64,000 nucleotides of DNA from Schaalia sp. HMT-172 (GTDB lineage Bacteria > Actinomycetota > Actinomycetes > Actinomycetales > Actinomycetaceae). Below, piece after piece: positions 1 through 64,000 of this stretch (its first letter is position 1; the number at the start of each line of letters is the position of its first letter). The translations under genes and the position numbers were made by a program. The notes below the pieces were generated by a model that saw only the letters and a list, made by a program, of their open reading frames with translations, was not told the DNA's origin and searched no databases. The DNA lies in the NCBI RefSeq assembly GCF_030644365.1, contig NZ_CP130058.1:992001-1056000 (forward strand). Direction: 5' to 3'.

Positions 1-345
1 CTCATCGTCTCCCTGTCCGGCACCGTCCCCGTGTGGGGGATTGGCGCCAACGTCGCCGCCGAGCCCGCGGTGCCCGTGGCTACGCTCGCGGGCCTGTCGG
101 GTGCTCTCCTCGCGCCGATCAGCCCTCCCATGTCGAGCGCCTGTGCGCGCGTCGCCTCCTGGGCGACCGGCTGGATTGCTGGAGCCGCACGATTCTTCGC
201 CGGGATGCCCGGAGCGGGGCTTCGGGTGCCCGGCGGGGGAGCGACACTCCTGAGCATCTACGGGTGCGCGGGACTTGGATGGGTGGCGTGGCGGGCGTGG
301 AAACGCTGGGTGTTGCCCCGCACGGACGAGGCCCGGGACCCGTGA
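1..345 (+). CDS. comEC: ComEC/Rec2 competence protein, C-terminal end (5' cut by window edge)
   Basis: The frame is open from base 1 and encodes 114 residues before the TGA at 343. The visible part is a hydrophobic, Ala/Pro/Gly-rich membrane region (LSGTVPVWGIGANVAAEP, then PVATLAGLSGALLAPISPP) followed by a further membrane helix and a short basic tail. This pattern fits the end of the competence membrane domain of ComEC, the inner-membrane channel for DNA uptake. The following gene is holA, which commonly follows comEC in actinobacteria and supports the call. No metallo-hydrolase domain follows. The assignment rests on a short membrane segment plus synteny, so another polytopic protein remains possible. 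Confidence 0.6.
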   Translation, partial: LIVSLSGTVPVWGIGANVAAEPAVPVATLAGLSGALLAPISPPMSSACARVASWATGWIAGAARFFAGMPGAGLRVPGGGATLLSIYGCAGLGWVAWRAWKRWVLPRTDEARDP

Positions 346-542
346 GCGGCTCGCGGGGTTGGGGTATCTCGGCGGGGTATCGCCCCGAGTGCCCCGGCTT
401 CTCAACGCGGTGCCAACGCGCATGGGGCAAGAGGTGGTGACACCTGCCACGACTTGCGTCCACCCAGGGCAAAGGCGGACGCAGATGAGCGCCCGCGGTG
501 GCAGACTTAGGGAGTTACCATCGCGTCGAAAGGCAGGAAGAC

Positions 543-1520
543 GTGGCAGCACGCGGATCTCGACCGGCGGCACCAGCCCAGATCACGCTGGCCCCCATCG
601 TGTTGATCAAGGGGCCCGAGGGGCTCCTCGTCGACCGTGCCCTCGACCGGCTGCGCGCCCTGGCCTACCAGGCTGACCCGAACCTGGAACGCACGGACAT
701 CAACGCCGCCACCTACCAGGCGGGGCAGATCGACGTCATCGCCTCACCCTCCCTGTTCGGCGAATCCCGCATGGTCATCATCCGGGACCTGGAGACCATG
801 AGCGACGCGCTCGCCGCCGACCTGATCGCCTACGCGGCCGCCCCCGCGCCCGACGTATGGATGTTCCTGGCCCACCCCGGCGGCAACGCCCGCGGCAAGA
901 AAGTCACCGACGCGATCGCGAAGGCCAAGTGGCCGGTGATCCCCGCCGACCCGCTGAAGAACGACCGCGACAAGCTGGCGCTCATCGCCTCCGACGTGCG
1001 GGCCGCCCGTCGGCAGATGGACACCGAGGCGCAGCAAGCCCTCGTCGACGCGCTCGGCAACGACCCCCGTGCCATGGCGGGCGCCCTGTCTCAGCTGCTC
1101 TCCGACGTGAGCGGGCGCATCACACTCGAGGACGTGCGCCGCTACCAGGCGGGTCGCGTCGAGGCCACCGGCTACGACGTGGCCGACGCCGCTGTTGCCG
1201 GCAACTCCGCGAAAGCCCTGACCCTCGCCCGGCACGCCTTCGCGACCGGCATCGCCCCGCAGGTGCTCGTCGCAGCCCTGGCGATGAAGTTCCGCGCCAT
1301 GGCGAAGGTATCCATCGGCGGGGCCGCCTCCGCTCTCAAGATGGCGCCCTGGCAGGTCGATCGGGCCCGGCGCGAGCTGCGCGGATGGTCCGACGCCTCC
1401 CTGGCCGGCGCATTCGGCGCCATCGCGACCGCCGACGCCGAAACGAAGGGTGCTTCGCGCGACCCCGAGCGCGCCATCGAAAAAGCCATTATCACCATCT
1501 GCAGGCTGCGCGGGCGCTGA
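543..1520 (+). CDS. holA: DNA polymerase III delta subunit (clamp-loader)
   Basis: Predicted 325-residue HolA, the delta subunit that opens the beta sliding clamp as part of the clamp-loader complex. The N-terminus has the actinobacterial pattern of a short Pro/Ala leader followed by APIVLIKGPEGLLVDRA. The middle contains SPSLFGESRMVIIRDLE, typical of the first HolA domain, and the C-terminal third is the helical collar region (KMAPWQVDRARREL). I chose the GTG at 543 because AGGAAG lies just upstream. An in-frame GTG at 498 would add 15 residues but has no ribosome binding site. The gene lies downstream of comEC and has its own 197-nt upstream gap. Confidence 0.9.
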   Translation: MAARGSRPAAPAQITLAPIVLIKGPEGLLVDRALDRLRALAYQADPNLERTDINAATYQAGQIDVIASPSLFGESRMVIIRDLETMSDALAADLIAYAAAPAPDVWMFLAHPGGNARGKKVTDAIAKAKWPVIPADPLKNDRDKLALIASDVRAARRQMDTEAQQALVDALGNDPRAMAGALSQLLSDVSGRITLEDVRRYQAGRVEATGYDVADAAVAGNSAKALTLARHAFATGIAPQVLVAALAMKFRAMAKVSIGGAASALKMAPWQVDRARRELRGWSDASLAGAFGAIATADAETKGASRDPERAIEKAIITICRLRGR

Positions 1521-1577
1521 GAGCTGCTCCGGCCTCGTCGATGAAGCGACCGAAACCCGAAGGAACAGAGGAGATAC

Positions 1578-3326
1578 ATGAAAACGATTCGAACCTTGCT
1601 GGGCCGACTGCGGGAGTTCAAGAAACCCGCGATCCTGACCCCGCTGTTCATCATCGGGGAGGTCATCCTCGAGTGCCTGATCCCGCTGACCATGGTCTCG
1701 CTGGTGGATGCACTCGACGGCGACACGTTGACCCCCGTCCTTCGCCTGGGCGCGATCCTCATTGGCCTGGCCTTCGCGTCGCTGACCTGCGGAATTCTGT
1801 CCGCTCGCTTCGCGGCGACCGCCTCGGTGGGCTTGGCGAAGAACCTGCGACAGGACCTCTTCTTTAAGGTGCAGGACTTTTCCTTCGCCGACATCGACCG
1901 CTTCTCCACGTCCTCGCTGGTCACCCGCATGACGACGGACGTCACGAACGTCCAAAACGCCTTCGGTATGCTCATTCGTATCGCGGTGCGCGTGCCGCTC
2001 ATGATCATCTTCTCCATCGTCATGGCGTTCCGTATTAACGTCCAGATGGCCCTCATCTTCCTTGGGATGGTGCCGGTTCTCGCCCTCATCCTGGCGGCCA
2101 TTGTGCTCATCGCTTTCCCGATATTCCGCCGCATCTTCAAGAAGTACGACGCCCTGAACAACTCGGTGCAGGAGAACGTCGCCGCGATCCGCGTGGTCAA
2201 GTCCTTCGTCACCGAGGAATACGAGACTACCAAGTTCCGCCACGCCTCCGCCGACGTGCGCAAGGACTTCACGAACGCCGAGAAGCTCATCGCGCTCAAC
2301 AGCCCTGTCATGATGTTCTTCATCTTCGCCGCGATCATTGCCGTCGACTACGTGGGCGCCTCGATCATCGTGAACTCGGGTGCGACAGAGCTGACGAAGG
2401 GCGGCCTGACCGCCCTCATCACCTACGGCATCCAGATCCTCGCGCACATGCTCATGCTTGCCTTCATCTTCGTCATGGCGACGATGGCCGCCGAATCCGC
2501 GCACCGCATCGCCGAGGTCCTCACTCACGACCCGTCGCTGACCTCCCCGGCGAACGGGGTCACGGACGTCGCGGATGGCTCCGTCGTCTTCGAAGGTGTG
2601 TCCTTCAAGTACTCCGAGAGCGCCGAAGAAAACGCGCTATCCGACATCAACCTGCGCGTTGAATCCGGGCAAACGCTCGGTATCGTCGGCGGCACGGGCT
2701 CCTCCAAGACCTCGCTCATCCAGCTGATCTGCCGCCTGTACGATGTCTCCGAGGGTTCCGTGAAGGTCGGCGGGCGCGACGTGCGCGACTACGACCTGAC
2801 CGCCCTGCGTGACGCCGTCTCCGTCGTCCTGCAGAAGAACGTGCTCTTCTCTGGCACTATCAAGGACAACATGCGCTGGGGCAACCCGGACGCGACCGAC
2901 GAACAGATCGTCCGCGCCTGCAAGCTCGCGCAGGCCGACGAGTTCATCCAGCAGCTGCCCGGCGGCTACGACTACGTCATCTCCCGCGGCGGCACCAACG
3001 TCTCCGGCGGCCAGAAGCAGCGCCTGTGCATCGCACGCGCGCTGCTGAAGAACCCCACGATCCTCATCCTGGACGACTCCACCTCCGCCGTGGACACGAA
3101 GACTGATTCCCTCATTCGTCACGCCTTCGAGAGCGAGATCCCGGGTACGACGACGATCATCATCGCCCAACGCCTGTCCTCGGTGAGCCACGCCGACCAG
3201 ATCATCGTGCTGGACGATGGCCGCATCAAGGAACGCGGCACCCACGACGAGCTGATGGCGGCGGGCGGGGAGTACCGCGAGATCTACGAGTCCCAGAACG
3301 CCGCGAGCGAAAGCGAGGTGGCCTGA
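1578..3326 (+). CDS. ABC exporter half-transporter, degenerate-site subunit
   Basis: 582-residue fusion of an N-terminal six-helix exporter domain (about residues 10-320) and a C-terminal ATPase domain. The ATPase has Walker A GGTGSSKTS near residue 370, signature VSGGQKQR near 475, and Walker B LILDDSTSAVD near 495. The residue after the Walker B Asp is Asp where the catalytic Glu normally sits, the usual mark of the degenerate site in a heterodimeric exporter. The next gene starts one base after the stop and carries the intact Glu, so the two very probably form one heterodimer. A GAGGAGATAC ribosome binding site precedes the ATG. The substrate (drug, lipid or peptide) cannot be read from the sequence. 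Confidence 0.9.
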   Translation: MKTIRTLLGRLREFKKPAILTPLFIIGEVILECLIPLTMVSLVDALDGDTLTPVLRLGAILIGLAFASLTCGILSARFAATASVGLAKNLRQDLFFKVQDFSFADIDRFSTSSLVTRMTTDVTNVQNAFGMLIRIAVRVPLMIIFSIVMAFRINVQMALIFLGMVPVLALILAAIVLIAFPIFRRIFKKYDALNNSVQENVAAIRVVKSFVTEEYETTKFRHASADVRKDFTNAEKLIALNSPVMMFFIFAAIIAVDYVGASIIVNSGATELTKGGLTALITYGIQILAHMLMLAFIFVMATMAAESAHRIAEVLTHDPSLTSPANGVTDVADGSVVFEGVSFKYSESAEENALSDINLRVESGQTLGIVGGTGSSKTSLIQLICRLYDVSEGSVKVGGRDVRDYDLTALRDAVSVVLQKNVLFSGTIKDNMRWGNPDATDEQIVRACKLAQADEFIQQLPGGYDYVISRGGTNVSGGQKQRLCIARALLKNPTILILDDSTSAVDTKTDSLIRHAFESEIPGTTTIIIAQRLSSVSHADQIIVLDDGRIKERGTHDELMAAGGEYREIYESQNAASESEVA

Positions 3327-3327
3327 C

Positions 3328-5259
3328 ATGGCACGCGAGCGCAACTCCCGGATCGACGATGGTGAGAAGCTCGAAGGCATCGATCGTCCCTTCGGTCGTC
3401 TCCTGCGATACGTCTTCCGCCACTACCCGGTGCGTATCAGCCTGACGGTCGTGTGCATCATTACGTCCGCCGTGGCCTCGGCGGTCGGTTCGATCTTCAT
3501 GCAGCAGATCGTCGACAACGTCGTGACCCCGGGCCTCGAGATCGGCTTCGATGCGGTGCGAGGCACCCTCGTGCGCCTCGTCGTCACGATGGGCATTATT
3601 TTCAGCGCAGGCGTCATCGGTAGCTTCATCTACACCCGTGCCATGGCGATCGTGACCCAAGGGACGCTCAAGCACATGCGAGACGACATGTTCGACTCCA
3701 TGGAGCGCCTGCCCTTGCGTTTCTTCGACACGCATCCGCACGGCGCGATCATGTCGACCTTCACGAACGACACGGACGCGATCCGCCAGCTGATCGGTCA
3801 ATCGATCCCGACGCTCATCCAGTCGGGCCTGACCATCGTCGTGCTCATCGCCACGATGCTCTACTACTCCGTGTGGCTCTTCCTCGTCGTCCTCGTGGTG
3901 GGCGCCCTCATGGCGTTCCTGACGGGCAAGCTCGGTGGCCTCTCGGGCCGCTTCATGAAGGCCCAGCAGGCGGCCTTGGCGGACGAAGAGGGCTTCATCG
4001 AAGAGATGATGGATGGCCAGAAGGTCATCCAGGTTTTCAACCACGAGCGCGACGCCAAGGACGAGTTCGTTGAGTACAACCAGAAGCTCTTCGACTCCTC
4101 GCAGAAAGCCAATATCTACGGCAACGTCCTGATGCCCGCCCTGGGCAACATCGGCAACATCATGTACGTCGTCATCGCGATTGTCGGCGGCGTCATGATC
4201 CTCGAACAGACGCCGAATATTCACCTTATCGGCATCGACGTCATCACGGTCGGCATTGTCGTGTCCTTCCTGGGTATGGTCCGTAACTTCTCGCAGACGA
4301 TCGGACAGATGTCGATGCAGGTGCCCATGATCGCGCTCGGCATGGCGGGGGCGGGGCGCGTGTTCGCCCTCATCGACCAGGAGCCCGAGGAAGACCACGG
4401 ATACGTGACACTCGTGAGGGCCCGAGAGCTGCCCGACGGCAGCCTCGAGTCGACCGAGGAACGTACCGGAATCTGGGCTTGGCGTCACCCCCACCAGGCG
4501 GACGGCACCGTCACGTACACGCGCCTGCGCGGCGAGCTCGTCATGGAGGGCGTGGACTTCTCCTACGACGGTGAGAAGCAGATCCTGCACGACATCTCCC
4601 TGTGGGCCAAGCCCGGCCAGAAGATCGCTTTCGTGGGCGCGACGGGCGCCGGCAAGACAACGATCACGAACCTGATCAACCGCTTCTACGACATCGCCGA
4701 CGGCAAGATCCGCTACGACGGCATCAATATCAACAAGATCCGCAAGTCGGACCTGCGTCGCTCCCTCGGCGTGGTTCTGCAGGACGTCAAGCTGTTTACG
4801 GGCTCGGTCATGGAGAACATCCGCTACGGCCGACTGGACGCCACGGACGAGCAGTGCATTGAGGCCGCGAAGCTGGCCAACGCGGACTCCTTCATCCGAC
4901 GTCTGCCCGACGGCTACGACACGATGCTCACGGGTAACGGCTCCAACCTGTCCCAGGGGCAGGCCCAGCTCCTGTCGATTGCCCGCGCCGCCGTGGCCGA
5001 TCCGCCGGCGATGATCCTGGATGAAGCGACGTCTTCGATCGACACACGCACCGAGGCGCTCGTGCAGGCGGGCATGGACAACCTGATGGAGGGACGCACA
5101 GTCTTCGTGATCGCCCACCGCCTCTCGACGGTGCGTAACTCGGACGCGATCATGGTCCTGGAGCAGGGGCGCATCATTGAGCGCGGCAGCCACGACGACT
5201 TGATCGCTCAGAAGGGCGTGTACTACCAGCTCTACACGGGCGCCTTCGAGCTCGACTAG
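3328..5259 (+). CDS. ABC exporter half-transporter, catalytic-site subunit
   Basis: 643-residue membrane-ATPase fusion and partner of the preceding gene, separated from it by one base. Transmembrane helices fill roughly residues 25-350. A linker longer than usual (about residues 350-400, rich in Glu and Arg) precedes the ATPase. Walker A is GATGAGKTT near residue 436, signature LSQGQAQ near 541, and Walker B MILDEATSSID near 561 with the catalytic Glu present. With the partner's Asp substitution this gives the asymmetric ATP sites known from heterodimeric type IV exporters. A strong hairpin terminator follows the stop, so the two genes form a closed operon. The substrate is unknown. Confidence 0.9.
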   Translation: MARERNSRIDDGEKLEGIDRPFGRLLRYVFRHYPVRISLTVVCIITSAVASAVGSIFMQQIVDNVVTPGLEIGFDAVRGTLVRLVVTMGIIFSAGVIGSFIYTRAMAIVTQGTLKHMRDDMFDSMERLPLRFFDTHPHGAIMSTFTNDTDAIRQLIGQSIPTLIQSGLTIVVLIATMLYYSVWLFLVVLVVGALMAFLTGKLGGLSGRFMKAQQAALADEEGFIEEMMDGQKVIQVFNHERDAKDEFVEYNQKLFDSSQKANIYGNVLMPALGNIGNIMYVVIAIVGGVMILEQTPNIHLIGIDVITVGIVVSFLGMVRNFSQTIGQMSMQVPMIALGMAGAGRVFALIDQEPEEDHGYVTLVRARELPDGSLESTEERTGIWAWRHPHQADGTVTYTRLRGELVMEGVDFSYDGEKQILHDISLWAKPGQKIAFVGATGAGKTTITNLINRFYDIADGKIRYDGININKIRKSDLRRSLGVVLQDVKLFTGSVMENIRYGRLDATDEQCIEAAKLANADSFIRRLPDGYDTMLTGNGSNLSQGQAQLLSIARAAVADPPAMILDEATSSIDTRTEALVQAGMDNLMEGRTVFVIAHRLSTVRNSDAIMVLEQGRIIERGSHDDLIAQKGVYYQLYTGAFELD

Positions 5260-5281
5260 AGTTCGCGAAGCTCCTTCGCTC

Positions 5282-5314
5282 AGCCCCGGCCTCGTCCTGC
5301 ACGAGGCTGGGGCT
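5282..5314 (+). terminator. Hairpin terminator of the ABC exporter operon
   Basis: Stem AGCCCCGGCCTCGT pairs with ACGAGGCTGGGGCT (13 of 14 positions) around a 5-nt loop, 23 bases after the stop codon. There is no clear T-tract, which is common in GC-rich actinobacteria. Its left arm contains the recurrent 13-mer CCCCGGCCTCGTC discussed in the findings. Confidence 0.7.
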
Positions 5315-5398
5315 TCGTCGTGCGTGCCCGTGTTCTTGGGCCGGGGTGCTGTGGGCAGTGGTCGGCCATCTATGCAAGGTGACCGCGGGGTATACGAC

Positions 5399-5426
5399 AG
5401 CGGGCCGCCCCGAAGGGCGACCCGCT
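5399..5426 (-). terminator. Hairpin terminator downstream of rpsT
   Basis: AGCGGGCCGCCC pairs with GGGCGACCCGCT (11 of 12 positions), about 25 bases past the rpsT stop on the minus strand. No T-tract follows. The hairpin separates rpsT from the convergent ABC exporter operon. Confidence 0.6.
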
Positions 5427-5451
5427 ATGCGTCAAACGAAAGCGTCCGCGA

Positions 5452-5718
5452 TCAGTCAGCGATCGAGGCGACGCGACGAGCAAGCTTGGACTTGCGGTTC
5501 GCGGCCTGGTTCTTGTGGATGACGCCCTTGGAGACGGCGACGTCCAGCTTGCGCGAGGCAACGCGCAGGGCGGCCAGAGCCTTGTCCTTGTCGCCGGCCT
5601 CGACGGCCTCACGGGTGTGACGGACCAGGGTCTTCAGCTCGGACTTCACGGACTGGTTGCGAACGCGGCGCTTCTCGTTGGTGAGGATGCGCTTCTTCTG
5701 GGACTTAATGTTTGCCAC
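5452..5718 (-). CDS. rpsT: 30S ribosomal protein S20
   Basis: 88-residue basic protein with the classical S20 N-terminus [17 protein letters not shown] and the C-terminal [16 protein letters not shown] helix. It binds 16S rRNA early in small-subunit assembly. The GTG start is fixed by an AAGGAG ribosome binding site and by the N-terminus matching the family. It stands alone, transcribed toward the ABC exporter, with its own terminator. Confidence 0.95.
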
Positions 5719-5979
5719 AGTCGGATTTCTCCTTGATGTATGTCTGACAGGGTCGGTGAGGGCTGTGTCAAGACCGGGACTTAGGCGTGGGGACACCCGC
5801 AAACGGTCCTAACCAGACCCCCTGCCCGACCAGGCCGGGAGTCCAACGACCAAGCATACCAGCAGCGGGGCCCCGCGTCATGCCCCGATGCCCGCCAATG
5901 CCTCGTAAGGTCGGTCACGTGGGTGCGGTCGCCGGGGCGTGAGCGTCCGTCGCGCCCGTCGCGTTGTCGTTGTGGCGCG

Positions 5980-6636
5980 TTAGCCGCCGTGGGTGCGCTG
6001 GTGCTCCTCGAGCGCGTCGACGATGCGTTGCCAGGTGACCTCCGGCAGGATCGAGCCTTCGCGGCGCACGTCGGTGGCCTTGACCCACAGGGCGCGATCG
6101 AGGCGCACCTCGGAGGGGCGGCCCTTCGGGTCCCACGCGCCCGATCCGATGTCGAACCAGTAGCGTCCGGCAGCGGCCTCCTCGGCGGCGTCGCGTGAAT
6201 GGTCCTTGCTGGTCAGCTGCAGGAGGTAGACGCCCTCACCCTGGGCGCCGATGACGACGGCGGGGCGGTCCTTGCCGACGGACGCGTCCTCCTGGTAGGG
6301 CACCCATGTCCACACGACCTCGCCAGGGTCGGCGTCGCCGTCCATGATCGGCTGGTACGAGGCGTGGGCGAGCGCGTCGGCGATGCTGGCTTCGCGGATG
6401 GAGGTGCGGGGGCGCTTCGAGGTCGCCGGATCCTGATGCTGCGGGGAGCCCTGCGGGCGCGAACGGTCGGAGGGCTTGTGGGTGTGGGTTGGCGCGGTCG
6501 TGGTCGGACGAGGCCGTGGGGCGTTCTCCTGGCGCGTGGCGGTCGCGTCCGTGGTCGAGGGGTCGGCGCTCGACGAGCTCAGGGTCGAGATGAACTCTGC
6601 GAGAGCGCGCACAACTCCGGTGACGAATGAATTCAT
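5980..6636 (-). CDS. PemK/MazF-like family protein with low-complexity N-terminus
   Basis: 218 residues from the ATG at 6636. Residues 1-100 are a Thr/Ser/Pro/Gln-rich disordered stretch. From about residue 102 comes a PemK-like core with PGEVVWTWVPYQEDASVGKD and RPAVVIGAQG, resembling the (V/I)xWxxV...KxRPxxVI pattern of PemK/MazF RNase toxins. No antitoxin-sized gene sits beside it, and the long N-terminal extension is unlike a stand-alone MazF. It may therefore be an actinobacterial PemK-family protein outside a classical toxin-antitoxin pair. Its 5' side faces two DnaA boxes and the divergent TPR gene. Confidence 0.65.
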   Translation of the reverse strand: MNSFVTGVVRALAEFISTLSSSSADPSTTDATATRQENAPRPRPTTTAPTHTHKPSDRSRPQGSPQHQDPATSKRPRTSIREASIADALAHASYQPIMDGDADPGEVVWTWVPYQEDASVGKDRPAVVIGAQGEGVYLLQLTSKDHSRDAAEEAAAGRYWFDIGSGAWDPKGRPSEVRLDRALWVKATDVRREGSILPEVTWQRIVDALEEHQRTHGG

Positions 6637-6668
6637 GGCACCAGCATACGTGAGCCGAATCGAACAGC

Positions 6669-6715
6669 AGTTATCCACAGGTCCGTCGAAGACGTGAGTT
6701 ATCCACAGGGTCCGT
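6669..6715 (+). repeat. Two direct repeats, each with a perfect DnaA box
   Basis: AGTTATCCACAGGTCCGT (6669-6686) and AGTTATCCACAGGGTCCGT (6697-6715) are near-identical direct repeats 28 bases apart. Each contains TTATCCACA, the consensus DnaA box (6671-6679 and 6699-6707). They lie in the divergent intergenic region between the PemK-like gene and the TPR gene. Two boxes without an AT-rich unwinding region or dnaA/dnaN neighbours do not make oriC. A DnaA-controlled promoter or a titration site fits better. Confidence 0.65.
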
Positions 6716-6799
6716 TCGGGCGCGTGACAGTCGGTGCGTTTAGGTGTCACTCTGGATCTGTTCGAGGAACAACTTCCTACTGAAAGACAGGTGACAACG

Positions 6800-7810
6800 A
6801 TGTCGACCGCAACGATTCATGGAATGACCGTCTCTCTGGACGCCTTCGGGCTCCCGAGCGATGCCCCGGCACCAGAGGAGGACATGCAGGCCCGAGCCTG
6901 CCTGGGGGCGGCACTTCGTAGCGCCCAATCAGGGAAGCTGGAGTGCGCCCTCGATCACGCGCGCGACGCCTTCGATAACGAGGGGGCCTCGATCGAGTTG
7001 CGCCTCGAGGCCGCCAAGCTCTGCATCGACTGGCACGCCGCCCTGGGCGCCTACGGGCAGTGCCGCAAGGTGGCGGCCGACGCGGCTCGCCTCGGTGCGT
7101 GCTACCTCGAGCGCGACCATCCGCTCATTCTCATGCTGCGTAACTCCGAGGCCTACTGGCTGGCCGTCTTGGGGTGTGAAGACATGGCCGCGCGCAAGTT
7201 CTCCGCTCTGGTGGCCGACGTCAAAAGCTGCCCGAATCTGGATCCTCAGCTGGCATTCGCGATCCGCAACAACTCCGCCATGCCGTGGAAGAGCACTGGC
7301 AAGTGGGCGAAAGCCGCGCGCGTGTACCGCGAGCTCCTGGCCGACATGGAACCTCAGTGCGAGGCTGAGGACATGACGGTGCTGACGGTGCGCGACAACC
7401 TCGCCGAGGTCTTGTCGGCGGACCGCCAGTATGAGGAGGCTCTTCGCCTGTATGAGATCAACATGGAGGCGCTGCTGCGCATCACCGATCGCGGCGATTG
7501 GAGGGTGTTGCGGCTGCGCAACGAGATCGCGCGCAACACCTGGATGGGCGGGGACCGTGAGGCGGGGGAGGACCTGTGGACGGTCCTTGCCGAGGACTGC
7601 CGCAGGTACCTCGGGGACCGTGACGAGTTCACGGCCCGCATTCGAACGATCCTGCTGATGCTGGCCACCCTGCGTGGAGACGAGGAGAAAGCCATGTCGA
7701 TCGCCCGCAAGCTCCAGGCCGACCATCCCGACGATTGGGACGAGTGCGACATGAGCGAGGCTGTGGCGTTGCTCGCCGAGGCTGGCATCACCGGGGAGGA
7801 TTTCCGCTAG
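6800..7810 (+). CDS. TPR-like helical repeat protein of unknown function
   Basis: 336 residues, soluble and almost entirely helical. It has tetratricopeptide-like pairs such as ALDHARDAFDNEGASIELRL, AARVYRELLADMEPQ and YEEALRLYEINMEALLRI, spaced about 40 residues apart. TPR proteins act as binding scaffolds, but no catalytic domain, signal peptide or membrane helix is visible, so no function is proposed. I chose the ATG at 6800 because AGGTGA lies upstream. An in-frame upstream GTG would extend it by 22 residues across the promoter region. The gene diverges from the PemK-like gene, and the shared upstream region holds two DnaA boxes. Confidence 0.7.
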   Translation: MSTATIHGMTVSLDAFGLPSDAPAPEEDMQARACLGAALRSAQSGKLECALDHARDAFDNEGASIELRLEAAKLCIDWHAALGAYGQCRKVAADAARLGACYLERDHPLILMLRNSEAYWLAVLGCEDMAARKFSALVADVKSCPNLDPQLAFAIRNNSAMPWKSTGKWAKAARVYRELLADMEPQCEAEDMTVLTVRDNLAEVLSADRQYEEALRLYEINMEALLRITDRGDWRVLRLRNEIARNTWMGGDREAGEDLWTVLAEDCRRYLGDRDEFTARIRTILLMLATLRGDEEKAMSIARKLQADHPDDWDECDMSEAVALLAEAGITGEDFR

Positions 7811-7914
7811 CGGTGTGAGGCTGGGCTCCTGTGCGCGACCTCCCGCCCCATAAGTCGCACAACAGGGCACGTCAATGGGACGATAAAGAGGTTAACGACT
7901 TCACGGAGGTACAC

Positions 7915-9771
7915 GTGCCCATCCCCACGCCCGCGCAGCAGGCGCAGATCCGCCCGTCCCACACCCCGCAGGCGCAGATCCGTAACTTCTGCATCATCGC
8001 TCACATCGATCACGGGAAGTCGACGCTCGCGGACCGTATGCTCCAGCTGACCGGCGTCGTCGAGGCACGCGAGATGCGCGACCAGTATCTCGATCGTATG
8101 GACATCGAACGCGAGCGCGGCATCACGATCAAGAGCCAGGCGGTGCGTATGCCGTGGGCGTACGGTGACGTGCCCTACGCCCTCAACATGATCGACACGC
8201 CCGGACACGTGGACTTCACCTACGAGGTGTCCCGCTCCCTGGCCGCCTGCGAGGGCGCGGTCCTCCTGATCGACGCCGCGCAGGGCATCGAGGCTCAGAC
8301 GCTCGCGAACCTGTACCTGGCCCTCGAGAACGACCTGGCGATCATCCCAGTGCTCAACAAGATTGACTTGCCCGGCGCCCAGCCCGAGAAGTATGCGCAC
8401 GAGGTCGCCCAGCTGATCGGCTGCGACGAGGACGAGGTCCTGAAGGTCTCGGGTAAGACCGGCGAGGGTGTTGAGGAGCTCCTCGACCGAATCGTCGAGG
8501 TCGTTCCCGCCCCCGAGGGCGCCCCCGATGCGCCGACGCGAGCCATGATCTTCGACTCCGTCTACGACACCTACCGCGGTGTGGTGACATACGTCCGCGT
8601 GGTCGACGGCGTGCTGTCGACCCGTCAGCGCGTGCGCATGATGTCCACGGGCGCCACGCACGAGCTCCTCGAGCTGGGCGTCATCTCGCCCGAGCCCAAG
8701 CCCGAGGAGGGGATTGGCGCCGGAGAGGTGGGCTACCTGATCACGGGCGTGAAGGACGTGCGTCAGTCCCGCGTGGGCGACACTGTCACCAGCCAGGTGC
8801 GCGGCGCGACGGAGGCGCTCGCCGGATACCGCGATCCCAACCCGATGGTCTTCTCGGGTATCTACCCGGTGGATGGCTCGGACTTCCCGGACCTGCGAGA
8901 CGCGCTGGAACGCCTCCAGCTCAACGACGCGGCCCTGACCTTCGAGCCGGAGTCCTCGGCGGCCTTGGGCTTTGGGTTCCGCTGCGGCTTCCTGGGGCTG
9001 CTGCACCTGGAGATCATCCGAGAGCGACTGGAGCGCGAGTTCAACCTGGACCTGATCGCGACCGCCCCGAACGTCGTCTACCGCGTCGTGACGGAGGACG
9101 GCACCGAGGTACGCGTCGACAACCCCAGCGAGTTCCCCGAGGGAAAGATCGCTGAGGTGCGTGAACCGATCGTGAACGCGACGATCCTGACGCCCACGGA
9201 GTTCACGGGCACGATCATGGAGCTGTGCCAGGATCGACGCGGCTCGATGCAGGGCATGGACTACCTGAGCGAGGATCGCGTCGAGCTGCACTACCAGCTG
9301 CCCCTGGCCGAGATCGTCTTTGACTTCTTCGATCAGCTCAAGTCGCGCACGCGCGGCTACGCCTCCCTGGACTACCAGGAAAGCGGCGAGCAGAGCGCGG
9401 ACCTGGTCAAGGTCGACATTCTGCTCAACGGCGACCGCGTGGACGCGTTCAGCGCGATCGTGCACCGCGACGGCGCCTACGCCTACGGTCAGCGCATGAC
9501 CAAGCGCCTGAAGGAACTCATTCCTCGCCAGCAGTTCGAGATCCCGGTCCAGGCCGCGGTCGGCGCGCGCGTCATCGCCCGCGAGACCATCAAGGCGCTG
9601 CGTAAGGACATGCTCGCCAAGTGCTACGGCGGCGACATCAGCCGTAAGCGCAAGCTGCTGGAGAAACAGAAGGAAGGCAAGAAGCGTATGAAGTCGATCG
9701 GCCGCGTGGACGTGCCGCAGGAGGCGTTCATCGCCGCTCTGACGTCCGACGTGCCGACGGGCAAGAAGTGA
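7915..9771 (+). CDS. lepA: Elongation factor 4 (back-translocating ribosomal GTPase)
   Basis: 618-residue LepA. GTPase motifs are in order: AHIDHGKST (G1), DTPGH (G3) and NKID (G4). The family-specific end includes [20 protein letters not shown] and a C-terminal tail with [13 protein letters not shown]. The GTG at 7915 has a strong GGAGG ribosome binding site eight bases upstream and gives a short Gln/Pro-rich leader before the GTPase domain. LepA acts on stalled or mistranslocated ribosomes. Its stop overlaps the next gene in a GTGA junction, implying translational coupling with trmB. Confidence 0.95.
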
Positions 9772-10607
9772 TCGTGGATCAGATGAACGAGGCCGTGGAG
9801 GGACACGCTCCCGTCGGCCAGTGCGCGGCTCGTCCGGGCGAGGCCCCCGAGGGCACGGTTTTCATGAGCCGCACGAAGTCTTTCACGCGCCGAACGCGCG
9901 AGCTGCCCGCGAATCTGGCTCGCACGTGGGAGGCGCACGCCCACCGTTACGTGGTCGAGCCGCGTCGCGGCGTCGGCTACACGACGGTCGCGCAGGATTT
10001 CACGCTGGATCTGGCCGAGCTCTTCGGGCGCCGTGTCCCCGTCACCCTCGAGATCGGGTCGGGCACGGGTGAGCAGATCGTCGCGGCGGCCTCGGCGCAC
10101 CCCGAGCGCAACTTCCTGGCCCTCGAGGTGTGGGTTCCGGGCATCGCGAAGCTGATCTCCAAGGCCGTCGAGGCCGACGTGGACAATATTCGCGTCATCG
10201 AGGCGGACGCTGCACAGGCGCTGCCCATTATGCTCGGGGAGGCATGTCTCGACGAGGTGTGGACCTTCTTCCCGGATCCGTGGCGCAAGGCCCGCCATCG
10301 CAAGCGCCGCCTCGTCTCGGACGCGTTTGCTCTCGAGGTTGCGCGCCTCCTGCGCGATGGGGGCGTCTGGCGCCTGGCGACGGACTGGGATGACTACGCC
10401 TGGCAGATGCGCGACGTCGTGGAGGCGTGTGAGCTTTTCGAGAACCCGCACGCGGGGGAGCGCCCGGACCCGGCGGATCCCCAGCCCGCGCGTGGCGGCT
10501 TCGCCCCGCGCTACGACGGGCGCGTCGTCACCCACTTCGAGACGCGCGGTATTGACGCGGGTCGCCATGCCCACGACATCGTCGGGGTGCGCCGCCCGCG
10601 CGGCTGA
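9768..10607 (+). CDS. trmB: tRNA (guanine-N7)-methyltransferase
   Basis: Predicted SAM-dependent enzyme that makes m7G46 in tRNA. It has the SAM-binding motif [11 protein letters not shown], the family motif [14 protein letters not shown], and the TrmB signature [18 protein letters not shown], whose FPDPW core is highly specific. A GTG at 9768 overlaps the lepA stop. An ATG at 9783 is an alternative start, five residues shorter. The N-terminal 30 residues are not conserved-looking. The next gene, hemW, starts ten bases after the stop, so lepA-trmB-hemW look like one transcription unit. Confidence 0.92.
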
Positions 10608-10616
10608 CGGGCACGC

Positions 10617-11924
10617 ATGAGTCCCGCTCAACCCGACGGAACACGGTGGCCGGAGAACGGCTCGCTGGACCCCGGCCTCGTTGAGGCAGAGCGGGGGCGT
10701 CCCCTGTCCCTGTATGTCCACGTGCCGTTTTGCCGCGTGCGCTGCGGCTACTGTGACTTCAACACGTACACGGTGGGCTTTGGGCCGGGGGCGCAGGTCG
10801 GTGACTACGCGCCGTCGGTGCTGTCGGAAGCCTCGCTCGCCGCCCGTGTGATGGCGGAGGCGGGATTGCCCGCCCGCGCGGCCGAAACCGTGTTTTTCGG
10901 TGGCGGGACGCCGACGATGCTGGATGCGGCGGAGCTGAGTGAGATTCTGGCGGGGCTGCGCGAGCGTATCGGGATTGCAGCCGGCGCCGAGGTAACCCTG
11001 GAGGCGAATCCCGACACGGTCACGCGAGGCGATCTGCGCGTGCTGGCCGATGCGGGTTTTACGCGCGTGTCCTTCGGTATGCAGTCCGCGGTCCCGGCTA
11101 TCTTGGCGACCCTGGATCGCACCCATGTGCCCGAGCGTGTGCCTCTCGTGATCGAGTGGGCGAAGGACGCGGGGCTGAGCACGTCCGTCGACCTCATTTA
11201 CGGGACGCCGGGGGAGAGCCTTGAGGATTGGGAGACCTCGGTGCGCGCGGCCCTGTCCTACGACCCCGATCACATCAGCGCCTACGCGTTGGTCGTGGAG
11301 GAGGGGACCAAGATGGGCGCGCAGGTAGCGCGGGGCGAGCTGCCGAGCCCCGACCCCGATGATGAGGCGACGAAATACGAGCTTGCTGACGCGCTCCTGG
11401 GCGGGGCGGGGTATGCCTGGTATGAGATTTCGAATTTCGCCCGCGTGAGTGCGTCGGATTGTGCCTCTGGGCGCGCCTCGACGACGTTTGAGTACGCGTC
11501 GCGGCATAACCTGGCGTACTGGCGTGACTGGGATTGGTGGGGTTTCGGTCCGGGCGCGCACTCGCACGTGGGGCGGATGCGCTGGTGGAACGTGAAGAAT
11601 CCGGGCGCCTATGCCGGTCGCCTGCACGCGGGTGTCTCGCCGGCGGCCGCGGGGGAGATTCTGGGCGAGGAGGAGCGCGAGCTTGAGCGCGTCATGCTGG
11701 GGTTGCGCACGTCGGAGGGCGTCGAGCTCGATGGGTTGCCGGGCGCCGCGTCGGGGTACGAGGCCGGGGCTGGCTGTGCGAGCATGCCCGCGGGTGGGCG
11801 CGTCGCGTCGCTCATCGCGGACGGACTGATCGATGGAGCTGCCGCGCTGCGTGGGCGGGCCTGCTTGACGTTGCGTGGGCGCTTGCTGGCGGACTATGTG
11901 ACGCGTGAATTGATGGGCTACTGA
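10617..11924 (+). CDS. hemW: HemW-type radical SAM heme chaperone
   Basis: 435 residues. The radical SAM cluster motif is CRVRCGYCDF (Cys-x3-Cys-x2-Cys) near residue 38, followed by FFGGGTPTML, LEANPDT and SVDLIYGTPGE, all typical of HemW/HemN-like proteins. The cysteine pattern lacks the extra cysteine of true coproporphyrinogen dehydrogenase HemN, so a heme chaperone is favoured. The C-terminal winged-helix region is present (LERVMLGLRTSEGVELDGL). It is the last gene of the lepA-trmB-hemW run. Confidence 0.88.
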   Translation: MSPAQPDGTRWPENGSLDPGLVEAERGRPLSLYVHVPFCRVRCGYCDFNTYTVGFGPGAQVGDYAPSVLSEASLAARVMAEAGLPARAAETVFFGGGTPTMLDAAELSEILAGLRERIGIAAGAEVTLEANPDTVTRGDLRVLADAGFTRVSFGMQSAVPAILATLDRTHVPERVPLVIEWAKDAGLSTSVDLIYGTPGESLEDWETSVRAALSYDPDHISAYALVVEEGTKMGAQVARGELPSPDPDDEATKYELADALLGGAGYAWYEISNFARVSASDCASGRASTTFEYASRHNLAYWRDWDWWGFGPGAHSHVGRMRWWNVKNPGAYAGRLHAGVSPAAAGEILGEEERELERVMLGLRTSEGVELDGLPGAASGYEAGAGCASMPAGGRVASLIADGLIDGAAALRGRACLTLRGRLLADYVTRELMGY

Positions 11925-12222
11925 GGGCGCGCGGCCCGTGTGAGGCATAATCCACACTATTTGGTCAATATTCATAATTGTCCAGACAAATAACAAACTT
12001 GCTTGTATTTACGCCAAAACAAGCAAGTCTGTGGTTACCGATACTCGCCATTTGTCAGATGGGGCACGTCGGTGATGTGACAAGCTTGTGGAAGCTCTCG
12101 ATAATGTTGACATCCTGGTTGAAGTATGTTTGCCTAGAGGTGTCATGTGAAGCCGAGCTATCAATAGGCCCCCTCCGCAAAGGCGCTTGTTGAGGTTCAG
12201 ATACAAGGAAAAGTGTGGGACT
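11925..12222. other. AT-rich intergenic region with a perfect hairpin
   Basis: This 298-base gap is clearly richer in A and T than the flanking genes, especially 11945-12060. It contains a perfect 10-bp inverted repeat, ACTTGCTTGT (11997-12006) and ACAAGCAAGT (12019-12028), around a 12-base loop. The hairpin could terminate hemW transcription or be a regulatory leader for the next gene. A TTGACA occurs near 12109 but no well-spaced -10 box follows it. No gene is seen in this stretch. Confidence 0.5.
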
Positions 12223-12912
12223 GTGACTCTGCGATACGCTGTCATTGCTGACATCGTGGGCTCTCGTACGTTGACCAATCGTGCAGAGGCTCAGGGAATC
12301 TTTGAAGCAGCCCTCGAGAGGGCGGCGGAGGGGCTGGCCCTCCTCGAAGCTCCCTATCCGACGGTGGGCGATGAGTTCCAAGCGGTTGCGTACTCGCTCG
12401 AAGATGCGTTGCTCTTCACCTTGCGTGCCCAGCTCCTGCTTCCGCCCCAGCTTCAGCTTCGCTTTGGTATCGGCGCCGGACGTATTGAGGAGTTCTCCTC
12501 CGGCGTGCATCGCCAGGCTCCCTCGCGCCCGCGGGCGGGGGAGGGTGCTTCCCTCCAGGACGGATCGGCGTGGTGGGCGGCGCGCTCCGCGATCAACCGT
12601 GCACACGACGTCCAAGACTCCTCGAACCCCTTCATTCGCACCTGGTTTGTGGCTCATGCCTCCGTCGAAAGCTACATGTCCTCGAGCTGCCAGACCAGTG
12701 TCAATGCGCTGCTGAGCCTGCGCGACCACGCGATCCTCAAGCTGTCGGCCCGTCATCGCCGCATCACCGCCTCGCTGCTGCTGGGCAAGACGCAGGTGGA
12801 AATCGCCCGCGTTGAGAAGCTCTCACAGCAGGCCATTTCCGACTTCGCTCGCGGTACGGGAGCGGGGCTTATCCAGTCGTCTCTCCTCATCGCGGAGGCC
12901 GCCCGTGCATGA
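12223..12912 (+). CDS. SatD-like protein
   Basis: 229 residues starting MTLRYAVIADIVGSRTLTNR, which matches the opening of SatD-family proteins, named after the acid-tolerance sat operon of Streptococcus mutans. A TVGDEFQAVA segment follows, and the C-terminal third looks like a helix-turn-helix (KTQVEIARVEKLSQQAISDFARG). That suggests a sensor-like N-terminal domain joined to a DNA-binding end. The start is uncertain: the GTG at 12223 gives the family-like N-terminus but has only a distant AAGGA. The next gene, a membrane protein, starts inside its 3' end, so the pair is co-expressed. The biochemical role of SatD is not established. Confidence 0.65.
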   Translation: MTLRYAVIADIVGSRTLTNRAEAQGIFEAALERAAEGLALLEAPYPTVGDEFQAVAYSLEDALLFTLRAQLLLPPQLQLRFGIGAGRIEEFSSGVHRQAPSRPRAGEGASLQDGSAWWAARSAINRAHDVQDSSNPFIRTWFVAHASVESYMSSSCQTSVNALLSLRDHAILKLSARHRRITASLLLGKTQVEIARVEKLSQQAISDFARGTGAGLIQSSLLIAEAARA

Positions 12913-13738
12913 AACGCTACTCCTGGGCATCGCTGCCTCGGAGCTCACCGTCCTCCTGACGTCCGACCCTCGACGGTGGTCGCGCCGCCTCATCGTCTTT
13001 CTGACGCTGATCACCGCGGTCGCGTGCTACTCGTGGTTTGCCTTGGGCGTGAGCCTGGTCGCCATCGCCATCGCGACGGTGCTCGCCATCGTCTGGTTCG
13101 GATGGGACCTGGCTGACGGATCCGCCCGCTCGGTGCTCGCGCGCTGGGCGCTCGCGACGCTCGGCTTCCTGACACTCATGAGCCTGAACGCGGATAACTT
13201 TCCTCACCTGTCGCTGCGCAGCGGGCGCCCGATCGACCTCATCATCGCGGTGCTCTTCCTGGCGACCGGCCCCGTCAATCACCTGATCACGGCCATCCTC
13301 ATGTGTGCCCGCGGGCGCGCGAAGGAGCCGGTCCCCGGATGGATCAACGCGCCCGTGCTGCCGGCGATGCCCAGTGTTCAGGACGCGGCGATACAGGAGG
13401 ACGCGGAGGAATCGGCGGGCGATGAGGAAGCTCCGCTGACCCCGAGCTCCCTGCCGATCGTCGCTGCGCAGGACAACCCGGGTGACGATAAGGGGCCCGC
13501 GCTGCGCGGCGGGCGCTGGATCGGCCCCCTTGAGCGCCTTCTGATCATCGTCCTCGCGGGAGCGGACGCGCAGGTTGCGATCGCCGCCGTCGTTGCCGCC
13601 AAGGGTGTTATTCGCTTCCCGGAAATCTCCCAGGACTCCTCGGGTGAGAAGGCCGAAGAGTTCCTGATTGGGTCGGTCTCCTCCTGGATCCTCGCCGCGC
13701 TCGTGGCGATGTTCATTCGCGTCACTCTCCAGCCGTGA
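12905..13738 (+). CDS. Membrane protein paired with the SatD-like gene
   Basis: 277 residues from a GTG that overlaps the previous stop by 8 bases, with GCGGAGG upstream. There are four or so N-terminal membrane helices (residues 1-130) and then a Glu/Asp/Pro-rich loop (about 150-205). Two more hydrophobic segments near residues 215-240 and 255-275 end the protein. SatD genes in other bacteria often have a small membrane partner, and this protein fits that position. I do not recognise the family firmly and propose no reaction. Confidence 0.65.
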   Translation: MHETLLLGIAASELTVLLTSDPRRWSRRLIVFLTLITAVACYSWFALGVSLVAIAIATVLAIVWFGWDLADGSARSVLARWALATLGFLTLMSLNADNFPHLSLRSGRPIDLIIAVLFLATGPVNHLITAILMCARGRAKEPVPGWINAPVLPAMPSVQDAAIQEDAEESAGDEEAPLTPSSLPIVAAQDNPGDDKGPALRGGRWIGPLERLLIIVLAGADAQVAIAAVVAAKGVIRFPEISQDSSGEKAEEFLIGSVSSWILAALVAMFIRVTLQP

Positions 13739-13763
13739 GCGCCTCGCCGCTAGAGTATGCCGG

Positions 13764-14666
13764 GTGAGAACAACAGACCCCTACGGGCATGACATCTTCG
13801 CCCACGACCCGCACCGCGACGGACCGGGAGCGCGTCGCCCCCGATCGGTGGCTGTTCATGTCGAGATCGGCATGGTCCTCGAAGACGTGGGATCGGGCTG
13901 GGTCGGTGCGGTCACACGCGTCGAAAAGTCCGGCGGTGTCTACCTGGTCGAGCTCGAAGATCGGCGCGGGGTGCGTCGCTCCTTCCCCCTCGGTCCCGGC
14001 TTCTGGCTCGACGGGCGCCCCATCGAGGCCCTTCCTCCCAAGCCGAAGCCAGCCCAGGCCTCGCCCGGGGTGCAGCTGAGCGCCTCGGGTCGCCGGATCA
14101 CCAATTCGGGGTCCTTCGCGCCAGCCTCCAGCGCCCCCACGGTCGCCAAACGCTCGCGAATCTGGGTGGAGGGGCGCCACGATGCCGAGCTCGTCCAGCA
14201 CGTGTGGGGCGAGGATCTGGCCGCGGCCGGCATCGCCGTCCAGCTGCTCGAGGGCGTGGACAATCTCGAGGATGTCCTTGAGGTCTTCGGTCCCACCGAC
14301 ACCGCCCGCGCGGGTGTGCTTGTCGACCACATGGTGCCCGGTTCGAAAGAATCGCGTATCGCCGAGGCCGTCTCGGCGCGCTGGCCGGGCGCTGTCCTGG
14401 TACTCGGGCACCCCTTCGTCGACATCTGGCAGGCCGTCAAGCCCGAGCGCGTGGGCCTGCGCGCCTGGCCCGACGTGCCGCGCGGCATTGATATCAAGCA
14501 TGGCACGCTGGACGCACTCGGCTGGCCGCACGCCGACCAGCGCGATATTGCGATGGGGTGGAAGCGAATCCTGTCCACCGTGCGCACCTATCGCGACCTG
14601 GAGCCCGCCCTGCTCGGCCGCGTCGAGGAGCTCATCGACTTCGTGACGGTGCCCTGGGCGCAGTGA
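13764..14666 (+). CDS. DUF3097-type protein with a TOPRIM-like segment
   Basis: 300 residues. It matches the actinobacterial DUF3097 type by its position before hrcA and by segments such as DPYGHDIFAHD, GVEN-like LLEGVDNLED and the C-terminal WKRILSTVRTYRDLEPALLGRVEELIDFV. Near residue 134, IWVEGRHDAELVQHVWG resembles the VEGxxD opening of TOPRIM domains, and GVLVDHMVPGSKE could supply a downstream acidic site. That would suggest a nuclease or primase-like fold, which is inference. A TAGAGT -10 box ends seven bases before the GTG, so the mRNA may be leaderless. Confidence 0.75.
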   Translation: MRTTDPYGHDIFAHDPHRDGPGARRPRSVAVHVEIGMVLEDVGSGWVGAVTRVEKSGGVYLVELEDRRGVRRSFPLGPGFWLDGRPIEALPPKPKPAQASPGVQLSASGRRITNSGSFAPASSAPTVAKRSRIWVEGRHDAELVQHVWGEDLAAAGIAVQLLEGVDNLEDVLEVFGPTDTARAGVLVDHMVPGSKESRIAEAVSARWPGAVLVLGHPFVDIWQAVKPERVGLRAWPDVPRGIDIKHGTLDALGWPHADQRDIAMGWKRILSTVRTYRDLEPALLGRVEELIDFVTVPWAQ

Positions 14667-14750
14667 CGCGCATGCGTGCCGTGAGGTTCGCAATGAGCGC
14701 ACGCTCGGTGCCCCGTCCGGGTCGCCGCCGCTCGCGCGCGGGGGGTAGCA

Positions 14751-14777
14751 TTGGCACTCAGAAAGAGAGAGTGCCAG
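14751..14777 (+). promoter_or_regulatory. CIRCE operator for HrcA
   Basis: TTGGCACTC-N9-GAGTGCCAG, an inverted repeat matching the CIRCE consensus TTAGCACTC-N9-GAGTGCTAA at 15 of 18 arm positions. It ends 15 bases before the hrcA start, so HrcA is expected to repress its own hrcA-dnaJ operon and release it on heat shock. Confidence 0.92.
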
Positions 14778-14792
14778 GACGGAGGGAGTGAC

Positions 14793-15836
14793 ATGGCACG
14801 CAACAGCGCGCAAAGCCGCAGGCTCGACGTCCTGCGGGCCATCGTCACCCAGTACGTGGCCACCCGCGAACCAGTCGGCTCCAAAGCCATCGCAGCTGGG
14901 GGACTGGGCGTCTCCTCCGCGACGATCCGCAACGACATGGCGGTCCTGGAGGAAGCGGGCCTCATCTACCAGCCGCACACCTCCGCTGGCCGGGTCCCGA
15001 CCGACCGCGGCTACCGCGTCTTCGTCGACCGCCTTGCCCAGCTCAAGCCCATGAGCGCCCCGGAACGCCAGGCCCTGGAGGCCTTCCTCTCCGAGTCCGT
15101 CGACATCGACGACGTCGTGGAACGCTCCGTCCGCCTCCTCGCGCAGGTCACCCACCAGGTCGCCCTCGTGCAGTACCCGGGTTCGCGCGTGCGCACCCTC
15201 AAACACCTCGAGGTCCTCGCCATCGCGCCGGGGCGCATCCTCACCGTCGTCATCACGACGGACGGCGAGGTGGGGGAGCGGACTCTCACCCTCGACACGC
15301 CCCTCGACGACGCCCAGCTGCTCGCCGTGCGCGACCATCTGCGCACCCACTGTGACGCCGCCACCTCGCAGACCGCGCGCTCCTGCGTGGACGCTGCCAC
15401 GGCCTCGTCCAGGCCCGAACTCGCGGCGGCCGTCGTCGCGGTCGGCTCCGCGCTCACCGAGGTGCTCACCGGCGCGGGAGAGGCAAAGATCGTCGTCGCC
15501 GGAGCCGCCAACCTGGCGCGCGGCGCCCTCGACTTCCGTGACATCGCCCCCGTCCTGGACGCGCTCGAAGAGCAGGTCGTCCTCATGCGCCTCTTCTCCG
15601 AGGCAGACCCCGACGAAGACCTGCACGTGAGCATCGGCGCGGAAAATCCGCACGACGCCCTGGCCGAGGCCGCCGTCGTCACGGGCACCTACCGGGCCGG
15701 CGCGGACGAGAGCGGCGGCTCCGCCCACCTGGGCATCGTGGGCCCCATGAGGATGGACTACGCGCGCACCATGAGCTCCGTGCGAGCCGTCGCCGCCTAC
15801 CTGTCCCGGTACCTGGCCCGAGAGGCAAACAACTGA
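14793..15836 (+). CDS. hrcA: Heat-inducible transcription repressor HrcA
   Basis: 347 residues. The N-terminal winged helix contains [20 protein letters not shown] and [19 protein letters not shown], followed by [18 protein letters not shown], all diagnostic of HrcA. The rest is the GAF-like dimerisation region. The ATG at 14793 follows GGAGGGAG and sits just downstream of a CIRCE operator, so autoregulation is expected. dnaJ and rsmE follow in the usual actinobacterial order. Confidence 0.95.
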
Positions 15837-15894
15837 CCATGCGTACCGCAGACCAGAGCCCAATGAACGCCCCCCACGAGAAGGAACAGCAAGC

Positions 15895-17013
15895 GTGAGA
15901 GACTACTACGAGGTCCTCGGCGTCGCTCGAGACGCCAGCCAGGACGAGATCAAGAAGGCGTACCGCAAGCTGGCGCGTAAGCTCCACCCCGACTACGCGG
16001 GTGCTGACTCGGAGGAAGCCTTCAAGGAGCTGTCGGTCGCCTACGAGACCCTGTCCGACCCCGAGAAGCGCCAGATGTACGACATCGGCGGCCCCGACGC
16101 CTTGCACGGCGGCGGCGCGGGTGGGGGCGCCCCCTTCACGGGCTTCTCCGACATCTTCGAGGCCATGTTCACCGGTGGCTTCGGCGCCTCCTCGCAGGGC
16201 CCGGCCTCGCGCGTGCGACGCGGCAAAGACCAGCAGGTCACCGTCGACATCACCCTCGAGGACGCAGCATTCGGCGCCGCAAAGGAAGTCTCCTTCAAGA
16301 CGCACGTTCTGTGCGACACCTGCCACGGCGCGATGTGCCAGCCGGGCACCTCCCCCGAGCAGTGCACGACCTGCCACGGTTCCGGTTTCGTCACGCAGAT
16401 CCAGAACTCGCTCTTTGGGCGCATGCAAACCCAGGCTCCCTGCCCCACGTGTCAGGGGTTCGGCTCCACGATCGCCCAGCCCTGCACGGAGTGCTCCGGC
16501 GCGGGACGCATTCCCACGCGCCGCACCCTCAACATCAACATTCCGGCCGGCGCCAGCGAGGGCACGCAGATCCGCGTGAGTGGCGAGGCGGAGGTCGGCA
16601 TGGGCGGCGGCCCGAACGGCGACCTGTACCTGCTGATCCGCGAGAAGAAGCACCCTGTCTTCGACCGTCGCGGGGACGACCTGCACACGTGGATCACGAT
16701 CCCGATGACGACCGCCGCCCTGGGCACCGAGTTCGAGCTGGACACGCTGGACGGCAAGAAGACGGTGACGATCAACGCCGGAACGCAGCCCAACGACGAC
16801 ATCGTCTTGGAGGGGCTCGGCGTCGGGCACCTGCAGCGCTCGGGTCGCGGCGCGATGCACGTGCACGTGGATGTGGAGATCCCCAAGAAGCTGGACGAGA
16901 CCTCGCGCAGCCTCCTCGAGCAGCTGGCCAAGGCGCGCGGCGAAGTCCGCGTCGAGCCGCACCGTCAGCAGCCGACGTTCTTCGACAAGCTGCGCGACAC
17001 TTTCATGGGCTGA
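15895..17013 (+). CDS. dnaJ: Chaperone DnaJ (type I, DnaJ2 of actinobacteria)
   Basis: 372 residues from a GTG. The J domain starts [20 protein letters not shown] and contains HPD at about residue 33. A short Gly/Phe region follows ([15 protein letters not shown]). The zinc domain has four CxxC pairs: [24 protein letters not shown] and CTECSGAG; the first lacks the usual CxGxG end. Beta-sandwich substrate domains and a C-terminal dimerisation tail complete it. It delivers clients to DnaK and is expected to be under HrcA control from the upstream CIRCE. Confidence 0.93.
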
Positions 17014-17019
17014 GCGGCC

Positions 17020-17808
17020 ATGACGCTCCCCGTTTTTCTCGGTGACGACCTCACTCCCGCGCCCTCGTCCCTGTCGGTGGGGGAGCGGGCGGCCCTGTCC
17101 GGCTCGGAGGGGCGCCACGCAGCCTCCGTGCGTCGCATCGGCGCCGGGGAATGGGTGGACGTCGTCGACGGAGCAGGCCTGCGTCTGCGCTGCGAGGTGA
17201 GCGGCGCGGACAAGTCCTCGCTCTCGCTTATCGTGCGCGAGGTGGTCCAGGAAGAGTCGACGCGCCCGCAGATCGTGCTCGTCCAGGCGCTCGCCAAGGG
17301 TGGGCGTGACGAGGCCGCCGTGGAAATCTGCACCGAGATCGGTATCGACCGGGTCATTCCCTGGGCCTCCCGGCGTGCGATCGTCCAGTGGAAGGGGCCC
17401 AAGGCCGAGAAGGGTCGCGTCAAGTGGGAGGGCGTCGCGCGAGCCGCCGCGAAGCAGTCGCGCCGCGCCTTCGTCCCGGCCGTGGAGGACGTCAAGGACA
17501 GTCGTGAGTTGGCCTCCTGGGTGCGCGCCCTCACGGACGAGGCCGGGGTGGCCTTCGTGTGTCACGAGGAGGCCACGGTCTCGCTCGGGGCCGCGCTCGC
17601 CCACGTCCAGGACTCGTGCGCCGATGGGACGCTCCCCGCGCGGATCGCACTCATCGTGGGGCCCGAGGGCGGAATCGACGCCGAGGAGAAGGCGCAGCTC
17701 GTGGACGCCGGTGCCCGCGTGATCGGCTTGGGGGCCAACGTGCTGCGCTCCTCGACGGCCGGCGCGGTCGCCCTGACGCTCATCCGCGCCGCGGCTGGGA
17801 AATACTAG
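17020..17808 (+). CDS. rsmE: 16S rRNA m3U1498 methyltransferase
   Basis: 262 residues of the SPOUT class. An N-terminal PUA-like part is followed by the knotted SAM site: IVLVQALAKGGRDEAAVEICTE-type motif around residue 86 and GPEGGIDAEEKAQL with GLGANVLRSSTAGAVAL at the end, all standard in RsmE. It starts seven bases after dnaJ, in the conserved hrcA-dnaJ-rsmE order. The stop overlaps the convergent epimerase gene by four bases. Confidence 0.93.
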   Translation: MTLPVFLGDDLTPAPSSLSVGERAALSGSEGRHAASVRRIGAGEWVDVVDGAGLRLRCEVSGADKSSLSLIVREVVQEESTRPQIVLVQALAKGGRDEAAVEICTEIGIDRVIPWASRRAIVQWKGPKAEKGRVKWEGVARAAAKQSRRAFVPAVEDVKDSRELASWVRALTDEAGVAFVCHEEATVSLGAALAHVQDSCADGTLPARIALIVGPEGGIDAEEKAQLVDAGARVIGLGANVLRSSTAGAVALTLIRAAAGKY

Positions 17809-18704
17809 CCCTGCGCGGCGCGGATGGATGCGCTCAGCGTGTGGGTCTGTCCCGCGCCCAGCGCGACGACGTCCGTGCCGGAGTTGAAGGCGTTGGGCGG
17901 GCAGCTCATCGGCTCGACGGCCACGCCCACGCGGCCGATGTTGTCGGCCGTGTAGACCTGCAGCCAGCGCGCATCGGACGAGAGCGAGACCCCCACGCCG
18001 GAGTCGGGGTCGCGCAGCGTCACAGTCCAGGTCCCCGGCGGCAGCCCCGCGAAACAGTGATCCAACCCGGCCTCGCCGATTCGTGCCGGGGAGCGGAAAT
18101 CCAGGCCGAAGCCCGCCACGTCGTGCGCGGCCACCGGGATCATGCTCGCGTCCGCCTCGTAGATGATCGATGCTGGGTTGGTGAGCTCGAGGTCGTCCGC
18201 GCGGATGCCGTCGATGGCCAGGTACGGGTGGAACCCGACGCCGAGGGGAGCCGTGCCCTGCCCGACGTTCGTCGCGGACAGCTCAACGGCGAGGCCCGCC
18301 CGCGCGTCCAGGCTGTAACGCGCGGACGCGAGAAGCGTCCACGGATAGGAATAGCGAGCCGCGATGAGCGTGCTGAGCTGCACGCAGGACGCGTCGGCAC
18401 GGTCGACCTGCCAGTCCTGGAAGGCCACGAAACCGTGCAGGGACGTCCCGAAGGCCGGCTCGTCGACGGGCAGGTCGTAGCTCGTCCCCTCCCACGAGTA
18501 GGCGCCGCCGGCCACGCGGTTCGGCCAGGGCATGAGGACCTTTCCCAAGTATGCGGGAGGGCACTCGTCCACGCGGTGGGGGACGATCACCTTGTGGCCC
18601 CGATACGTCAGGCCGGCCAGACCCGCGCCGACCGTGACAATCCGCGCCTCGTAGCCGCCGTCGCGCAGCACCACTTCGCGCCCCGACGCGCCGTACCTGA
18701 CCAT
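17805..18704 (-). CDS. Aldose 1-epimerase family protein
   Basis: 299 residues from the ATG at 18704, which has AAAGGAGC five bases upstream. The fold markers are LMPWPNRVAGGAYSWEG (the NR pair of galactose mutarotases), SLHGFVAFQDW with the catalytic-type His, and GVGFHPYLAIDG with the second His. Cofactor-free interconversion of alpha and beta sugar anomers is the expected reaction. The sugar is not determined, and glucose-6-phosphate epimerase relatives cannot be excluded. The gene is convergent with rsmE, sharing four bases at their ends. Confidence 0.85.
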   Translation of the reverse strand: MVRYGASGREVVLRDGGYEARIVTVGAGLAGLTYRGHKVIVPHRVDECPPAYLGKVLMPWPNRVAGGAYSWEGTSYDLPVDEPAFGTSLHGFVAFQDWQVDRADASCVQLSTLIAARYSYPWTLLASARYSLDARAGLAVELSATNVGQGTAPLGVGFHPYLAIDGIRADDLELTNPASIIYEADASMIPVAAHDVAGFGLDFRSPARIGEAGLDHCFAGLPPGTWTVTLRDPDSGVGVSLSSDARWLQVYTADNIGRVGVAVEPMSCPPNAFNSGTDVVALGAGQTHTLSASIRAAQG

Positions 18705-18822
18705 GGATGCTCCTTTGCGTTGTCTCATTATCGCCATTCTAATCGGGGCCGGCTCGTCCGTGTCACGCGGCCGGGCGTATCCTTATAGAGAATGACTCTC
18801 GATTGAAAGGAAGCTCAGCCGC

Positions 18823-20154
18823 ATGGCACACGAGATCACAGACGAGCTGGTCGAACGCCTCCACGCCTACACGGACACCGCCCGCACGGTCGCACGCAAC
18901 GCCGTCTCCCACGCCGGTGTCGAACCCGTCGCCTTCGACCGCGCCAAGGTCGTCGCCACCCCCACCGTCGTCTCCCACAAGGTGGATGACTGGAAGGTCA
19001 CCTCGCAGAAGAAGTCCGGACGTTGCTGGCTCTTCTCCTCCCTCAACCTCCTGCGCTCCACGACCCGCACACACCTGGGCGTCAAGGACTTCGAGTTCTC
19101 GCAGAACTACGTCCTCTTCTGGGACAAGTTCGAGCGTGCCAACTTCTTCCTCACCGACGTCATCGCCACCGCCTCGACGGAGGACCTCGACGGCCGCCTC
19201 CTGCAGTTCCTGCTCGGCGACGTGCTCTCCGACGGTGGCCAGTGGGACATGGCCGTGTCCCTCTACCTCAAGCACGGCCTCGTTCCCAAGACCGCGATGC
19301 CCGAAACCGAGTCCTCCAGCCATACCGCCCCGATGAACGCGCGCCTCAAGGTCGTCCTGCGCCGCACCGCCCTGGAGCTGCGCGCGCTCGTGGCCGCCGG
19401 AGCGTCCGAGGGCGAGATCGACGAGGTCAAGGAGGCGGCCCTGGCCGACGTGTGGCGTATCCTCGTCATCTGCCTGGGAGAGCCGCCGGTCTCGTTTGAG
19501 TGGGAATGGCGCGACGATGCGGGCGAGTTCCACCGCGACGGCGTGCTCACCCCGCGCGAGTTCTACCAGCGCTACGTGGACGTGGACCTGACCCAGTACG
19601 TGTGCCTCGTCGATGACCCGCGCGCCGAGCACCCCAAGGGGCACACCCTCACCGTCGACCACATGGGAAACGTCGTGGGCGGGCGCCCGATCCTCTACGT
19701 CAACGCCCCCGTCGAGCAGATCCGTACCATCACCGCTTCCATCCTGGCTTCGGGCCGCGCCGTGTGGTTCGGCGCCGACTGCGGCAAACAGTCCGACCGC
19801 GCCTCCGGCCTGTTCGTCGACGGCCTCTACGACTACGACAACCTGTTCGGCGTGGACTTTTCCACCTCGAAGGAGCAGCGCGTGAATACCGGCGAGTCCG
19901 CGATGAACCACGCGATGCTCTTCACCGGCGTCGACATTGACGAGGCAGGGCAGGCGCGCCGCTTCCGCGTGGAGAACTCCTGGGGCGAAGAGCCCGGCGA
20001 GAAGGGATTCTTCACCATGGACGCCGCCTGGTTCGACGCCAACGTCTTCGAGGTCGCCGTCCACGTGGACGACCTGCCCGAGGAGCTGCGCGCCGTCATC
20101 GCCGAGGAGCCGACGCACCTGCCGGCATGGGACCCGATGGGCGCACTGGCCTGA
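18823..20154 (+). CDS. pepC: Aminopeptidase C (bleomycin hydrolase family, C1B)
   Basis: 443 residues. The papain-type triad is visible: Cys68 in SGRCWLF, His363 in MNHAMLF and Asn385 in VENSWGE. The oxyanion-region Gln is probably in TSQKKSG just before the Cys. The length fits the cytosolic hexameric PepC/Blh aminopeptidases, which trim peptide N-termini. No signal peptide is present. The start has GAAAGGAAG upstream, and the gene stands alone. Confidence 0.93.
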   Translation: MAHEITDELVERLHAYTDTARTVARNAVSHAGVEPVAFDRAKVVATPTVVSHKVDDWKVTSQKKSGRCWLFSSLNLLRSTTRTHLGVKDFEFSQNYVLFWDKFERANFFLTDVIATASTEDLDGRLLQFLLGDVLSDGGQWDMAVSLYLKHGLVPKTAMPETESSSHTAPMNARLKVVLRRTALELRALVAAGASEGEIDEVKEAALADVWRILVICLGEPPVSFEWEWRDDAGEFHRDGVLTPREFYQRYVDVDLTQYVCLVDDPRAEHPKGHTLTVDHMGNVVGGRPILYVNAPVEQIRTITASILASGRAVWFGADCGKQSDRASGLFVDGLYDYDNLFGVDFSTSKEQRVNTGESAMNHAMLFTGVDIDEAGQARRFRVENSWGEEPGEKGFFTMDAAWFDANVFEVAVHVDDLPEELRAVIAEEPTHLPAWDPMGALA

Positions 20155-20193
20155 GCGAGTCGCGTTCAGGCGCTCACGCGTGAAACACTCCGT

Positions 20194-20239
20194 GTGGGGT
20201 GGGTGACGTGGGACAATAGTTCTGCGACACCCACCCCAC
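20194..20239. repeat. 12-bp perfect inverted repeat upstream of the deaminase gene
   Basis: GTGGGGTGGGTG (20194-20205) and CACCCACCCCAC (20228-20239) are perfect inverted copies separated by 22 bases that include GGGACAATAG, a possible -10 region. It lies 40 bases after pepC and 17 before the deaminase start. It may be the pepC terminator, or an operator or leader hairpin for the deaminase. Confidence 0.6.
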
Positions 20240-20256
20240 GTCCGTCAGGAGGATCC

Positions 20257-21273
20257 ATGAGCACCGACGTCACCCGCGAGTTCGCGTTTGGCCTGCCCAA
20301 GGCCGAGCTACACCTGCACCTGGAGGGCACCCTCGAGCCCGACCTGAAGCTGGCCCTGGCACGCAAGAACGGCGTGGATATTGGCCAGGCCACCGTCGAA
20401 GAAGTGCAGGCCACCTACCGCTTCAACGACCTGACCTCCTTCCTGGCCGTCTACTATCCCGCGATGGACGTCCTGCAGGACGAGGACGACTTCTACGCGC
20501 TGGCGGCCGCCTACTTCCGGCGTGCGCGCGCCAACGGCGTCGTGCGAGCCGAGTGCTTCTTCGACCCCCAAGCACACACCAGCCGCGGCATCGAGATCGA
20601 CACCGTCATCCGCGGCTACCACCGCGCCGTCGTCGAAGCGCGCGAGACCGGTCTGTCCGCCGACCTCATCCTCTGTTTCCTGCGTGACATGAGCGCCGAG
20701 TCAGCGCTCGAGACCCTCCAGTCGGCCCTGCCCTACAAGCACATGTTCATCGGCGTGGGGCTGGACTCCGACGAGCGAGACAACCCGCCCACCAAGTTCG
20801 CCCGGGTCTTCGAGCTGGCGCGCGAGGCCGGCCTGCACGTGACGATGCACTGCGACATCGACCAGGTCGGCTCCATCAACAACATCCGCGCGGCGCTCAC
20901 CGAGCTGGGCGCGCAGCGCCTGGACCACGGCACGAACATCGTGGAGGACCCTTCCCTGGTCGCCTACGCGCGAGACCACGGCATCGGCCTGACCTCCTGC
21001 CCCCTGTCCAACTCCTTCGTCACGAAGGAGATGAAGGGCAAAGAGATCATCGAACTGACCGCCGCCGGCGTGAAGGTCAGCATCAACTCCGACGACCCGG
21101 CCTACTTCGGAGGCTACGTCGGCGACAACTACCTGGCGCTCGCGCAGCGCTTCGACCTTGGCCGCGCGGACCTGGAGCGCATCGCCCGCAACTCCATCGA
21201 CATTGCCTGGATCCCGGACGAACAGAAGAAGGCGATGCGCGCGCGCATCGACAGCTTCGTCGCACAGCACTGA
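20257..21273 (+). CDS. Adenosine/adenine deaminase family protein, variant active site
   Basis: 338-residue metal-dependent purine deaminase. The N-terminal metal site is AELHLHLEG (HxH), followed by the helical insert LTSFLAVYYPAMDVLQ and the distal motifs LDHGTNI and NSDDPAYFGGYVGDNY. The SDDPAYFGGY form is closer to adenine deaminase than to classical adenosine deaminase, where SLNTDDP is usual. Where the classical enzyme has HAGE, this protein has MHCDIDQ, so the position of the catalytic Glu is Ile. The base or nucleoside it acts on is therefore open. The ribosome binding site CAGGAGG fixes the start. Confidence 0.8.
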   Translation: MSTDVTREFAFGLPKAELHLHLEGTLEPDLKLALARKNGVDIGQATVEEVQATYRFNDLTSFLAVYYPAMDVLQDEDDFYALAAAYFRRARANGVVRAECFFDPQAHTSRGIEIDTVIRGYHRAVVEARETGLSADLILCFLRDMSAESALETLQSALPYKHMFIGVGLDSDERDNPPTKFARVFELAREAGLHVTMHCDIDQVGSINNIRAALTELGAQRLDHGTNIVEDPSLVAYARDHGIGLTSCPLSNSFVTKEMKGKEIIELTAAGVKVSINSDDPAYFGGYVGDNYLALAQRFDLGRADLERIARNSIDIAWIPDEQKKAMRARIDSFVAQH

Positions 21274-21286
21274 CCCTGCGGGAGCG

Positions 21287-21322
21287 CGAGGCCGGGGCTC
21301 GGGGAGACCCGCCCCGGCCTCG
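21287..21322 (+). terminator. Hairpin terminator after the purine deaminase gene
   Basis: Perfect 12-bp stem, CGAGGCCGGGGC with GCCCCGGCCTCG, around a 12-base loop, 13 bases after the stop. Both arms carry the recurrent CCCCGGCCTCG motif in opposite orientation. Confidence 0.75.
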
Positions 21323-21437
21323 TCCGTCGAGGAAAGCACCTGACGGACACGTGCCACCCGGTGGACCGTTCCGTCACAATTGGCCACCCCGTGAACGCGC
21401 CGCGCGCTCGGCGCCCAGTGCTGACATGATAGGGACC

Positions 21438-22214
21438 ATGACGAACCACACGAAGCCGACGTTGTTGATTTCCAACGTCCTGCCGGCACGGCCGGGGGAC
21501 GAGGCATACAACAACATCTGCATGCGCCTGTGGGATCGTCTGCTTGAGGCCGCGCTGCCCACCTGGAACGTCATCCGCGAATACGCGCAGGAAGACGGAG
21601 CCGAGGGCGCCACGCTGCGCGCCAGCGCCGCCGACGCGATCATCATCATGGGCGGCGAAGACGTCCACCCCGCCCACTACGGAGCCTCCCAGGGCTACAA
21701 GCGTGAGGGGCGTCACTGGTACCGCGCCGACCTCGGACAGCTCGCCCTCGTCGACTACGCTGCCCGAACCGGCACACCGCTGCTGGGCATTTGCCGCGGT
21801 ATGCAGATCATCAACACCGCGTTCGGCGGCACCCTCGAACAGGACATCGCCGACGGCACCCACTCCAACCCCACGATCCTCTCCGATCACCGATTCGTGC
21901 GCCACAGCGCGCGCGTCGACGCCGACAGCCACCTCGAGCGCGCCCTGGCGCCCGTCCTCACCGACTCCGAGCTAGTTATTTCGTCGGCGCACCACCAGCG
22001 CGTCGCACGCCTTGGCGACACCCTGCGCGTGAGCGCCTACGCCCCCGACGGAACCGTCGAGGCCATCGAATCTCCCGACGCCCCGATCATCGGCGTGCAG
22101 TGGCACCCCGAGGACCCCGCCGCCGACATCGCCCAGCTGCATTGCCTGCTCGGCCACCTCGATGCGCGCCGCGTCCCCCGACTCGAGAAGGCGTCCACTA
22201 CCCTGGTCGCATGA
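21438..22214 (+). CDS. Class I glutamine amidotransferase-like hydrolase (peptidase C26/PuuD type)
   Basis: 258 residues. IIIMGGEDVHPAHYG opens the catalytic region, the nucleophile Cys119 lies in GICRGMQIIN, and the His-x-Glu pair is in IIGVQWHPED. This matches gamma-glutamyl hydrolases such as PuuD, which cleave gamma-glutamyl amides; the exact substrate is not readable. A CATGAT -10-like box ends seven bases before the ATG at 21438, pointing to a leaderless mRNA. An ATG at 21426 is an alternative start. The gene overlaps the next one by four bases. Confidence 0.82.
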   Translation: MTNHTKPTLLISNVLPARPGDEAYNNICMRLWDRLLEAALPTWNVIREYAQEDGAEGATLRASAADAIIIMGGEDVHPAHYGASQGYKREGRHWYRADLGQLALVDYAARTGTPLLGICRGMQIINTAFGGTLEQDIADGTHSNPTILSDHRFVRHSARVDADSHLERALAPVLTDSELVISSAHHQRVARLGDTLRVSAYAPDGTVEAIESPDAPIIGVQWHPEDPAADIAQLHCLLGHLDARRVPRLEKASTTLVA

Positions 22215-22888
22215 CCATCGCACCGGGAACAAACTTCGAGGACCCTCGATTCCGCGACGACTCGCGCACGCCCGCGCAGCGCATGCGCGACGGCGACTAT
22301 TACATCGCCGACGACGAGCTCTGCGCACTCACGAAGCGCGCGGTACGCCTCCTGAGCCTCTACGAACAGGCGCACCCCACCGACCCGGACATCGCCCGCT
22401 ACCTGCTCGCCCAGGTCCTCGGCGAGGTGGGGGAGGACATCGACATTCGCCCGCCCCTGCGCGTCGACTACGGGCACAACATCACCATCGGTGACGGATC
22501 CTGGATCAACTACGGCCTGACTGTTCTCGATGTAGCCCCGGTCGTCATCGGTGCCGACGTCCTCATCGGCCCCAACTGCTCGCTCTACACCGCGATCCAC
22601 CCGATCGAGCCCGGGCCTCGTCGCGCCAAGTGGGAGTCCGCCGCCCCGATCACCCTCGAAGATAACGTGTGGCTGGGCGGCTCCGTCGTCGTCTGCCCGG
22701 GCGTCACCATCGGCGAAAACTCGATCATCGGAGCCGGGGCCGTCGTCACCCGCTCCGTTCCCGCCAACTCCATCGCCGTGGGCAACCCCGCCCGCGTCAT
22801 CAAGGAACTCGACCCGAACGCCCCGCGCGCGCTCCAGGCCGCCCGAGTCGGCGTCGTCGATGAGCGAACCACGGGGAAACAAGCATGA
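22211..22888 (+). CDS. Maltose/galactoside O-acetyltransferase-like enzyme
   Basis: 225 residues. An N-terminal helical MAT-type segment (RMRDGDYYIADDELCALTKRA) leads into left-handed beta-helix hexapeptide repeats (ITIGDGSWINYGLTVLD, PVVIGADVLIGPNCSLY, ITLEDNVWLGGSVVVCPGV). YTAIHPIEP contains the catalytic-type His. Acetyl-CoA-dependent acetylation of a sugar hydroxyl is the family reaction; the acceptor is unknown. The C-terminal 35 residues after GNPARVIKEL extend beyond the usual end. The start overlaps the previous stop and its own stop overlaps def, so three genes are coupled. Confidence 0.85.
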   Translation: MTIAPGTNFEDPRFRDDSRTPAQRMRDGDYYIADDELCALTKRAVRLLSLYEQAHPTDPDIARYLLAQVLGEVGEDIDIRPPLRVDYGHNITIGDGSWINYGLTVLDVAPVVIGADVLIGPNCSLYTAIHPIEPGPRRAKWESAAPITLEDNVWLGGSVVVCPGVTIGENSIIGAGAVVTRSVPANSIAVGNPARVIKELDPNAPRALQAARVGVVDERTTGKQA

Positions 22889-23523
22889 GCGTCCTGCCGA
22901 TCTGCATCACGGGCGAGCCAGTCCTGCACAGGATCGCCGACCCCGTCGAACGTTTCGATTCCTCCCTGACCGACCTCGTCGCCGACATGATCGACACCAT
23001 GCACGAGGCCCCCGGCGTGGGGCTGGCCGCCCCCCAGGTCGGCGTCGGGCTCCAGCTTTTCGTCTGGTCGTACCGGGGAGGCGGGCCCTTCGACAGGCGC
23101 TACCGTGACGCCCTCGCCCTGGACCGCGCCCCCACCCTCGGCTTCAACGACGCGATGAGCGGCGTCGTCGTCAACCCCACGCTTGACCTCGTCTGGGACG
23201 AGGCCGGTGCGGGCGCGATCCTCCCCGCCCAGCCAGACATCGCCGACGAGGCCGAGGGCTGCCTGTCGGTCCCCGGCGTGACCTATCCGCTGCGCCGCGC
23301 GCTCGGCGCCATCCTGCGCGGCTACGACGCGAATGGGCGCCCGATCACGGTGGCCGCGCGTGGCTGGCTCGCGCGCATCTTCCAGCACGAATACGACCAC
23401 CTCCGAGGAACCCTCTACGTCGACCGCCTGGAGGAGCCCTACGGGCAGATGGCCGCGGAGCTCGCGCACTCCAAGGGCTGGGGACGCCCCGGATACACGT
23501 GGACCCCGGGGGAGCGAACCTAA
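22885..23523 (+). CDS. def: Peptide deformylase
   Basis: 212 residues. All three deformylase motifs are present: GVGLAAPQ, EGCLS (here EAEGCLSVPG) and HEYDH (here FQHEYDHLRG), giving the Cys/His/His metal site and catalytic Glu. An insert between motifs 1 and 2 (about residues 55-110) is longer than in E. coli Def, as seen in actinobacterial type I forms. It removes the formyl group from nascent proteins. The ATG overlaps the acetyltransferase stop by four bases. Confidence 0.94.
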   Translation: MSVLPICITGEPVLHRIADPVERFDSSLTDLVADMIDTMHEAPGVGLAAPQVGVGLQLFVWSYRGGGPFDRRYRDALALDRAPTLGFNDAMSGVVVNPTLDLVWDEAGAGAILPAQPDIADEAEGCLSVPGVTYPLRRALGAILRGYDANGRPITVAARGWLARIFQHEYDHLRGTLYVDRLEEPYGQMAAELAHSKGWGRPGYTWTPGERT

Positions 23524-23557
23524 GCCGCCCCCGCCGGGGCCGGGCACGCGGTGTGTC

Positions 23558-24436
23558 TCAGTGGACCTCGAAACCCAGCGAGCGGAAGTACTCGCGCACA
23601 TCCTCCGTTGCCTCGGGCGTGGGAGCCTTCGTATCCTCAAGCTGATACTCCAGGCCGAGGGAATGCCACTTGTCCTTACCCAGCTGGTGGAAGGGAAGAA
23701 CCTCGATACGGTCGATGACATCCTTCCAGCGGGTGACAATCTCACCGACCTTGCGGATGTTCTCGGGGTCGTCCGTCAGGCCCGGAACCAGGACAAAACG
23801 AATCCAGATGCGTGTGTCCCCGCCTCGAGCCGCGATGCGGTCGCCGAACGCAATTGTGGGTGCCAGCTCACGGCCGGTCGCCTTCTTGTAAGTCTCCTCG
23901 TCGCCGCTCTTGACGTCCAGAAGCACCAGATCGATCGCGTCGAGCATCTCGTCGTCGCAGTTCGCGCCCAGGTAGCCGGAGGTGTCGATGCACGTGTGCA
24001 CGCCCATCTCCTTGGCACCCAGCAGGATGCGCTTGGCGAAGTGGGGCTGCATGAGGACTTCGCCGCCGGACAGCGTGATGCCGCCCTTCGTCGTTCGGAA
24101 AATACGACGATAGCGGGCGATGCGGGAGAGCAGCTCCGTGTCGGACACGGGAGCGCCGTCTTTCATGAGGAACGTATCAGGGTTGTGGCAGTAGAGGCAG
24201 CGCAGCGGACAACCGTTGAGGAACACGGTCATGCGCGTGCCGGGGCCGTCGACGGCGGTCACCAGCTCCCAGGAATGAATGGAACCGAGCGTGCCCTCTC
24301 GCATGCGTCGCAAGCGTTCGGAACGCTCCAGGTCCGTGATCTCCTCAAGGCCCTCGACGCCCGCGCCGACGGTACGGGATTGGGGAGCCTGGAAGTCCTG
24401 CTCGCGGAACGTGGGAATGGCGAGGGGCTGCGTCAT
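23558..24436 (-). CDS. pflA: Pyruvate formate-lyase activating enzyme (radical SAM)
   Basis: 292 residues. The radical SAM cluster motif is CPLRCLYCHNPD (Cys-x3-Cys-x2-Cys), followed by TLSGGEVLMQP, CIDTSGYLG, LLDVKS and VLPFHQLGKDKW, all typical of PflA. It uses SAM to place a glycyl radical on its target. In this locus that target glycine is on a separate small protein (24571-24822), not on the main lyase chain. About 45 N-terminal residues precede the conserved core, longer than in E. coli. AAGGA lies upstream of the ATG. A strong hairpin separates it from the radical-domain gene, so it may have its own promoter. Confidence 0.94.
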   Translation of the reverse strand: MTQPLAIPTFREQDFQAPQSRTVGAGVEGLEEITDLERSERLRRMREGTLGSIHSWELVTAVDGPGTRMTVFLNGCPLRCLYCHNPDTFLMKDGAPVSDTELLSRIARYRRIFRTTKGGITLSGGEVLMQPHFAKRILLGAKEMGVHTCIDTSGYLGANCDDEMLDAIDLVLLDVKSGDEETYKKATGRELAPTIAFGDRIAARGGDTRIWIRFVLVPGLTDDPENIRKVGEIVTRWKDVIDRIEVLPFHQLGKDKWHSLGLEYQLEDTKAPTPEATEDVREYFRSLGFEVH

Positions 24437-24524
24437 GATTCCTTCTTCGAGGTAGTACGGGCGCGGCGATGGCGCGAACGAGGCCGGGGCGTGCGCGATT
24501 GCGGGCGCAACCGGCGGGCATAGC

Positions 24525-24558
24525 AGTGGGGCGCCGGGCGTGCGCCCAACGCCCCACT
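24525..24558 (-). terminator. Hairpin between the radical-domain gene and pflA
   Basis: Perfect 9-bp stem AGTGGGGCG/CGCCCCACT enclosing a second GGGCG/CGCCC stem. It starts 13 bases past the stop of the glycyl-radical-domain gene on the minus strand. It probably terminates or attenuates transcription before pflA. Confidence 0.65.
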
Positions 24559-24570
24559 ACCGTCGACCGA

Positions 24571-24822
24571 TCAGGCCGAGTGGTGGAAGGTGCGGGACAG
24601 GACGTCCAGCTGCTGCTCACGGGTGAGCTTGACGAAGTTCACGGCGTAGCCGGAAACGCGAACGGTCAGGTTCGGGTACTTCTCGGGGTGCTCCATCGCG
24701 TCCTTCAGCGTGGACTCCTCGAGAACGTTGATGTTCGCGTGGTACAGGCCATCCTTGTCGCCGCGCTCCTCGCGGGCGGCCTTCATGTCAGCGAGACGCT
24801 CTTCGTAGGTCTTGGTTGCCAT
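24571..24822 (-). CDS. Stand-alone glycyl-radical domain of pyruvate formate-lyase (GrcA/YfiD-like)
   Basis: 83 residues. After a charged 25-residue leader, the protein is the C-terminal domain of pyruvate formate-lyase: [20 protein letters not shown], then [20 protein letters not shown]. Gly58 in RVSGYAV is the expected radical carrier. In E. coli YfiD/GrcA such a domain repairs oxygen-cleaved PflB. Here the main lyase chain (24946-27051) lacks this domain altogether, so this protein is likely an obligatory subunit, not a repair part. AAGGAGA precedes the ATG. It lies directly downstream of pflB and upstream of pflA. Confidence 0.9.
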
Positions 24823-24898
24823 AACATTTCTCCTTAATTGTGAGACTCCGGCGGTGCCGGCTGGGCGGGCCGGGTCGCGGCCTCACCCACGGGTTGGG

Positions 24899-24937
24899 TG
24901 GCGGGGATCAACAAGGGATGCGAGTTGATCCCCGCCA
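24899..24937 (-). promoter_or_regulatory. Perfect 14-bp hairpin between pflB and the radical-domain gene
   Basis: TGGCGGGGATCAAC and GTTGATCCCCGCCA pair perfectly around an 11-base loop, 9 bases after the pflB stop on the minus strand. No T-tract follows. It could be a partial terminator, or an RNA stabiliser that sets different amounts of the lyase core and the small radical subunit. Confidence 0.7.
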
Positions 24938-24945
24938 ATGGTGGA

Positions 24946-27051
24946 TCAGTAGCCCTTGGTTCCGTCGTAGGCGCAGGAATCGTCGGGGACGAAGCCGGCG
25001 TCGAGGATACCGACCAGGTTCTGGATCTGCTCTTCCTTGGAGCGGCCCAGGCCCTGCGGGGTGATCGTGTTCGTCAGCGAGATGCCGTCGAGCGCGTCGT
25101 TGTAGTCCAGCTTGCCGACCGACAGCATGGAGGCGACCATGCCGTGCGTGTCGATGCCGTTCTCGGGGTTCGCGCCGGGGGCGAAGGGGGTGCCCTTCTC
25201 GTGGCCCGACGGGAAGGAACCGGTGGCCTTGCCGTAGACGACGTTGGAGGTGATCGTCAGGACCGACTGGGTCGGGATCGCGTCGCGGTACATGGGGAGC
25301 GCGCGGATCTTGTCCATGACGGTGTGGACGACGGTCGCGGCGATGTCGTCGGCGCGGTCATCGTCGTTGCCGTAGGTCGGGAAGTCGCCCTCGGTGCGGT
25401 AGTCGACGACCAGGCCGGTCTCGTCGCGGATCGGGTAGACCTTCGCGTACTTGATGGCGGCCAGCGAATCGGCGACGATGGACAGGCCGGCGATGCCGCA
25501 GCCCATGGTGCGAACGATCTCGGCGTCGTGCAGCGCCATCTCGATGGCCTCGTAAGCGTAGCGATCGTGGCAGTAGTGGATGATGTTGAGGGCCTCGACG
25601 TAGGTGCCAACGACCCAGTCCAGCATCTCCTCGTAGCGCTTCCACACGTCGTCGAAGTCGAGGGGGCCGTCGCCCTGGACGGGTTCGTAGCCCTCCATGA
25701 CCTGCTTGCCGCTCATCTCGTCGCGGCCGCCGTTGATGGCGTAGAGCAGGGCCTTGGCGGCGTTCACGCGGGCGCCGAAGAACTGCATCTGCTTGCCGAC
25801 GCGCATGGGGGACACGCAGCACGCGATGGCGGCGTCGTCGCCCCAGTGGGCGCGGATCTGCGGATCGGACTCGTACTGAATCGACGAGGTCTCGATCGAG
25901 ATACGGGCGCAGAACTCCTTGTAGCCGCGGGGCAGGTTCTCGTCCCAGAAGATGGTGATGTTCGGCTCGGGGGCCGGGCCGAGGTTCACCAGAGTCTGGA
26001 GCAGACGGAACGAGGTCTTGGTGACCAGCGTGCGGCCGTCGTCGCCGAAGCCGGCGTCGGACCAGGTTGCCCAGTAGGGATCGCCCGAGAAGATCTGGTC
26101 GTAGGCGATGGTGCGCAGGAATCGGGTGATGCGCAGCTTGATGACCAGGGCGTCGATGATCTCCTGCGCGCCCGACTCATCGAGCGTGCCGTTCTTCAGG
26201 TCGCGCTCGAAGTAGCAGTCGAAGAAGCCGGAGAGGCGGCCGATCGACATGGCGGCGCCGTCCTGAGACTTCACGGAGGCCAGGTAGCCGAAGTAGGTCC
26301 ACTGCACGGCCTCGTGCGCGTTGGTGGCCGGGCCGGAGATGTCGTAGCCGTAGGAGGCGGCCAGGTTCTTCAGCTTCTTCAGGGCCTTGATCTGCTCGGA
26401 GTGCTCCTCGCGGTAGCGCGCCCAGTGCTCGGAGAAGGGCTGGTCGGCGTAGCGATCCTTGTCCTTCTGCTTCTCGGCGATGAGGTGATCAACACCGTAG
26501 AGGGCCACGCGGCGGTAGTCACCGATGATGCGGCCACGGCCGTAGGCATCCGGCAGGCCGGTGATGATGTGGGAGGAGCGGGCGGCGCGAATACGCGGGG
26601 TGTAGATGTCGAAGACCGCGTCGTTGTGGGTCTTGCGGTACTGGGTGAAGATCTTCTTCACCTCGGGGTTGTATTCCTTGCCGGCCTCGTGGATGGCGGT
26701 CTCGACCATGCGCCAGCCGCCGTTGGGCATCATTGCGCGCTTGAGCGGAGCGTCGGTCTGGAGGCCGACGATCACGTTGTCGTCCTCGCAGATGTAACCG
26801 GGCTTGAAGGCGTCGATGTCGGCCGGGGTGTCGGTGTCAACGTCGAGGATGCGCACCTTGCGCTCTTCGGAGAGGTACTTTTCCTCGAGGGTGTTCCAGA
26901 CCCGCATGGTCTTTTCAGTGGGGCCAGCCAGGAACGAGGCGTCGCCCTCATACGGGGTGTAGTTCAGCTGGATGAAGTCGCGGACGTCGATCTCATCGCA
27001 CCAGTTACCCTTGACAAAACCTTCCCAGGCTTTCTGGTCTGCTGTCGTCAT
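24946..27051 (-). CDS. pflB: Pyruvate formate-lyase core lacking the C-terminal glycyl-radical domain
   Basis: 701 residues; full-length bacterial enzymes are about 750-760. The N-terminus (TTADQKAWEGFVKGNW) and the barrel are normal, and the catalytic pair Cys-Cys is in AIACCVSPMRVGKQMQ near residue 410. SVLTITSNVVYGKATGSFP, TPFAPGANPENG and LTNTITPQGLG follow as usual. The chain then ends at DSCAYDGTKGY, just where the linker to the radical domain should begin. RVSGYAV is absent here and is found on the next gene. The enzyme converts pyruvate and CoA to acetyl-CoA and formate under anaerobic conditions. A TAA/TAG-type sequencing error is unlikely because 123 bases, a hairpin and a fresh ribosome binding site separate the two parts. 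Confidence 0.94.
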   Translation of the reverse strand: MTTADQKAWEGFVKGNWCDEIDVRDFIQLNYTPYEGDASFLAGPTEKTMRVWNTLEEKYLSEERKVRILDVDTDTPADIDAFKPGYICEDDNVIVGLQTDAPLKRAMMPNGGWRMVETAIHEAGKEYNPEVKKIFTQYRKTHNDAVFDIYTPRIRAARSSHIITGLPDAYGRGRIIGDYRRVALYGVDHLIAEKQKDKDRYADQPFSEHWARYREEHSEQIKALKKLKNLAASYGYDISGPATNAHEAVQWTYFGYLASVKSQDGAAMSIGRLSGFFDCYFERDLKNGTLDESGAQEIIDALVIKLRITRFLRTIAYDQIFSGDPYWATWSDAGFGDDGRTLVTKTSFRLLQTLVNLGPAPEPNITIFWDENLPRGYKEFCARISIETSSIQYESDPQIRAHWGDDAAIACCVSPMRVGKQMQFFGARVNAAKALLYAINGGRDEMSGKQVMEGYEPVQGDGPLDFDDVWKRYEEMLDWVVGTYVEALNIIHYCHDRYAYEAIEMALHDAEIVRTMGCGIAGLSIVADSLAAIKYAKVYPIRDETGLVVDYRTEGDFPTYGNDDDRADDIAATVVHTVMDKIRALPMYRDAIPTQSVLTITSNVVYGKATGSFPSGHEKGTPFAPGANPENGIDTHGMVASMLSVGKLDYNDALDGISLTNTITPQGLGRSKEEQIQNLVGILDAGFVPDDSCAYDGTKGY

Positions 27052-27286
27052 TCTTCCTCTTCTCGGATTTTCCGTTTCCCTGTGGGGACGGTCGTTGGGA
27101 GCATCGCTCCGTCAGTGCGCCGGATTCCGGCGCTTGGGTCTATTGTCCTACGGTCGATGGCGACCAGACAACCTGTTTCGCCCATCGATCTATGTTCTGT
27201 GTCTCAGGGGTGTGAGTCGAAAGTCTCTCGCGCTGCAATTATAGGACGAAGGTCCCCGTTAGGGAAGGGGGGCCTTTGACCACCTA

Positions 27287-27300
27287 CACTGGTACCAGTG
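27287..27300. promoter_or_regulatory. 14-bp perfect palindrome upstream of hom
   Basis: CACTGGTACCAGTG, a perfect palindrome 26 bases before the hom start codon, immediately downstream of TTTGACC. Its position suits an operator or a repressor site in the hom promoter region. The regulator is unknown. Confidence 0.5.
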
Positions 27301-27326
27301 CCCGTTTCACGAAGGAGATAATCCCT

Positions 27327-28634
27327 ATGTCCGCACCCCGTCCGGTCCTCGCAGTTGGCGTTCTTGGCGCTGGAACCGTCGGTAGCCAGGTCATTCGCAT
27401 CCTGCAGTCCAGCCGCGAGGATTTCGCCGCCCGCTCCGGTGCACAGATGGAGGTCCGCCGAGTCCTTGTCCGCAATGTGGATGCCCCGCGCGACTCCCCG
27501 ATCGACCGCGAGCTGCTGACGACCGACCCCGCCGAGGCCATTGACGGGATGGACCTCGTCGTCGAGTTGATCGGCGGCATCGAGCCGGCGCGCACGTTCG
27601 TGTTGCGCGCCCTCACCCAGGGCATCTCGGTCGTGACGGGCAACAAGGCCCTGCTCGCCGCGCACGGCCCGGAGCTGTACGAGGCTGCCGCCTCCAACGA
27701 CGCCGACCTCTACTACGAGGCTGCCGTCGCCGGCGCCGTGCCCGTCGTGTACGGCCTGCGCGAGTCCCTCGCGGGTGACCGCGTGACGACGGTGATGGGC
27801 ATTGTCAACGGTACGACGAACTTCATCCTGGATGCGATGAGCTCCAAGGGACTGAGCTACGAGGGCGCCCTTAAGCAGGCGCAGGACCTGGGTTTTGCCG
27901 AGGCCGATCCGACGGCCGACGTCGAGGGACTGGACGCCGCCGCCAAGTGTTCCATCCTGGCCTCGCTCGCCTTCCACACCCGCGTGGGAATCGACGACGT
28001 CGCGGTCGAGGGCATCTCCAACATCACCAAGGAGGACATGGAAGAGGCCGCTCGCGTGGGCCACACCATCAAGCTCCTGGCCATTGCCGAGCGCCGCATC
28101 GGCGAGGATGGCCGCGAGGGCGTCGCGATGCGCGTCCACCCCGCCCAGGTGCCCTCGGATCACCCGCTGGCGTCCGTCGACGGCGCCTTCAACGCCATCC
28201 TCGTCGAGGGTGAGAATGCCGGGCGCCTCATGTTCTACGGGCAGGGAGCGGGCGGCGCCCCCACGGCCTCGGCCGTCCTGTCCGACCTCGTGGCCGCCGC
28301 GCACCACCGCGCCTTCGGCGGGCACGCGCCGCGCGAATCCGTCTACGCGCACCTGCCGATCCTCGACCCCGGCTCGACCCACACGCGCTACCAGATCCGT
28401 CTCCAGGTGGAAGACCGCCTGGGCGTCCTGTCCGACGTCGCCGGCATCTTCGCCCGCCACGGAGTGTCGATTCAGTCCGTGCATCAGCGCAACGATCAGG
28501 TGCCCGGCGCCTGCGTCATCGTCGTGACCAGCCACCGGGCTCGCGAGGCAGACCTGCGTGCCGTTGCCCGTGCACTCGCCGTCTCCGACGCGGTGCGCGA
28601 GGTGACCTCCACGATCCGCGTTGAGGGTGAGTGA
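27327..28634 (+). CDS. hom: Homoserine dehydrogenase with ACT domain
   Basis: 435 residues. The NAD(P)-binding start is VGVLGAGTVGSQVIRIL. The catalytic domain has SVVTGNKALLA and GIVNGTTNFILDAM, and FAEADPTADVEGLDAAAK is the homoserine dehydrogenase signature. A C-terminal ACT domain (about residues 350-430; LQVEDRLGVLSDVAGIFARHG) suggests feedback by threonine. It reduces aspartate semialdehyde to homoserine. The ATG at 27327 has GAAGGAGA upstream. thrB follows with one base between stop and start. thrC and lysC are not in this window's neighbourhood. Confidence 0.95.
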   Translation: MSAPRPVLAVGVLGAGTVGSQVIRILQSSREDFAARSGAQMEVRRVLVRNVDAPRDSPIDRELLTTDPAEAIDGMDLVVELIGGIEPARTFVLRALTQGISVVTGNKALLAAHGPELYEAAASNDADLYYEAAVAGAVPVVYGLRESLAGDRVTTVMGIVNGTTNFILDAMSSKGLSYEGALKQAQDLGFAEADPTADVEGLDAAAKCSILASLAFHTRVGIDDVAVEGISNITKEDMEEAARVGHTIKLLAIAERRIGEDGREGVAMRVHPAQVPSDHPLASVDGAFNAILVEGENAGRLMFYGQGAGGAPTASAVLSDLVAAAHHRAFGGHAPRESVYAHLPILDPGSTHTRYQIRLQVEDRLGVLSDVAGIFARHGVSIQSVHQRNDQVPGACVIVVTSHRAREADLRAVARALAVSDAVREVTSTIRVEGE

Positions 28635-28635
28635 C

Positions 28636-29586
28636 GTGCGCGTTCATGACGATTTCGTCGCCGTCAAGGTTCCCGCGACGAGCGCGAACCTTGGCCCCGG
28701 CTTCGACTGCATGGGACTGGCCCTCGACCTGTGGGACGAGGTCTCCGTTCACGCCACGACGGGCCCGACCTGCGTCGTTGTCGAGGGCGAGGGCGCCGGC
28801 GACGTGGAGCAGGGCGAGGACAACCTCGTCGTGCGCGCCTTGCGCCTGGCGCTGGACCGAGCAGGCGCGCCCCAGGTGGGGGTGCGCATGCGCTGCACGA
28901 ACCGCATCCCTCATTCGCGAGGCCTGGGCTCCTCCGCCAGCGCGATCGTCGCGGGCGTGACGCTCGCCCGCGCGCTCATCGGCGATGCCGACGTGCTCGG
29001 ACGCCAGGAGATTCTCGAGATCGGCTCGCAGATGGAAGGCCACCCCGACAACGTCGCGCCCGCCGTCTTCGGTGGTGCAACGGTCGCCTGGATGAACGAG
29101 GAGACCGAGGAGGTTGGTGCGCTGCGGTTGAGCCCGCCCGAAGGCATCGAACCGGTCGTCTTCATTCCCGACTTCGAGCTGCGCACGGCCACGGCCCGTG
29201 CCGCCCTGCCGCGCACTGTTGCTCACGTGGACGCGCGCTTTAACGTTGCCCGCGCCGCCTCGCTTGCGGCCCTCCTGTCGGGACAGGCCCGGGCCAGCGG
29301 GGGAGCGGACCTGCATACGCTGCTCATGGAGGCCACCCGCGACCGCCTCCACCAGGAGCAGCGACGCGGCGCCATGGAGCCCTCCCTCGCGCTGGTCGAT
29401 TGGCTGCGCGGCGCGGGATACGCGGCCGTCGTCTCGGGCGCCGGCCCCACTGTCATGTCGCTCGAGCCCGTGGGCGCGGACATCCGCCACGAAGCCGCGC
29501 GTTCCGGGTGGCGCGTCCTGCCGCTCGGCGTCGCTGCGTCGGGTGTGCAGATCACCCGCGGCTCCCTCGCGAAGGTCGAGTTCTGA
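28636..29586 (+). CDS. thrB: Homoserine kinase (GHMP family)
   Basis: 316 residues. PATSANLGPGFDCMGLALD is the GHMP N-terminal motif, and PHSRGLGSSASAIVAGV is the ATP-binding glycine/serine loop. SGAGPTVMSL is the third conserved block. It phosphorylates homoserine for threonine synthesis. The GTG at 28636 follows GAGGGTGAG in the end of hom; in-frame GTG 28627 and TTG 28621 are alternatives. Confidence 0.94.
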   Translation: MRVHDDFVAVKVPATSANLGPGFDCMGLALDLWDEVSVHATTGPTCVVVEGEGAGDVEQGEDNLVVRALRLALDRAGAPQVGVRMRCTNRIPHSRGLGSSASAIVAGVTLARALIGDADVLGRQEILEIGSQMEGHPDNVAPAVFGGATVAWMNEETEEVGALRLSPPEGIEPVVFIPDFELRTATARAALPRTVAHVDARFNVARAASLAALLSGQARASGGADLHTLLMEATRDRLHQEQRRGAMEPSLALVDWLRGAGYAAVVSGAGPTVMSLEPVGADIRHEAARSGWRVLPLGVAASGVQITRGSLAKVEF

Positions 29587-29805
29587 ACAGCCTGCGAGCT
29601 GTGAGTTTCTGCGCAAGCACCGCCAGTCGCGCCGTCTGATCGGCAGCGGGCTGGTGGTCTTGCTATATTTTCCCCAGGTCCGAGTCGACTGCTCGCCTCC
29701 GACCGTTGCGATGCGCCTTCCATGCGCATCTCCCTTATCAAGCTTTTTCGTGTGCTTGAGCAATTCACCCGCCCGATATGGGCGCATTCCAGTAAGGATC
29801 CCTTC

Positions 29806-31491
<1,686 letters not shown>

Positions 31492-31505
31492 TCGGCGGGT
31501 GAGAA

Positions 31506-31544
31506 CGGGGCGAGTGGCGAGAGCCGCTCGCCCCGCTTTCTTTT
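31506..31544 (+). terminator. Intrinsic terminator after rho
   Basis: CGGGGCGAGTGGC pairs with GCCGCTCGCCCCG (12 of 13 positions) around GAGA, followed by the T-rich tail CTTTCTTTT. It lies 15 bases after the rho stop. Confidence 0.88.
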
Positions 31545-31598
31545 CGGTGCACGCCTACATACCGGACAACTGATGAGGGCCTGTGTCAGACTTGGGGC

Positions 31599-32774
31599 AT
31601 GGTGAACGCGACACCGAATGTGGTCAATGCGCAGGCGACACAGGAAGCCTCGCGCCGGTCCTGGAGTACTGTGCGCGGATTTCTGCGCCTCGTTCTTGGT
31701 CTCCTTCTCGTACTGCCGGCCCCCCTTCAGCTGGGAATCGCCTTCTATGATCGGGCCTTTCATGGGGTCGGGGATGGGCTGAGCTGGCCGAATTGGACCG
31801 GCTGGGTCATGGCGCTGTGCGGAATCGGCGTGCTGTGGCGCGGCGCCGGTCTACGGCGCTCGGGGCGTCAGAAAATGGTGGAGATCGCCGAGAAATGGGC
31901 GGCCTTGGAGGGCCAGCGGGCAGAGGTTGAGCGCGTGTTTTCCACGCTCGTCGGTGCCGGGCACTACGAGATTGGACTGACGGCACGTCACAAGTGTGCC
32001 CGAGCCGAACGCGACAGGGTTGGTGCACGGATCGCCGAGCATAAGTCGCCGGATTTCTTCGCGTCGCTGAGCGAGGCGTCGGGCGGCGCGGAGTATGAGA
32101 TCCTCGCGCGGATGGAACGCCTGGCGGACGCGGATACCGCGATCATGGCGGCGCGCGACTTTTTCGCCTGTGCGCCCGGCTGGTGCGACGTGTGGAAGAC
32201 TGAGATCGGCCCGATCATCGAAGACCTGGACATACTCGACGACGTCGCAGACACCCTCGAAAGTGTCAACACGGAGCCGGGTATTCTGGCGGAGATTGAG
32301 GCCTTCAGGGAGCAGGTGGGAGACCGCAAGGACGCGGTGAGAGACCTCGGGACACGCCTTGAGGGCGGGCAGATCGCTCCCGATCAGGCCCTTGAAGAAC
32401 TCGACCGGATGACCAACGAGGCGCGAGCGCGCACCGCCGAGCTCATCGAAGCGACTCTCGCCACCGATGCCTCGTCGCGCGGACGGCAACGCTACACGCG
32501 ATGGAAGAACGCGGGCATCAGGCTCACCGCGGCGAACGCGGAGTACGACGCAGCCTATTGGAGCCAGGACGCGGACACTGACATCGAGTACAACCCGGCG
32601 GCCACGATCCGACTAACTGCAAACTCCGCAGGCGTTGACCTGGAAGGACTGCCAGCTCCGGCAACCGGTGTCCTGACGGCTGGTGGCTCGTCCGTCTACC
32701 TGCTGCCCATGTATCTCGATCAATATCTGAGCGACGACGTGGACGAGGCAGGCGGCGGCTCCTCATCGGACTGA
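31599..32774 (+). CDS. Tandem paralog 1: two-helix membrane protein of unknown function
   Basis: 391 residues. A short N-terminal tail precedes helix 1 (FLRLVLGLLLVLPAPLQL, near residue 28), a short loop, and helix 2 (WTGWVMALCGIGVLWRG, near residue 66). A long helical cytosolic region then contains FACAPGWCDVWKTEIGPIIED, and the C-terminus carries YNPAATIRLTANSAGVDLEG and an acidic Ser/Gly tail. The same plan recurs in the next two genes. A CAGACT -10-like box ends exactly six bases before the ATG, as in both paralogs, suggesting leaderless mRNA. I do not recognise a function; resemblance to Actinomyces DUF5129-type proteins is possible. Confidence 0.8.
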   Translation: MVNATPNVVNAQATQEASRRSWSTVRGFLRLVLGLLLVLPAPLQLGIAFYDRAFHGVGDGLSWPNWTGWVMALCGIGVLWRGAGLRRSGRQKMVEIAEKWAALEGQRAEVERVFSTLVGAGHYEIGLTARHKCARAERDRVGARIAEHKSPDFFASLSEASGGAEYEILARMERLADADTAIMAARDFFACAPGWCDVWKTEIGPIIEDLDILDDVADTLESVNTEPGILAEIEAFREQVGDRKDAVRDLGTRLEGGQIAPDQALEELDRMTNEARARTAELIEATLATDASSRGRQRYTRWKNAGIRLTAANAEYDAAYWSQDADTDIEYNPAATIRLTANSAGVDLEGLPAPATGVLTAGGSSVYLLPMYLDQYLSDDVDEAGGGSSSD

Positions 32775-32865
32775 GCGAGAGACAGGGGCCGCTCGTCCCG
32801 TCTTCCTGTCTCGAAACCAACTGCGCCGCCAAGCATGATCCTGACCGTCGTGTCAGAGTGAATGT

Positions 32866-34533
32866 ATGACATCTTCTACGAACGATGCAACGAACACCGG
32901 TCCTGAGGGGCGCGCCTCCCGGATCACGAGCCTCAGCGCGCGCGGTCTTCTGCGCGTCGTGGTGGGGGCGCTCCTGCTCCTGGTGACGCCTGCGTGGTTC
33001 GCAGTGTCGTACTACGAATACAGTAAGCCGACGGCGCAGGCGTCCAACCTGATCGCGCCCGTCGTGGAAATTCAGGACGAGACCCATAGCTTTCAGAGCG
33101 TCGACGGCCGCCCCCTGAGCGTTGTCCTCGAGGGGATCGGCTTCCTGCGGCCCACCCACCTCGTCGTCCTGTCCACCGACAACTTGACCGACGACAACTT
33201 GGACGAGGCAACACTCAAGTACGCACGCGCGAAACACCCGGAGTGGATTGCGCGCAATGGCTACAAATGGGCCGACGGCTATTTCATTCTCGCGGTCTCT
33301 CCCACGCACCGACAGGTTGGCACCTACTTCGGTGAGGACATCGCCCCGGTCCTGTCGATCCAGGAGAGCATTCAGAATGCGGCGAAGGACGATTTCCGCA
33401 ACGGGCGTTGGAGCCAGGGAGTGGTTGCCGCGGTCACTGAGGCGGCAGCTGTTATGCCCAATGCGGAGGGCATGAGCCTTGAGAATCACGTGCAGTGGCC
33501 CGGATGGAAGGGATGGGTTGCTACCCTCGGCGGAATCGGGATTCTCGCGCGCGGGCAGAGCCTGCGGCGCAAGGCTCAGCGAAACGCGCAGAAGGTTGCT
33601 GACGAATGGGAAGCTCTGGAGCGTCGCCGCGGTGATGTCGAGCGCGCATTTGTGGCGCTGCTCGATGCTGGTCACTACACGACGGGGTTGTCCGCGCGCT
33701 ACGAGTGTGCGCGAGCCGAATACGAGCGGGTGCGTGCCCGAATCGCCGAGGCGCAAACGACGAGCCCTCTCGGAATGCTGAGTGCGCGAGCCTCGGACGA
33801 GACGGATCTGATTCTTGAGGACCTGCGTGCGTTGGCGGACGCAGACCACGCAATCTTGGCTGCGGGCGACTTTTTCGCATTGGCGCCCGGCTGGCGCACC
33901 GTGTGGGACAACGAAGTTGGCCCGGTCTTCGAAGATCTGCTGGCTGTCGACAACGTCGGGGTGAAGGTACGTAACCGCGTCAAGAATCCGCAGGTGCACG
34001 GAGCAACGACCTCGCTGTTCGATTGGACCAACGCGCAACGCGAGCTGCTCATCGACCTCGGAGATCGCCTCGAACGCGCGGAACTAACCCCGGTTCAGGC
34101 TCTCGAAGAACTCGACCGGATCGCGAACGAGTGCCGCTCACGCCTGGCCGACGTGGTGACAACGGCGCTGGCGGCCGACACGACGGCGGAAGGCAGGCAA
34201 CGTTACGCCAGGTGGCAGAGCCCGCCGTCTGAAGTTGTGGATGCAAGCGAGATGTTCTACCACGGCTCGTACCTCAGCAAGGGAGAGACTTACGAATATA
34301 ACCCCGCTTCGACGATTCGACTGACCGCGAACTCTGCCGGAGTCAATCTGGGCGCATACCAGGCCAACACATCGGGTTATTTTGAGGACTACAACAGCTA
34401 CATTTACGTGCGACCGCTGTACTTCGATGATTACGTGACCTATGACACCAGTACCTCGTCGAGTACATCCAGCGCAGATTACGGTTCGTCCTCGGGTGGC
34501 TTCTCAGGATCAGGCTCGTCCTCGTCCTTCTGA
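32866..34533 (+). CDS. Tandem paralog 2: membrane protein with TPM-like domain between its two helices
   Basis: 555 residues. Helix 1 is near residue 28 (LLRVVVGALLLLVTPAWFA) and helix 2 near 211 (WKGWVATLGGIGILARG). Between them lie about 160 residues absent from paralogs 1 and 3. That insert has HLVVLSTDNLTDDNLDEATL, WADGYFILAVSPTHRQVG and FGEDIAPVLS, a pattern like the TPM (YgcG-type) domain, likely outside the cell. After helix 2 the cytosolic helical region (FALAPGWRTVWDNEVGPVFED), YNPASTIRLTANSAGVNLG and a long Ser/Gly/Thr tail follow. CAGAGT ends six bases before the ATG. Function unknown. Confidence 0.8.
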   Translation: MTSSTNDATNTGPEGRASRITSLSARGLLRVVVGALLLLVTPAWFAVSYYEYSKPTAQASNLIAPVVEIQDETHSFQSVDGRPLSVVLEGIGFLRPTHLVVLSTDNLTDDNLDEATLKYARAKHPEWIARNGYKWADGYFILAVSPTHRQVGTYFGEDIAPVLSIQESIQNAAKDDFRNGRWSQGVVAAVTEAAAVMPNAEGMSLENHVQWPGWKGWVATLGGIGILARGQSLRRKAQRNAQKVADEWEALERRRGDVERAFVALLDAGHYTTGLSARYECARAEYERVRARIAEAQTTSPLGMLSARASDETDLILEDLRALADADHAILAAGDFFALAPGWRTVWDNEVGPVFEDLLAVDNVGVKVRNRVKNPQVHGATTSLFDWTNAQRELLIDLGDRLERAELTPVQALEELDRIANECRSRLADVVTTALAADTTAEGRQRYARWQSPPSEVVDASEMFYHGSYLSKGETYEYNPASTIRLTANSAGVNLGAYQANTSGYFEDYNSYIYVRPLYFDDYVTYDTSTSSSTSSADYGSSSGGFSGSGSSSSF

Positions 34534-34584
34534 GACGTGGAGCGATACCCGGCAATTGAGTGCTATCCGTGCTAGAGTGGAGCC

Positions 34585-35480
34585 ATGACATCGCTAGCCG
34601 TCGACGCGCTCAATCAAGGCCCCGAACGCCCGAACACATCGTGGCGCAGCCTGCGTGGTGTCCTGCGCATCGTGGCCGGCCTGCTCCTGTTCCTCGTGAC
34701 TCCCGCGTGGTTTGCCGTGACGTCCGCCGTCGATGTCCCGCAGAGTCTCGTGTGGCCCACCTGGTATGCGTGGGCCACCTCGTTCATGGGGATCGTCGTC
34801 TGGGCGCGGGGCTGGATGTTGCGACGCCTGGCGCGCGACAACATACAGCGTGCGGCCGAGGAATGGGAAGGGCTTGAGAAGCGTCACCTCGAGGTCGAGC
34901 GCGCCTTCTGCCCACTCCTTGGGGCCGGGCGCTACGACCGAGGCCTGAGCGCGCGCCTCGAGGCCGCTCGGGCCGAGCGCGACAGTCTGCGCGCTCGTAT
35001 CGCTGCGGAGGCTTCGATTCCGTTCCTCGCTTCGATGAGCGCCGCGACGGCTCGGGAAACGGAGACGATCGTGGGGGATTTCCACGGCCTGATGGACGCG
35101 CACGTCGCGTTGATGGCCGCGTGCGATCTCTTCGCGCTGGCTCCTGCCTGGCGCGCGGTGTGGGACAACGAGCTGGGTCCGGTGTACGAGGACCTGACCG
35201 TCGTCGAGACCCTCACGGAGAGCGTCCAACGGCGAAGCCGCGAGCCGTCGGTCCTGAGCATGGCGGCGTCCCTCACGGCGTGGCTCAACGAGCAGCGCCT
35301 GGCCGCGAACGACCTGGGGGCGAGTCTTGAGCGTGCGCAGATGGATCCCGCCGAGGCGTTGACGCAGCTCGACCGGATCGCCGATGAGGCCAGGGTGCGC
35401 CTGGTGCGCCTCATCGAGACGGCTCTCGGCGCCGACACGTCCATGATTGGGAAGAAGCGTTACAAGCGCTGGAGGAATGC
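34585..35480 (+). pseudogene. Tandem paralog 3, 5' part, interrupted by the mobile element
   Basis: The first 298 codons and two bases of the third family member. Helix 1 (LRIVAGLLLFLVTPAWFA), helix 2 (YAWATSFMGIVVWARG) and the cytosolic region (FALAPAWRAVWDNELGPVYED) are all present. The reading frame runs into the element at 35481 and stops at 35493. Joining base 35480 to base 48360 restores one frame: RWRNA then GEKLRANETRYLGAY. It aligns position for position with RWKNA-GIRLTAANAEYDAAY of paralog 1. The rebuilt protein would be 398 residues, close to paralog 1 (391). A TAGAGT box ends six bases before the ATG, so the truncated 302-residue protein may still be made without its C-terminal domain. 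Confidence 0.88.
35478..35480. other. Left element-host junction (attL core TGC)
   Basis: Host sequence GGAGGAATGC ends here and element sequence TCATGTACGG begins. TGC recurs at 48357-48359, where host sequence resumes as GCGGGGGAGAAG. The bases flanking TGC differ on the two sides (AA left, GG right), so the crossover of the serine recombinase lies within TGC. Joining there keeps the host frame. Confidence 0.75.
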
Positions 35481-35501
35481 TCATGTACGGTAAGGAAGCA
35501 A
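35481..35501. repeat. Left terminal inverted repeat of the element
   Basis: The 21 bases after the left junction (starting TCATGTACGGTAAGG) match the reverse complement of 48328-48348 at 16 of 21 positions, with the last eight bases GAAGCAA-type identical. The right copy lies eight bases inside the right junction. They may be recombinase binding arms of the attachment site. Confidence 0.5.
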
Positions 35502-35811
35502 GCAACCGAAAACAAGAGATAGACCGCCAGCACTACACTATTCCGAACCAAAGACCAAAAGATAAGCATTGTGGGAAAATCTAAACTTTTGGATTTTCCT
35601 ACAATGCCAACTACGGCGGAATCCCTCCCACTCCTTATATCTTTCTGTATACATTGAATTTGTATTTAGTAAAATGCAGACAACACCACGGATCGGCTTT
35701 TGGTTGGACAATTCCAACCAAACACCACAGCAGACAGCAGAAAACATTCTGAACGCTAGGAAGCCGGTATGATTGTTACATATAAGGGGAAGAAAAATTT
35801 CTTTTAGGTAC
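35502..35811. other. Left-end noncoding region of the element with two strong hairpins
   Basis: No convincing gene. GCATTGTGGGAAAATC (35566-35581) pairs with GATTTTCCTACAATGC (35592-35607) at 15 of 16 positions. TTTGGTTGGA (35699-35708) pairs perfectly with TCCAACCAAA (35713-35722) around CAAT. A short frame near 35676-35772 (starting MQTTPRIGFW) has no ribosome binding site and no known family. The hairpins could insulate tet(W) from host transcription or bind the recombinase. Confidence 0.55.
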
Positions 35812-35840
35812 TTGCTTTCCTAAAACTGATGTGATACAAT
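35812..35840 (+). promoter_or_regulatory. tet(W) promoter
   Basis: TTGCTT (35812-35817) and TACAAT (35835-35840) are separated by 17 bases, a near-consensus vegetative promoter. It lies about 290 bases before the tet(W) start, ahead of the regulatory leader. Confidence 0.8.
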
Positions 35841-35868
35841 GATTTAATCCAGAAAAGGAGTAAAAAAT

Positions 35869-35974
35869 ATGCGGCAAGGTATTCTTAAATAAAACTATAA
35901 TCAAATAGTGGGAACAAAGGATTATGATAGCTCCTTTTGTAGGGGCTTAGTTTTTTGTACCCAATTTAAGAATA
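35869..35974 (+). promoter_or_regulatory. First part of the tet leader: mini-ORF and long-range inverted repeat
   Basis: AAAAGGAGTAAAAAAT precedes an 8-codon frame (35869-35892, MRQGILK). GTATTCTTAAAT (35879-35890) is perfectly inverted as ATTTAAGAATAC (35963-35974). The same arrangement is known upstream of tet(M) in Tn916-type elements, so the control region is shared between ribosomal-protection genes. Confidence 0.7.
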
Positions 35975-36029
35975 CTTTTGCCTTATCAATTTTGACATAT
36001 CCCCAAAAACAGCAATCACAAACAGGTGT

Positions 36030-36074
36030 ATGCTGTATATGTGTATGTCCGCAACTTATAATCCCCAGTGGTAA
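36030..36074 (+). CDS. tet(W) attenuator leader peptide (14 residues)
   Basis: Frame encoding MLYMCMSATYNPQW. Its stop codon lies inside the left arm of the terminator hairpin at 36060-36096, so ribosomes translating to the end would prevent hairpin formation. In the tet(M) model, tetracycline-slowed translation changes folding and lets transcription pass into the resistance gene. The peptide sequence probably matters less than its position. Confidence 0.6.
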   Translation: MLYMCMSATYNPQW

Positions 36075-36101
36075 AAGTATTTTACTGCTGGGGATTTTTA
36101 T
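36060..36101 (+). terminator. Transcription attenuator of tet(W)
   Basis: AATCCCCAGTGGTAAAA (36060-36076) pairs with TTTTACTGCTGGGGATT (36080-36096), 15 of 17 exact, around a GTA loop, followed by a T tract. It is an intrinsic terminator placed 33 bases before the tet(W) start, with the leader peptide's stop codon inside its left arm. Confidence 0.85.
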
Positions 36102-36133
36102 GCCCTTTGGGGCTGTAAAGGGAGGACAATCAC

Positions 36134-38053
36134 ATGAAAATAATCAATATTGGAATTCTTGCCCATGTAGACGCTGGAAAGACGACCTTGACGGAGAGCC
36201 TGCTATATGCCAGCGGAGCCATTTCAGAACCGGGGAGCGTCGAAAAAGGGACAACGAGGACGGACACCATGTTTTTGGAGCGGCAGCGTGGGATTACCAT
36301 TCAAGCGGCAGTCACTTCCTTCCAGTGGCACAGATGTAAAGTTAACATTGTGGATACGCCCGGCCACATGGATTTTTTGGCGGAGGTGTACCGCTCTTTG
36401 GCTGTTTTAGATGGGGCCATCTTGGTGATCTCCGCTAAAGATGGCGTGCAGGCCCAGACCCGTATTCTGTTCCATGCCCTGCGGAAAATGAACATTCCCA
36501 CCGTTATCTTTATCAACAAGATCGACCAGGCTGGCGTTGATTTGCAGAGCGTGGTTCAGTCTGTTCGGGATAAGCTCTCCGCCGATATTATCATCAAGCA
36601 GACGGTGTCGCTGTCCCCGGAAATAGTCCTGGAGGAAAATACCGACATAGAAGCATGGGATGCGGTCATCGAAAATAACGATGAATTATTGGAAAAGTAT
36701 ATCGCAGGAGAACCAATCAGCCGGGAAAAACTTGCGCGGGAGGAACAGCAGCGGGTTCAAGACGCCTCCCTGTTCCCAGTCTATCATGGCAGCGCCAAAA
36801 ATGGCCTTGGCATTCAACCGTTGATGGATGCGGTGACAGGGCTGTTCCAACCGATTGGGGAACAGGGGGGCGCCGCCCTATGCGGCAGCGTTTTCAAGGT
36901 TGAGTACACCGATTGCGGCCAGCGGCGTGTCTATCTACGGTTATACAGCGGAACGCTGCGCCTGCGGGATACGGTGGCCCTGGCCGGGAGAGAAAAGCTG
37001 AAAATCACAGAGATGCGTATTCCATCCAAAGGGGAAATTGTTCGGACAGACACCGCTTATCAGGGTGAAATTGTTATCCTTCCCAGCGACAGCGTGAGGT
37101 TAAACGATGTATTAGGGGACCAAACCCGGCTCCCTCGTAAAAGGTGGCGCGAGGACCCCCTCCCCATGCTGCGGACGACGATTGCGCCGAAAACGGCAGC
37201 GCAAAGAGAACGGCTGCTGGACGCTCTTACGCAACTTGCGGATACTGACCCGCTTTTGCGTTGCGAAGTGAATTCCATCACCCATGAGATCATTCTTTCT
37301 TTTTTGGGCCGGGTGCAGTTGGAGGTTGTTTCCGCTTTGCTGTCGGAAAAATACAAGCTTGAAACAGTGGTAAAGGAACCCTCCGTCATTTATATGGAGC
37401 GGCCGCTCAAAGCAGCCAGCCACACCATCCATATCGAGGTGCCGCCCAACCCGTTTTGGGCATCCATAGGACTGTCTGTTACACCACTCTCGCTTGGCTC
37501 CGGTGTACAATACGAGAGCCGGGTTTCGCTGGGATACTTGAACCAGAGTTTTCAAAACGCTGTCAGGGATGGTATCCGTTACGGGCTGGAGCAGGGCTTG
37601 TTCGGCTGGAACGTAACGGACTGTAAGATTTGCTTTGAATACGGGCTTTATTACAGTCCGGTCAGCACGCCGGCGGACTTCCGCTCATTGGCCCCGATTG
37701 TATTGGAACAGGCATTGAAGGAATCGGGGACGCAGCTGCTGGAACCTTATCTCTCCTTCATCCTCTATGCGCCCCAGGAATACCTTTCCAGGGCTTATCA
37801 TGATGCACCGAAATACTGTGCCACCATCGAAACGGCCCAGGTAAAAAAGGATGAAGTTGTCTTTACTGGCGAGATTCCCGCCCGCTGTATACAGGCATAC
37901 CGTACTGATCTGGCCTTTTACACCAACGGGCGGAGCGTATGCCTTACAGAGCTGAAAGGATATCAGGCCGCTGTCGGTCAGCCGGTCATCCAGCCCCGCC
38001 GTCCAAACAGCCGCCTGGACAAGGTGCGCCATATGTTTCAGAAGGTAATGTAA
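36134..38053 (+). CDS. tet(W): Tetracycline resistance ribosomal protection protein Tet(W)
   Basis: 639 residues, the normal Tet(W) length. It is an EF-G-like GTPase that removes tetracycline from the ribosome. GTPase motifs [21 protein letters not shown] and NKID lie in the first 140 residues. The sequence I recall for Tet(W), including [20 protein letters not shown] at the start and [18 protein letters not shown] at the end, matches along its whole length, without an obvious Tet(O) or Tet(32) mosaic block. GGGAGG precedes the ATG. Expression is controlled by the upstream promoter and attenuator. Tet(W) is widespread in gut and animal Firmicutes and actinobacteria. Confidence 0.97.
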
Positions 38054-38103
38054 AGATACATAATCGTCAAGACGGCAACAATCAGAAGTTATGGAGGGTA
38101 ACA

Positions 38104-38871
38104 ATGGAATATAGTAAGGAAGATTTAATGGAAGCAAAAAAGCAAATTTGGGGAGTGGGAGAGAACATGGGAACAGAGGAAAGTAAAAAAATCTGGGAGG
38201 AGAACGCACAATTTTGGGATAATGCAATGGGTGACGAATCTAATGAATTTCACAGAGAGGTAGTGCGTCCCAAAGTAACGGAACTTCTATCTCCTAATCC
38301 TGCGGATTACATTTTGGATATTGCGTGTGGCAATGGAAATTATTCTTCGTATCTTGCACAAAGAGGCGCTTCGGTTGTCGCTTTTGATTACAGCAAAAAA
38401 ATGATAGAATTGGCTAAAAGACGGCAATCACAATATGCAAAACAAATTGAATTTTGTGTGGCGGATGCGACCGATAGAAAAAGTATATTAGAATTAAAAA
38501 GAAATCGAGCCTTTACGAAAGCAGTTTCTAATATGGCAATTATGGATATTACGGATATTGAACCACTTCTTATGGCTGTTTATGAACTGTTGCAGGAAAG
38601 CGGAATTTTTGTCTTTGCAACGCAACACCCTTGTTTTGTCACGTTGACTGAAAAATATATGACACCGCACAGTTACTATGATATAGCGATTGAAGGGCAA
38701 CCGAAAGAGCAGATTTATTATCATCGTTCCATACAAGATATTTTTAACCTTTGTTTTAGAGCTGGATTTGTCATTGATGGATTTTATGAAGAATGTTTTA
38801 AAACCAACAAAGAAATTCCTATGGTAATGATAGTAAGGCTTAAGAAGGTAAAACGTGATAGCTTAAAATAA
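38104..38871 (+). CDS. Class I SAM-dependent methyltransferase
   Basis: 255 residues from the ATG at 38104, which has GGAGGGTAAC upstream. The SAM site is ILDIACGNGNYSSYLAQRG, with VAFDYSKKMIELA as motif II and VADATD as motif III. The target is unknown. The gene is much more AT-rich than tet(W) and the mobilisation genes, so it was added from a different source. It lies 50 bases behind tet(W) with no terminator evident between them, so read-through from the tet promoter is likely. Confidence 0.85.
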   Translation: MEYSKEDLMEAKKQIWGVGENMGTEESKKIWEENAQFWDNAMGDESNEFHREVVRPKVTELLSPNPADYILDIACGNGNYSSYLAQRGASVVAFDYSKKMIELAKRRQSQYAKQIEFCVADATDRKSILELKRNRAFTKAVSNMAIMDITDIEPLLMAVYELLQESGIFVFATQHPCFVTLTEKYMTPHSYYDIAIEGQPKEQIYYHRSIQDIFNLCFRAGFVIDGFYEECFKTNKEIPMVMIVRLKKVKRDSLK

Positions 38872-38911
38872 ATTCAAGTTTGTCGGGTAAATAGCAAACC
38901 CAGCCGAGCCA

Positions 38912-38953
38912 GTCAACGGTCAAGATGAACGGCGCATATGCGCAGCCGTTGAC
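38912..38953. repeat. Inverted repeat between methyltransferase and sigma-like gene
   Basis: GTCAACGG (38912-38919) pairs with CCGTTGAC (38946-38953), enclosing a second palindrome GCGCATATGCGC. It may end tet(W)-methyltransferase transcription. No T tract follows. Confidence 0.5.
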
Positions 38954-39042
38954 AGCCCCGCCCGCCTTTGCTGGTAGGCAATCAAGGGGCGACAGCAAGA
39001 AGTGCCACCGCCCCGCACTATTATTCAGAAAGGGGAATTTCC

Positions 39043-39465
39043 ATGACCGACCAGATAGCCTATCAAGAATATATCCAGCGCAGGTACAACGCCTTTTGCA
39101 AGACTGTTATCCGCTGTGCCGCCTTGGACAAGATTTTGAAGCTTAAACGGCAATGGGAACGGCAAGTTTCCCTTGACTATCTGATGAACGAGAAGTTTGT
39201 CCAGTTTGCCGCGTCGGAGCCGGACGAGGAATACCCATTTACCGTCTGCGGTCAGACCGTCCTGCTCTGCAACGCCGCCCTTGCCGACGCGATCTCTGTT
39301 TTGCCGGAGCAGACGCGGGAAGAAATCCTGCGCTATTACTTTCTGCGCCAGCCGCAGCGCGTGATCGGCGCGTGTATTGGCCGGTCACGCAGCACAGCGG
39401 GGCGGCATATCCAGCTTGCCTTGCAGCGGCTACGCGAAGAAATGGGGGTGAGCCGGTATGAGTAG
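39043..39465 (+). CDS. Sigma-70 region-4-like regulator of the element
   Basis: 140 residues with AAAGGGG upstream of the ATG. The C-terminal half has the sigma region 4 helix-turn-helix pattern: LPEQTREEILRYYFLRQPQRVI then GRSRSTAGRHIQLALQRLREE. Small sigma-like proteins of this kind sit beside HTH genes in many Tn916- and Tn1549-type elements, where they are thought to control transfer genes. The last eight bases overlap the next gene. Confidence 0.8.
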   Translation: MTDQIAYQEYIQRRYNAFCKTVIRCAALDKILKLKRQWERQVSLDYLMNEKFVQFAASEPDEEYPFTVCGQTVLLCNAALADAISVLPEQTREEILRYYFLRQPQRVIGACIGRSRSTAGRHIQLALQRLREEMGVSRYE

Positions 39466-39670
39466 ACTTCTCCCCTATGAAACAATCCTCAAAGCCCGTG
39501 AGGGCGACCCAGAAGCCGTGAACGCTGTCCTGCTCCACTACGCCGGATATATCCGCTATTTCTCAAAAGTGAACGGGCAGGTCAACGCCGAGGTGGAGGA
39601 CTATGTAAAGCAGCGGTTAATTGACTGTCAATTCAAGTTCCGGCTTGACGAACCACCGGACAAGTCATAA
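39458..39670 (+). CDS. Small HTH-type protein of conjugative elements
   Basis: 70 residues, overlapping the sigma-like gene by eight bases. RLLPYETILKAREGDPEAVN and YFSKVNGQVNAEVEDYVKQR match the short helix-turn-helix proteins that accompany such sigma genes in conjugative transposons. It is probably co-translated with its partner. An interrupted terminator follows. Confidence 0.75.
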   Translation: MSRLLPYETILKAREGDPEAVNAVLLHYAGYIRYFSKVNGQVNAEVEDYVKQRLIDCQFKFRLDEPPDKS

Positions 39671-39705
39671 AAACTGAATACCAGCCGCCACCGACGCGGC
39701 CAGCG

Positions 39706-39736
39706 AAAGCAGTAAGTCTTGAAAAAGATTTACTGC
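39706..39736 (+). terminator. Intrinsic terminator split by the IS insertion
   Basis: AAAGCAGTAAGTCTT (39706-39720), loop GAAA, and AAGATTTACTGC (39725-39736). The missing last three stem bases and a seven-T tract are found after the IS at 41152-41158. Rejoined, the stem is 15 bp with 14 matches. The IS therefore sits between the stem and its T tract. Confidence 0.8.
39729..39736. repeat. Left target-site duplication of the IS
   Basis: TTTACTGC occurs here and again at 41144-41151, directly flanking the IS. Eight bases is the usual duplication size for IS256-family elements. Confidence 0.85.
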
Positions 39737-41143
39737 AGTAGCGTCCCGCATAGTGGTGTAACCGTGGGTGGTCGGCCCGTTTGATATGGGTGCGGTCACC
39801 GTGTGATCCTTCGAGAAAGCTCTCTACTTCTGACTCGAAACGATTTGGAGGCACAACGATGACCGCTCCTCATATTATCGACCCTGCTGGCCTGCTTGGC
39901 GAGGCGTTATCCCAGGCGTCCCCAGATTTGATGCGTTCCCTGCTCCAGCACGTGATCAACGCGTTGCTCTCAGCGGACGCTGACACCGTGTGCGGGGCCC
40001 AGTGGGGCCAACAAGACCCGCAGCGTCACACCCAGCGCAATGGGTATCGCTACCGGCCCCTGGATACCAGGGTCGGCACCATTGACGTGGCGATCCCCAA
40101 GCTACGCTCAGGCACCTACTTTCCAGAGTGGCTGTTGCAGCGCCGCAAACGCTCCGAAAACGCCTTGATCACAGTGGTTGCTGACTGCTACTTAGCGGGA
40201 GTATCCACACGCCGCATGGACAAGCTCGTCAAAACCCTGGGGATCACAGGACTATCGAAGTCCCAGGTCTCACGTATGGCAGCCGACCTGGACGAACACG
40301 TGGACGAGTTCCGCCATCGCCCCCTCGACGACGCTGGGCCTTTCACGTTCGTCGCCGCTGACGCACTGACCATGAAGGTGCGCGAAGGAGGACGCGTCGT
40401 CTCGTGCGCGGTCCTGGTTGCCACCGGAGTCAACAATGACGGACACCGAGAAGTACTGGGGGTGCGCGTATCCACCAGCGAGACCGGCCCGGCGTGGAAC
40501 GAGTTCTTCGCCGACCTGGTCGCCCGAGGCCTCACCGGCGTGCGCCTGGTGACCAGTGACGCCCATCTGGGCCTGGTCGAAGCCATCGCAGCGAACCTAC
40601 CCGGAGCCACCTGGCAACGATGCCGCACCCACTACGCCGCGAATCTCATGTCCATCACCCCCAAAGCGCTATGGCCCGCCGTCAAAGCGATGCTGCACTC
40701 GGTGTACGACCAACCCGACGCCGCCTCAGTCAACGCTCAATACGACCGACTCTTGGACTACGTGCACGACAAGCTCCCCGCTGTGTGTGATCACCTCGAT
40801 CAAGCCAGGGCAGACGTCCTCGCCTTCGCGTCCTTCCCCACCGGGGTATGGACCCAGATCTGGTCCAACAACCCCAATGAGCGCCTCAACCGCGAAATCC
40901 GCCGACGCACCGACTCCGTGGGGATCTTCCCCAACCGCCAGGCCATCATCCGCCTGGTCGGAGCCGTCCTAGCCGAACAAAACGACGAATGGGCCGAAGG
41001 CAGACGCTACCTCAGCCTCGACATCCTCACCAAATCACGACTCACACCCCAACCCACCCAACAGGAGGAACCCCCACTCCAACTCAGCGCATAACCCACT
41101 CCGAAGGACACAAAACGATTACACCACTCCACAGGACTTGACC
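39737..41143. mobile_element. IS256-family insertion sequence, 1407 bp
   Basis: Bounded by 8-bp direct repeats TTTACTGC and by imperfect 29-bp terminal inverted repeats (39737-39765 and 41115-41143). Those match at 20 of 29 positions, with AGTGGTGTAA identical. It contains one transposase gene. Its GC content and codon use resemble the actinobacterial chromosome, not the surrounding element, so it probably entered after the element reached a high-GC host. Confidence 0.9.
39859..41094 (+). CDS. IS256/Mutator-type transposase
   Basis: 411 residues. The N-terminal [20 protein letters not shown] and [19 protein letters not shown] blocks are typical of IS256 transposases. The probable DDE triad is in [11 protein letters not shown] (Asp), [13 protein letters not shown] (Asp) and [15 protein letters not shown] (Glu). 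The ATG at 39859 follows TTTGGAGG. The gene is intact, so the copy may still be active. Confidence 0.93.
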
Positions 41144-41151
41144 TTTACTGC

Positions 41152-41673
41152 TTTTTTTGTTGTCCGGCTCCGCTCCCGGCCATTTTGCCCCCTGCCGGTT
41201 GTAGTAGTAAGCGAGGAGGGAATTTTTCTGCCCTGGTGTTTGGCATTTGGAGCATTTACCCGTAGTAGAGGGCAAAGAGAAAGGATTTCTCCAACACCGG
41301 GTAGAAACCACTGCGTCCGGTGTCATTTTAGCGAAAGCGGGCAGGAATGCCCTTTACAGGATTAGTAGTAGCAGAAAAAGAGAAACAAACTTTTGTGGTT
41401 GCAGTTTTCCAAAAAAGTGGCGGACGGAAGTGAGAGAAAGTTTGCAGTCACGGAGAGCAAGATTCTACCGCAGTACCAAAATTCGCTTTTCGCTCATTTT
41501 GCCCCTGCGGGAATCTTGTTGGGGAGTGCCTTCCCCAAACCCTGCTTATGCGGCTTGCGCCGCTTAAAAATCCCTCAAAATATTTTTTCGGATTTTTCAA
41601 AAACAGTTCCGCTTCACACCCCGTTTTTCTCCTATTAGTGAGAGGACACCACGCACAGAAAGGAGGTTTTACC
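41152..41673. other. Noncoding region before mobC, candidate transfer origin
   Basis: More than 500 bases without a gene. It holds three copies of a TAGTAG motif (near 41202, 41262 and 41363), the hairpins GGGGA/TCCCC (41521-41536) and GCGGC-TTGC-GCCGC (41550-41563), and a bulged inverted repeat between 41230 and 41302. Relaxase substrates normally lie next to mobC and the relaxase gene, so the oriT is probably here. The nick site cannot be named. Confidence 0.4.
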
Positions 41674-42072
41674 ATGCGAAAACGATACAACACGCCGCAC
41701 CGCAGCCGGGTAGTCAAGACACGCATGACCGAGGAAGAATACGCCGAGTTTGCGGAAAGGCTTTCTGCCTGCAACATGAGCCAAGCCGAGTTTATCCGGC
41801 AAGCCATAACCGGGGCAGCCATACGCCCCATCATAACCGTTTCCCCCGTCAACGACGAGCTGCTTGCCGCTGTCGGGAAGCTGACCGCCGAATACGGCAG
41901 GATCGGCGGCAACTTAAACCAGATAGCCCGGACGCTGAACGAGTGGCACAGCCCCTACCCGCAGCTTGCCGGGGAGGTACGGGCGGCGGTTTCCGACCTT
42001 GCTGCCCTAAAGTTTGAAGTCTTGCAGAAAGTGGGTGACGCTGTTGGCAACATTCAAACATATCAGCTCTAA
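41674..42072 (+). CDS. mobC: MobC relaxosome accessory protein
   Basis: 132 residues with AAAGGAGG upstream. A ribbon-helix-helix start (RVVKTRMTEEEYAEFAERL, then MSQAEFIRQAITG) precedes the MobC signature GGNLNQIARTLNEW. MobC binds oriT and helps the relaxase nick it. The relaxase gene begins inside its 3' end. Confidence 0.9.
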   Translation: MRKRYNTPHRSRVVKTRMTEEEYAEFAERLSACNMSQAEFIRQAITGAAIRPIITVSPVNDELLAAVGKLTAEYGRIGGNLNQIARTLNEWHSPYPQLAGEVRAAVSDLAALKFEVLQKVGDAVGNIQTYQL

Positions 42073-43666
42073 AAATGCCGACTATGGTGCAGCGGAAGCC
42101 TACCTCACATTTGAGCATGACGAGTTTACCATGAAGCCCACCCTTGATGAAAACGGGCGGCTGATACCGAGGGAGGATTACCGCATTTCTTCCCTTAACT
42201 GCGGGGGCGAGGATTTCGCTGTTGCCTGTATGCGAGCCAATCTCCGCTATGAGAAAAACCAAAAACGGGAAGATGTGAAAAGCCACCACTATATCATCAG
42301 CTTTGACCCACGGGACGGGACAGACAACGGCTTGACCGTAGACCGGGCGCAAGCATTGGGCGAGGAATTTTGTGCCGAGCATTTCCCCGGACACCAAGCC
42401 CTTGTATGCACCCACCCGGACGGGCATAACCACAGCGGCAATATCCATGTGCATATCGTCCTCAACTCCCTGCGGATTTATGAAGTCCCGCTTCTGCCCT
42501 ACATGGACAGACCAGCCGACACACGGGAGGGCTGCAAGCACCGCTGCACCAATGCCGCTATGGAATATTTCAAGAGTGAAGTCATGGAGATGTGCCACCG
42601 GGAGGGGCTTTACCAAATCGACCTTTTGAACGGCAGCAAGGAACGGATAACGGAACGGGAATACTGGGCGGCAAAGAAAGGGCAGCTTGCCCTTGATAAA
42701 GAGAACGCTGCCAGAGAAGCCGCAGGACAGCCGACCAAGCCCACCAAGTTTGAAACGGACAAGGCGAAGCTGCGCCGGACGATACGGCAGGCACTTTCCC
42801 AAGCTACCAGCTTTGACGAGTTTTCTTCCCTTTTGCTGCGGGAGGGCGTGACCGTCAAGGAGAGCCGGGGGCGGCTTTCCTACCTCACGCCGGACAGGAC
42901 AAAGCCTATCACAGCCCGGAAGCTGGGGGACGATTTTGACAAGGCTGCTGTCCTTGCCCTGCTCACGCAGAACGCCCACAGAGCCGCCGAACAGACCACA
43001 GACATACCCGAATACCCACACACCCAAAAGGAACGCTTGCGGGAGGAAAAAGCCGCAAAAACCACCCCGGCAGACAACACCTTGCAGCGCATGGTTGACC
43101 GGGAAGCCAAGCGAGCCGAGGGCAAGGGCGTGGGCTATGACCGCTGGGCGGCAAAGCACAACCTAAAGCAAATGGCAGCTACCGTTACCGCCTATCAGCA
43201 GTATGGCTTTTCTTCCCCGGAGGAACTGGACGAAGCCTGTTCTGCCGCTTATGCCGCCATGCAGGAAAGCCTTACAGAGCTGAAGCAGGTGGAAAAGACG
43301 CTGAACGGGAAAAAGGAGCTGCAACGGCAGGTGCTTGCCTATTCCAAGACCCGCCCTGTCCGGGACGGGCTGAAACAGCAGAAAAACGCCAAAGCAAAAG
43401 CAGCCTACCGTCAGAAGCACGAAAGCGACTTTATCATAGCAGACGCAGCCGCCCGTTATTTCAGGGAGAACGGCATTTCCAAGCTGCCGAGCTATAAAGC
43501 CCTGCAAGCAGAGATTGAAAGCCTTATCCAAGAGAAAAACAGCGGCTACAACGATTACCGGGCAAAACGGGAGGAATACCGCCGCTTACAGACTGTCAAG
43601 GGCGATATCGACCAGATTTTACGCCGGGAACGCAAGCCTGTGAAAAGGCAGGAACAGGAGCGATAA
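42044..43666 (+). CDS. Relaxase (MOBP-type, MobA/VirD2-like)
   Basis: 540 residues from a probable TTG at 42044; an ATG at 42014 would add ten residues within mobC. TFKHISSKNADYGAAEAYL is the usual start of this family, with nucleophilic Tyr candidates near the N-terminus. The metal-binding motif is HPDGHNHSGNIHVHIVLNS near residue 125. The C-terminal 250 residues are long charged helices. It would nick oriT and pilot the strand through a helper's secretion channel. No coupling protein is encoded in the element. Confidence 0.9.
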   Translation: MATFKHISSKNADYGAAEAYLTFEHDEFTMKPTLDENGRLIPREDYRISSLNCGGEDFAVACMRANLRYEKNQKREDVKSHHYIISFDPRDGTDNGLTVDRAQALGEEFCAEHFPGHQALVCTHPDGHNHSGNIHVHIVLNSLRIYEVPLLPYMDRPADTREGCKHRCTNAAMEYFKSEVMEMCHREGLYQIDLLNGSKERITEREYWAAKKGQLALDKENAAREAAGQPTKPTKFETDKAKLRRTIRQALSQATSFDEFSSLLLREGVTVKESRGRLSYLTPDRTKPITARKLGDDFDKAAVLALLTQNAHRAAEQTTDIPEYPHTQKERLREEKAAKTTPADNTLQRMVDREAKRAEGKGVGYDRWAAKHNLKQMAATVTAYQQYGFSSPEELDEACSAAYAAMQESLTELKQVEKTLNGKKELQRQVLAYSKTRPVRDGLKQQKNAKAKAAYRQKHESDFIIADAAARYFRENGISKLPSYKALQAEIESLIQEKNSGYNDYRAKREEYRRLQTVKGDIDQILRRERKPVKRQEQER

Positions 43667-43850
43667 AAACCACCCCAAAATGTACCCGAACCCATACAGA
43701 ACAAGGGGGCTGCCCCGTACCCTATCCGCAATACCAAAGGATTTTTTAACGGGCTTACAGGGCAGAAAAACCCCGAAAATGATACCGAGATGATACAGAA
43801 TTACCGCCGATACCGCCACACCAGCGGAAACGGCAGAAAGGAGCGCACCC

Positions 43851-44063
43851 ATGCCAAGAATGAGCAAGAAACGGCGGCTGGAATGGTCTTTTTTCCTGCG
43901 GCAAGTAAAAGTCGGAAATACCACCTGCGACCGTATCACATACAACGACCTCTGCCGGGGCTGTACCCATAGCTGCAAGCAGAGCTTCCGGGCGGTTATC
44001 ATACTCTGCCCCCGCTACTACTCCAAACGCCGGAAAAAGGAGGACAGGGACAATGGCAGATAA
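43851..44063 (+). CDS. Small Cys-rich protein of mobile elements
   Basis: 70 residues, basic, with five cysteines in CDRITYNDLCRGCTHSCKQSF and LCPRYY. AGAAAGGAG lies upstream of the ATG, and the stop overlaps the replication gene. Short proteins like this recur in front of the replication initiator in related elements. Metal binding is plausible; the function is unknown. Confidence 0.6.
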   Translation: MPRMSKKRRLEWSFFLRQVKVGNTTCDRITYNDLCRGCTHSCKQSFRAVIILCPRYYSKRRKKEDRDNGR

Positions 44064-44802
44064 CCGCAAGTATTACTACCTCAAGCTGAAAGAGAACTTT
44101 TTTGACAGCGACTCCATTGTGCTGCTGGAAGATATGAAAGACGGAATTTTATATTCCAATATCCTCTTGAAGCTGTACTTAAAATCGCTGAAAAACGGCG
44201 GGAAGTTGCAGCTTGACGAGCATATCCCCTACACAGCACAGATGATAGCGACACTGACCCGCCACCAGATAGGGACGGTTGAGAGGGCTTTAGAGATTTT
44301 CCGGCAGTTGGGGCTTGTGGAGCAGCTTGACAGCGGGGCTTTCTATATGACCGACATTGAACTGATGATAGGACAGTCCTCTACCGAAGCCGAAAGGAAA
44401 CGGGCTGCAAGGCTGGAAAACAAGGCACTTTTACCGTCCCGGACAAAAGGCGGACATTTGTCCGACATTCGTCCACCAGAGATAGAGATAGAGTTAGAGA
44501 AAGAGATAAAGATAGAAAAAGAGAGAGAGGGAGAAACGGGACACCCCGCCCCCGCCGCTTATGGCAGATACAACAATGTGATACTGACCGATACAGAGCT
44601 TTCCGGGTTGAAAACAGAGCTGCCCGACAAGTGGGAGTATTATATTGACCGGCTTTCCTGCCATATCGCTTCCACCGGGAAGCAGTACCACAGCCATGCA
44701 GCCACCATTTACAAGTGGGCGCAGGAGGACGCTGCCAAAGGCAAGGCTGCCCCGAAACAGGGCATACCCGATTATTCATGCAAGGAGGGCGAGAGCTTAT
44801 GA
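44053..44802 (+). CDS. Replication initiator (phage replisome-organiser type)
   Basis: 249 residues. The N-terminal winged-helix domain YYLKLKENFFDSDSIVLLED and SNILLKLYLKSLKNGGKLQL matches phage replisome organisers and the RepA-like proteins of Tn1549-type elements. A Glu/Lys-rich linker (about residues 145-160) leads to a second helical domain. With the DnaC-like gene that overlaps its stop, it probably supports replication of the excised circle. Confidence 0.82.
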   Translation: MADNRKYYYLKLKENFFDSDSIVLLEDMKDGILYSNILLKLYLKSLKNGGKLQLDEHIPYTAQMIATLTRHQIGTVERALEIFRQLGLVEQLDSGAFYMTDIELMIGQSSTEAERKRAARLENKALLPSRTKGGHLSDIRPPEIEIELEKEIKIEKEREGETGHPAPAAYGRYNNVILTDTELSGLKTELPDKWEYYIDRLSCHIASTGKQYHSHAATIYKWAQEDAAKGKAAPKQGIPDYSCKEGESL

Positions 44803-45656
44803 GAAACGGGATTGAAGCTATGATTACGGACATTACAGCCACTACCGCCGAAGCGGAGGACTACACAGGCGAGGACGGGCTTTTATACTGCGGCAAGTGC
44901 CATACGCCCAAAGAAGCCTATTTTTCAAAAGAAACCGCCCAATGGTTAGGGCATGACCGACACCCGACAGAGTGCGACTGCCAGCGGGCAGCCCGTGAAA
45001 AACGGGAAGCCGCTGAAAGCCGACAGAAGCACCTTGAAACAGTGGAGGACTTGAAACGCCGGGGCTTTACCGACCCTGCTATGCGGAACTGGACATTTGA
45101 GCATGACAACGGCAGAAACCCGCAGACCGCAACCGCCCGTTTTTATGTGGAGAGCTGGGAAACCATGCAGGCTGAAAATATCGGCTACCTGTTCTGGGGC
45201 GGCGTGGGGACAGGAAAAAGCTACCTTGCCGCCTGTATCGCCAACGCCCTTATGGAAAAAGAGGTTGCCGTCTGCATGACAAACTTTGCAACAATACTCA
45301 ATGACCTTGCCGCCAGCTTTGAGGGCAGGAATGAGTATATTTCCCGCCTTTGCAGCTACCCCCTGCTGATACTTGATGATTTCGGTATGGAGCGAGGGAC
45401 AGAATACGGGCTGGAACAGGTTTATAGCGTGATTGACAGCCGTTACCGAAGCGGCAAGCCGCTGATCGCCACGACCAACCTCACGCTGGAGGAATTGCAG
45501 CACCCGCAGGACACGCCCCACGCCCGTATCTATGACAGGCTGACTTCCATGTGCGCCCCCGTCCGCTTCACGGGTAGCAACTTCCGAAAGGAAACCGCAC
45601 AGGAAAAGCTGGAACGATTAAAGCAACTGATGAAGCAGCGAAAGGAGAGCCTATGA
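44799..45656 (+). CDS. DnaC/IstB-like helicase-loader ATPase
   Basis: 285 residues; the ATG overlaps the previous stop (ATGA). An N-terminal Cys cluster (YCGKCHTPKEAYF and ECDCQ) precedes the AAA+ core. Walker A is GGVGTGKSYLAA, Walker B LLILDDFGME, and sensor 1 LIATTNLTLEEL. It should load the host replicative helicase at the site bound by the initiator. tnpW overlaps its end. Confidence 0.88.
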   Translation: MRNGIEAMITDITATTAEAEDYTGEDGLLYCGKCHTPKEAYFSKETAQWLGHDRHPTECDCQRAAREKREAAESRQKHLETVEDLKRRGFTDPAMRNWTFEHDNGRNPQTATARFYVESWETMQAENIGYLFWGGVGTGKSYLAACIANALMEKEVAVCMTNFATILNDLAASFEGRNEYISRLCSYPLLILDDFGMERGTEYGLEQVYSVIDSRYRSGKPLIATTNLTLEELQHPQDTPHARIYDRLTSMCAPVRFTGSNFRKETAQEKLERLKQLMKQRKESL

Positions 45657-45850
45657 CAGAAACCAAACAGACAAGCACCACCAAAACAGACCGCCGCCCG
45701 GACTGTGTAACGGAAATCCGCATGGGCAACTCCGTCCTTACCGTTTCCGGCTTCTTCAAGCAGGGCGCAACCGACACCGCAGCCGACAAGATGATGAAAG
45801 TGCTGGAAGCGGAAGCTGCTGCCGGACATACGCCACCGTTCAGCGCATAA
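45653..45850 (+). CDS. TnpW-type small transposon protein
   Basis: 65 residues, overlapping the ATPase stop by four bases. RRPDCVTEIRMGNSVLTVSG and FFKQGATDTAADKMMKVLE are the conserved core of small proteins annotated as TnpW in Tn4451- and Tn1549-like elements. No activity has been assigned to the family. It is the last gene of the replication operon, followed by a strong terminator. Confidence 0.75.
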   Translation: MTETKQTSTTKTDRRPDCVTEIRMGNSVLTVSGFFKQGATDTAADKMMKVLEAEAAAGHTPPFSA

Positions 45851-45861
45851 GTGATGACATG

Positions 45862-45897
45862 GAAAAGCGGTCATGCTTCCCGGCGTGACCGCTTTTC
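45862..45897. terminator. Bidirectional terminator between tnpW and the XRE gene
   Basis: GAAAAGCGGTCATG pairs with CGTGACCGCTTTTC (13 of 14 positions). The A run on one side and T run on the other suit termination from both directions, as expected between convergent genes. Confidence 0.8.
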
Positions 45898-45906
45898 AAC
45901 AAAGGA

Positions 45907-46098
45907 TTATGAGGGTATGAATAATTCGTCAACAGTTATTTGTAATTCTTTGGCAAGACAAAAGGCTAAAGCAAGTGTTGGGTCATACTTGTTATTTTCT
46001 ATTGCATTGACCGTTTGACGGGAAACGCCGCATTTTTTAGCTAATTCCTCTTGTGATAAGCCTAATTCTTTTCGTTTATTTCGGATTATATTTTCCAT
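45907..46098 (-). CDS. XRE-family transcriptional regulator
   Basis: 63 residues from the ATG at 46098, almost entirely a Cro/C1 helix-turn-helix: IIRNKRKELGLSQEELAKKC, VSRQTVNAIENNKY, and the ITVDELF end. It resembles small YozG-like repressors. The upstream membrane gene ends one base before this start. Two palindromes at the promoter of the pair are likely its operators. AT-rich compared with the neighbouring mobilisation genes. Confidence 0.88.
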   Translation of the reverse strand: MENIIRNKRKELGLSQEELAKKCGVSRQTVNAIENNKYDPTLALAFCLAKELQITVDELFIPS

Positions 46099-46099
46099 A

Positions 46100-46390
46100 T
46101 CAACCACTATGCTTTCTCTTGTAATACATGAGGGAAACAAAATACATAATAGCGAAAACTTCCAACTGTACAAAAGGATTTTGAGTAAGAGGTTGTGCAG
46201 TTACAAACTTTTCAATGACAGTTAAAATATTTGCTCCAACCACGCCTAACAGAGTAAAGGAACTGGCTTTCCATACGATAATTTGATTGCGTTCATCTCC
46301 CGGTTTTAGAAGTGTTACCAACATAAAAATGTCTAAAACTGTAAACACAGCCAAAATAACTCCTAAAAAAATCATTGCACCTACTGGCAT
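46100..46390 (-). CDS. Small membrane protein co-transcribed with the XRE regulator
   Basis: 96 residues with AAAGGAGCG upstream of the ATG. Three hydrophobic segments are visible: MIFLGVILAVFTVLDIFMLV, SFTLLGVVGANILTVI and VFAIMYFVSLMYY. XRE regulators next to such small membrane proteins recur in Firmicutes elements. Whether it modulates the regulator or has a separate role is unknown. Confidence 0.7.
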   Translation of the reverse strand: MPVGAMIFLGVILAVFTVLDIFMLVTLLKPGDERNQIIVWKASSFTLLGVVGANILTVIEKFVTAQPLTQNPFVQLEVFAIMYFVSLMYYKRKHSG

Positions 46391-46427
46391 AATACTTCGC
46401 TCCTTTCAAGATTTGTTTAGAATCAAA

Positions 46428-46491
46428 TGTCAAATACTTTTGACACTTTGATAATATCAGAACAGTTGCAAAATGTCAAGAGTTTTTGACA
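46428..46491 (-). promoter_or_regulatory. Promoter and twin operators of the XRE-membrane protein operon
   Basis: Two palindromes, TGTCAA-N6-TTGACA at 46428-46445 and at 46474-46491, 46 bases apart. On the minus strand the second supplies a -35 TTGACA (46479-46474), followed after 17 bases by TATTAT (46456-46451), a near-perfect promoter. The first palindrome then covers the expected start of transcription. The second extends to CAAAATGTCAA-N6-TTGACATTTTG. This is the layout of a self-repressed promoter. Confidence 0.82.
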
Positions 46492-46650
46492 TTTTGTTTT
46501 TTTGAAATATCATTGAGCGACAAACCTTAAAAGAAAAAATCGTCATTATTACAAGCTATAAAGAAGCGAAAACCCTATACAGACAGCCGCCCCATGTGGT
46601 ACAATCAAGGTACGGAATAGTGGGGCTGGCTGTCGGAAACGGAGGATTTT
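46492..46650 (+). promoter_or_regulatory. Upstream region of the serine recombinase with hairpin
   Basis: GACAGCCGCCCCA (46582-46594) pairs with TGGGGCTGGCTGTC (46621-46634) with one bulge, enclosing a TACAAT that could be the recombinase -10 box. AACGGAGG follows as ribosome binding site. The hairpin could limit recombinase expression by hiding the promoter-proximal RNA. Confidence 0.45.
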
Positions 46651-48261
46651 ATGTTAAGACAGACCAACCAACAACCAATTACCGCCCTTTACCCAAGACT
46701 TTCCCATGAGGACGAGCTGCAGGGCGAGAGCAATTCCATTTCCAATCAGAAGCGTATCCTTGAAACCTATGCAAAGCAGAACGGCTTTTCCAATCTGCGC
46801 TGGTACACGGACGACGGTTATTCTGGTGCGAACTTTCAAAGACCCGGTTTTCAAGCCATGCTTGCGGACATTGAAGCCGGAAAAGTCGGGACAGTTATCG
46901 TAAAGGATATGTCGAGGTTAGGGCGAAACTACCTGCAAGTGGGAATGTACACGGAAATGATTTTCCCACAGAAAGGTGTCCGCTTCATCGCTATCAATGA
47001 CGGAGTGGACAGCGCACAGGGCGACAATGATTTTGCCCCGCTGCGGAATATCTTTAACGAATGGCTGGTGAGAGATACGAGCAAGAAAATCAAAGCAGTG
47101 AAACGCTCAAAAGGCATGAGTGGCAAGCCTATCACAAGCAAGCCTGTGTATGGCTACCTCATGGACGAGGACGAAAATTTCATCATTGACGAGGAAGCTG
47201 CACCCGTAGTCAAGCAGATATACAATTTCTGCCTTGCCGGGAATGGTCCGACCAAGATAGCCCGTATGCTCACAGAGCAGCAAATCCCCACGCCGGGAAC
47301 GCTGGAATACCGCAGGACGGGCAGCACCCGCCGCTACCACCCCGGCTATGAGTGCAAGTGGGCGACCAATACCGTTGTGCATATCCTTGAAAACCGGGAA
47401 TACACAGGCTGTCTGGTAAACTTCAAGACAGAAAAGCTCTCTTACAAAGTCAAGCACAGTGTAGAAAATCCCCTGGAAAAGCAAGTGATTTTCGAGAACC
47501 ACCACGAGCCTATCATAGACACCCAGACATGGGAACGGGTGCAGGAACTTCGCAAGCAGCGCAAACGCCCCAACCGCTATGATGAAGTGGGCTTGTTCTC
47601 CGGCATACTGTTCTGTGCGGACTGCGGCAGTGTCATGTATCAGCAGCGATACCAGACGGACAAGCGCAAGCAGGACTGTTATATCTGCGGTAACTACAAG
47701 AAACGCACCCATGACTGTACGGCGCACTTTATCCGCACCGACCTCTTGACCGCTGGCGTACTCTCCAATCTGCGAAAAGTGACAAGCTATGCGGCAAAGC
47801 ATGAAGCCCGGTTTATGAAGCTCTTGATTGAGCAGAACGAGGACGGGGGCAAGCGCAGGAACGCCGCCAAGAAAAAGGAACTGGAAGCCGCCGAGAAACG
47901 AATAGCCGAGTTATCCGCTATCTTCAAGCGGCTGTATGAGGACAGCGTGACCGGGCGCATATCAGACGAGCGTTTCACAGAGCTGTCGGCAGACTATGAA
48001 GCAGAGCAACGGGAACTGAAAGAAAGAGCCGCCGCTATCCAAGCGGAGCTTTCCAAAGCACAGGAAGCCACCGTGAACGCAGAAAAGTTTATGAATGTTG
48101 TCCGGCGGCATACCAGCTTTGAAGAACTTACCCCTACTCTGCTGCGGGAGTTTGTAGAGAAAATTGTTGTGCATGAGTGCAGCTATGACGAGAACAAGAC
48201 CCGCAGACATGACATTGAGATTTATTATTCTTTTGTTGGCAAGGTGGACTTGCCCGAATAA
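46651..48261 (+). CDS. Large serine recombinase (integrase/excisionase)
   Basis: 536 residues. The resolvase domain has the catalytic Ser18 in ALYPRLSHEDE, and TVIVKDMSRLGRNYLQVG. The recombinase domain (about residues 170-300) leads to a zinc ribbon (FCADCGSVM and CYICGNYKKRTHDC), a coiled-coil (about 400-480) and a C-terminal DUF4368-like end. It resembles TnpX-type transposases, which cut circular and integrated forms at a 2-bp core. It sits at the right end of the element, 98 bases from the junction. Intact, so the element may still be excisable. Confidence 0.94.
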   Translation: MLRQTNQQPITALYPRLSHEDELQGESNSISNQKRILETYAKQNGFSNLRWYTDDGYSGANFQRPGFQAMLADIEAGKVGTVIVKDMSRLGRNYLQVGMYTEMIFPQKGVRFIAINDGVDSAQGDNDFAPLRNIFNEWLVRDTSKKIKAVKRSKGMSGKPITSKPVYGYLMDEDENFIIDEEAAPVVKQIYNFCLAGNGPTKIARMLTEQQIPTPGTLEYRRTGSTRRYHPGYECKWATNTVVHILENREYTGCLVNFKTEKLSYKVKHSVENPLEKQVIFENHHEPIIDTQTWERVQELRKQRKRPNRYDEVGLFSGILFCADCGSVMYQQRYQTDKRKQDCYICGNYKKRTHDCTAHFIRTDLLTAGVLSNLRKVTSYAAKHEARFMKLLIEQNEDGGKRRNAAKKKELEAAEKRIAELSAIFKRLYEDSVTGRISDERFTELSADYEAEQRELKERAAAIQAELSKAQEATVNAEKFMNVVRRHTSFEELTPTLLREFVEKIVVHECSYDENKTRRHDIEIYYSFVGKVDLPE

Positions 48262-48269
48262 CCGCCCGA

Positions 48270-48302
48270 CCTATCCGACACAATGCGCAAGTGCCGGATA
48301 GG
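48270..48302 (+). terminator. Hairpin after the serine recombinase gene
   Basis: CCTATCCGACAC pairs with GTGCCGGATAGG (11 of 12 positions) around a 9-base loop, nine bases past the stop. A TTTTTT run follows about ten bases later. It may be a terminator or part of the attachment region. Confidence 0.55.
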
Positions 48303-48327
48303 AACGGCAAAATTTTTTACACTTCTA

Positions 48328-48348
48328 TTGCTTCTTTATCACACATCA
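48328..48348. repeat. Right terminal inverted repeat of the element
   Basis: Reverse complement matches 35481-35501 at 16 of 21 positions. It lies eight bases inside the right junction at 48357-48359. Confidence 0.5.
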
Positions 48349-48359
48349 ATAAAGGGTGC

Positions 48360-48660
48360 GGGGGAGAAGCTGCGCGCCAACGAGACCCGCTACCTTGGCG
48401 CGTACCGGATCGCCGGCGTGACGTATACGTACAACCCCGCCCAGGCGATCCGCCTGACGGCCAATAGTGCGGGTATCAACCTCAAGGGGAGTGCGGCCCA
48501 TTCCACCGCGCTCTTCACGGCGTTCGGCGCGCAGCTCTACGTGCCTCCCGCGTACCTCCACCGCTACCTCGTGTGGGACGGGACCTCGCGCTACGGCTCC
48601 TCGCGGGCGAATTACCTGACGTCGGCCGCAAACGTCGGTCCGAGCAGGCGCACACTCTGA
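48360..48660 (+). pseudogene. Tandem paralog 3, 3' part, after the mobile element
   Basis: The last 99 codons of the interrupted third family member, ending TGA at 48658. It contains the family motif YNPAQAIRLTANSAGINLKG and a Tyr-rich end (LYVPPAYLHRYLVWD). The frame joins exactly to 35480. An in-frame ATG at 48283, inside the element, opens a 125-residue chimera whose first 25 residues include FFTLLLLLY, a short hydrophobic run. No ribosome binding site is obvious there. Confidence 0.85.
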
Positions 48661-48757
48661 GCGCCGCACCCCGCGTACACCTCTACCCCGTGGATTCGTG
48701 GATGTGAGCCTCTCGTTCGCCCATAGCCGATCTCACGCCCGAGGTGGCACTCCATCG

Positions 48758-48786
48758 TTGAAGGGGGTGGGGGCGTGTGCGATAAT
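48758..48786 (+). promoter_or_regulatory. rpmE promoter
   Basis: TTGAAG (48758-48763), 17-base spacer, GATAAT (48781-48786). Transcription would start about 120 bases before rpmE. The leader contains a TCCCCGC/GCGGGGGA hairpin that could serve in regulation. Confidence 0.6.
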
Positions 48787-48916
48787 GTCGTGTCGGCTTA
48801 CCGGTTCACCGGCATGCCCCAGGCGCTTCTTGGCGCGCTGGAAGGTGAGTCCCCGCCAGATGCGGGGGACGCTGCATGTCCGGACCCGGGGCACCAAACG
48901 ATCCAGGAGAAACTCC

Positions 48917-49138
48917 ATGAAGAAGGGTATTCACCCCGAATACGTGGACACCGTCGTGACCTGCACGTGCGGCAACACGTTCCACACCCGTTCCACCATC
49001 ACCTCCGGTGAGATGCGCGTGGACGTGTGCTCGGCCTGCCACCCGTTCTACACGGGCAAGCAGAAGATCCTCGACACCGGCGGCCGCGTCGCCAAGTTCG
49101 AGGCTCGCTACGGCAAGCGCGTGCGCCCCTCCAAGTGA
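48917..49138 (+). CDS. rpmE: 50S ribosomal protein L31 (zinc-binding form)
   Basis: 73 residues. [20 protein letters not shown] and [16 protein letters not shown] give the four cysteines of the zinc-binding (C+) L31 type. CAGGAGA precedes the ATG. It is followed by a terminator and then prfA, a common actinobacterial order. Confidence 0.95.
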
Positions 49139-49157
49139 GGGTGAGCGGCTAGCTCAA

Positions 49158-49201
49158 CGGCGGTGTCGTTGGCCCTATGGCCGACGGCGCCGCCGCTTTG
49201 T
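49158..49201 (+). terminator. Terminator between rpmE and prfA
   Basis: CGGCGGTGTCGTTGGCC pairs with GGCCGACGGCGCCGCCG through 14 normal and 3 G-U pairs around CTAT, followed by CTTTGTC. It starts 20 bases after the rpmE stop. Confidence 0.75.
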
Positions 49202-49232
49202 CAACTGTATGGAACGAAGGAAGTGGTGAATC

Positions 49233-50327
49233 GTGGCCGCGACTGATGAACTCGGCGCCCTGGGCCCCCTGCTGCAGGAATATGAGCAGGTTGAGGCACA
49301 GATGGCGGATCCCCAGACACTGGCGGACCCGCAGCTGATGCGCCGAGTCGGTCGACGCTACGCCGAGCTTGGCCGCGTCAAGGCCGCCGCCGATCGGCTT
49401 GCCTCCGCCTCGGGAGACCTCGAGGCCGCCCGAGAGCTGGCCGCCGAAGACCGCTCCTTCGCTGACGAGATCCCCGCCCTCGAAGAAGAGGAAAATGCCG
49501 CCCACGAGGCACTCGTCAAGATCCTGGCCCCCCGCGACCCCGAGGATGCGATGGACGTCATCCTTGAGATCAAAGCCGGAGAAGGCGGCGAAGAATCCGC
49601 GCTGTTCGCCTCCGATTTGGCACGCATGTATGCCCGCTATGCGGAGGCGCACGGCTGGAGCGTCACCGAGATGAGCGCGACCCACACGGAGCTCGGTGGC
49701 TTCAAGGACATCACGCTCGCGATTCGCGCGAAGGGCACTCCCGCACCCGACGAGGGCGTGTGGGCGCACCTGAAGTACGAGGGCGGCGTGCACCGCGTCC
49801 AGCGCGTGCCCGTCACCGAGTCGCAGGGTCGTATCCACACGAGCGCCGCAGGCGTTTTCGTCATGCCGGAGATCGAGGACGACGAGGAGATCGTCATCGA
49901 CCCGAACGACCTGCGCATCGACGTCTACCGGTCCAGTGGTCCCGGCGGCCAGTCGGTCAACACGACAGACTCCGCCGTGCGCATCACGCACATTCCCTCG
50001 GGCATCGTCGTGTCGATGCAGAATGAGAAGTCGCAGCTGCAGAACAAGGAGGCCGCGCTGCGCGTGCTGGCCTCGCGCCTCGCGGCGGAGGCTCGCGCGA
50101 AGAGGGAGGCCGAGGCCTCGGCCCAGCGCCTCTCGCAGGTGCGCACCGTGGACCGATCCGAGCGTATCCGCACGTATAACTTCCCGGAGAACCGCATCGC
50201 GGACCACCGCACGGGCTTCAAGGCCCACAACCTCGACGCTGTCCTGTCGGGCGCGCTCGACGCCGTCATCGCATCGTTGCAGGAGGCCGACGAGGCCGAA
50301 CGCCTGGCCGCCGCGGCGATCGCATGA
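49233..50327 (+). CDS. prfA: Peptide chain release factor 1
   Basis: 364 residues from a GTG. The GGQ loop (Gly238-Gly239-Gln240 in [12 protein letters not shown]) is the target of the next gene's product. The C-terminal [16 protein letters not shown] and the length identify RF1, which reads UAA and UAG. No frameshift site of the RF2 type is present. prmC starts four bases before the stop, so the substrate and its methylase are co-translated. Confidence 0.95.
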
Positions 50328-51235
50328 GCGAGCAGACGATGGGGACGTGGGAGGTCGCTGCGGCACGCGCATGGGCGCGCGCACGCCTGGCCGAGGCCGG
50401 GGTCGCCTCCCCGGATGCCGACGTGCGTGAGCTCCTCGAGTGGGCGTGCGACGCCTCCTCTCAGTGGGCACTGCCGACCCACCTCGATGAGGACCAGAAG
50501 GAGAAGTTCTGCGCCGGCGTGAGCGAGCGTGCCCTGCGCATCCCCCTCCAGCACGTCACCGGCCGGATGTATTTCCGGTCTCTCACCCTCCTATCGGTCC
50601 CCGGCGTCTTCGTCGTGCGCCCCGAAACGGAGGTCCTTGCCGGGCTCGCCATCGACGAGGCCGCGGCGGTTGTGGCTGCCAGGGGCGAGGCCCGCGTCGT
50701 CGACCTGTGCACCGGGTCGGGAGCCATCGCCCTCGCAGTCGCCACCGAGTCCGCCCACACCGAGGTCTGGGCCGTGGAAAAGGAACCCGAACCCTTCGCG
50801 CTTGCCTGCCTCAACCGCGACCGCATCGGCGCTTGCGGCCTCCACCTCGTGCGCGGCGATGCCACGCACCCCGCGACGCTGGGCTTCCTCGACGGCCTCG
50901 TCGACGTCGTCGTCACGAATCCCCCCTACGTGCCCGCCGACGAGATGCCCACCCAGCCCGAGGCGGCCGCCGACCCGCACACAGCCCTGTACGGCGGCAG
51001 CGCGGACGGAACCGAGATCCCCGTGCGGATCATGCGCCGCGCCCGCACGCTGCTGCGCCCCGGAGGCCTGCTGCTCATGGAACATTCGCCCACGCAGGAG
51101 CGGGTGATGCGCGAGCACGCGGCGCGCGTCGGCATGGATGAGATCGACACCGCGGCTGACCTGGCGGGCCGCAAGCGCTTCCTGCGTGCACGCGCGCCCA
51201 AGTCCGCGCATTCAAGCGCTTCCATGACACAATAA
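50324..51235 (+). CDS. prmC: Release factor glutamine methyltransferase
   Basis: 303 residues. The SAM site is [16 protein letters not shown], and the active-site NPPY is in [15 protein letters not shown]. It methylates the GGQ glutamine of release factors, including the RF1 encoded directly upstream. ATG overlaps the prfA stop (ATGA). About 90 N-terminal helical residues are standard. Confidence 0.94.
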
Positions 51236-51240
51236 ACGTG

Positions 51241-51906
51241 ATGAGTAGTGAGACCATCCGACGCGTAACCACGTCCCTGAACGCCGACGACCTGGCCGAT
51301 GCCCGGTCCGCTCTGGCCCAGGGACGACTGCTCGTCGTGCCTACCGATACCGTCTACGGCATCGGCTGCGACGCTGCCAACCCCGACGCTGTCGCCGCCG
51401 TCCTTGCCGCCAAGGGGAGGGGACGTCAGATGCCCCCTCCCGTTCTCGTCGCCTCCATCGACGCCATCGACTCCCTGTGCGTGGACGTGCCCGACTATGC
51501 TCGCGCGCTCGCCCGCGCCTTCTGGCCCGGTGGGCTCACCCTCATCCTGCGTGCGCGCCCCGACCTCGGCTGGGATCTGGGGGAGACGGGCGGCACGATC
51601 GGAGTGCGCATGCCCGACCAGGGCGCCCTCCTCGACCTCTTGGCCGACGTCGGCCCGATGGCGGTGACCTCGGCGAACCTGACCGGACAGCCTCCTGCCA
51701 CCTCGGTCGACCAGGCCGTCTCCTCCTTCGGGGACTCCGTCTCCCTCTACCTCGACGCCGGGCCCACCGCCGGTTCCACGGCCTCGTCCATCGTCGACTG
51801 CGCCCACGGCGCCCCGCGCGTTCTCCGCATGGGAACCATCAGCCTCGCCGACCTGAGCGAGGCCGCCGGCGTCGCGATCGAAACGCCGGGGGAGGGGCGC
51901 GCGTGA
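51241..51906 (+). CDS. L-threonylcarbamoyladenylate synthase (Sua5/YrdC/TsaC)
   Basis: 221 residues. VVPTDTVYGIGCDAANPDAV and the basic/proline loop KGRGRQMPPPVLV are the YrdC-fold signatures, with MAVTSANLTGQPP further on. It makes the threonylcarbamoyl-AMP used for t6A in tRNA. The KR of the usual KxR...P loop is changed to KGRGR. A CACAAT -10-like box ends seven bases before the ATG. A GTG at 51238 is an alternative. Order prfA-prmC-tsaC is common. Confidence 0.9.
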   Translation: MSSETIRRVTTSLNADDLADARSALAQGRLLVVPTDTVYGIGCDAANPDAVAAVLAAKGRGRQMPPPVLVASIDAIDSLCVDVPDYARALARAFWPGGLTLILRARPDLGWDLGETGGTIGVRMPDQGALLDLLADVGPMAVTSANLTGQPPATSVDQAVSSFGDSVSLYLDAGPTAGSTASSIVDCAHGAPRVLRMGTISLADLSEAAGVAIETPGEGRA

Positions 51907-53009
51907 AGGTCTATCTGCTGCTCGCCGCCATCGCGATGGCGCTCACCATCATCCTCACCCCAGCCGTGCGCTGGACGTGCCTACGCTTCAACATCTTGCC
52001 GCCCCTGCGCGGACGCGACCTGCAAAAGAAACCCATCCCGCGACTCGGCGGCGTCGCCATGACGCTTGCCCTGATCATCACGATGCTGCTGGCCTCGCGC
52101 ATCCCCTACATGGCGCCCCTGTTCACCGGGACCATCCCGTGGGCCGTCATGTCCGGAGCCGGAGCCATGTGCGTGCTCGGAATCATCGACGACATCATCG
52201 AGCTGGACTGGATGGCCAAACTCGGAGGACAGGTGCTCATCGCCGGGGGCATGGCCTTCGGCGGCGTCCAGCTCGCGTCCTTCCCGATCTTCGGCCTGAC
52301 GCTCGGGTCCTCTCGCCTGTGGCTCTTCGTCTCCGTCTTCTTCATCGTCGGAATCATGAACGCCGTCAACTTCATCGACGGTCTCGACGGCCTGGCATCG
52401 GGCATGATCGCGATCGGAGCCGGGTCCTTCTTCGTCTACTCCTATATCATCACCCGTCTGATGGGCGCGGCCTCCTACGCGACGACCGCCAGCCTCATCG
52501 TCATCGCGCTGCTCGGCGTGTGCACGGGCTTCCTCTGGTTCAACTTCCACCCCTCCTCGATCATGATGGGTGGGGGAGCGGAGACCATGGGCCTGGTCCT
52601 GGGAGCCGCCGGCATCATCGTGACGGGCAAGATCGACCCGACGCTTCTGGGCCGTCAACAGATGATCGTCTCCGCACTGCCCCTCATCCTGCCGCTATCC
52701 GTCATCTTCATGCCGGTCCTCGACCTGGTCGTCACCTCGATTCGGCGCATGAGGCGAGGCAAGAGCCCCTTCGTGGCGGACCGCTCCCACTTCCACGACC
52801 GCCTGCTCGTCGCCGGTCACTCCCACCGCGGGGTCGTCGCGATTCTGTGGATGTGGACTGCGATCGTGTGTGTTCCTGCCGTCGGCCTGCTCGTCTTCGA
52901 CTGGTGGGTCGTCGCCCTGGTCGCGCTCATCGCGGCCTCCGTCGGTGTCGCCATCACCACCCGTGAATTCCCCAAGGAAGAATGCTCGCAAGAGGAGCCC
53001 GCCGCATGA
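51903..53009 (+). CDS. Polyprenyl-phosphate sugar-1-phosphate transferase (WecA/TagO type)
   Basis: 368 residues with about ten membrane helices. Catalytic motifs are LGIIDD (Asp-Asp near residue 97), NAVNFIDGLDGLASG near 155 and DRSHFHDRLL near 295. They match the PNPT family that moves a sugar-phosphate, usually GlcNAc-1-P, to undecaprenyl or decaprenyl phosphate for wall-linked glycans. Position between tsaC and the ATP synthase genes is the actinobacterial place of this gene (the Rv1302 type). The GTG overlaps the tsaC stop, and the ATG of the next gene overlaps its own stop. Confidence 0.88.
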   Translation: MKVYLLLAAIAMALTIILTPAVRWTCLRFNILPPLRGRDLQKKPIPRLGGVAMTLALIITMLLASRIPYMAPLFTGTIPWAVMSGAGAMCVLGIIDDIIELDWMAKLGGQVLIAGGMAFGGVQLASFPIFGLTLGSSRLWLFVSVFFIVGIMNAVNFIDGLDGLASGMIAIGAGSFFVYSYIITRLMGAASYATTASLIVIALLGVCTGFLWFNFHPSSIMMGGGAETMGLVLGAAGIIVTGKIDPTLLGRQQMIVSALPLILPLSVIFMPVLDLVVTSIRRMRRGKSPFVADRSHFHDRLLVAGHSHRGVVAILWMWTAIVCVPAVGLLVFDWWVVALVALIAASVGVAITTREFPKEECSQEEPAA

Positions 53010-53299
53010 CCTACATCCTCGCCCTCGCCATGGTCGCCGTGATCTGCGGGGCGCAGTGGTTTTTCACATCCCGCGCGTTGCGCTCTCCCGCGCGATTCCT
53101 CGCGTGGGTCAGCGGCGGATACGTCGCCAAGATCGCTCTCCTCGCGGTGGGACTATACGTGCCGAAGACGCTCGGCATGAACGTGCGCCTCGCCGCAATC
53201 GCGACGATCGTCGCGATTATCGTGTCGTCGACCGTGGAGATGGTCGTCATGATGCGCAAGCGGACGATGAACGTCGACGTACCGAACGACACTGAGTAA
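53006..53299 (+). CDS. AtpI-like small membrane protein
   Basis: 97 residues. Hydrophobic segments cover residues 3-20, 33-50 and 60-85; a charged tail ends it. Its place directly before atpB is that of the ATP synthase protein I, thought to help assemble the c ring. Sequence similarity to E. coli AtpI is not obvious, so the call relies on position and topology. It starts within the stop of the preceding gene. Confidence 0.65.
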   Translation: MTYILALAMVAVICGAQWFFTSRALRSPARFLAWVSGGYVAKIALLAVGLYVPKTLGMNVRLAAIATIVAIIVSSTVEMVVMMRKRTMNVDVPNDTE

Positions 53300-53332
53300 C
53301 CCTTGCGCGCGCCGGGGACTCCCATCTCTGTG

Positions 53333-53338
53333 TAGAAT
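53333..53338 (+). promoter_or_regulatory. Possible -10 box of the ATP synthase operon
   Basis: TAGAAT, matching the TANNNT form, about 62 bases before the atpB start and inside the 101-base gap after the atpI-like gene. No good -35 is seen. AAGGAGG at about 53385 is the atpB ribosome binding site. Confidence 0.35.
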
Positions 53339-53400
53339 GGGTAAAGTTGCTATGACAGCAGAGACAAGCCAATGGAGTTGAGAAAAAGGAGGCACATTCA

Positions 53401-54273
53401 GTGTCTGATCACGCGCCTGCTCGCCGCACCGCGCCTAAGCCGCGCTGGTATTGGGTGAGCCTCGCGATCCTCCTCATCGTCATTGCCCTGACCGCCTACC
53501 CGGCGTTCACGCAGCACCCTCACCAGCCGGCTCTTGAGGACTTCTTCCCGACCGTGATCTTCGGTGAGGGAACATTCTTTGAATTCAACCGCCTGACGCT
53601 TGCCCGCGTCATTATGGGTCTGCTCGTGTGCGTGGTTCTCGTCCTCGTCGCGCGCAATTCCAAGCTGGTTCCGACCCGCGGACAGATGGCCGTCGAGGCC
53701 ATCGCCGGCTACATCCGCGACAACGTCGCCCTCGACATGCTGGGTCCGAAGACGGGCCGCAAGTTCTCCGGCTTCATCGCTTTCCTCTTCTTCGGTGTCC
53801 TGTCCATGAACATCGCGGGCATCATCCCGGGCATCAACATCGCCGCCTCGTCGGTGGTCGCCGTTCCGATGTTCTTCGCTCTCATCACGTACGTCACCTT
53901 CATCGGTGCGGGCATCGGCAAGCAGGGAGTGGGCGGCTTCTTCGCATCCCAGCTCTTCCCGCCTGGGCTGCCCGTTCCGATGTACCTCCTGATCACGCCG
54001 ATCGAGTTCCTGTCGAACTTCATTGTTCGCCCCGTCACGCTGACGCTGCGACTCCTGTGCAACATGATCTCCGGACACCTGCTGCTCGGCATGACCTACT
54101 TCGGGACGGCAATTCTGCTCCACGAACTCTCCGTCCTGTCTGCCGCCTCCGCGCTGACCGGTGCCGCCATGTTCGTGATGACCGGCTTCGAGGTCTTCGT
54201 GGCCTTCCTGCAGGCATACATCTTCACGATCCTGTCGACCGTGTACATCAAGCTTTCCGTCGAACATCACTGA
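53401..54273 (+). CDS. atpB: F-type ATP synthase subunit a
   Basis: 290 residues from a GTG with AAGGAGG upstream. Five to six membrane helices are present. The essential Arg of the proton path is in RPVTLTLRLLCNMISGH, followed by the usual GFEVFVAFLQAYIFTILSTVY end. It forms the stator half-channels next to the c ring. First gene of atpBEFHAGDC. Confidence 0.94.
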   Translation: MSDHAPARRTAPKPRWYWVSLAILLIVIALTAYPAFTQHPHQPALEDFFPTVIFGEGTFFEFNRLTLARVIMGLLVCVVLVLVARNSKLVPTRGQMAVEAIAGYIRDNVALDMLGPKTGRKFSGFIAFLFFGVLSMNIAGIIPGINIAASSVVAVPMFFALITYVTFIGAGIGKQGVGGFFASQLFPPGLPVPMYLLITPIEFLSNFIVRPVTLTLRLLCNMISGHLLLGMTYFGTAILLHELSVLSAASALTGAAMFVMTGFEVFVAFLQAYIFTILSTVYIKLSVEHH

Positions 54274-54299
54274 CCCCCAACGCCACCCGGCGTTACTAA

Positions 54300-54524
<225 letters not shown>

Positions 54525-54529
54525 TCGCT

Positions 54530-55090
54530 ATGCACCAGATTGTCGCCGCTGCGGACCAGGAGGTCGGCGGCCTCGCCGTCATCCTGCCGCCGCTGTATGA
54601 GATTTTCTGGTCGGCTGTCGTTCTGCTTATCGTCCTGCTCCTCGTCGGACGCTACGCGCTGCCTCGCATCTACCAGACGATGGACGAGCGTGCTGCAAAG
54701 ATTGAGGAGGGCCTCGGCGCCGCCGAGCAAGCGAAGGCCGATCAGGCTGCCGCTGCGCGCGAGCGCGAGGAGATCATTCGTGAGGCGCACGCGCAGGCGC
54801 ACACCATCCGTGAGCGCGCCAACGACGAAGCGAAGGCCATCGTGGCCGCCGCCCGTCACGAGGCAACCAGCGAAGCTAACCGTATCGTCGAGGCCTCGCA
54901 GCGTCAGATCCTCGCTGAAAAGCAGGCCGCGCAGATCTCCCTGCGCTCCGAGGTGGGCCTTCTCGCCTCTGAGCTGGCAGAGAAGATCATTGGTGAGCAG
55001 CTGACCGACACGGCGCTGACCTCCCGCGTGGTTGATCGCTTCCTTGACGAGCTCGAGGCCGACTCCGCGCTGGTTGAGGAGAAGCGATGA
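54530..55090 (+). CDS. atpF: F-type ATP synthase subunit b
   Basis: 186 residues. One N-terminal membrane helix (IFWSAVVLLIVLLLVGRYAL) is followed by a long charged helix (MDERAAKIEEGLGAAEQAKA) that dimerises as the peripheral stalk. A GTG at 54521, overlapping the atpE stop, is an alternative start adding three residues. The next gene overlaps its stop by four bases. Confidence 0.92.
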   Translation: MHQIVAAADQEVGGLAVILPPLYEIFWSAVVLLIVLLLVGRYALPRIYQTMDERAAKIEEGLGAAEQAKADQAAAAREREEIIREAHAQAHTIRERANDEAKAIVAAARHEATSEANRIVEASQRQILAEKQAAQISLRSEVGLLASELAEKIIGEQLTDTALTSRVVDRFLDELEADSALVEEKR

Positions 55091-55905
55091 CACAGATGCG
55101 CACGATCGAGTCCGTCCCCTTTGCGAAGGATCTGGCGGCGGCGCTTGCCGTACCCGGTACCGACGCGATGCGGGTCGCCGAAGACTTCTTCGGCCTGGCC
55201 GACCTGTTCAAGGAGAACGCCCGCCTCGGGCGTGCGCTGACCGACCCGGCGCGTTCGACCGCGGACAAGCGTTCCCTGGCCGCGCAGGCTTTCGCCTTGC
55301 ACGTGACCGGCGCGACCATGACCGTCATCGATGCGCTCGTCGCGGAGCACTGGCGTCGACCCGCCGACGTCACGGATGCGCTCGAGGTTCTGGGTATCCT
55401 CGGCGTTCTCAACGCTGCGGGAGCGAAGAACGCGCTCGACCAGGTCCGCGAGGAGCTCTTCCAGGTGCGCTACTTCCTGGCGCACAACCGCGAGGTGCGC
55501 GTGCGCCTGTCTGATACCTCCAAGGGCAACCCCCACGAGCGCGGCGATGTCGCAACCAAGCTCTTCACAGAGCGCGTCAGCGTCTGGACGATGCGCCTGC
55601 TGCGCCGCGCCGTCGGACGATCGAACCACGGTCGCCTCCTGCACAACCTGCGCAGGTACGCGCAGTGGGCGGCGACCATGCAGGATCGCCTCTTCGTCAC
55701 GGTGGCCACGGCCTCGCCGATGAGCCAGGCGCAGGTCGAGCGCCTGCGCGCGATCCTGACGAAGCGCTACGGTACGCCCATCGACCTGGCGATCTCGATC
55801 GACCCGGACATCGTCGGCGGCTTCCGCCTGCGCGCAGGCATGACCGCCATCGACGCTTCGCTGGCCAGCCGAATCAGTGCAGCACGCGACGCGATCGCCA
55901 GCTAG
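55087..55905 (+). CDS. atpH: F-type ATP synthase subunit delta
   Basis: 272 residues, the usual actinobacterial length (longer than the 177-residue E. coli form). The C-terminal part TVATASPMSQAQVERLRAIL and ISIDPDIVGGFRLRAG is the conserved delta signature. It links the b stalk to the top of F1. It starts within the atpF stop. Confidence 0.92.
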   Translation: MTQMRTIESVPFAKDLAAALAVPGTDAMRVAEDFFGLADLFKENARLGRALTDPARSTADKRSLAAQAFALHVTGATMTVIDALVAEHWRRPADVTDALEVLGILGVLNAAGAKNALDQVREELFQVRYFLAHNREVRVRLSDTSKGNPHERGDVATKLFTERVSVWTMRLLRRAVGRSNHGRLLHNLRRYAQWAATMQDRLFVTVATASPMSQAQVERLRAILTKRYGTPIDLAISIDPDIVGGFRLRAGMTAIDASLASRISAARDAIAS

Positions 55906-55952
55906 CACCTCTCGTACACACACTATTTTCTTTTACCTAGTTAGGAATCCTC

Positions 55953-57590
55953 ATGGCTGACCTCAGCATCTCCCCGGAGGAAATCCGAGGAGCACTGGAC
56001 TCCTTCATGGAGTCCTACCGTCCGGCGGACGTGGCCACCGAAGAGGTGGGTCACGTCATCGAAACGGCCGATGGTATCGCGCACGTCGAGGGCCTGCCCG
56101 GCACCATGGCGAACGAACTGCTGCGCTTCGAAGACGGGACGCTGGGCCTGGCCATGAACCTCGACCAGCGCGAGATCGGCGCCGTCGTTCTCGGTGACTT
56201 CGGCGGCATCGAAGAGGGCCAGGTCGTCCACCGCACCGGAGAGGTTCTCTCCGTGCCCGTCGGCGACGGCTACCTCGGTCGCACGGTCGACCCCCTCGGT
56301 CGCCCGATCGACGGCCTCGGCGAGATCACGAACCTCGAGGGGCGCCGCGCGCTCGAGCTGCAGGCCCCCGGCGTCATGATGCGTAAGAGCGTCCATGAGC
56401 CCCTCGCCACCGGACTGAAAGCCATCGACTCGATGATCCCTGTCGGCCGCGGACAGCGCCAGCTCATCATCGGTGACCGCAAGACCGGCAAGACGGCCAT
56501 CGCCCTTGACACGATCCTCAACCAGCGCGACAACTGGAAGAGCGGCGACCCCAACAAGCAGGTGCGCTGCATCTACGTGGCGATCGGTCAGAAGGGCTCG
56601 ACCATTGCCTCGGTGCGCTCCACCCTCGAGGACGCCGGCGCCATGGAGTACACGACCATCGTGGCCTCCCCGGCCTCGGACCCCGCCGGCTACAAGTACA
56701 TGGCCCCCTACACCGGCTCGGCCATCGGCCAGCACTGGATGTACCAGGGCAAGCACGTCCTCATCGTCTTCGACGACCTGTCCAAGCAGGCCGAGGCCTA
56801 CCGTGCGGTGTCGCTGCTGCTGCGTCGCCCGCCGGGGCGCGAGGCCTACCCGGGCGACGTCTTCTACCTGCACTCGCGCCTGCTGGAGCGTTGCGCGAAG
56901 CTGTCGGACGCCCTCGGCGGCGGCTCGATGACGGGCCTGCCGATCATCGAGACGAAGGCAAACGACGTGTCGGCCTACATTCCGACGAACGTCATTTCGA
57001 TCACCGACGGCCAGATCTTCTTGCAGTCCGACCTGTTCAACGCGAACCAGCGTCCCGCCGTCGACGTGGGCATCTCGGTGTCCCGTGTCGGTGGCGCCGC
57101 GCAGCCGAAGGCCATGAAGAAGGTCGCCGGTACGCTCAAGCTCACCCTCGCGCAGTACCGCTCGATGGCCGCCTTCGCCATGTTCGCCTCCGACCTCGAT
57201 GCGGCGACCCGCCGCCAGCTCACCCGCGGTGAGCGTCTCATGGAGCTGCTCAAGCAGCCCCAGTCGACGCCCTACGCCATGGAAGATCAGGTCGCCTCCA
57301 TCTGGATGGGAACGAACGGCTACCTTGACGATATCGAGGTCTCCGACGTCCTGCGCTTTGAGCGCGGCCTGCTGGACCACCTTCACGCGAACTCCACCGT
57401 CCTGGACACCATCGCCGCAACCGGCGACCTGACCAAGGACACCGAAGAAGCCCTCAAGAACGCCGTCGAGGAGTTCCACCGCCAGTGGCTGAGCGCCGGG
57501 CGCGGCGCGAGCGACCTGGAAGAGGGCGAGGTCTCGGCGGAGCGCACCCGCGAGGAGATCTCGCGCGGCCGCACGAACGAGAAGGCCTAA
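55953..57590 (+). CDS. atpA: F-type ATP synthase subunit alpha
   Basis: 545 residues. Walker [12 protein letters not shown] is near residue 172. The family motif [17 protein letters not shown] is present, as is a long C-terminal extension rich in Glu and Arg (about residues 510-545), typical of actinobacterial alpha subunits. It is a non-catalytic nucleotide-binding subunit of F1. Confidence 0.96.
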
Positions 57591-57593
57591 CCG

Positions 57594-59996
<2,403 letters not shown>

Positions 59997-59997
<1 letters not shown>

Positions 59998-60269
59998 TGG
60001 CATCGGGCAAGTCCTTGCAGGTGGAGGTCGTCTCTCACGAGGGACGACTGTGGCACGGCGCGGCGCTGTCGGTGCAGATCCCGACCGTTGACGGCAGCCT
60101 GGGTATTCTCCCGGGCCGCCAGCCGCTGCTCGCCCAGCTGGGCGGCGGCACCGTGACGGTCACGTGTTCCGGCGAGGTCGTGTCTTTCGAGGTCAGTGGG
60201 GGATTCGCCTCAATTGACTCGGACTTTGTCACGCTCGTCGCCGATAGCGCTACAGTGACAACACAGTAG
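59997..60269 (+). CDS. atpC: F-type ATP synthase subunit epsilon (short form)
   Basis: 90 residues: only the N-terminal beta sandwich (LQVEVVSHEGRLWHGAALSV and GSLGILPGRQPLLAQLGGG). The C-terminal helical hairpin of E. coli epsilon is absent, a short form also known from other actinobacteria. It would still couple the rotor but could not use the helices to lock the enzyme. Confidence 0.92.
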
Positions 60270-60294
60270 GTTGACGAGACGCGAGGAGGACCTC

Positions 60295-60699
60295 ATGACC
60301 CTGATCCATGGTGCGATGTGGTGTGCGGTTCTCCTCGCGTGCGTTGGAGTGATCCTGTGGGCGTACATGAATGTTCGCGCCCGCAGGATCACGTCGCTTT
60401 TGGGGGCCTTCCGCTGCTGGTCGCGCCCCGACTATCACGCGGGATGGACCGCCGGTATCGGCGTGTACGGCGTCGAGGAACTGTCGTGGTATCGGCTCGT
60501 CGGCATGTCCTTTAAACTGGTCTACTCGATTCCTCGCCGCGGGATGGAAGTTTCTGCGCCGATCTCGCACACCGCCGATGGGGCGATGGTTGAGGTTCGC
60601 CTGGCGTACGGTGAGCATCGTTACGAGGTCGCCGTGGAACGCCTGACATATAACGGGTTAGTGTCCTGGGTGGAGTCGGGTCCTCCTCGCCGCCCGTGA
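60295..60699 (+). CDS. DUF2550 membrane-anchored protein
   Basis: 134 residues with GAGGAGG upstream. One N-terminal membrane helix (AVLLACVGVILWAYMNV) is followed by a soluble domain with SWYRLVGMSFKL. DUF2550 genes sit directly behind atpC in many actinobacteria, and position plus topology support the call. The function is unknown. Confidence 0.8.
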   Translation: MTLIHGAMWCAVLLACVGVILWAYMNVRARRITSLLGAFRCWSRPDYHAGWTAGIGVYGVEELSWYRLVGMSFKLVYSIPRRGMEVSAPISHTADGAMVEVRLAYGEHRYEVAVERLTYNGLVSWVESGPPRRP

Positions 60700-60721
60700 G
60701 TGGGATTGGTAAGCTCACGGG

Positions 60722-61414
60722 GTGCGTATTGTTATTGCTTCTTGCACCGTTGATTATTCCGGTCGTCTGAGCGCCCACCTCGACCCCGCGAAGCGCGTCA
60801 TCATGCTCAAGGGTGATGGCTCGGTTCTTATCCATTCCGAGGGCGGCTCCTACAAGCCTCTGAACTGGATGACGGCGCCGTGTACGGTCACCGTCGGGGA
60901 GCCTTCGAAGGACGAGGAGGGCGTGGAGGCCGTGTGGACGGTGCAGGCCGATAAGACGGACGACAAGCTGATCATTCGTATTCACGAGGTGTTCGCGGAC
61001 GTCAGCGAGGACCTGGGTGTGGACCCCGGCCTCGTGAAGGACGGAGTGGAGGCGCACCTGCAGGAGCTGCTGGCCGAGCAGGTTCCGCAGATTTTCGGCA
61101 GGGGCTGGGAGCTGGTGCGCCGCGAGTTCCCCACGCCCGTGGGTCCCGTGGATCTCATGGTGCGCGACGCCGAAGGCAACCATGTCGCGATCGAGGTGAA
61201 GCGTCGCGGCGGCATTGACGGCGTCGAACAGCTGACGCGCTATCTGTCGTTGCTGGGACGCGACGCGCTCCTGGGTGACGTGACGGGTATTTTCGCCGCT
61301 CAGGAGATCACGAAGCAGGCGCGCACCCTTGCGGAGGATCGCGGGATTCGTTGCGTGGTCCTGGACTACGACGCGATGCGCGGGGTGGATGACCCCGAGT
61401 CGCGGCTGTTCTGA
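60722..61414 (+). CDS. nucS: Mismatch-specific endonuclease NucS/EndoMS
   Basis: 230 residues from a [23 protein letters not shown] and [18 protein letters not shown] form the N-terminal DNA-binding/dimer domain. The nuclease domain has the catalytic [19 protein letters not shown] (Glu-x-Lys) and QLTRYL. The C-terminal DDPESRLF is the likely beta-clamp binding tail. NucS replaces MutS/MutL in actinobacteria. TAAGCT ends six bases before the start, so the mRNA is probably leaderless. Confidence 0.94.
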
Positions 61415-62520
61415 TGGCGCTATCTGCGCGGGCCAGCCTGGGGCGTATTGTCGCCCAAGGACTCGTCTTGGCGACCGCTTCGCGCTCACCGCTGGATGCC
61501 GTTGAGAATCTGGCGGCGCTGCAAGGCCAGCAGGCCAGCGCGATCCCGTGGGCGATCGGCGTGCGCTGCCAAGGCGCGTCGCGCGCCGACATTGAGGATT
61601 CGTTCGCGCGTGGGGAGCTGGTTCGGTCCTGGCCGATGCGTGGCACCGTGCATGTGACGAGCGGGCGCGACCACCACTGGCTGCGTCGCTTGCTGCGCCA
61701 TCGACGTGCGGCGTGGGAACGCCAGGCGGTTGCCCTGGGCCTCGATGATGCGTGTGTCGAGCGTGCTGCTCAGGTGGCGTGCGAGCTGCTGGGGGCGTCT
61801 CCGATGGGGGTGAGCCGCGGGGAGCTGGTTGAGGCGTGGGCGCGCAGCGGGATCGACACGGTGACGGCCTCTTCCTCCGGTGCGGGCCTGCGTCGTCGCC
61901 ACCTCGTGATGCGCCTGCACGCGGACGGGCTGGTGACCTCGGGTCCCGTGCGAGGGGGAGAACACCTGATCGTCGACGCTCGCCCGCTGCCCGGAGCACC
62001 GGGAGTGGCGAAGGGAGAGTCGGGGCATGAGGAGGCCCTCGCGGTGCTGGCCGCGCGCTACGCCTGGGGGCACGGTCCCATCGACGAGGCCGACTTGGCC
62101 AGGTGGACCGGGTTGACCGTGACGGAGGCGCGTCGGGCGATGGCCGGCGCGCGCGAGGCGGGGGAGAGCATGGGCTTTCCCCTGGCGGAGTTCGACGGTG
62201 CTGTGGCGCGTGCCGATCTTAGTGATCTCGTGGAAGAGTGCCGCGCCGAGGCGGAGGCTATGCACGCTCTCCCTTCATTCGACGAGCTGCACGTGGGCTA
62301 CAAGGACCGATCCTGCCTGACTGACGACGCCCTCGAGTCCCTGATCTGCCCGGCGAAGAACGGCATGTTTCGCCCGATCGCTGTCGAGGGTGGTCGGGTG
62401 GTGGCCGTGTTGGCCCCCGGGCGTCAGGTCGTGGTGGCCCCGGGATGGAAGTCCCGGGAAGAGTCGGCGCGGCGTGCGTTCGACGAATGGGAGAAATGGT
62501 TGTCTAAGACACAGCGATGA
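61414..62520 (+). CDS. AlkZ-like (HTH_42) winged-helix DNA-binding protein
   Basis: 368 residues. The N-terminal region carries NLAALQGQQASAIPWAIG, with Gln37-x-Gln39 matching the QxQ catalytic motif of AlkZ-type DNA glycosylases that remove interstrand crosslink adducts. VRSWPMRGTVHVTS, SFDELHVGYKDRS and the C-terminal beta block GMFRPIAVEGGRVVA are the other family marks. The start shares a base with the nucS stop. The pairing with NucS supports a DNA repair role, but glycosylase activity is inferred. Confidence 0.8.
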   Translation: MALSARASLGRIVAQGLVLATASRSPLDAVENLAALQGQQASAIPWAIGVRCQGASRADIEDSFARGELVRSWPMRGTVHVTSGRDHHWLRRLLRHRRAAWERQAVALGLDDACVERAAQVACELLGASPMGVSRGELVEAWARSGIDTVTASSSGAGLRRRHLVMRLHADGLVTSGPVRGGEHLIVDARPLPGAPGVAKGESGHEEALAVLAARYAWGHGPIDEADLARWTGLTVTEARRAMAGAREAGESMGFPLAEFDGAVARADLSDLVEECRAEAEAMHALPSFDELHVGYKDRSCLTDDALESLICPAKNGMFRPIAVEGGRVVAVLAPGRQVVVAPGWKSREESARRAFDEWEKWLSKTQR

Positions 62521-62530
62521 AGTGTCAGGT

Positions 62531-62548
62531 ATGCCACAATGTTGGCAT
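62531..62548. promoter_or_regulatory. Palindrome overlapping the nagA start
   Basis: ATGCCA-N6-TGGCAT, perfect in both arms. It contains a CACAAT -10-like box that ends six bases before the nagA ATG, and its right arm includes that ATG. A protein bound here would block both the promoter and the start of a leaderless mRNA. Confidence 0.5.
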
Positions 62549-63737
62549 GACTGATTCTGTGTTGCGCGGCCGTCTTGTCCTGGAGGATTCCATCGTCGAG
62601 GATGGAATCATCGAGATCGACGGCTTGACCATTTCCCGTGTATGTCCCGCGTCCGACTACGAGGGCGAGGCGCCCGAGCCTACCGATTCGACATTCCTCC
62701 CCGGCCTCGTCGATGTGCATTGCCACGGCGGTGGCGGGGAGTCCTTCCCCAACGCCGAGACTGCCGAGGCGGCCCTCGTCGCCGTCAAGGAGCATCGCCG
62801 CCACGGGACGACAACCCTTGTCGCCTCCTGCGTGACGGCCTCGGCCGAGGTACTGCGAGCGCGTGCCAAGACCCTGGCGGAGCTGGCGCTCGCCGGAGAG
62901 ATCGCGGGCATCCACTTCGAGGGCCCCTTCGTCTCCCACGAGCGCTGCGGCGCCCAGGACCCGACCTACATCATCGACCCGGACGCGCAGCTCACGCGCA
63001 CGCTCATCGAAGACTGCCAGGGATACGCGCTGTCGATGACGCTGGCCCCCGAGAAGCCAGGCGCCTACGGCCCCGGATCGGTGGCCGAGGCCCTTATCGA
63101 CGGGGGAGCGGTGCCCTCCTGGGGCCACACCGACTCGAATTCGACGAAGGCTCGCGAGGCCCTGGAATACTCGCGCGAGCGTTTTGCGCAGGTCGAGACG
63201 AAGCGCGGCCCACGCGCGACCATCACGCACCTGTTCAACGGCATGCGCCCACTTCACCACCGCGACACCGGTCCGATCGCCGAGTTCCTCTCCGATGCCG
63301 CGCGCGGCGGCGCTGTCGCCGAGCTGATCTGCGACTCCATTCACGTGTCCCCCTCGCTGGTGCGCGACGTGTACGAGATGGTGGGTCGCGAGCACGTCGT
63401 CTTCATCACGGATGCGATGGCGGCGGCAGGCATGGCCGACGGCGAATACACGCTCGGCCCCCAGGACGTCATCGTCAAGGACGGCGTCGCGCGCCTGACG
63501 CAGGGCAACGCCATTGCGGGCGGCACGGCGCATCTGATGGACTGTGTGCGCGTGGCCGTCACCTGCGGGGGCATTCCCCTGGTCGACGCGGTCTACATGG
63601 CTTCCGCTCAGGGAGCCGCGATCCTCGGCGATGACACCGTCGGCGCTCTCGCGCCCGGTAAGAAGGCCGACATTGTCGAGGTCAGCGAGGACCTGCACGT
63701 GCGCCGCGTCTGGCGACGTGGCACTGTGGTTGCGTGA
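62547..63737 (+). CDS. nagA: N-acetylglucosamine-6-phosphate deacetylase
   Basis: 396 residues of the amidohydrolase class. Metal and catalytic motifs are LVDVHCHGGGGESF, GIHFEGPFVS, GHTDSN, THLFNGMRPLHHR and FITDAMAAAG. It removes acetate from GlcNAc-6-P in amino sugar recycling. nagB is not in the window. The next gene starts on its stop codon. Confidence 0.94.
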   Translation: MTDSVLRGRLVLEDSIVEDGIIEIDGLTISRVCPASDYEGEAPEPTDSTFLPGLVDVHCHGGGGESFPNAETAEAALVAVKEHRRHGTTTLVASCVTASAEVLRARAKTLAELALAGEIAGIHFEGPFVSHERCGAQDPTYIIDPDAQLTRTLIEDCQGYALSMTLAPEKPGAYGPGSVAEALIDGGAVPSWGHTDSNSTKAREALEYSRERFAQVETKRGPRATITHLFNGMRPLHHRDTGPIAEFLSDAARGGAVAELICDSIHVSPSLVRDVYEMVGREHVVFITDAMAAAGMADGEYTLGPQDVIVKDGVARLTQGNAIAGGTAHLMDCVRVAVTCGGIPLVDAVYMASAQGAAILGDDTVGALAPGKKADIVEVSEDLHVRRVWRRGTVVA

Positions 63738-64000
63738 GAGGTAAACGAAGCAAGAAACGACCGTGGGGCGAGGCGCGTCCGCTGCAGATGGACCGCCTCG
63801 CCTCCGTGCCGCGCACGGAACGTGGGCCGGATGGAGGCAACTATCAGGTGCGGCGCCTTCCCAGCGCCGCCAAGGAGTACACCTGCCCCGCCTGCCTGCG
63901 ACCGATCCCAGTCGGAACCGCGCACGTCGTCGCGTGGCCGGAGGAAGCCCCCTTCGGTTTGCCGCAGGGGGTCGAGGGGCGCCGACACTGGCATTCGGAG
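63734..64000 (+). CDS. Small zinc-finger-like actinobacterial protein (3' cut by window edge)
   Basis: A GTG overlapping the nagA stop opens 89 codons that run off the window. The product starts MRGKRSKKRPWGEARPLQMD; a Cys-x2-Cys follows in EYTCPACLRPIPVGTAHVVA and a His pair in RRHWH. A further Cys may follow beyond the edge. Conserved proteins of this kind occur beside such genes in actinobacteria, sometimes labelled ATP/GTP-binding without evidence. Function unknown. Confidence 0.75.
   Translation, partial: MRGKRSKKRPWGEARPLQMDRLASVPRTERGPDGGNYQVRRLPSAAKEYTCPACLRPIPVGTAHVVAWPEEAPFGLPQGVEGRRHWHSE

Follow-up and report, generated by a model that had tools for sequence, protein, structure and literature searches.

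A probable two-subunit pyruvate formate-lyase in Schaalia sp. HMT-172 and its relatives, with the glycyl radical domain encoded as a separate protein

Oxygen destroys glycyl radical enzymes by cutting them at the radical glycine, and GrcA/YfiD illustrates that repair is possible with a glycyl piece provided in trans. In a 64,000-nucleotide stretch of Schaalia sp. HMT-172 (contig NZ_CP130058.1, positions 992,001 to 1,056,000; hereafter the window), a pyruvate formate-lyase (PFL) gene ends ahead of the glycyl radical domain and the next gene encodes a small protein that carries one, which raises the question of whether this protein is a spare part or an obligate subunit. The genes are ordered pflB, grcA2 and pflA on the minus strand, and the features referred to below are located in the window as follows.

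24946..27051, minus strand: pflB, encoding the PFL catalytic subunit without a glycyl radical domain (701 aa; TIGR01255 profile and E. coli PflB alignment)
25816..25821, minus strand: codons of the catalytic Cys411-Cys412, equivalent to E. coli Cys418-Cys419 (alignment)
25324..25338, minus strand: lyase residues 572-576, a candidate docking patch (column conservation)
24899..24937, minus strand: stem-loop between pflB and grcA2 (14-bp perfect stem, 11-nt loop, no T run after it)
24830..24835, minus strand: AAGGAG, the likely ribosome-binding site of grcA2 (sequence; similar sites precede most relatives' grc genes)
24571..24822, minus strand: grcA2, encoding the detached glycyl radical subunit (83 aa; NF008341 profile)
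24772..24810, minus strand: GrcA2 residues 5-17, the conserved N-terminal motif T[YF]xERxxxMKxxR (40-sequence alignment)
24649..24651, minus strand: codon of Gly58, the radical glycine in RVSGYAV (sequence and alignment)
23558..24436, minus strand: pflA, encoding the radical SAM PFL-activating enzyme (292 aa; TIGR02493 profile)

The two proteins cover complementary portions of one enzyme. The lyase scored 1001.3 bits against TIGR01255 (cut-off 994.2) with a match that extends no further than position 682 of the 744 in the profile, and GrcA2 covers positions 685-743 of the same profile; likewise, the 106 positions of the Pfam Gly_radical profile are matched by the lyase at 1-65 only and by GrcA2 at 52-106. 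By both profiles the lyase lacks a C-terminal glycyl radical domain of its own, and the domain comes from the next gene. When aligned to E. coli PflB, the lyase corresponds to residues 9-695 (lyase residue 689 being PflB 695) and GrcA2 residues 23-82 correspond to residues 699-758 (residue 23 being PflB 699), and the adjacent catalytic cysteines of the lyase are Cys411-Cys412. GrcA2 and PflA also exceeded the cut-offs of their own profiles (165.9 bits against 145 for NF008341, and 293.7 bits against 231.75 for TIGR02493). These data bear out the first-pass annotation, made from the sequence alone, which had described a 701-residue lyase with a Cys-Cys pair and no RVSGYAV, a next gene supplying the missing domain with its Gly58, and then pflA. 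The window enzyme shares the barrel, the Cys pair, RVSGYAV and an activating enzyme of the PflA family with E. coli PflB (formate acetyltransferase 1, PDB 1h16); however, PflB is one polypeptide, whereas the window enzyme is cut between PflB positions 695 and 699, with a 12-residue tail on the lyase and a new 17-residue stretch and 7-residue linker on GrcA2. Judging from its family and its neighbors, the lyase is predicted to convert pyruvate and CoA to formate and acetyl-CoA.

A profile search of the whole genome (one contig of 2,533,704 bases, 99.99% complete) revealed that the two halves are the only matches to PF01228 and that the lyase is the only match to PF02901; neither a second PFL-like domain nor a full-length PFL with its own glycyl domain was found. 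Because the genome holds no other PFL glycyl domain, its PFL depends on the 83-residue protein, unless the lyase is active without a radical domain. GrcA2 is the only radical carrier for PFL in this genome, as had been proposed from the window. A class III ribonucleotide reductase (NRDD family, 707-residue open frame), which belongs to a different family, is encoded elsewhere in the genome.

The same arrangement is present in many other bacteria. Besides the window, 62 split PFL loci were examined, 48 of them in the clade of the window lyase (clade A) and 14 in a second clade (clade B). The layout of the window recurs in the 48 other clade A loci and no two of these have identical junction DNA, indicating that the split is due neither to an assembly error nor to chance. 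In a census of 151 genomes of the same family as the window, 97 were split, 32 were fused, with the domain inside a frame of 755-812 residues, 5 had no more than a distant match, located in a frame of about 900 residues, and 17 had no match. The 97 comprise 96 above the GrcA2 cut-off, among them G063, in which the match lies in a long open frame different from that of the lyase, and one genome (G036) cut by a contig end. The wider locus was inspected in 22 of the 97, the window excluded, and the lyase was followed by GrcA2 in 22/22. Twenty-five split loci from named genomes were among the best 80 hits of a GrcA2 query, which favors GrcA2-like sequences; they represent Schaalia, Actinomyces, a Trueperella MAG, Corynebacterium, Rothia, Brachybacterium, Dermabacter, Propionibacterium acidifaciens and a Cellulomonadaceae MAG. 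Whole-genome searches for 21 of these 25 found both halves and no full-length domain in every case (21/21), with a second standalone copy in one of them (L084). All eight named Actinomycetaceae loci (L063, L064, L070, L071 and L075-L078), which were retrieved with the GrcA2 query, are split, and the fused form was found in Bifidobacterium, in most sampled Cellulomonas and Streptomyces, and in Oerskovia loci. Altogether, the split is a lineage trait that many related bacteria share. The natural split proposed in the first-pass annotation stands, but it is not peculiar to this organism, being lineage-wide and having a second, independent origin.

That second origin lies in another class of the same phylum. 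Of 396 genomes surveyed across the phylum, 27, from two families of that class, had a standalone PFL-type glycyl domain, and in one of the two families the domain was fused in 3 genomes. The class appears to be the Coriobacteriia, which are mostly strict anaerobes. In one genus of the class, a standalone frame of 87-114 residues was present in 39 of 43 genomes, a count that leaves out a copy of a different enzyme (X1, described below) in G486. In all 14 clade B loci examined, the lyase ends early and the small gene is next. In the phylum to which an Oscillospiraceae bacterium belongs (348 genomes), the PFL-type domain was fused, among the matches listed, except in G809; the shorter frames of G630 and G786 are owing to a contig end or a run of N. 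The G809 locus (L263) has the same form as clade B, and its small protein scored 160.8 against the NCBIfam family GrcA3 (NF038360; cut-off 158).

In the lyase tree, clade B lies far from clade A, and a tree with all splits as one clade was rejected by the AU test (log-likelihood 358 lower, p-AU 1.62e-45), which was run on 36 rows chosen by eye, the wider lyase tree having 110. Since a single origin is rejected, the PFL split arose at least twice. Constraining clade A to one clade gave a p-AU of 0.694 and a log-likelihood 12 units above that of the free search, and a single origin within clade A is compatible with these data. In a careful 39-row free tree, four fused rows were nested among the clade A split rows, and a grouping of the split rows that excludes these four appeared in 0/200 bootstrap trees. 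Re-fusion inside clade A, as suggested by the 110- and 39-row trees, is possible but not needed, because the tree that keeps the split rows together is likelier and the fused junctions carry no relic of the GrcA2 N-terminus. The two origins also differ in the position of the cut. In clade A the cut falls directly after NLVGILDAGF, which stays on the lyase. The matching clade B stretch, DNLVxMIDxY, belongs instead to the small subunit; there the lyase terminates upstream of it with an acidic tail, and in 9 of 14 loci at least two of the final eight residues of this tail are cysteines. The NLVGILDAGF stretch is presumably a helix, and the two cuts are on opposite sides of it.

An obligate two-subunit enzyme was weighed against other readings of the locus. 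GrcA2 could be a spare part that repairs a PFL having its own radical domain, as the name of the NF008341 family whose cut-off it passes, 'autonomous glycyl radical cofactor GrcA2', would imply, and a standalone copy does stand beside a fused PFL in two of eight fused genomes (L113, Silvimonas; L117, Rarobacter), the pattern expected of a genuine spare part. However, with no PFL that has its own glycyl domain in the adjacent lyase or anywhere in the assembly, this reading was rejected for the Schaalia genome; moreover, split and fused PFL-type domains occurred together in 0/151 family genomes, and GrcA2 scored 81.9 bits against the GrcA/YfiD model TIGR04365, well below the cut-off of 170, making a spare part very improbable. 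The halves could instead be joined into a full-length enzyme by stop-codon read-through or frameshifting. In the window both open reading frames are in one frame across a gap of 123 nt, with two in-frame stop codons between them (the lyase's own TGA and one more), as this reading would have it, but the frames of relatives vary freely (17/18/13 across the 48 clade A loci and 5/3/6 across the 14 clade B loci), clade A gaps range from -4 to 188 nt, and the relatives' grc genes, whose starts in the 62 loci were chosen by script, begin at an ATG of their own that is usually preceded by an AGGAG-like site. The grcA2 ATG of the window lies seven bases after AAGGAG. Because gaps are variable and frames are free across the 62 loci, read-through or frameshifting was rejected as the rule, and we give it practically no credence. 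It is also quite unlikely that the lyase has moved past glycyl radical chemistry or that the locus is decaying with the small open reading frame as a remnant. Among the 48 other clade A lyases, two have interruptions in their assembled sequence (L078, a MAG, and L079, Corynebacterium phocae), as decay would produce, and the L069 lyase begins at a contig end; however, the window lyase keeps the Cys pair and passes the equivalog cut-off of TIGR01255, lyase identity among intact clade A relatives is 80-91%, the glycyl domain of GrcA2 is strongly conserved, and pflA lies downstream on the same strand in 59 of the 62 loci (absent from L084, L150 and L182, the last being cut by a contig end).

The stem-loop in the pflB-grcA2 gap of the window has a z score of -5.05, and a structure equally stable was seen in 0/200 shuffles. 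When each locus whose gap was at least 40 nt was compared with 60 shuffles, a z score of about -3 or less was obtained for only 7 of 39 clade A loci, the window counted, and 9 of 13 clade B loci; a conserved intergenic hairpin was therefore rejected as a general feature, as it is not kept through clade A. No sigma-70-type promoter was found in 23300-27400 in a scan limited to that promoter type, a search with one consensus found no Rex-like site, and no Rfam family matched within the window at the gathering score.

What changed at the split was assessed by comparison with fused relatives, in which the junction reads, for example, NLVGILDAGMTEGLFHANINVL (Sanguibacter, L099). The clade A lyase has an added variable tail of 4-14 residues, and GrcA2 has gained about 24 residues at its N-terminus. 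In an alignment of 40 of the 49 GrcA2 sequences, R9 and M13 are invariant and T5, E8, K14 and R17 are present in 93-97%; the mean frequency of the commonest residue is 0.75 over residues 3-17, 0.48 over the linker (18-24) and 0.90 over residues 25-83. The motif T[YF]xERxxxMKxxR was not seen at the junctions of the fused relatives examined. On the lyase, nine columns keep the same residue in 93% or more of the 46 split rows and have mostly been replaced in the four nearest fused rows. Columns 572, 573 and 576 of these fall within five residues, and another, Phe687, is at the cut; A572, T573 and H576 occur in 96-98% of the 46 split rows, and 0/4 of the nearest fused rows share the residue at 573 or at 576. 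The 572-576 patch, which came from an unplanned scan of about 690 columns with no significance test, is a candidate partner for the GrcA2 N-terminus.

The closest experimental parallel is with E. coli, where GrcA/YfiD, like GrcA2, is a small separate protein bearing the PFL glycyl radical in trans; phage T4 Y06I, named in a reference list, is grouped with it. Andorfer and colleagues (PMC8683613) report that YfiD restores oxygen-cleaved PFL and that residues 696-733 of the cleaved E. coli enzyme are critical for YfiD binding. GrcA2 of the window, in contrast, is the only carrier, and the window lyase does not have these residues. The same paper reports that E. coli PFL cut after residue 695 showed no detectable YfiD binding and 32-fold less radical, that this enzyme had wild-type activity once activated, and that YfiD alone showed no detectable activation. 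In clade A the natural cut is no more than about three residues away from the one in that construct, so this pair would be expected to have evolved contacts that are absent in E. coli, and since the E. coli pair activates poorly in that source, complementarity alone is no proof of function. Because E. coli PFL cut nearly at this point barely binds its spare part (PMC8683613), the conserved GrcA2 N-terminus may be a docking handle that makes up for the missing covalent link. The N-terminal stretch of GrcA2 is about 24 residues long, compared with 60 in YfiD. In that paper the N-terminal half of YfiD matters for binding, and the binding of YfiD lacking the first 60 residues was too weak to be measured; however, the harm of the 695 cut was lessened when YfiD lacked these residues, so the two regions interact and the analogy is not one-way. 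This result speaks against any simple expectation that a handle at the N-terminus is helpful in every case. By the same analogy, activation of a free radical subunit may take place chiefly in the bound state.

Taken together, the complementarity of the halves, the lack of a further PFL glycyl domain elsewhere in the genome, the conservation across genera, and at least two origins with different cuts make it highly probable that the locus encodes an obligately two-subunit PFL. The 701-residue protein would provide the barrel, the substrate site and Cys411-Cys412, and GrcA2 would provide the missing last strand, the glycyl loop and the C-terminal helix. PflA would place the radical on Gly58 of GrcA2, and GrcA2 would dock into the lyase barrel with its N-terminus as the handle, perhaps via lyase residues 572-576. 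From their sequences, the halves are predicted to assemble and to be active. Renewal of a damaged radical part could then require the synthesis of 83 residues rather than about 784; such a benefit is plausible and, if the exchange is real, would amount to cheap upkeep of an oxygen-labile enzyme.

The reason for the split is a separate matter from the architecture. The glycyl domain must leave the barrel during activation, which is a reason why a break there would be tolerated, and a chance break could have been fixed without benefit and made irreversible by later mutations. Cellulomonas, Streptomyces and Oerskovia are aerobic or facultative genera. The split occurs in presumed anaerobes and in facultative lineages alike, and its distribution does not simply track oxygen exposure, because Coriobacteriia-like anaerobes are split whereas these three genera have the fused form. 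The earlier suggestion that a detachable subunit suits life at the border of oxic and anoxic zones is not simply favored by this distribution and is plausible at most. Fixation without benefit is also in keeping with the wild-type activity, once activated, of E. coli PFL cut nearly at this point (PMC8683613). On the other hand, at least two independent origins, long retention and two similar cases in other enzymes hint at an advantage. Neutral fixation is a serious rival as to why the enzyme is split, and we consider it a real if somewhat doubtful prospect.

For an obligate two-subunit PFL, observations from other bacteria are supportive but not proof. In one transcriptome of Fannyhessea vaginae, the separately annotated grcA (-17.96) and pflB (-14.31) were both listed as down-regulated (PMC11979175). 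Formate is released by Mobiluncus mulieris (Actinomycetaceae) and F. vaginae (Atopobium vaginae; Atopobiaceae), and the PFL inhibitor hypophosphite lowers this release by about 90% at 1 mM (PMC12208373); both species may have only the split form, and the eight Actinomycetaceae loci came from the GrcA2 query. PDB 38lb, 'Formate acetyltransferase', is a PFL without a glycyl domain that is up to 83% identical to clade B lyases, reaching into the tail, and 0/32 of the glycyl-domain matches come from this entry. It represents the other origin, clade B, rather than the window's clade A, and as a clade B split lyase it indicates that at least one group has worked on such an enzyme. A search of PubMed Central papers under CC0, CC BY and CC BY-SA licences found no description of a naturally split PFL and no biochemistry for the window pair, which is a weak negative. 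A glycyl domain acting in trans (GrcA/YfiD), the NCBIfam names and PDB 38lb were already known. The names GrcA2 (NF008341) and GrcA3 (NF038360) imply an autonomous spare cofactor, whereas the 'autonomous cofactor' proteins in the genomes examined look like essential PFL subunits. Whole actinobacterial lineages, including many human-associated genera, appear to have made the in-trans arrangement permanent, and its repeated appearance suggests that an oxygen-fragile part has repeatedly been made separate and perhaps replaceable. These loci also offer a natural setting in which to test how the enzyme is located by its detached radical domain, a process that works poorly in cut E. coli PFL.

The detachment of the glycyl domain may not be limited to PFL. 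It could be recurrent across the superfamily, with at least two PFL origins and one or two more in PFL2-class enzymes, and the small subunit could be an exchangeable cartridge, made in excess, docked by its handle and replaced after oxygen damage while the large subunit is kept; we hold this broader proposal only tentatively and on balance doubt it. Two PFL2-class enzymes of unassigned function, X1 and X2, which fall below the NCBIfam cut-offs of all families listed, are also split. In 196 genomes of its class, X1 matched nothing else at more than 34% identity across most of its length, and 29 genomes from the family of its other host yielded no second split copy; the X1 split was rejected as a common feature, as only two genomes were found, and it is rare within the genomes searched. 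These two copies (L162 and L264) are in different phyla, their halves are 73% and 84% identical, and an activase gene follows each. X2 is split in L265.

Both split pyruvate formate-lyase (PFL), in which the glycyl radical domain is a separate small protein, and fused PFL, in which the lyase carries its own, were found within genera g21 and g33; the split form was present in some genomes and the fused form in others, as a comparison of locus L190 (genome G021) and genome G099 with their congeners shows. The mixed distribution suggests that PFL was replaced via horizontal transfer in these genera. In Corynebacterium phocae (L079) and a Trueperella metagenome-assembled genome (MAG; L078), the lyase reading frame is broken in both assemblies, and grcA2, encoding the glycyl radical subunit, and an activase frame are present downstream of the interrupted lyase.

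Between the lyase and glycyl subunit genes of the Schaalia locus lies a predicted fold:
Window 24899-24937, between pflB and grcA2: strong stem-loop with a 14-bp stem, z -5.05
This stem-loop might give the two subunits different levels; folds of similar strength are present in only some relatives.

Rarobacter faecitabidus (L117) and Silvimonas terrae (L113) each encode a small separate glycyl domain protein and a fused PFL in the same genome. These are likely genuine spare-part arrangements, and they provide a useful contrast with the split form. A Cellulomonadaceae MAG (the genome of L084) encodes, alongside its split PFL, a second standalone GrcA2-like protein (L271) that is 64% identical over the domain and whose open frame includes a long upstream stretch.

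A PFL2-class glycyl radical enzyme is divided in the same way as PFL in hosts from two phyla (L162 in G486 and L264 in G829), where a large part of ~752-773 aa and a glycyl domain of ~98-100 aa are encoded together with an activase. Its neighbors in L264 are what we take to be ascorbate-type PTS and lactonase genes and a DeoR-type regulator. Another, distinct PFL2-class enzyme, with a detached glycyl domain of 86 aa, is encoded at 1973-4617 of L265 (G790), where the surroundings look like a sugar ABC transporter operon with the enzyme genes inside it.
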